From IMG/VR virus record IMGVR_UViG_3300021957_004854, positions 1 to 20,832 of that record: DNA of 20,832 nucleotides, one strand, 5' to 3'. The position numbers and the translations under genes are program-made. Below, one piece after another: positions 1 to 20,832 of this stretch. The notes beneath the pieces were generated by a model. That model saw only the letters and a program-made list of their open reading frames with translations, was not told where the DNA came from and searched no databases. Position 1 is the stretch's first letter, and each line of letters begins with the position of its first letter. The stretch is from a virus.

Positions 1-283
1 ATCATCTTTGTCAGAAGAGAAGTTCACCCCACTTATTGATATGATTAAGGAAAAGAATTGGAGTGGAATGAGAAAATGGGTTGGAACTAATTCTGATAAC
101 GACTTCAATGCACTATTCAGAAAAGTATTCAATGCACTTGAACAAAGATTAGAACCAACATCTATACCAGCTGCAGTTCTAATCATTGCAGACTATCAAT
201 ACAAATCTGCATTTGCAATGGATTCGGAAATTAACTTCACTGCATGTCTAACAGAGATTATGTCGGAGTGTAAATTTAAGTAA
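1..283 (+). CDS. 44: Clamp-loader large subunit gp44, C-terminal end (partial)
   Basis: The reading frame is open from the window's left edge, so this is the 3' end of a longer gene; the TTG at 8 is unlikely to be its start. gp44 is the ATPase subunit of the T4-type clamp loader, which with gp62 loads the gp45 sliding clamp onto primed DNA. Only the C-terminal helical collar domain is visible (about 93 residues). It resembles the T4 gp44 tail in spacing and character: a charged helix, then 'ALEQRLEP', 'IIADYQYKSAFAMDSEINF' and the end 'MSECKFK', matching the T4 pattern of a 'Y..V' helix, an 'NTELHLAY'-like helix and 'CEMQWK'. The ATPase motifs would lie outside the window. Its position upstream of gp62 and RegA matches T4 gene order. 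The stop overlaps the next ATG by one base. Confidence 0.8.
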   Translation, partial: SSLSEEKFTPLIDMIKEKNWSGMRKWVGTNSDNDFNALFRKVFNALEQRLEPTSIPAAVLIIADYQYKSAFAMDSEINFTACLTEIMSECKFK

Positions 284-408
284 TGGGTAAACTAAGACAA
301 TGGTTTAGAAAATGGTTTGATATTCAAATAGAAAAATCATGGCAAAGAAAAGCAAATAAAATGTTTGCAAAACATAATGTAGAATATAGAGACGGAGATA
401 ATACATGA
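283..408 (+). CDS. Small basic hypothetical protein, 41 aa
   Basis: The ATG at 283 shares its A with the gp44 stop codon (TAATG) and the ORF ends in TGA overlapping the next ATG (ATGA, 405-408). Such perfect stop/start coupling on both sides supports a real translated gene. The product is 41 residues, rich in Lys, Arg and Trp, starts MGKLRQWFRKWFD and has no membrane segment or recognised motif. Its amphipathic, positively charged N-terminus could bind nucleic acid or membrane, but that is only inference. It sits between gp44 and gp62, which directly adjoin in T4. Confidence 0.6.
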   Translation: MGKLRQWFRKWFDIQIEKSWQRKANKMFAKHNVEYRDGDNT

Positions 409-674
409 CACAATATGATGAGAGAGTCGAACTGCAAAGACTTAAAATAGAAGCAGAAGAATGGGCAAGTAAAGTTAAAAGCATACATGGTCATTCAATT
501 AGTTCAATGCACTATGACACTAGACCACAAGATACTGAAGATGGTAAAGGTGTTGTTGATGTTGAATACAATGATGGTACTGTTAAACGAACTCTTTCCG
601 AGGGTGGAACATACATCTTTGGTAAAGCATTAACAGGTCAAGACTTAGTAAATTCTTACATAAGAAACACTTAA
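405..674 (+). CDS. Hypothetical protein, 89 aa, between gp44 and gp62
   Basis: The protein is small and soluble with no recognised family. The N-terminal third is a charged helix (residues 1-25, starting MTQYDERVELQRLKIEAEEW). The rest is predicted beta-rich, with 'VDVEYNDGTVKRTLSEGGTY' around residues 50-70. The start overlaps the preceding stop by four bases and its own stop (TAATG, 672-676) overlaps the gp62 start, so it is translationally coupled within the clamp-loader operon. No export signal or catalytic motif is visible. A replication-accessory role is suggested only by position. Confidence 0.65.
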   Translation: MTQYDERVELQRLKIEAEEWASKVKSIHGHSISSMHYDTRPQDTEDGKGVVDVEYNDGTVKRTLSEGGTYIFGKALTGQDLVNSYIRNT

Positions 675-1066
675 TGTCCAAACGCAATCCTTTTGACTTT
701 GTCAAGTCAGTCTCTTATGATAAAAAAGATATCATGGTTGACGATGTCGAAGAGAAAGCATATGCACCATTCCTTATCAACAAATCATTATCATATCACG
801 AGGATTCCCTATTTTTCACCAATGAAATGAATTGTAGACATGGTTTAGACCATCGTCTTCAATACCTCTTTTTCCTAAATACTCTTAGGAAAAGACAAAG
901 GTTCTCTCAATGGAGTAAACCTTATCTTAGTAAAAAAATAGATACAATTAAAGACTATTATCATATTTCAACACTGAAAGCAAAAGAATACATGGAAGTG
1001 TTAAGTGATAAAGAAGTCCGTGAATTGAAAAAGAGAATGAAAACTGGTGGACAAACCAATGAATGA
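674..1066 (+). CDS. 62: Clamp-loader small subunit gp62
   Basis: gp62 is the non-ATPase subunit that joins four gp44 subunits to form the T4-type clamp loader. At 130 residues it is shorter than T4 gp62 (about 187 aa) but similar to the compact version I know from marine T4-like phages. Recognisable features are the N-terminal 'NPFDFVKSVSYDKKDIM', then 'APFLINKSLSYHEDSLFFTNEMN' at about residues 30-53, and 'LQYLFFLNTLRKRQRFSQW' at about residues 62-80. Together these form the family's signature block. The gene lies downstream of gp44 and overlaps RegA by a few bases, as in the T4 order 44-62-regA. The identification rests on recalled family patterns, not an alignment. Confidence 0.8.
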   Translation: MSKRNPFDFVKSVSYDKKDIMVDDVEEKAYAPFLINKSLSYHEDSLFFTNEMNCRHGLDHRLQYLFFLNTLRKRQRFSQWSKPYLSKKIDTIKDYYHISTLKAKEYMEVLSDKEVRELKKRMKTGGQTNE

Positions 1067-1472
1067 AAATGAAAACTTAGTCAAAGACTTAGTAGAAATA
1101 ACATTTCCCGAAAAAGACGATTTTCTAAAGATAAGAGAAACACTTACACGTATAGGTGTAGCAAGTAGAAGAGAACAAGAACTATTTCAGTCATGCCACA
1201 TACTTCACAAACGTGGTAAATATTACATTATACACTTCAAAGAACTATTCAAATTAGATGGTAAACCTACAAGCATAGATGAGTCTGATATAGGTAGAAG
1301 AAATACTATTGTTAAATTATTAGAACAATGGAAACTTATATCAATTGTAGACGAAAGTATGGTTTCAGAACCTATCGCACCATTATCCCAAATTAAAATT
1401 ATTCCTCATAAAGAAAAGAATGAATGGAAGTTAACAACAAAATATTCCATAGGAAACACTAAAAATACCTAA
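1059..1472 (+). CDS. regA: RegA translational repressor
   Basis: RegA is an RNA-binding protein that represses translation of phage early mRNAs, including clamp-loader and recombination genes in T4, by occupying their start regions. The product is 137 residues from ATG 1059 (T4 RegA is 122 aa). The match is strong along the length: 'DFLKIRETLTRIGVASRREQ', 'LFQSCHILHKRGKYYIIHFKE', 'DIGRRNTIVKLLEQWKLI' and the end 'EWKLTTKYSIGN' all parallel T4 RegA. I prefer ATG 1059, which overlaps the gp62 stop (ATGAATGA), over an upstream in-frame GTG at 1047. An extra N-terminal stretch of about 15 residues precedes the conserved 'VEITFPEKDDF'. The last gene of the clamp-loader cluster before two small membrane-protein genes. 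Confidence 0.9.
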   Translation: MNENENLVKDLVEITFPEKDDFLKIRETLTRIGVASRREQELFQSCHILHKRGKYYIIHFKELFKLDGKPTSIDESDIGRRNTIVKLLEQWKLISIVDESMVSEPIAPLSQIKIIPHKEKNEWKLTTKYSIGNTKNT

Positions 1473-1476
1473 ATAC

Positions 1477-1492
1477 TAGTTAGATATAACTA
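1477..1492 (+). promoter_or_regulatory. Small inverted repeat before the 1507 gene
   Basis: TAGTTA (1477-1482) and TAACTA (1487-1492) are perfect inverted arms around GATA. They lie between the RegA stop and the AGGAG ribosome-binding site at 1497-1501. A -10-like TATAAC (1485-1490) sits inside, but no convincing -35 precedes it. It could be a weak promoter, an operator or an mRNA hairpin near the ribosome-binding site. Short AT-rich arms like these arise easily by chance. Confidence 0.25.
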
Positions 1493-1506
1493 ATATAGGA
1501 GAGAGT

Positions 1507-1713
1507 ATGTTTTCGAGCATTGTATCTTTTATTATGGGAATTTGGAACTTATTGATGATTATACCGATTGTTATTTCAATCGCATCACTCATCATAAGTT
1601 TAACACCGACACCCAAAGACGATAAAGTCTGGGCGAAAGTGTATAAATACTTGGAAGTCTTAGCACTTGCAATTGGTAAGGCAAAAGACAAAAATCCTTT
1701 ACTGGATAAATAA
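1507..1713 (+). CDS. Small membrane protein, 68 aa
   Basis: An ATG follows a good ribosome-binding site (AGGAG at 1497-1501). The product has one long hydrophobic segment over about residues 5-32 ('SFIMGIWNLLMIIPIVISIASLIIS'), then a short soluble tail with Lys and Asp residues ending 'DKNPLLDK'. It looks like a single-span or hairpin inner-membrane protein with a short hydrophilic C-terminus. I do not recognise the family. It lies after RegA and is followed 19 bases later by another small membrane-anchored gene with its own ribosome-binding site, so the two are probably co-expressed. Confidence 0.7.
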   Translation: MFSSIVSFIMGIWNLLMIIPIVISIASLIISLTPTPKDDKVWAKVYKYLEVLALAIGKAKDKNPLLDK

Positions 1714-1732
1714 CTATAACAGGAGATAAATT

Positions 1733-2002
1733 ATGGAAATTATAGCAATCATACTAGTACTAGTTGGTGTTGTTTATTTTTTTAATAAAGGCTCAAAAGG
1801 TTCAACACCTTCAAAGTCACCTGTAGCAAAAACACCAGCACCAGTTGCTGATAAAAATGGTAATGGCATAACATCTAAGGCAGAGCTTAAGAAGTTAACC
1901 AAGAACCAACTGATTGACCTTGCTGATAAGAAAAATCTTAAAGTGAAAAAATCGGGTACTAAAGCTGCAGTTATTAATGAAATTCATGCGAAACTGAAGT
2001 AG
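1733..2002 (+). CDS. Membrane-anchored small protein with EF-hand-like loop and SAP/HeH-like domain
   Basis: The ORF is 89 residues, preceded by AGGAG (1720-1724). Residues 1-17 are a hydrophobic anchor ('MEIIAIILVLVGVVYFF'). Residues 20-39 are a Ser/Pro/Ala/Lys linker. Residues 40-51 (D-K-N-G-N-G-I-T-S-K-A-E) resemble an EF-hand or dockerin calcium loop, with D, N, N and E at the usual ligand positions, though the Ile is one place early. Residues 53-85 ('LTKNQLIDLADKKNLKVKK', then 'TKAAVINEI') fit the helix-extended-helix SAP/LEM/Rho-N type fold that often binds nucleic acid. The combination of membrane anchor, linker and a possible DNA-binding fold would suit tethering DNA to the membrane, but that is inference. 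A strong terminator follows. Confidence 0.7.
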   Translation: MEIIAIILVLVGVVYFFNKGSKGSTPSKSPVAKTPAPVADKNGNGITSKAELKKLTKNQLIDLADKKNLKVKKSGTKAAVINEIHAKLK

Positions 2003-2019
2003 AACACTTAGTTATTAAG

Positions 2020-2045
2020 AAGGGGTCTATATGACCCCTTTTTTT
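2020..2045 (+). terminator. Intrinsic transcription terminator
   Basis: AAGGGGTC (2020-2027) and GACCCCTT (2033-2040) form a perfect 8-bp stem with a 5-base TATAT loop. A T-run follows (through 2045). This is a textbook rho-independent terminator. It ends the replication/RegA transcript and separates it from the curli block that starts at 2080. Confidence 0.92.
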
Positions 2046-2079
2046 GTGTTTTTACCAACCCATTCTCATAAATAAAGGT

Positions 2080-2373
2080 ATGGATATATTTGAATTGATA
2101 AGTGAAGTCGGAGCCCCTATTGCTGGAAGTCTAGTAATGGGTTTCTTTATTTTTACAGTTATCAAACAAATACTTGAAGGAGTTGTGGATGATATCAAAA
2201 CATTAACAATGTTCTGTAAGTCACTGGAAAATCGTGCAAGAACAATGTCTAATGAAATGATTAAAATCGACTTACTAGTGTCAAGTGCATTAGAACTTAA
2301 ACCCGACATAGAGAGAGTTGCACGTGCAGAGAACTTTATAGAAGACGGAAAACTAGATGTGAGACGAGACTAG
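2080..2373 (+). CDS. Small membrane protein, first of a tandem pair, 97 aa
   Basis: I start at ATG 2080 with AAAGG just upstream; an in-frame TTG at 2044 lies in the terminator T-run and is unlikely. The first ~10 residues (MDIFELISEVG) are followed by a hydrophobic segment over about residues 11-30 ('APIAGSLVMGFFIFTVIKQIL'). The rest is a charged, probably coiled-coil tail containing 'DIKTLTMFCKSLENRARTM' and 'MIKIDLLVSSALELKPDIERV'. The layout (short N-terminus, one membrane span, amphipathic C-terminal helix) resembles small phage holin-like or accessory membrane proteins, but no family is recognised. A CATAAATA element at 2067-2074 is close to the T4 late-promoter consensus, though very near the ATG. 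First gene of the curli block. Confidence 0.72.
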   Translation: MDIFELISEVGAPIAGSLVMGFFIFTVIKQILEGVVDDIKTLTMFCKSLENRARTMSNEMIKIDLLVSSALELKPDIERVARAENFIEDGKLDVRRD

Positions 2374-2633
2374 TGGAAAATATTGCACAACTTATTTCTG
2401 ATTATGGATTTCCAATCGTAATGATGGTTGGACTTGGATACTTTGTATACTATATTTGGTGGTTTGTAGGTGAAGAATTAGAACCCGAAATTGAAAAACA
2501 ACACTTTGCATTGATTAAAGTGATTGACCAAGTAAGAATGCTAGACCAAGACTTGATTAGACTTCAACAAAAAGTTGATGTTGTTCTTGAGTATAAAGAA
2601 AATGAAAAGAAGAAGAGTGCTAAAAATGACTGA
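2373..2633 (+). CDS. Small membrane protein, second of a tandem pair, 86 aa
   Basis: The GTG start at 2373 shares its G with the preceding TAG stop, giving tight translational coupling. It has the same layout as the gene before it: N-terminus 'MENIAQLISDYGFPIVMMVG' leading into a membrane span (about residues 11-32, including 'LGYFVYYIWWFVG'), then a charged amphipathic helix with 'FALIKVIDQVRMLDQDL' and 'LQQKVDVVLEYKENEKKKS'. The shared 'LIS(E/D)(V/Y)G.PI' opening hints that the pair arose by duplication. A holin-like or pore-accessory role is possible; the location directly before CsgF suggests a link to the curli block. The stop overlaps the start of CsgF. Confidence 0.7.
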   Translation: MENIAQLISDYGFPIVMMVGLGYFVYYIWWFVGEELEPEIEKQHFALIKVIDQVRMLDQDLIRLQQKVDVVLEYKENEKKKSAKND

Positions 2634-3165
2634 AAAAGATTTAGAATTATTAAAGAAACAAATGGGGCCAAGAATTTGGGATGGATGGGCCTTATTTTAT
2701 TCTTTTTTATTTGGATGTCTAATTACAGTTATGTTAATGGCTCCTGCAGTATTATTTGCAGATGAAATAGTTCACAAATTTAAGAGTCCTTCCTTCAGTG
2801 GAATAGGACAATCATCACACTATCTTACAATTGAGAACCAAGAGAAATCAAGACGTGACAAGATAGCACAAGACATAGAAGATAGAATTGCAAAAGCAGA
2901 AAGGGAAGCAGAAAACACCACCCTTGCAAAATTTTTAAGAAATGTCGAAAGTAGAATTTATGCTCAGATAGCAAAACAGTTAGTAGAAAATATGTTCTCT
3001 AATGGTGAAGCTGCAGACTATGGTGTTTTCACAATAGAAGGGAATACAGTCACATACGAAAAATTGGTTGGAGAAGATGGTGCAGAATTTATTAGATTAA
3101 CAATTGTATCACAAGACGGAACGACAACAACTTTAGACATACCAGTTGGAACAGGAAGTTTCTAA
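2626..3165 (+). CDS. csgF: CsgF-like curli assembly factor
   Basis: CsgF in bacteria binds inside the CsgG pore and helps surface nucleation of curlin. I start at ATG 2626, overlapping the previous stop (179 aa); an upstream TTG/ATG at 2575 would only add an unlikely N-terminus. Residues 20-45 form a hydrophobic signal segment, with a likely cleavage after 'VLFA' (A45). The mature start 'DEIVHKFKSPSFSG' parallels E. coli CsgF 'TMTFQFRNPNFGG', the part that plugs CsgG. The C-terminal half ('LAKFLRNVESRIYAQIAKQL', then 'YGVFTIEGNTVTYEK' and 'LTIVSQDGTTTTLDIPV') matches the CsgF helix plus beta-sheet pattern. Odd features: an unusually long charged N-region before the signal and an extra charged helix (about residues 72-97). 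It directly precedes CsgG with no gap. Confidence 0.85.
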   Translation: MTEKDLELLKKQMGPRIWDGWALFYSFLFGCLITVMLMAPAVLFADEIVHKFKSPSFSGIGQSSHYLTIENQEKSRRDKIAQDIEDRIAKAEREAENTTLAKFLRNVESRIYAQIAKQLVENMFSNGEAADYGVFTIEGNTVTYEKLVGEDGAEFIRLTIVSQDGTTTTLDIPVGTGSF

Positions 3166-4050
3166 ATGAAGAATTTTTTATCAGTGGGACTTGCAGTCTT
3201 ACTCGCCAGTAGTTGTGCAAGTGTTCCTACTATGAACAGGGATTCTAGTAATTGTGACCCAAGTATTGTAGATGTTAAGACTCTTGTTGAAAAGGCAATA
3301 CCATTTACTTGTGTTGAAGATGCAGAGGTTGTGAAGATACCAACCTATCAAGAACTTGCAGACTTACCACCTGCTGAAACAATGCCTATTGTTGCAGTGT
3401 ATTCTTATATAGATAAGACAGGACAAAGGAAGAGAATGGACGGAGTTGCATCATTCTCAACTGCAGTCACCCAAGGTGCAGAATCATTTTTGATTGATGC
3501 ATTGAAGACTGCTGGAAATGGTAAATGGTTTAGAGTAGTAGAGAGAACAAATTTAGATGCACTTGTAAGAGAGAGACAAATCATACGAAGTGCAAGAGAA
3601 GACTTTGCAAATCAAGAAGGTAATGAAGATTCTCCAACAGGAATCCAACCTCTCTTATTTGCTGGTATCCTACTTGATGGTGGGATAATTGGTTATGACA
3701 CTAACATTGAAAGTGGTGGACGAGGTGCAAGAACACTTGGTGTAGGAACATCACGTTCATATAGAAGAGATATAGTGACTGTAAGTTTAAGAGGAATCTC
3801 AACACTTACAGGTGAAATTTTACTTAATGTGCAGACTACCAAGACAATATTGTCAGTTGGTGGTGGTTATGATGTGTTCAAGTTTGTGGATATGGATACA
3901 CAACTTGTTGAAATAGAAGATGGTGTAGCAGAGAATGAAGGAGTCACAAAAGCGACTCGTTCTGCAATCGAACTTGCTGTCTTAGAATTAATATACCAAG
4001 GACACGATAGAGGTTTTTGGGAAATAAAGGAAAAAACAAATGAAGAATAA
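3166..4050 (+). CDS. csgG: CsgG-like outer-membrane curli secretion pore (lipoprotein)
   Basis: CsgG forms a nonameric lipoprotein channel in the outer membrane that exports curli subunits. The 294-residue product has a lipoprotein signal with lipobox 'ASSC' (C17). The CsgG core runs from about residue 60: 'TYQELADLPPAETMPIVAVY', 'DKTGQRKRMDGVASFSTAV', 'GKWFRVVERTNLDALVRERQ', 'IIGYDTNIESGGRGARTLGV', 'DIVTVSLRGISTLTGEILL' and 'RSAIELAVLELIYQG', all closely like bacterial CsgG. F97 aligns with the constriction Phe56 of E. coli CsgG; the position of constriction Tyr51 falls in 'RMDG' and lacks an obvious Tyr. A linker of about 40 residues with two extra cysteines (C30, C49) separates the lipid-anchored Cys from the core. 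It abuts CsgF and overlaps curlin 1 by 11 bases. Confidence 0.95.
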   Translation: MKNFLSVGLAVLLASSCASVPTMNRDSSNCDPSIVDVKTLVEKAIPFTCVEDAEVVKIPTYQELADLPPAETMPIVAVYSYIDKTGQRKRMDGVASFSTAVTQGAESFLIDALKTAGNGKWFRVVERTNLDALVRERQIIRSAREDFANQEGNEDSPTGIQPLLFAGILLDGGIIGYDTNIESGGRGARTLGVGTSRSYRRDIVTVSLRGISTLTGEILLNVQTTKTILSVGGGYDVFKFVDMDTQLVEIEDGVAENEGVTKATRSAIELAVLELIYQGHDRGFWEIKEKTNEE

Positions 4051-4768
4051 ACTTCTTTTATTATGTTTATCATTAGGATTAAGTGGATTCGTATCTGCAG
4101 CTGCAGATGATAACGAAATTTTTATACAACAGTCAGGTGACAATTTAACTTTAGACATAACTCAAAAAGGTTATGCAAACAAAATTGGTGGAGATGATTT
4201 CTCAAGTTCATCGATTGATATGATTTTGACTGGTGCCACCAATAGTTTAACACTATTACAGGACGGAGACTCAAATAAATTATATGGCCCATTCATTGCA
4301 GATAATGCTACAGTAGATTTAACTTTTACTGGTGATTCAAACTCAATGGACTGGAATGTAGGATATGTTGGTAGTGCTGATTACTTAAATATGTTAGGAA
4401 CAATAGATGGTTCATCAAACACATTCGACATTGATATCGGATATGATGCATCTGCAGAATATCTTAACTGGGACTTAGACTTAGATGGTTCATCAAATGT
4501 ATTCACTACTAAAATAGATAGTGACAATGCAGTTTGGAACTGGACTGTTAATGGTTCATCAAATGATATCAATACAATCCAAGCAGATGCATCTGATAAC
4601 AAAATCACTGCAGTTCTAACTGGTTCAACAAACGACATCGACATCGTTCAGAAGAGTGGTTCAGATGCTGGTTGTCCAAGTGGTTCATTGTGTAGTGGTA
4701 TTATTGATGTATCTTTTGTGACTTCTAATGCAGATATTGACATCGTTCAGCAAGACTCTAACGATTAA
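4040..4768 (+). CDS. Curlin-like secreted amyloid repeat protein 1
   Basis: This is a probable curli subunit exported through CsgG. The 242-residue product has a signal peptide (about residues 1-20, 'MKNKLLLLCLSLGLSGFVSA'). The mature start 'DDNEIFIQQSGDNLTLDITQ' carries the curlin pattern I-x-Q-x-G-x-x-N with a repeat of 'Q.G'. The body consists of Asn/Asp/Ser/Thr-rich beta-strand repeats, with 'GSSN' or 'GSTN' turns at residues 124, 150, 172 and 195 and final strands 'NDIDIVQK' and 'ADIDIVQQ'. A C-x5-C pair (C212, C218) lies near the C-terminus; canonical CsgA and CsgB are not known for this. Whether it is the major (CsgA-like) or nucleator (CsgB-like) subunit cannot be decided. It overlaps CsgG by 11 bases and FecR by 41 bases. 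Confidence 0.82.
   Translation: MKNKLLLLCLSLGLSGFVSAAADDNEIFIQQSGDNLTLDITQKGYANKIGGDDFSSSSIDMILTGATNSLTLLQDGDSNKLYGPFIADNATVDLTFTGDSNSMDWNVGYVGSADYLNMLGTIDGSSNTFDIDIGYDASAEYLNWDLDLDGSSNVFTTKIDSDNAVWNWTVNGSSNDINTIQADASDNKITAVLTGSTNDIDIVQKSGSDAGCPSGSLCSGIIDVSFVTSNADIDIVQQDSND
4407..4563 (+). repeat. Coding direct repeats in curlin 1
   Basis: The 13-base unit ATGGTTCATCAAA occurs exactly at 4407-4419, 4484-4496 and 4551-4563, in the same frame each time, encoding the D/N-G-S-S-N turn. A diverged fourth copy (TGGTTCAACAAA) is at 4621-4632. The spacing of 77 and 67 bases is not constant, so this is degenerate protein-repeat periodicity rather than a fresh tandem DNA duplication. It marks the beta-solenoid-like repeats of the curlin. 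Confidence 0.75.
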
Positions 4769-5864
4769 TCTTTTACTTATTGGTTCACTTTCAGGTGAAC
4801 CGATAGGTGAGATTGTAGAATATAGGGGTTCAGCAGGACTTCAGAGAGACGGAGAGTCTACTCTTGTCAGTGCAAGTAGTGAACCCGAAGTCTTAATGTA
4901 TGATACAGCAAAGACTCAAAATGGTAGAATGAAGATTGAGTTCTTAGGAGACGAGGAACTAGATTTAACAGAACATACCAAGGTTTGGATTGACGAGGTA
5001 TATTACGACCCCGACCCTTCCAAATCCAAAATGGCTATACGAATGGCACAAGGCACTGCTCGATTTGCTTCGGGTTTCGGTGGTAAGATAAAGAAAAGTA
5101 ATATTAAAGTGTCGACCCCTACAGCACAAATTGCTGTGGTTGGAACAGATTTCACTACCACTATTGATGAAATCGGAAGGTCACTTGTTATACTTTTGCC
5201 TGATGAATTTGGTAATCCTTCAGGGAAGATTATTGTGAGTAATGCTGGTGGAAGTGTGACACTAGAAGAAGCATACCAAGCAACTATGGTATCTTCTTTT
5301 GACGATTCACCTACTAAACCAGTGACAGTGTCAGGAATAGATGCAAGTATGATTGACAATATGTTTATTGTGAATCCACCCGAAGAGGTGCAAGACCAAG
5401 TTGAAGAAGAATCCAATGGTGGTGAAAATGATAGCAATAACATTCTAGATGTGGACTTTTTAGAGTTCAATGATTTAGAAGAGGATTACTTTGAAGACGA
5501 TGAGTTGGAATATACAGAACTCGACAGAGACTTATTAGATGTCGATTTCTTACAAGATTTACTAGATGTAGTTTTAGAGATTGACCGAAAGGTTGGTATC
5601 GATGCAGAAAGAAAGGCAGACCCTTTCGGAGTTGCAAGAATAGAAGGAACTGCATTTGGGTTTGACAAAGACACTCAATACAATACAATTGTTGACAAGG
5701 GTCTTGGTCAAATTTGGTTCTACAGAGAAGTTCAAGGGATTATCTCCATTAAACTTCCAATCTATGCACAAGCAACGATTAGAACTGAAACAGACGAAAA
5801 AGGTTCACTAATTAAAGTGGGTGATGGTTCGTCTATAAATATTACCATTACACAAACAAACTAG
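4728..5864 (+). CDS. Secreted FecR-domain protein
   Basis: The 378-residue protein begins with a signal-like segment (residues 1-23, 'LTINLLLIGSLSGEP'). The FecR domain covers about residues 28-180: 'GEIVEYRGSAGLQRDGE', 'DTAKTQNGRMKIEFLGDEEL', 'TKVWIDEVYYDP', 'MAQGTARFASG', and the diagnostic 'STPTAQIAVVGTDFTTT' (residues 129-145). An acidic segment (about residues 220-285) with repeats of 'LLDVDFL' follows, then a C-terminal beta-rich domain. Classical FecR is an inner-membrane anti-sigma regulator; here there is only a secreted or periplasmic FecR domain, as in stand-alone FecR proteins. Start ATG 4728 lies inside the curlin 1 gene in another frame; no later ATG precedes the signal. In bacteria FecR proteins are often encoded with CHASE2 cyclases, and one is present downstream. 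Confidence 0.85.
   Translation: MQILTSFSKTLTINLLLIGSLSGEPIGEIVEYRGSAGLQRDGESTLVSASSEPEVLMYDTAKTQNGRMKIEFLGDEELDLTEHTKVWIDEVYYDPDPSKSKMAIRMAQGTARFASGFGGKIKKSNIKVSTPTAQIAVVGTDFTTTIDEIGRSLVILLPDEFGNPSGKIIVSNAGGSVTLEEAYQATMVSSFDDSPTKPVTVSGIDASMIDNMFIVNPPEEVQDQVEEESNGGENDSNNILDVDFLEFNDLEEDYFEDDELEYTELDRDLLDVDFLQDLLDVVLEIDRKVGIDAERKADPFGVARIEGTAFGFDKDTQYNTIVDKGLGQIWFYREVQGIISIKLPIYAQATIRTETDEKGSLIKVGDGSSINITITQTN
4782..4801 (+). promoter_or_regulatory. Hairpin just after the curlin 1 stop codon
   Basis: GGTTCAC (4782-4788) and GTGAACC (4795-4801) form a perfect 7-bp stem with a 6-base loop, 13 bases after the curlin 1 stop and inside the FecR coding sequence. There is no T-run, so it is not a typical terminator. 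It could attenuate or protect the upstream curlin mRNA, giving more curlin than FecR. It encodes part of the signal peptide, so it may also be fortuitous. Confidence 0.35.
5834..5841 (+). promoter_or_regulatory. T4-type late promoter element (candidate)
   Basis: An exact TATAAATA, the T4 late-promoter -10 sequence, lies 33 bases before the ATG at 5874. A start point about six bases downstream would give a short leader carrying the AGGAG site at 5865-5869. It could drive the 49-residue membrane gene, curlin 2 and IscU late in infection. The 8-mer is expected a few times by chance in AT-rich DNA of this length, and it lies within the 3' end of the FecR coding sequence. Confidence 0.4.
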
Positions 5865-5873
5865 GAGAATTAT

Positions 5874-6023
5874 ATGAATAGTATGTTAGAAAAACTTCGT
5901 GATTGGCATGAATATCAGTTAACTGGATTTCAAGATGCAATGAGACTAGATAATTACCATATGTTATGGTTATCATTTAGTAAAGGAGTAGTATTTACAT
6001 TATTATTTTTATGGTTATTATAG
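5874..6023 (+). CDS. Small membrane protein, 49 aa
   Basis: An ATG with a strong ribosome-binding site (AGGAG 5865-5869, overlapping the FecR stop) opens a 49-residue ORF. The N-terminal ~30 residues are soluble (MNSMLEKLRDWHEYQLTGFQ) and the last ~18 are a hydrophobic span ('SFSKGVVFTLLFLWLL'). It looks like a tail-anchored single-span inner-membrane protein. No family is recognised. It is placed between FecR and curlin 2, in a run of genes concerned with the envelope. Confidence 0.65.
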   Translation: MNSMLEKLRDWHEYQLTGFQDAMRLDNYHMLWLSFSKGVVFTLLFLWLL

Positions 6024-6028
6024 ATTAA

Positions 6029-6748
6029 ATGAAAGATACCACACAGTATATTGCAGTTTTATTTTTACTTTCCCTAATCGGACTGGGATGGACTAGTGTG
6101 GCATCTGCTAATGATAATGAAATTTCTATCAAACAAACTGGTGGAAATAACCTTGCACTGATTATAGAGCAAATAGGAAATAACAACGAAATTAAAATGT
6201 ATGATAACTATTCGTATTTAAATGGTGCAAATATGTCATTACATTTATATCAAAACAATGATGGAACAAATCAAAACACAATAGACCTTTGGCACTTAGA
6301 TGGAGCAAGTAATTCTATCCGTTGGGGTCAAGGTGGAAAATTAGATAATGCATCTGATACAACTTTCTATTATGATGGAACTGAAAGTGGTGGTCATTAT
6401 GCAAACTTAGACATACACGGAAGTAATAATAATGTTGCAGGTTGGCAGGCAAATTCAGGTAATGGTGGACACACATATAATCAGTTAATCTTTAGTAGTT
6501 ATAATGATGTGTATGTAGAACAACGAGGCGATGGTGCAAAGACTCTTAACTTAACAATTAGTAATAACGATAATGATGTTCAAGTGGTTCAAAAGAATAC
6601 TGGACACACAGCAACAATTAACTTGTCAGGTAGTTATGGAACTACATTAAATCTTTTACAACAAGGATATACATCACAGTCATATTCACTTTCTCAGAAT
6701 TGTCAAACGACTACAGGTTGTTCAGTATCAGTCACACAAGGTCAATAA
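6029..6748 (+). CDS. Curlin-like secreted amyloid repeat protein 2
   Basis: The 239-residue protein has a signal peptide (residues 1-27, ending 'SVASA') and a mature start 'NDNEISIKQTGGNNLALIIE' that closely parallels curlin 1 ('DDNEIFIQQSGDNLTLDITQ'), with the same I-x-Q-x-G-x-N curlin pattern. The body is Asn/Gly/Gln-rich: 'EQIGNNNEIKM', 'LDGASNSIRWGQGG', 'IHGSNNNVAGWQANSG', 'NDVYVEQRGDGAKTLNL', 'NDNDVQVVQKNTGHTATINL', 'LNLLQQGYTSQ'. Many repeat units end in a 'V.Q' strand. As in curlin 1, a C-x5-C pair (C225, C231) is near the C-terminus. Having two different curlins fits a CsgA/CsgB-like major and nucleator pair; which is which is not decidable. It ends one base before IscU. Confidence 0.82.
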   Translation: MKDTTQYIAVLFLLSLIGLGWTSVASANDNEISIKQTGGNNLALIIEQIGNNNEIKMYDNYSYLNGANMSLHLYQNNDGTNQNTIDLWHLDGASNSIRWGQGGKLDNASDTTFYYDGTESGGHYANLDIHGSNNNVAGWQANSGNGGHTYNQLIFSSYNDVYVEQRGDGAKTLNLTISNNDNDVQVVQKNTGHTATINLSGSYGTTLNLLQQGYTSQSYSLSQNCQTTTGCSVSVTQGQ

Positions 6749-6749
6749 T

Positions 6750-7145
6750 ATGGCATATTCACAAAAAGTAATAGATAGATTCGAGGGTGTTCTTAATGCA
6801 CCCGAACAATTCTCAGTTGGTAGATTCGACCCCAACGACCCTAATGTTGCAACAGGAATGGCAGGAGCTCCTGCTTGTGGTGATGTAATGAAACTGCAAC
6901 TTAAGTTAGACGAAAACGAAATGATAGTAGATGTAAAGTTTAAGACCTATGGTTGTGGAAGTGCAATTGCATCCAGTTCAATGTTTGTAGATTTACTCAA
7001 AGGGAAAACTATGGAAGAAGCAAAACTTATTAAAGATAAAGATATTGCAGAAGCACTAGAACTTCCACCAATCAAATTACACTGTAGTGTTCTTGCAGAA
7101 GACTCAATCAGAAAAGCAATAGAGGACTGGGAAAGTAATGGATAA
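6750..7145 (+). CDS. iscU: IscU-type Fe-S cluster scaffold protein
   Basis: IscU is the scaffold on which Fe-S clusters are assembled before transfer to target proteins. The 131-residue product is near full length and strikingly like bacterial IscU: 'MAYSQKVIDRFEG', 'GMAGAPACGDVMKLQLKL', 'VKFKTYGCGSAIASSSMFV', 'DIAEALELPPIKLHCSVLAE'. All key residues are present: C43, C69 and C112, the ligand-modulating D45, and the HscA-binding type motif 'LPPIKLHC' (LPPVK in E. coli). There is no IscS, IscA or HscA in the window, so it would rely on host partners. It resembles a host-acquired auxiliary gene. Its close placement after curlin 2 suggests co-transcription; a functional tie to curli is not evident. 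Confidence 0.95.
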   Translation: MAYSQKVIDRFEGVLNAPEQFSVGRFDPNDPNVATGMAGAPACGDVMKLQLKLDENEMIVDVKFKTYGCGSAIASSSMFVDLLKGKTMEEAKLIKDKDIAEALELPPIKLHCSVLAEDSIRKAIEDWESNG

Positions 7146-7287
7146 GAGAGTAGTAGAACTAGTAAACGAATATCGTATTAAAAGAAGACAAAAAATGTGG
7201 TCAGGAATTTGGTCTGCATTTCTCGGACTTTCATTAATAGGTGTTTGTCTCTATATATTCTTCTTTGCTTGGCCGACAGTTGTATAG
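7138..7287 (+). CDS. Small basic membrane protein, 49 aa
   Basis: The ATG at 7138 overlaps the last codons of IscU by eight bases. The first 20 residues are positively charged (MDKRVVELVNEYRIKRRQKM), followed by a hydrophobic segment of about 27 residues (positions 21-49) including 'FLGLSLIGVCLYIFFFAW'. This is a single-span inner-membrane protein with the charged end probably in the cytoplasm. No family recognised. Its 3' end overlaps the possible start region of the cyclase in another frame, which suggests translational coupling. Confidence 0.6.
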   Translation: MDKRVVELVNEYRIKRRQKMWSGIWSAFLGLSLIGVCLYIFFFAWPTVV

Positions 7288-9118
7288 CTGGAAAACAGTC
7301 CTCATCACCATTGGTGTATTTGTAGGACTTAAAATTTGGTCTCCATATCTAGTAGAAAATATTAAGTGGTCTTACTTTGATGTTCTTCATCAGAGTCAGG
7401 AAACAGTTCAGGTTGATGACATCGTCTTAGTAGACATAGACGAGAAGTCACTTGAAGTGTTTGGTCAGTATCCTATTAAACGTAGTATCTATAGGGATAT
7501 CCTGCTTGACACTCATTACACTAACACACATGTTTTCACTCAACTCTTCAATCAACCTGATAGAAATTCAGGAGAAGATGAAATCTTTGCAGAAGGATTA
7601 GTTAATAGATTAACCATTCTTGCATCAGCACCTACCATACAAAAGGACACTGGTTCTGCACCCTTCGTAGGAAACTCTACCTTTGGGGGTGGAAAGGCAA
7701 CAGACCACTTATGGAACTTCTCAGGAATCTCAAGTCCTATCAGGATACTTCAGGACAATACTTACGGAGTTGGGGTCACTGTTGCAACACCTAGTGTTAA
7801 TGGAACACCAAATTTTGATGGAACGACAAGGTCTATCCCTTTAATCATAACTGCAAACGAACAGGTATATCCGTCACTTGCACTAGAAACACTTCGTGCA
7901 TTTAAAGACCAACCTTCGTATCAGACTAGAATTACAGAAGTCGGAGTAGAGTGGGTTAGAATGGGTAGAGACAAACCTATCACTACCACTGCAACCAGTG
8001 ATGTTATGGTATCCTATTGGAATGAGTTCCAACGGGTTTCTGCTGTTGACTTACCTAATCTAAATCTTACTAATAAAATTCTGATATGGGGTTTGACTGC
8101 AGAGGGATTAAATAATCCAGTTTCAACTCCAGTGGGTGTATTGTATCCTCACGAAGTGCAAGCGAACCATATCCAAACCGTCTTGTCAGGAGTTCAAATA
8201 CAACAATCCTACTATCTTGAATTACTTGAGATTGTTCTTCTGTTGACAGTTCTTGTAATGATATTGGTGATGGTTTACAAACTTCCCACAATTCTTTCGG
8301 GGATAATGAGTCTAACACTTGTAGGACTTCAGGTGGGTGGGAGTTATTATATTTGGACTTCAAGTCTCGTTCTTTTCGATACCTTCTTTTCATCAATTGC
8401 CTCCTTGATTGTTTTTGGTCATGCCTCTTTCAATCAATACTATACAACCTACAAACTCAAAGAAGAAATTAAGAAGCAGTTCCAAAAGTATTTATCTCCC
8501 GACATGGTTGACCAACTTGCAGAGAATCCCGATTTACTTAAACTAGGTGGAGATAGAAAAGAACTTACATTCATGTTCATGGACATATGTGGATTCACAC
8601 CTATATCAGAACACTATATGAAACAGGACGACCCCGAAGGATTGGTAGAACTTATCAATAGATTCCTCGACATGCAGACCAAGATAATCCTAAATAATAA
8701 TGGAACTATCGACAAGTATATGGGCGACTGTATTATGAGTTTTTGGAATGCACCTTTAGATTGTCCCGACCATGCCGAGATGGCAGTAAAGTCTGCAATA
8801 GAAATTTTAGAAGCAACAAAGGAACTCAATGAAGAACTCAAACCGCTTAATCTTCCACCCATTAACGTGGGTATTGGGATTAATACTGGTGAGTGCATCG
8901 TTGGAAATATGGGGTCAGAACTTAGATTTGACTATTCCGTCATTGGAGATGCAGTCAACCTCGGTGCTAGACTTGAGGGACAAACAAGAAATTATGATGG
9001 GGTTGACGTGTTGTTGGGACAAGAAACATATCGACAGTGTCCAAACAGAGTATTCACTAGAGTCGACTCTATTACAGTTAAAGGAAAATCAGAACCAGTC
9101 GTGGTTTACACTATCTGA
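7241..9118 (+). CDS. CHASE2-domain class III adenylate cyclase
   Basis: This predicted membrane-bound cyclase makes a cyclic nucleotide, probably cAMP, in response to an envelope signal. Residues are numbered from GTG 7241. Order: TM1 (about 18-34); an extracytoplasmic CHASE2 sensor (about 45-320, with 'DDIVLVDIDEKSLEVFGQYP' and 'RSIYRDILLD'); three TM segments (about 326-397); then a cyclase domain (about 435-625). Catalytic residues are complete: metal-binding D448 ('FMDICGF') and D496 ('YMGDCIM'), adenine-type K492, S566 at the position usually Thr/Asp, and N573 and R577 ('AVNLGARLEG'). The Lys/Ser pair favours ATP over GTP. The start is uncertain: GTG 7241, TTG 7265 or TTG 7280; there is no suitable ATG. 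FecR and CHASE2 cyclase genes are commonly neighbours in bacteria. Confidence 0.92.
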   Translation: MFVSIYSSLLGRQLYSWKTVLITIGVFVGLKIWSPYLVENIKWSYFDVLHQSQETVQVDDIVLVDIDEKSLEVFGQYPIKRSIYRDILLDTHYTNTHVFTQLFNQPDRNSGEDEIFAEGLVNRLTILASAPTIQKDTGSAPFVGNSTFGGGKATDHLWNFSGISSPIRILQDNTYGVGVTVATPSVNGTPNFDGTTRSIPLIITANEQVYPSLALETLRAFKDQPSYQTRITEVGVEWVRMGRDKPITTTATSDVMVSYWNEFQRVSAVDLPNLNLTNKILIWGLTAEGLNNPVSTPVGVLYPHEVQANHIQTVLSGVQIQQSYYLELLEIVLLLTVLVMILVMVYKLPTILSGIMSLTLVGLQVGGSYYIWTSSLVLFDTFFSSIASLIVFGHASFNQYYTTYKLKEEIKKQFQKYLSPDMVDQLAENPDLLKLGGDRKELTFMFMDICGFTPISEHYMKQDDPEGLVELINRFLDMQTKIILNNNGTIDKYMGDCIMSFWNAPLDCPDHAEMAVKSAIEILEATKELNEELKPLNLPPINVGIGINTGECIVGNMGSELRFDYSVIGDAVNLGARLEGQTRNYDGVDVLLGQETYRQCPNRVFTRVDSITVKGKSEPVVVYTI

Positions 9119-9422
9119 ACGACCTACTGGTCTTCAGTGGACTACATTCATAACACTTCAACTTGCAGATATCTATACCACATATCGTGGTCTCAAATAT
9201 GATTGTGTCAAAGAACTCAATCCTTTCCTTGGTGAATCACCTTCTGTTCCAAGAATTTTTGCAGTTAAAACTGCAGTCCTTGTTCCTGCTATAGAGGCAG
9301 ATATTAAAAATGAGAGAATATCACCACAAGTATTCAATGAGATGAACTTCTTAATGTCTATGGTGATTGCAAGTAATCTTGATGCATTGAGATATGCAAA
9401 AGAGAGTTGCAGAAAATTGTAA
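8994..9422 (+). CDS. Unrecognised protein overlapping the cyclase 3' end, start uncertain
   Basis: The part beyond the cyclase stop (9119-9422) reads as a real protein. 'GLQWTTFITLQLADIYTTYR', then 'CVKELNPFLGE' and 'IFAVKTAVLVPAIEADI' look like a helical membrane or amphipathic protein, reminiscent of small DUF5658-like membrane proteins (weak recall). No ATG, GTG or TTG lies in frame between the cyclase stop and 9348. The closest starts are ATG 8994/8997 (125-base overlap) or TTG 9003. The full open frame reaches back to ATG 8829, whose first residues look like a signal segment, but it then runs over conserved cyclase sequence. Alternatives are a long true overlap, a ribosomal frameshift or a non-standard start. 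Cys residues occur in 'YDCVKE' and 'KESCRKL'. Confidence 0.5.
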   Translation: MMGLTCCWDKKHIDSVQTEYSLESTLLQLKENQNQSWFTLSERPTGLQWTTFITLQLADIYTTYRGLKYDCVKELNPFLGESPSVPRIFAVKTAVLVPAIEADIKNERISPQVFNEMNFLMSMVIASNLDALRYAKESCRKL

Positions 9423-9430
9423 AAACCCCC

Positions 9431-9458
9431 TTGAAATTTCAAAAAAAACCCATATAAT
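9431..9458 (+). promoter_or_regulatory. Sigma70-type promoter before hsp20
   Basis: TTGAAA (9431-9436) and TATAAT (9453-9458) are spaced by 16 bases, close to the bacterial housekeeping consensus. The start would be near 9465, giving a leader of roughly 177 bases before the Hsp20 ATG. TTGAAATTTCAA (9431-9442) is a perfect 12-bp palindrome over the -35. The sequence TATAATAGTAGT is shared with the promoter at 17561. Confidence 0.8.
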
Positions 9459-9464
9459 AGTAGT

Positions 9465-9483
9465 ATGGTGTTATAAATACCAT
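9465..9483 (+). promoter_or_regulatory. 5'-terminal hairpin containing a late-promoter motif
   Basis: ATGGTGTT (9465-9472) pairs with AATACCAT (9476-9483), with one G-U pair and a three-base ATA loop. The stem begins at the predicted start of the promoter above. TATAAATA (9472-9479), the T4 late-promoter -10, lies within it. It may act as an mRNA 5'-end protector, a second late promoter, or both. Confidence 0.45.
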
Positions 9484-9641
9484 TGTTAGAGAACTTCAAA
9501 AGAGCTCGGATTTTGGAACTAGGATTGGGCAACGCCGACATCTAGTGACCCCATTTCTTAAAAAGAGCTCGGTTCTCGAACATTAACGCAATGCTCATTA
9601 GAGGTTGCATATTATAAACTTGCTTAATAAAGGAGAAAACT
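9484..9641 (+). ncRNA. Non-coding leader of hsp20 with nested pairing potential (candidate RNA element)
   Basis: No ORF of note covers this stretch. Nested complementarity suggests a folded RNA: GAGAAC (9489-9494) can pair with GTTCTC (9572-9577); inside, the palindromic GAGCTC at 9502-9507 can pair with its copy at 9565-9570; inside that, ACTAGG can pair with TCTAGT around a GGC-AAC-GCC core. The repeated AAAAGAGCTCGG (9498-9509, 9561-9572) underlies this. I could not fit it to a tRNA, tmRNA or a riboswitch I know. The remainder to 9641 holds the AAGGAG ribosome-binding site (9630-9635). It could be a 5' UTR thermosensor or regulatory RNA for the heat-shock gene, which is inference. Confidence 0.35.
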
Positions 9642-10058
9642 ATGACTATCTATGACGATGTCTTCGGGAAATCATTCCCATTCGCAATTGGGTTCGACAG
9701 AACTCTACAACTATTAGAACGTGCTGATACACATTCTAATGTAAACTATCCACCTTACAATATTGTAAAAGTCGATGCAGAGAATTTTGTAATCGAACTT
9801 GCAGTTGCTGGTTTCAGTAAGAAAGATGTTTCAATCTCAAAAGAGAAAGAAGTTCTTACCATTAAAGGTGAACAGGAAAAGAGTGACAGTAAAGAGTTTG
9901 TTCATCAAGGACTCTCTTCAAGAAACTTTACTAGAAGGTTTACACTAGCAGACGATATTATCGTCAATGGTGCAGACATGAAAGATGGTATTCTGAAGGT
10001 TTCACTTGAGAGAATAATACCCGAGGAAGACAAACCTCAAGAAATCAAAATTTCTTAA
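9642..10058 (+). CDS. hsp20: Small heat-shock protein Hsp20 (IbpA-like)
   Basis: Hsp20 proteins are ATP-independent holdase chaperones. The 138-residue product has the alpha-crystallin domain over about residues 36-130: 'NYPPYNIVKVDAENFVIELA', 'VAGFSKKDVSISKEKEVLTI', 'GLSSRNFTRRFTLADDI' and 'ADMKDGILKVSLERIIPEE'. The N-terminus 'PFAIGFDRTLQLLERA' is like bacterial IbpA. The C-terminus ends 'EIKIS', which includes the I-x-I type anchor used for oligomer assembly. Start ATG 9642 follows AAGGAG. hsp20 is widespread in marine T4-like phages, where it probably helps phage protein folding; this copy has a long leader and its own promoter. Confidence 0.95.
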   Translation: MTIYDDVFGKSFPFAIGFDRTLQLLERADTHSNVNYPPYNIVKVDAENFVIELAVAGFSKKDVSISKEKEVLTIKGEQEKSDSKEFVHQGLSSRNFTRRFTLADDIIVNGADMKDGILKVSLERIIPEEDKPQEIKIS

Positions 10059-10067
10059 AAAACCACC

Positions 10068-10096
10068 TATACAGATACACCTATTTGTAATATAAT
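10068..10096 (+). promoter_or_regulatory. Sigma70-type promoter before peroxiredoxin
   Basis: TATACA (10068-10073) and TATAAT (10091-10096) are spaced by 17 bases. The -10 matches consensus; the -35 differs at two positions from TTGACA. The start would be near 10103. The -10 lies within the hairpin described at 10074-10110. Confidence 0.6.
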
Positions 10097-10110
10097 GGGT
10101 GTATCTTTTT
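10074..10110 (+). terminator. Terminator-like hairpin overlapping the peroxiredoxin promoter
   Basis: The stem runs from GATACACCTAT (10074-10084) to ATGGGTGTATC (10095-10105) with one G-U pair and a 10-base loop, followed by five T (10106-10110). It is a plausible intrinsic terminator for hsp20, 16 bases after its stop. The stem also spans the -10 of the next promoter, so the element could act as an operator or stop read-through while allowing re-initiation. Confidence 0.6.
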
Positions 10111-10128
10111 ATATATTATGGAGAAAAA

Positions 10129-10650
10129 ATGGAAGAAGTACATATGGGTTTGCCTCTAGTTGAGGGACAAGAAGTACCTAACGTAAACTTAACAATAAGA
10201 GTTGATGGTGAGTTCGTTCAACTAAACACAAAAGAACAATTTGCAAATAAAAGAGTAATACTGTTTGCATTGCCTGGCGCATTCACACCAACATGTTCAA
10301 CACAACAATTGCCTGGCTTTGAAGAAAAGTTTGCAGAGTTCCAAGAAAAAGGAATTGATGAGATATATTGTATATCTGTAAATGATTCATTCGTAATGAA
10401 CGCATGGTTTGAATCACAAAACATTACTAATGTTTTCCCACTTCCCGATGGAAATGGAGAGTTCACTCACAAAATTGGTGCAGAATGTAAAAAGTCAAAC
10501 TTAGGATTTGGATACAGGTCTTGGAGATATGCATTAGTGATTAATGATGGCAAAGTAGAAAAAATGTTCATAGAAGAAGGTTTTGGTGATAATGTCGAAT
10601 CCGACCCATATGAAGTTTCCACACCCGAGAATGTGCTAAATACATTGTAA
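10129..10650 (+). CDS. Peroxiredoxin (Prx5/AhpC-TSA type)
   Basis: Peroxiredoxins reduce H2O2 and organic peroxides using a reactive cysteine. The 173-residue product (ATG 10129, ribosome-binding site GGAG 10119-10122) has the hallmark 'PGAFTPTCS' with peroxidatic C56 and T53, 'FALPGAF', and the arginine-bearing 'YRSWRYALVIND' (R133). Further cysteines C81 and C120 could act as resolving residues. Full length fits the Prx5 (PRX-type II) family; no fused glutaredoxin is present, so it would need a host reductant. Start 10129 is preferred over in-frame ATG 10144 because of the ribosome-binding site spacing. It overlaps the methyltransferase start by one base. Confidence 0.93.
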   Translation: MEEVHMGLPLVEGQEVPNVNLTIRVDGEFVQLNTKEQFANKRVILFALPGAFTPTCSTQQLPGFEEKFAEFQEKGIDEIYCISVNDSFVMNAWFESQNITNVFPLPDGNGEFTHKIGAECKKSNLGFGYRSWRYALVINDGKVEKMFIEEGFGDNVESDPYEVSTPENVLNTL

Positions 10651-11891
10651 TGAACGAATATTTCAGATATACTCTTAAAGACTTAGAAGAAAACTCTGCA
10701 CAAAAGAAGTTTAATTATATAACTTTCTTTGCTGGTGGTGGAGGTTCTTCTTGTGCTTATAAACTTGAAGGTGGAGACTGTAGATATATGAATGAGTTTC
10801 AACAACTACATGTTGATACTTACCTTCAAAACTTTCCCAATACAATTCATGAATGCAAAGACATTAAAGAAGTCACTGGAAAGGGTATTATGGAACTTAG
10901 TGGACTCGAAGTTGGAGAAATTGATATTTTAGATGCAAGTCCTCCTTGTCCACCATTCTCTATGGCAGGTTCTAAACGTGAAGGTTGGAACAAAGAAAAG
11001 ATTGCATATGGAATGAAACAAACTAACATTGAAGATTTGACTTGGGAAGTAATTAGAATTACTGGAGAACTAAAACCTAAAGTTGTTATATGTGAAAACG
11101 TAAAGGGTCTTACAATGGATTATGCAAAAGACCATCTAATCAGAATGATTCAAGACTTTGAAGCAGAAGGATATTCTGCAGTGTATAAGGTTATGAAAGG
11201 ACAGGAACATGGAGTCCCACAAAAAAGAGAAAGAACATTTATACTTGCAGTTCGTAATGATGTTTTAGATAAAATAGGAATGCCATGGATGGTATTAGGA
11301 AGTGTATTTCCCGAACCATCTGAAAAGGAATGGACTGTAAGAGATGCAATTGAAGATTTACAAGATGATGAAGAGAATATAGTAGATGCAACTTACTTAG
11401 AAGAAGCAATGAGAACATCTTCTAAATCCCATTGGGTTTTTGGATTTGAAACTCATCCCGACTTTCCAAACTCTGGCCCGTGTTTAGGAATGAGAGGAAT
11501 CAATGACAGAGATAGAGTGATAAGTATTGGGGATGATATTGTTGGCCCATGGTTTAAAACACAAATCAAAAATGGAATCATAGACCCCGAAGATGAAAAA
11601 CACTCTTATTACATGTCAAGAATAGTTCCGTGGAATCAAGCAGCACATTCTTTAACCGAACAAGGATGTCAACCAAAATTTATGGGTGGTAATCATTTCC
11701 ATCCAAGTGGAGAAAGAATATATACTCCAAAGGAATTACAAAGAATTATGACTTTACCCGATGATTATAAATCAACAGGAGACTATAATGATAAAGGTGC
11801 AAGAATAGGATTAATGGTTGCACCTCTATGCTTAAGAACACTTGTAGAAAGTGTCAATACAAACATATTGGAGAAGTACAATGTCGATTAG
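10650..11891 (+). CDS. DNA (cytosine-5) methyltransferase
   Basis: The enzyme transfers a methyl group from SAM to carbon 5 of cytosine in DNA. The 413-residue product shows the family motifs in order: motif I 'FFAGGGGSS' (residues 26-34), motif IV with catalytic C100 ('ASPPCPPFS', usually PPCQ), motif VI 'ENV' (149-151), motif VIII 'QKRER' (191-195), a variable target-recognition region (about 210-340) and motif X 'GLMVAPLCLRTLVESV' near the end. The start TAATG shares its A with the peroxiredoxin stop. It overlaps the TET/JBP-like dioxygenase by 11 bases. No restriction endonuclease is nearby, so it is more likely part of phage DNA modification than a restriction system. Target sequence unknown. 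Confidence 0.93.
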   Translation: MNEYFRYTLKDLEENSAQKKFNYITFFAGGGGSSCAYKLEGGDCRYMNEFQQLHVDTYLQNFPNTIHECKDIKEVTGKGIMELSGLEVGEIDILDASPPCPPFSMAGSKREGWNKEKIAYGMKQTNIEDLTWEVIRITGELKPKVVICENVKGLTMDYAKDHLIRMIQDFEAEGYSAVYKVMKGQEHGVPQKRERTFILAVRNDVLDKIGMPWMVLGSVFPEPSEKEWTVRDAIEDLQDDEENIVDATYLEEAMRTSSKSHWVFGFETHPDFPNSGPCLGMRGINDRDRVISIGDDIVGPWFKTQIKNGIIDPEDEKHSYYMSRIVPWNQAAHSLTEQGCQPKFMGGNHFHPSGERIYTPKELQRIMTLPDDYKSTGDYNDKGARIGLMVAPLCLRTLVESVNTNILEKYNVD

Positions 11892-12894
11892 AACACACAC
11901 CCCAAAGGTAGACCATGGTTTTGCATGGACTAAAGAAAAATACAATGGTCAGTGGTTAGATGGAAGTGAGATTACTGATTTAGTTTCTACTGTAGGAACA
12001 ACAGATGAACTAACTAAGATTTATAAACCAGTATCAACCCTTGGAGAAGAACCACCATTACTAGCATGTATTGTTAAAGGTGTTTACACTGGTGAGAAAC
12101 TAGAAGAACTCAGAAAGACAGTTCAATCTATTGAAGAAGTATCTACACTTCGTGCAAATGCAGCTGGCCCCATTGACCATGAGGAAATGAAAAAGAAAGG
12201 ATTGATTGAAGGAGTTCATTATAAAATGAGAACACCAAATTCATACTATCCTATAAAGAAAAATGGTCAGTTCAATCGTATTGCAGAAGCAAATCCTATT
12301 CATTCTATTTTTATGGGACATAAGAGAGGAAGATTTACAGGAATGATTGGACTTAGTGGTTGGTCTAAACTTGCAAGAAACAGAGAAAAATGGGAAAGTA
12401 TGCAGGATATAGCATTACTAAATGAGATTGCATTAAAGAAAGGTGCGCCAGAGGTATGGAGAAAACAAAGAGAATTTTGTGATGAATGTGTTGACCCAAA
12501 ATATACATTAAAGGGAGCCCCGTTCACTTCTATATCTGCAAACAAATATTCTTATGTTGAAGGTGCAGGAAAAATGTCTGCACATGTTGATGGTGATGAT
12601 TTAGATTTTGGTATGACGACCATGTGTGTATTCCGTTGCGGAGATTACAAAGGTGCATACCTATCATTCCCAAGATATGGTATAGGAATTGATGCTGACG
12701 ATGGTGATGTAATTATTGCAGACTCAAATGAAATACATGGAGTGACACAAATAGAAGGAACAGGTGTTAGACATACTTGTGTTGCATATTGTGGAAGTGA
12801 TGTTGCAACAAAAGGTGTAAGAGGTAAAACAGAGAATCCTATTGGCCATCATCATAGAGACAAACATGGTAGTTTAGATACTTTCTTAAGTTAA
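11881..12894 (+). CDS. TET/JBP-type 2-oxoglutarate Fe(II) dioxygenase (probable 5mC oxidase)
   Basis: TET/JBP enzymes oxidise the 5-methyl group of cytosine or thymine in DNA using iron and 2-oxoglutarate. The 337-residue product (from ATG 11881) carries the double-stranded beta-helix core in the last third: iron ligands H235-x-D237 ('MSAHVDGDDLDFGM'), 'GDYKGAYLSFPRYGIGIDA', 'DDGDVIIADSNEIHGV' with distal ligand H286, and R297 ('GTGVRHTCVAY') for 2-oxoglutarate. This pattern (GG.L.FP..G....GDV...H, then R) is closest to the TET/JBP family in my recall. The first ~200 residues are unrecognised. Translation is coupled to the methyltransferase (overlap 11881-11891, ribosome-binding site GGAG 11870-11873). 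Other 2OG oxygenases, such as prolyl hydroxylase-like enzymes, are an alternative. Confidence 0.78.
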   Translation: MSIRTHTPKVDHGFAWTKEKYNGQWLDGSEITDLVSTVGTTDELTKIYKPVSTLGEEPPLLACIVKGVYTGEKLEELRKTVQSIEEVSTLRANAAGPIDHEEMKKKGLIEGVHYKMRTPNSYYPIKKNGQFNRIAEANPIHSIFMGHKRGRFTGMIGLSGWSKLARNREKWESMQDIALLNEIALKKGAPEVWRKQREFCDECVDPKYTLKGAPFTSISANKYSYVEGAGKMSAHVDGDDLDFGMTTMCVFRCGDYKGAYLSFPRYGIGIDADDGDVIIADSNEIHGVTQIEGTGVRHTCVAYCGSDVATKGVRGKTENPIGHHHRDKHGSLDTFLS

Positions 12895-12895
12895 A

Positions 12896-13219
12896 ATGAC
12901 CGAACTATTCAACAGTAAAGTTTACAGAGTTGTAGAAAATCCCCATCATGAAGATGCAGGGATAGAACTTACTGGTGGTGAATGGGATGGTTTAGTTTAT
13001 CAATATGGAAAGGTTCATATGGAAGACGGCAAACCTCATTTAAACTTTGAGAGAACTATAAGAAGATTACCAAATGGAGTTGAAAACTCAGAAGAAGCAC
13101 TTACAGATTTACTAAATAATAAGGAATTAAATACATTAATGGGTGATATTCTAGTCGAAGTCATGCAGGAACAAATAAGGAAAGAGAATGAACCAAGAGA
13201 TACTAAAGGAACAGATTAA
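12896..13219 (+). CDS. Hypothetical protein of T4-like marine phages, 107 aa
   Basis: The small soluble protein starts 'MTELFNSKVYRVVENPHHED' and contains 'AGIELTGGEWDGLVYQYGKV' (residues 21-40), a beta-rich segment I associate with a conserved but uncharacterised protein of marine T4-like phages. The C-terminal half is helical and acidic ('MGDILVEVMQEQIRKENE'). The function is unknown. It begins one base after the dioxygenase stop and overlaps the lysozyme by 32 bases in another frame. Confidence 0.75.
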   Translation: MTELFNSKVYRVVENPHHEDAGIELTGGEWDGLVYQYGKVHMEDGKPHLNFERTIRRLPNGVENSEEALTDLLNNKELNTLMGDILVEVMQEQIRKENEPRDTKGTD

Positions 13220-13646
13220 GAGACATGAGGGAGAAGTCCTCGAAATTTACGAAGACTCATTAGGATACTTAACTTTTGGAGTCGGCCACTTAATTAAAGA
13301 AGACGATGATGAATACGGATTACCAGTAGGAACACCAGTTTCACAAGGAAGAGTTGATGATGTTTATGCAATTGACTTTATAAAACACGTTAATGAAACT
13401 ATTCATTTATTTGAATCAAAAGGTGGAGAAGATTTCTATGCACTACCCGAAGACATTCAACACGTTTTAGTTAACATGACATTCAACTTAGGTGGAACAA
13501 GATTCGGTAAGTTCAATAACATGTGGAAAGGTGTTGTTGCTTGTGACTGGGAAAAGGTTGCAGTCGAAATGGAAGACTCTAAGTGGTTTGGACAGGTCGG
13601 AAGACGAAGTGTTGAACTACAAGAGATGGTAAGGAACTGTGGATAA
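13188..13646 (+). CDS. T4-type lysozyme / endolysin (GH24)
   Basis: The enzyme hydrolyses the N-acetylmuramic acid to N-acetylglucosamine bond of peptidoglycan. At 152 residues it is close to T4 lysozyme (164 aa). The catalytic triad is present: E14 ('KRHEGEV'), D23 ('IYEDSLG') and T29 ('YLTFGVGHLI'), equivalent to T4 E11, D20 and T26. 'VLVNMTFNLGGTRFGKFNNM' is the usual central block and 'WFGQVGRRSVELQEMV' the C-terminal helix pair. It has no signal peptide, so holin-dependent release is expected; whether it is the cell-lysis endolysin or a cell-entry enzyme is not known. ATG 13188 has AAGGA upstream. Confidence 0.93.
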   Translation: MNQEILKEQIKRHEGEVLEIYEDSLGYLTFGVGHLIKEDDDEYGLPVGTPVSQGRVDDVYAIDFIKHVNETIHLFESKGGEDFYALPEDIQHVLVNMTFNLGGTRFGKFNNMWKGVVACDWEKVAVEMEDSKWFGQVGRRSVELQEMVRNCG

Positions 13647-13911
13647 TATTAAAGCAGTAAAATTACTTGGTGGTGATATAATCATGGGTCAAGTAAAGAG
13701 AGATTTTTTTGGTAATATAACTATTATAGAACCACAACAATGTATTATCAATGTTGACGAAGGTAAAATGGAAGTATTACTTGCTGACTGGATTCCCTTT
13801 GCAATGAAATATGAATTTAAACTACATAAAAAAGACATAGTCACAGTGTTTGATGTCAGACCCCAATTATTAACAAACTATAAAGTGAGAACAGGTAATA
13901 ACAAAAGATGA
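13639..13911 (+). CDS. Sm-like small phage protein, 90 aa
   Basis: The GTG start at 13639 overlaps the last codons of the lysozyme gene. The sequence 'AVKLLGGDIIMGQVKRDFFG' followed by 'NITIIEPQQCIINVDEG' is a beta-strand pattern I associate with Sm/LSm-like small proteins of T4-like phages, often annotated as Hfq-like. The C-terminal part 'LADWIPFAMKYEFKLHKKDI' continues it. RNA binding would be the expected activity of such a fold but there is no direct sign. It is followed by a start-stop overlap (ATGA). Confidence 0.65.
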   Translation: MDNIKAVKLLGGDIIMGQVKRDFFGNITIIEPQQCIINVDEGKMEVLLADWIPFAMKYEFKLHKKDIVTVFDVRPQLLTNYKVRTGNNKR

Positions 13912-14141
13912 TAGATTTTTTATCAGAAAACAGAACTAACTTTCTTGCTCTAATAGATGAGACTGAAGATTTAGATGTTGTCAATGCACGACTAAAACAT
14001 TTTTTAGAAATTTGTGATGATATTGATATCTCATCAAATTCAGATTTAGTATCTGCATATAACACTATTGATGCAGAACTTAACACAAGAGGTATTACAC
14101 ATACACCTATAACCCCACTACCACAGGCACCAACATCATGA
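13908..14141 (+). CDS. Hypothetical acidic protein, 77 aa
   Basis: The ATG at 13908 overlaps the previous TGA stop. The product is helical and acidic (starting 'MIDFLSENRTNFLALIDETE') with a Pro/Thr-rich tail ending 'PLPQAPTS'. No motif is recognised. The downstream gene starts within its stop region (ATGA at 14138-14141), so it belongs to the same coupled run of small genes before gp43. Confidence 0.6.
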   Translation: MIDFLSENRTNFLALIDETEDLDVVNARLKHFLEICDDIDISSNSDLVSAYNTIDAELNTRGITHTPITPLPQAPTS

Positions 14142-14368
14142 GCAGAGAAACATTATTAAGAGCATTACAATCACAATATCAAGGTCAAATGGATATTGCA
14201 ATGGCAAACATTAAAGTATACCAAGGCAACCCTGCAGGTATTGGAGAACATCCCGATGTTGCAGAAGCACTTGACACTCAAGTAGAAAAGTATGCAAACG
14301 CAAAAGAAAAATACGAAGCAGTTGCAGAAATTTTAAATCAAAAAGCCCAAACTACATTGACAGAATAG
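14138..14368 (+). CDS. Hypothetical protein of T4-like phages, 76 aa
   Basis: The predicted helical protein starts 'MSRETLLRALQSQYQGQMDI', contains 'VYQGNPAGIGEHPDVAEALD' in the middle and ends with a long charged helix. The 'GIGEHPD' type loop is shared, as I recall, with small proteins encoded before gp43 in marine T4-like phages. Function unknown. The last codons carry the -35 box of the gp43 promoter. Confidence 0.65.
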   Translation: MSRETLLRALQSQYQGQMDIAMANIKVYQGNPAGIGEHPDVAEALDTQVEKYANAKEKYEAVAEILNQKAQTTLTE

Positions 14369-14385
14369 TATCCTTATAGTATAAT
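14357..14385 (+). promoter_or_regulatory. Perfect-consensus promoter for gp43, predicted leaderless
   Basis: TTGACA (14357-14362) and TATAAT (14380-14385) match sigma70 consensus at all 12 positions with an optimal 17-base spacing. The -10 ends seven bases before the gp43 ATG (14392), so the transcript would begin at about the A of the ATG. ATAGTA (14376-14381) and TACTAT (14386-14391) are perfect inverted arms around TAAT. No Shine-Dalgarno sequence precedes the ATG. Confidence 0.85.
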
Positions 14386-14391
14386 TACTAT

Positions 14392-16908
14392 ATGGATTTC
14401 TACACTAATGTCTGCAGAACCCGTGACAAAATTCTAGTCACTGGATACCAAGGAAACAAAAAACAAAAACTATCGGTCTCATATAGACCTAAACACTTTG
14501 TGCAATCTAAAAAAGGAGACACTGCTTACAAGTCCTTGGATGGTAGACCACTTGAAGTTGTTGAACTTAACTCAATGGGTGGTGCAAGAAAGTTTAGAGA
14601 ACAGTATGCAGGAACACAAGGATTTGATATCCATGGATACGATAGATACATTTACACCTATATTGCAGACAAGTGGCCAACAGAAGTTGAGTGGGATTAT
14701 ACCAAAGTAAAAATTGCAACACTTGATATTGAGTGTGAATCAGAAAACGGATTTCCCGAACCAACACTTGCACAAGAGAAAGTCAATGCAATAACAATCA
14801 AACCATTCAGACATAATGCACATACATTTGGTATTGGTCGATGGGATGAATGTCCTAGTAATGTTGTTTACTATGAGTGTAAAGATGAGGCACATCTATT
14901 AGAGGAGTTCATCAAACACTGGAGGAAAGCATCCTATGATATTATTACTGGTTGGAATGTAGATTCATTTGATATCACATATCTTTGTAATCGTATTGAT
15001 AGGTTGTTTGGTGAAGACCAACACAAAAGATTATCCCCATGGAACATGTCTGATTTTAGAGAGTTCACCTCTTACGGATATCAGAAGAATCAGAAATATA
15101 CTTTATATGGAATCAATGTTATTGACTATATGGAATTGTATCAGAAGAGAACCTTTGTTAATCAAGAATCATATTCATTGAATCATATATCTCATGTTGA
15201 ACTAGGTAAGGCAAAACTAGATTACTCAGAACATGGTTCACTACATGGTCTTTACAAAAATGACTACTCCAAGTATCTTGCATACAATGTACAGGATGTT
15301 GTCCTTGTAGAAGACTTGGAAGAAAAACTTGGTCTATTAGAATTAACTATGACAATGTCATATGATGCCAAGTGTAATTACTCTGATACTTTTGGAATGG
15401 TAAAGTACTGGGAAACTATTATATACAACTTCCTTAAGAAACAGAATATTCAAACACCACCACAAAAATTAAAACAGACTAAAACACATTCAATTGTTGG
15501 TGCATATGTAAAGGAACCCCTCGTAGGGAAACATGATTGGGTAATGTCATTTGACTTGAACTCACTCTATCCACATTTAATTATGCAGTTCAATATATCA
15601 CCCGAGACAATAGTCAAAGGTGGTCAGAGAATGGATGTGACCATTCAGAATATGCTTGATGGTGAATCAGACCTATCTCCGCTTAAGAAGTCCAACAGAA
15701 CAGTTGCACCCAATGGTGTTATGTTCAAACGTGATAAACAAGGATTCCTTCCCGAACTCATGGAAACATTCTATGATGAAAGAAAGATGTGGAAGAAGAG
15801 GATGATTGCATATCAACAAGAGAAAGAAGTTTGTAAAGAACCTAAACGAAAGAAAGAACTAGAGAGTCTTATCAAACGTGCATACAACAATCAACAGGTT
15901 CGTAAGATTGCACTTAACTCTGCATATGGAGCTCTTGCAAATCAATACTTTGCATTCTTTGACCCAAACCTTGCAGAAGCAATTACCATGTCGGGTCAGT
16001 TGGTTATTAAGGTTGCAGAAAAAACTATTAACACTTGGATGAATAATGTCCTTAAAACAGAAGACGAAGATTATGTAATTGCAATGGATACGGACTCAGT
16101 ATACATAACTTTTGATAAACTAGTGTCACAAGTGTTTTCCGAAGACACCGACAAAGACAAAATCATCAATTTTCTTGACACTATCGGAAGAGAGAAAGTA
16201 GAAAGTATATTATCTAAAGGATATGACGAACTTGCAGAATACACCAATGCATTCCAACAGAAGATGGAAATGGGTCGTGAAGTAATTGCTGACCGTGGTA
16301 TTTGGACTGCAAAGAAAAGATACATTCTAAATGTATTTGATTCTGAAGGTGTGAGATATGAAACACCTAAACTCAAGATGATGGGTATTGAGACTGCAAA
16401 ATCCTCTACACCCGAGTGGGTCAGAGGCAGACTTACAGATGCATTCAAAGTTGTTATGAATGGAACTGAACAAGAACTATGGGATTTCGTAGAGACTGCA
16501 CGAAAGGATTTTAGAAACCTTCCAGTTGAGAAGATGAGCTCACCAAGAGGTTGTAATAATCTTGAACAGTATTCAGACCCAACAACAATTTACTCTAAAG
16601 GAACACCCATACATGTAAGAGGTGCTTTACTTTACAATCATCAACTTAAGAAACTAAACATAGATAAACGATATGAGAACATCCGAAGTGGAAACAAGAT
16701 TCTCTTCACTTATCTCAAACTACCCAACAAGATGAATGAGAATGTAATATCATACTCAAATGTCCTACCAAAAGAATTTGACCTACAGAACTATATCGAT
16801 TACGATAAGCAGTTTGATAAATCATTTATAGAACCGTTGACTGCAGTTATCAGTAAGATTGGTTGGAATGTAGAACCAGTTGCATCCTTGGATTCGTTTT
16901 TTGGATAA
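14392..16908 (+). CDS. 43: DNA polymerase gp43 (family B)
   Basis: This is the replicative DNA polymerase with proofreading exonuclease. The 838-residue product is shorter than T4 gp43 (898 aa) but of the length seen in marine relatives. The exonuclease motifs are visible: ExoI D112/E114 ('LDIECES'), ExoII with D194 ('WNVDSFDITY') and ExoIII Y298/D302 ('YNVQDVV'). The polymerase motifs are motif A D388 ('SFDLNSLYPHL'), motif B K505 ('KIALNSAYGALA') and motif C D566/D568 ('MDTDSVYI'). All catalytic acids are intact, so the enzyme is predicted to be active. It is separated from RegA by about 13 kb of cargo, unlike T4, where regA directly precedes 43. A strong promoter lies directly at its start. 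Confidence 0.98.
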   Translation: MDFYTNVCRTRDKILVTGYQGNKKQKLSVSYRPKHFVQSKKGDTAYKSLDGRPLEVVELNSMGGARKFREQYAGTQGFDIHGYDRYIYTYIADKWPTEVEWDYTKVKIATLDIECESENGFPEPTLAQEKVNAITIKPFRHNAHTFGIGRWDECPSNVVYYECKDEAHLLEEFIKHWRKASYDIITGWNVDSFDITYLCNRIDRLFGEDQHKRLSPWNMSDFREFTSYGYQKNQKYTLYGINVIDYMELYQKRTFVNQESYSLNHISHVELGKAKLDYSEHGSLHGLYKNDYSKYLAYNVQDVVLVEDLEEKLGLLELTMTMSYDAKCNYSDTFGMVKYWETIIYNFLKKQNIQTPPQKLKQTKTHSIVGAYVKEPLVGKHDWVMSFDLNSLYPHLIMQFNISPETIVKGGQRMDVTIQNMLDGESDLSPLKKSNRTVAPNGVMFKRDKQGFLPELMETFYDERKMWKKRMIAYQQEKEVCKEPKRKKELESLIKRAYNNQQVRKIALNSAYGALANQYFAFFDPNLAEAITMSGQLVIKVAEKTINTWMNNVLKTEDEDYVIAMDTDSVYITFDKLVSQVFSEDTDKDKIINFLDTIGREKVESILSKGYDELAEYTNAFQQKMEMGREVIADRGIWTAKKRYILNVFDSEGVRYETPKLKMMGIETAKSSTPEWVRGRLTDAFKVVMNGTEQELWDFVETARKDFRNLPVEKMSSPRGCNNLEQYSDPTTIYSKGTPIHVRGALLYNHQLKKLNIDKRYENIRSGNKILFTYLKLPNKMNENVISYSNVLPKEFDLQNYIDYDKQFDKSFIEPLTAVISKIGWNVEPVASLDSFFG

Positions 16909-16910
16909 AT

Positions 16911-17381
16911 ATGACTATGTATCAGTATAATGTTTCAGTAGTTAAAGTTGTCGATGGTGACACCCTCGATGTGGACATCGATTTAGGTTTTGGTATGTCT
17001 TACAAAAAACAAAGAGTTCGTATGATGGGAATTGATACACCCGAATCTAGAACTAAAGACAAGGTAGAGAAACTCTTTGGTAAAGCATCTAAGAAACACT
17101 TAAAGAAACTATTAGAAAGTGCAGAATCCATTTCCCTTATTTCACACGATAAAGGAAAGTTCGGAAGAATCCTTGGTGAAATCTATATTCACAATAATAT
17201 AGGACATCCAACCTTTGAAACTGAAGTCAATGTTAATCAACAAATGATTGATGATTGTCACGCAGTTCCTTACACTGGAGAGAACAAAGACTTAGTTGAA
17301 CAACAACACCTAGAAAATAGAAAGGTTGTTATGGAGACTGGGTATGTCACTCAAGAACAGATAGATAAGGTGTCCAAATGA
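16911..17381 (+). CDS. Thermonuclease-family (SNase) nuclease
   Basis: This Ca2+-dependent nuclease family cleaves DNA and RNA. From ATG 16911 (156 aa; the upstream ATG 16863 lies inside gp43). The fold's signature is present: 'VVKVVDGDTLDVDIDL' with D17, 'QRVRMMGIDTPESR' with R37, D42, T43 and E45, and 'KGKFGRILGEIYI' with R86, together equivalent to the Staphylococcus nuclease active-site residues D21, R35, D40, T41, E43 and R87. 'EQQHLENRK' near the end is also typical. No signal peptide is seen, so a cytoplasmic role, such as host DNA degradation or recombination, is likely. It begins three bases after the gp43 stop. Confidence 0.9.
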   Translation: MTMYQYNVSVVKVVDGDTLDVDIDLGFGMSYKKQRVRMMGIDTPESRTKDKVEKLFGKASKKHLKKLLESAESISLISHDKGKFGRILGEIYIHNNIGHPTFETEVNVNQQMIDDCHAVPYTGENKDLVEQQHLENRKVVMETGYVTQEQIDKVSK

Positions 17382-17530
17382 TTTTATCTGCAATAGACTG
17401 TTTTTATATTATATCAATTGCTACCATTTTTGGATTCATCATCATGATGGAAATGCAAATCAAACAAATCAAAACTATGATGGAAGAACACATTAAGTTT
17501 GACTGCATAGAAGACCACAAAAAAGACTAA
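17378..17530 (+). CDS. Tiny membrane protein, 50 aa
   Basis: The ATG at 17378 overlaps the nuclease stop (ATGA). Residues 8-24 are hydrophobic ('CFYIISIATIFGFIIMM'), followed by a charged soluble tail ending 'IEDHKKD'. It is a single-span membrane protein with no recognised family. The stop is followed within eight bases by the promoter of the next gene. Confidence 0.6.
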   Translation: MILSAIDCFYIISIATIFGFIIMMEMQIKQIKTMMEEHIKFDCIEDHKKD

Positions 17531-17537
17531 AACCCTC

Positions 17538-17566
17538 TTGCCAAAATAGTATTCGCACTATATAAT
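17538..17566 (+). promoter_or_regulatory. Sigma70-type promoter before the 17639 gene
   Basis: TTGCCA (17538-17543) and TATAAT (17561-17566) are spaced by 17 bases. The following AGTAGT matches the hsp20 promoter at 9453-9464. The predicted start, about 17573, coincides with the first base of the hairpin described next. Confidence 0.8.
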
Positions 17567-17572
17567 AGTAGT

Positions 17573-17605
17573 GTAATCAAACAGAATGCAATTCTACCTG
17601 ATTAC
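17573..17605 (+). promoter_or_regulatory. 5'-terminal two-part RNA hairpin
   Basis: GTAATCA (17573-17579) pairs with TGATTAC (17599-17605). Inside it, AGAAT (17583-17587) pairs with ATTCT (17591-17595) around a GCA loop, with symmetric internal loops AAC and ACC. All 12 pairs are Watson-Crick. It starts at the predicted +1 and leaves the ribosome-binding site (AGGAG at 17627-17631) free. It could stabilise the mRNA 5' end or bind a regulator. Confidence 0.6.
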
Positions 17606-17638
17606 AACGACAATTTGTAAAATTATAGGAGAATAAAT

Positions 17639-18685
17639 ATGTCAAATATTAAAATAATTCTAGGCAATTCCTTTGACCTAGATTCATATAAGGAACCATT
17701 CGGTTCCAAATACTTTAAAGAAAAATATCCACAATGTAACTTTTTAGGTTATGGTTGGAGAAATTTATCAAAAGATGACCCTACTAAAGATGACGATTCA
17801 AATGCAGGCGTGAGAGCAAAAGGAACTCCAACTGCACATGATTCTTTAGGTCAGTCTTTTCAAATTAATGGTTGGAAAGGAGAATACCGTCCACCCATTG
17901 AAGATGAAAATGGAAACCTCAAAGATGGTAGAACTCGTAGAAACGAGTTAATCTATCTTGGTGAAACATGGATGCCAGTTGCAAGACTTAAGTTCAAAGC
18001 TGCAGAAAAACCAAACACCCAAGAAAGAGCTTCTATGATAGGAATGAATAATCATGACTTTCATACAAGATACGAAATGTTAGATTTTGTTTCAGCTGTT
18101 GGAAGAGATATTCAAGATGGTGAATGTCAATTAGATGAAGATTCAATTAGAACTCATTTGATTGAGGAATATGATATTGAACAATATTTCCACATGACAA
18201 GTGGTGGGATAGTTCAAAAAATCATTAATCTAGTATTGAAATATGCAGAAGGTGGTGACGGTAATACTCCAGTGACAAGAGACGTTGTTACTGATTGGGT
18301 GCAAAATTGTAAGGGAGATATTAACAAACATCAAATCCCTTCCTCAGTTGCAATTCTAAAAACTGGTGGTCAAAGAGACGAACAGTTAATTATGAGGTGG
18401 GTTCTTCCACAATCACCTAAGAAGCCTGAGGTAATATTATACCCAAGTGGTTTATTTGCAGATGACGCTAGGAAAAGTGTTCTTGATTTCATCAGTGATG
18501 TCAAACAACATTACAAGAATGTATTCAAATGTGTAAGTGGAGCAATTGACCATCTAAATGTCAAAGCACCTACTGAGGATTGTTTCGATTTGATTGGTAT
18601 TGTTCCAACACTTGAAACAGAATATCAAAAAAGGGCTTGGGAAGAAAACAGATTATTAACTTTAAAAGAATTCTTAGAAAATTAA
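17639..18685 (+). CDS. Unrecognised 348-residue protein with ParB-like DGRxR segment
   Basis: It has its own strong promoter and a good ribosome-binding site, so it is well expressed. The N-terminal region has 'GQSFQINGWKGEYRPPI' and then 'DGRTRRNELIYLGETWMPV' (about residues 96-114), which is like the ParB/Srx-fold nuclease or partition domain signature (DG.tR...l..LG...PV). 'DFHTRYEMLDFVSAVGRDI' starts near residue 139, and 'EYDIEQYFHMTSGGIVQKI' follows. Toward the end is 'FDLIGIVPTLETEYQKRA'. There is no catalytic set I can name and no membrane segment. In T4-like phages this position, beside uvsX and gp43, often holds replication or host-shutoff proteins, but no function is claimed. Confidence 0.75.
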   Translation: MSNIKIILGNSFDLDSYKEPFGSKYFKEKYPQCNFLGYGWRNLSKDDPTKDDDSNAGVRAKGTPTAHDSLGQSFQINGWKGEYRPPIEDENGNLKDGRTRRNELIYLGETWMPVARLKFKAAEKPNTQERASMIGMNNHDFHTRYEMLDFVSAVGRDIQDGECQLDEDSIRTHLIEEYDIEQYFHMTSGGIVQKIINLVLKYAEGGDGNTPVTRDVVTDWVQNCKGDINKHQIPSSVAILKTGGQRDEQLIMRWVLPQSPKKPEVILYPSGLFADDARKSVLDFISDVKQHYKNVFKCVSGAIDHLNVKAPTEDCFDLIGIVPTLETEYQKRAWEENRLLTLKEFLEN

Positions 18686-18697
18686 TCGAAAACTACC

Positions 18698-18726
18698 TTT
18701 ACAAAACCACCACCTATGTGTATAAT
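18698..18726 (+). promoter_or_regulatory. Sigma70-type promoter before uvsX
   Basis: TTTACA (18698-18703) and TATAAT (18721-18726) are spaced by 17 bases. The predicted start is near 18733. ATGTATACAT (18729-18738) is a perfect 10-bp palindrome centred on it, possibly an operator. The gene's ribosome-binding site (AGGAG 18741-18745) follows closely, giving a short leader. Confidence 0.8.
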
Positions 18727-18751
18727 AGATGTATACATTAGGAGAAGTGTT

Positions 18752-19804
18752 ATGTCATTTTTAAAAGATTTAGTAAAAGCATCGGGAAACGAATATGCAA
18801 ATATCGTTTCCGATGGTGTTGCAGCTGGGGATGTAGATTCGTTTATTGATACGGGTTCTCACATCTTCAATGCACTATTAAGTGGTTCACTATATGGTGG
18901 ACTTCCCTCAAACAAAATTACTGCAATCGCAGGTGAATCTGCAACAGGTAAAACCTTTTTTGCACTGGGTATGGTCAAACAATTCCTAGAAGACAATAAG
19001 GATGCCGCAGTAATTTACTTTGAATCTGAATCTGCAATATCGAAAGATATGATTGAATCAAGAGGAATAGACTCATCAAGAGTTGTTATCGTTCCTGTTG
19101 TGACCGTGCAGGAGTTCAGAAATCAAGCAATCAGTATACTAGATAAGTATGCAGAAACCCCAAAAGAAAAACGACCACCTATGATGTTCTGTTTAGATTC
19201 ACTTGGTATGTTATCAACAACCAAAGAAATTGAAGACACTGCAGAAGGTAAAGAAACTAAAGATATGACTCGTGCTCAAATCACCAAAGGTGCATTTAGA
19301 GTATTGACATTGAAATTAGGTAGGGTCGGAGTTCCTATGATTGTGACTAATCATACATATGATGTGATTGGTTCTATGTTCCCTCAGAAAGAAATGGGTG
19401 GTGGAAGTGGTCTGAAATATGCAGCCTCATCTATCGTCTATCTCTCTAAGAGAAAAGAAAAGGAAGGTACAGAAATCGTTGGTAATATCATTCACTGTAA
19501 AAATGCAAAGTCAAGATTGACTGTTGAGAACAGAGTGGTTGATGTTAGATTATCATACGACAAAGGACTGGACAGGTACTATGGTCTATTAGACATGGCA
19601 CTTGCATTCGGAGTATTTGAGAAATCATCTACAAGAGTTAAACTTCCAAATGGTAAAACAGAATTTGGTAAGACAATTAACAACAACCCCGAAAAATACT
19701 TCACACCCGATGTGATGGAACGATTAGAAACACATGCACAGGAATATTTCAAATATGGAACAGAGAATAGAACAGACGATACTAAAGAATCTGATTCAGA
19801 GTGA
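18752..19804 (+). CDS. uvsX: UvsX RecA-like recombinase
   Basis: UvsX is the phage recombinase that forms filaments on ssDNA and drives strand invasion, feeding recombination-dependent replication. The 350-residue product (ATG 18752) has Walker A 'GESATGKT' (61-68), the Walker B-type segment ending D149 ('[10 protein letters not shown]'), '[10 protein letters not shown]' (87-96), loop regions '[20 protein letters not shown]' and an acidic tail ending 'DDTKESDSE', typical of UvsX, which contacts partner proteins. Start 18752 is preferred over 18716, which lies inside the promoter. The end overlaps gp41 by 50 bases. Confidence 0.96.
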
Positions 19805-20832
19805 TACTTTTTCACGGAAGGTGCTTCCTTTTCTTAAAGGAGAGTATTTCACCGAGAATGATGAGAGAACTGTATTTGAAGAAGTATATTCATACTTTGA
19901 AAAATACACCAAAACCCCAACTGTAGAAGCACTTCTCATTAACCTAGACAATAACACTTCGTTAAACGATAGTGTATTGAAAGGGTCAAAATCTATAGTT
20001 AACAGTTTTGGAACCAAGAGTGAGGAAACCCCTCAAGATTGGTTGATTGACGAATGTGAACAATGGTGTAAAGATAGAGCAATCTATATTGCAGTCATGG
20101 ATTCAATTGAAGTCATAGATAAAACCTCTCAACGTTCAACAGGTGAGATACCCGAACTTTTAAAGGATGCACTTTCGGTGTCTTTTGACACCAACATAGG
20201 TCATGATTTTATTGAAAACTCAGATGAGAGATTTGATTTTTATCATACGGAAGAAGAGAAACTTCCATTCGACCTAGAATACTTCAACAAGATTACCAAA
20301 GGTGGTTTACCCAACAAAACTTTAAACATATGTCTTGCAGGAACTGGTGTTGGTAAGTCATTGTTTATGTGTCACATGGCATCAAGTCATTTGATGATGA
20401 ACAAGAATGTATTGTACATTACACTTGAAATGTCAGAGGAAAGAATTGCAGAAAGGATAGATGCAAACACATTGAATATTCCTATGAAAGATTTGCCCGA
20501 CTTATCTAAGAAACTGTTTGACAAAAAGATTGATAAAATTGCAGAGAAGACAAAAGGTAAACTTATTGTAAAAGAATATCCTACTGCATCAGCACATGTT
20601 GGACACTTCAGACATCTATTACAAGAACTTAGTATTAAGAAAGATTTCAAACCCGATATGATTTACATTGACTATCTAAACATATGTGCAAGTGCAAGAG
20701 TTAAGCCAGGAAGTGGTGCAAACTCTTATACCCTTATCAAATCTATTGCAGAAGAACTTAGAGGACTTGCAGTAGAGTTTGATGTACCAATTATGAGTGC
20801 AACCCAAACAACAAGAAGTGGATATGGTTCAA
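19755..20832 (+). CDS. 41: Replicative DNA helicase gp41 (DnaB-like), truncated at the window end
   Basis: gp41 is the hexameric 5'-3' helicase of the T4 replisome, which moves with primase gp61. The frame is open for 359 residues to the window end, so the gene is partial here. The start is ATG 19755, within uvsX, and gives '[20 protein letters not shown]', then '[20 protein letters not shown]', the DnaB N-terminal type pattern. The RecA-like core shows Walker A 'AGTGVGKS' (195-202), '[15 protein letters not shown]' (220-234) with the catalytic Glu, Walker B '[10 protein letters not shown]' (301-310), and '[13 protein letters not shown]' at the cut. The C-terminus (rest of the core) lies beyond the window. 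Order uvsX-41 follows T4. Confidence 0.95.

Follow-up and report, generated by a model that had tools for sequence, protein, structure and literature searches.

Organization of the methyltransferase/dioxygenase locus

The window, by which we mean the entire 20,832-nt stretch of viral DNA that was analyzed, carries a C5-cytosine methyltransferase (MTase) gene immediately followed by a TET/JBP-type dioxygenase (TET) gene, with both reading frames at the positions given by a first-pass annotation. The assignment of the adjacent pair is borne out by Pfam profiles, by the catalytic residues, and by its recurrence in relatives. The features discussed below are as follows.

10099..10650, + strand: peroxiredoxin (PF08534, 2.9e-30); its stop codon overlaps the MTase ATG (TAATG)
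10650..11891, + strand: C5-cytosine DNA methyltransferase, 413 aa (PF00145, 1.6e-48; TIGR00675, 2.8e-39; SpCmoX 8YF3, 1.6e-64)
10938..10949, + strand: SPPC motif with the catalytic Cys100 (S97, P98, P99 and C100 invariant in relatives)
11811..11813, + strand: codon of Leu388, at the position that tells the cofactors apart (Arg350 in SpCmoX, Asn in canonical enzymes; alignments and PMC12783734)
11870..11873, + strand: Shine-Dalgarno-like GGAG ahead of the TET ATG at 11881 (from the sequence)
11881..12894, + strand: TET/JBP 2OG-Fe(II) dioxygenase, 337 aa, modeled as one compact TET fold (PF12851, 4.8e-11; AlphaFold2; Foldseek)
12583..12600, + strand: H235-x-D237-x-x-D240, iron ligands plus an Asp spaced like NgTet1 Asp234 (invariant, 36 sequences)
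12736..12771, + strand: H286 (iron) to R297 (2-oxoglutarate) (invariant, 36 sequences)
12895, + strand: tailoring slot directly 3' of TET, empty here; in relatives occupied by AGT, TAGT, GT8, epimerase or P-loop kinase genes
17639..18685, + strand: 348-aa ORF without an assigned family, a possible displaced tailoring gene (remote match to genes of loci L208 and L220)

The TET reading frame is open already from a GTG at 11851, but the ATG at 11881 is the likely start because GGAG lies 7 bases upstream of it and, in several relatives, the frame offers no start before it. With this start the MTase and TET genes overlap by 11 bases, as originally described, and the overlap together with the ribosome site suggests that their translation is coupled. 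Judged by its position, the peroxiredoxin gene would share a transcription unit with the MTase gene.

Other parts of the window contain several recognizable elements. A curli module (2575-9118) comprises CsgF (PF10614, 4.3e-11), CsgG (7.8e-47), FecR, two curlin-repeat proteins (one above the cut-off), and a protein with CHASE2 and nucleotide cyclase matches (7e-28 and 5.2e-17). The block is annotated likewise in pelagiphage HTVC008M and in Methylophilales phage Melnitz, and the Melnitz paper reports csgA and csgB to be missing from that phage (PMC9004378); the curlin-repeat proteins may be its fibre subunits. Within the same region, a gene for a NifU/IscU-like iron-sulphur scaffold (6750-7145; 5.3e-39) recurs in 9 of the compared loci, in varying places. 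Just upstream of the DNA polymerase gene (polB) there is a perfect match to a sigma-70-type promoter (TTGACA, 17, TATAAT; 14357-14385).

The dioxygenase has a TET fold

The search against Tet_JBP (PF12851) that had been suggested as a check matches the dioxygenase with 42.6 bits, above the curated Pfam cut-off of 34.9. The four catalytic residues named at the outset (H235, D237, H286 and R297) are all present and, like D240, are invariant in 36 relatives. Together, the HxDxxD motif, H286 and R297 reproduce the spacing of NgTet1, in which the HxD lies at residue 229, a placing similar to that in the window protein. The D234A substitution of NgTet1 serves as an inactive control mutant (PMC11404850).

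A phmmer search of the PDB with the TET sequence gives no match. The AlphaFold2 model, built from the alignment of 36 relatives, is confident (pLDDT 89.4, pTM 0.87), its N-terminal half included, and places the HxD...H iron ligands and the 2-oxoglutarate-binding arginine in a TET-type double-stranded beta-helix. When the model is compared with the PDB by Foldseek, the top 26 matches are all TET2, NgTET1, CcTet or CMD1, and FTO comes next with a much weaker E-value; the best matches are thus 5mC oxidases of the TET family and not a 2OG oxygenase family acting on something other than nucleic acids, the outcome that had been named as contrary to the assignment. The N-terminal ~200 residues, which the first-pass annotation read as a possible DNA-binding or partner domain, are in the model part of the TET fold itself, so that the AlphaFold2 fold and the Foldseek matches rule out an extra domain. 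No relatives of this TET were found in the bacterial and archaeal genomes searched.

The methyltransferase and its cofactor position

The MTase has the hallmarks of PF00145 (PC, ENV and QxRxR motifs and a Rossmann cofactor domain), and its match to the TIGR00675 (dcm) profile is above the cut-off. The motif residues listed previously, C100 (in SPPC), E149-N150-V151 and Q191-K-R-E-R195, are all there; in an alignment of 13 relatives they are also invariant, except at K192 and E194. The nearest solved structure is SpCmoX, with M.HhaI next (2.9e-16). SpCmoX, from Synechococcus phage S-B43, moves a carboxymethyl group from Cx-SAM onto DNA and reads GC; its Arg350, equivalent to HhaI Asn304, holds the Cx-SAM carboxylate, and the R350N mutant is inactive with both cofactors (PMC12783734).

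The position of Arg350 separates the enzymes cleanly. Leu is found there in 106 of 106 distinct TET-linked MTases and Arg in 63 of 63 CmoX-like MTases (with CmoA in the available sequence for 53 of these); canonical phage C5-MTases have Asn. The counts do not represent independent events, since each set of enzymes is a clade of its own. In the tree, the TET-linked and the CmoA-linked MTases are two supported groups (100/98) inside one larger clade, and we read the Leu/Arg split as one ancient difference rather than many events. A search that recovered CmoA in both positive controls gave no CmoA in the 20 TET records, and no CmoY-like ligase was found near TET-linked MTases. The window is a fragment, and one related locus (L203) does have a CmoA-like gene. 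Since Leu replaces Arg350 and CmoA is missing from the 20 records, the window MTase likely uses plain SAM, although this is not guaranteed, given that Leu is not the canonical Asn and that the R350N form of SpCmoX is dead with both cofactors.

The predicted target motif of the MTase would most likely be GpC. GC occurs at 0.88-0.89 of the codon-shuffled expectation in the window and in Melnitz versus 0.97-0.99 in two phages that lack the module, a comparison of two against two that is no more than suggestive. In dinucleotide ratios, GC and CG are both depleted and the values of control phages overlap. In the coding regions of the window, AGC stands at about half and TGC at 1.5 times the codon-shuffled expectation; the deviations are milder in phages without the module.

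Genes behind the dioxygenase in related loci

We collected 136 distinct TET loci, with an MTase in view in 118 of them, and the overlapping MTase-TET pair is kept across many divergent loci. Directly behind TET there is a variable slot that in relatives usually holds one of two kinds of tailoring genes. The first kind comprises a T4-type DNA alpha-glucosyltransferase (AGT), the TET-associated glycosyltransferase (TAGT; PF20691) and a GT8-type transferase, along with cytidylyltransferases and a sugar epimerase. The AGT is full-length (PF11440, 1.7e-73; PDB 1Y6F, 4.4e-86) and about 38-41% identical to the AGTs of T4-type phages. The second kind is a P-loop kinase of 177 aa, in some loci accompanied by a larger protein of no assigned family. 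Among the 98 loci in which the slot is visible, a glycosyltransferase occurs alone in 31 and the kinase alone in 46, while 20 lack the two and a single locus combines them (Fisher 1e-10, ignoring kinship between loci). At the level of records the split is clean: 11 of 20 have the kinase, six have TAGT or AGT, and three, which make up the window's own lineage, have neither a kinase nor a glycosyltransferase.

The model of the slot kinase (pLDDT 92, pTM 0.88) matches generic NMP-type kinases with TM values of about 0.5, and Walker A and two Arg residues are conserved; its sequence has no credible match in the PDB (one at E 0.5). A single common family for all of the unassigned slot proteins was rejected, since hhalign mostly finds no relation and the only links that hold are those with members of c79, c24 and c35.

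Most of the window's lineage has an empty slot, and L011 alone has a kinase there. The earlier statement that there is no glucosyltransferase in the window holds for all ORFs scanned, and its absence is a matter of a lineage-specific empty slot; further modification genes may lie beyond the 20.8-kb fragment. The ORF at 17639-18685 matches L208 ORF 8796, which is directly behind TET, with an hhalign probability of 98.7 (E 2e-16), and more weakly (21.5 bits) a gene in the same place in L220 (2565-3602). It is absent from L038, a 96% identical relative, and so is not a fixed component.

A few loci are arranged differently. In L098, L100, L164, L167 and their relatives, polB lies between TET and the MTase, and a known tailoring gene is not in view. 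In L203 (1473-3905 and 6539-7350), genes for TAGT, TET and a CmoA-like protein (TIGR00740, 129 bits, below the cut-off) are consecutive, the CmoA-like gene being immediately 3' of TET; the MTase follows polB, and the sequence ends before the diagnostic cofactor residue. A mixed TET and carboxy-SAM chemistry is possible at this locus. A 332-aa ParB-like protein occupies the TET slot in L071 (7365-8363) and is encoded near uvsX in L039 (16932-17930); ParB-domain genes near CmoX are also reported by the CmoX study (PMC12783734).

Source of 5hmC and proposed pathway

In phage T4, a thymidylate-synthase-fold enzyme makes hmdCMP before incorporation, and AGT acts on the resulting 5hmC. The thymidylate-synthase/dCMP-hydroxymethylase fold (PF00303) was found in none of 20 related records, among them the complete Melnitz genome and two records of about 146 kb, and was detected in nine control genomes. 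The T4-type route is therefore ruled out for these phages, as the first reading had anticipated, and 5hmC cannot reach their DNA from the nucleotide pool in that way. Those that carry AGT or TAGT need another source of 5hmC, and the adjoining TET gene is the evident candidate. No other argument for 5hmC as the product is as strong; it is drawn from the relatives and extended to the window.

We consider it quite probable that the MTase-TET pair is a post-replicative cytosine modification module that converts C to 5mC and then to 5hmC. Sequence, fold, neighborhood and family comparisons all favor this two-step path as first proposed; the accompanying N-terminal domain is the part that did not stand. 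According to this scheme, the SAM-dependent MTase would write 5mC at a short motif in phage DNA, and TET would oxidize it, mainly to 5hmC, using iron, oxygen and 2-oxoglutarate. The hydroxyl would then be glycosylated or probably phosphorylated in relatives. For the window's lineage, in which the slot is mostly empty, plain 5hmC is probably the end product, unless a distant gene such as that at 17639-18685 acts on it. The modification would most likely serve as a defense against nucleases of the host.

The fate of 5hmC in the kinase-bearing relatives, including Melnitz, is more tentative. In phage DNA, the hydroxymethyl group of 5hmU is known to be phosphorylated by a 5hmU DNA kinase (PMC7653180), and by analogy the slot kinase could phosphorylate TET-made 5hmC in DNA as the cytosine counterpart of that route, with the unassigned slot proteins c24, c35 and c79 building further on the product and glycosylation and phosphorylation being alternative fates. 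We regard this as a conceivable but rather doubtful extension of the pathway.

Other readings of the same genes differ in what is written or in where the oxidation stops. TET might proceed past 5hmC to 5fC or 5caC, which would be stored or coupled to amines by ATP-grasp ligases; over-oxidation is known for eukaryotic TETs, and RimK-like genes are present near the module in Melnitz (upstream of polB) and in several loci. These RimK genes, however, stand before polB rather than in the slot, and their substrates may be proteins; the AGT, TAGT and kinase neighbors need a hydroxyl, and oxidation past 5hmC is not described for phage TETs (PMC11404850), all of which makes this outcome very improbable. 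Slightly harder to sustain is a CmoX-type MTase that writes 5-carboxymethylcytosine, with the dioxygenase hydroxylating that product. The closeness to SpCmoX, the SPPC motif common to both enzymes, their shared larger clade and the CmoA-like gene of L203 would fit such a chemistry, but the diagnostic residue (Leu388, not the carboxylate-binding Arg), the CmoA and CmoY searches and the two groups in the tree speak against it, as does the hydroxymethyl acceptor required by AGT, and we consider it very improbable.

The most remote of these readings would have the dioxygenase act on thymine, as JBP does, or on host DNA, with the MTase an independent anti-restriction methylase. TET and JBP belong to a single family, phages often carry orphan methylases, and the Melnitz MTase (gene 5) has been interpreted simply as an anti-restriction methylase (PMC9004378). 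Against this stand the conservation of the overlapping pair in so many divergent loci and the 5hmC-type glucosyltransferases directly behind it, which leave it a very slim chance.

Relation to known systems

The MTase-TET module that we favor as a source of 5hmC resembles several described systems, each with characteristic differences. Its sequence relative SpCmoX of S-B43 (8YF3) is the closest solved MTase and has a demonstrated GC target (PMC12783734), but the window enzyme has Leu in place of Arg350 and is partnered by TET instead of CmoA and CmoY. Genes 5 and 6 of Melnitz (MZ577097) are an overlapping pair beside polB, 56.5% and 47.9% identical to the window MTase and TET, respectively; Melnitz differs in that its TET gene is followed by a 427-aa gene and the P-loop kinase. 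Cultured Melnitz phages thus carry the pair too, with gene 6 annotated as hypothetical. As in the T4 pathway (gp42, AGT and BGT), 5hmC would be the sugar acceptor, but here the modification would be made in DNA rather than before incorporation.

Phage TETs acting on Gp5mC and paired with GpC C5-MTases were reportedly characterized by Burke et al. in 2021 (PNAS; cited in PMC11404850), and the present module, which had been proposed as a candidate of that class and has the same pairing, is a further case. In those systems a TET/JBP protein and a C5-MTase are likewise reported to be neighbors on viral contigs, in clusters that include tailoring genes, whereas the window belongs to a lineage of T4-like marine myoviruses in which the slot is empty, and has relatives with AGT or a P-loop kinase. 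A literature search, which did not extend to the 2021 study, turned up no mention of the Leu/Arg split, AGT genes following TET, or the alternation of sugar and kinase genes, and we do not claim priority for them.

The analysis would place TET-made 5hmC in marine T4-like phages, including the cultured Melnitz, where the annotation gives the pair as a hypothetical protein and a plain methylase. The 5hmC glucosyltransferase known from T4 seems also to serve phages with a quite different route to 5hmC. The Arg/Leu residue provides a one-position aid for separating TET-linked from carboxymethyl-transferring MTases, and the kinase-or-sugar slot hints at new modified bases. With the same pair present in a cultured phage, Melnitz, the module is directly testable.
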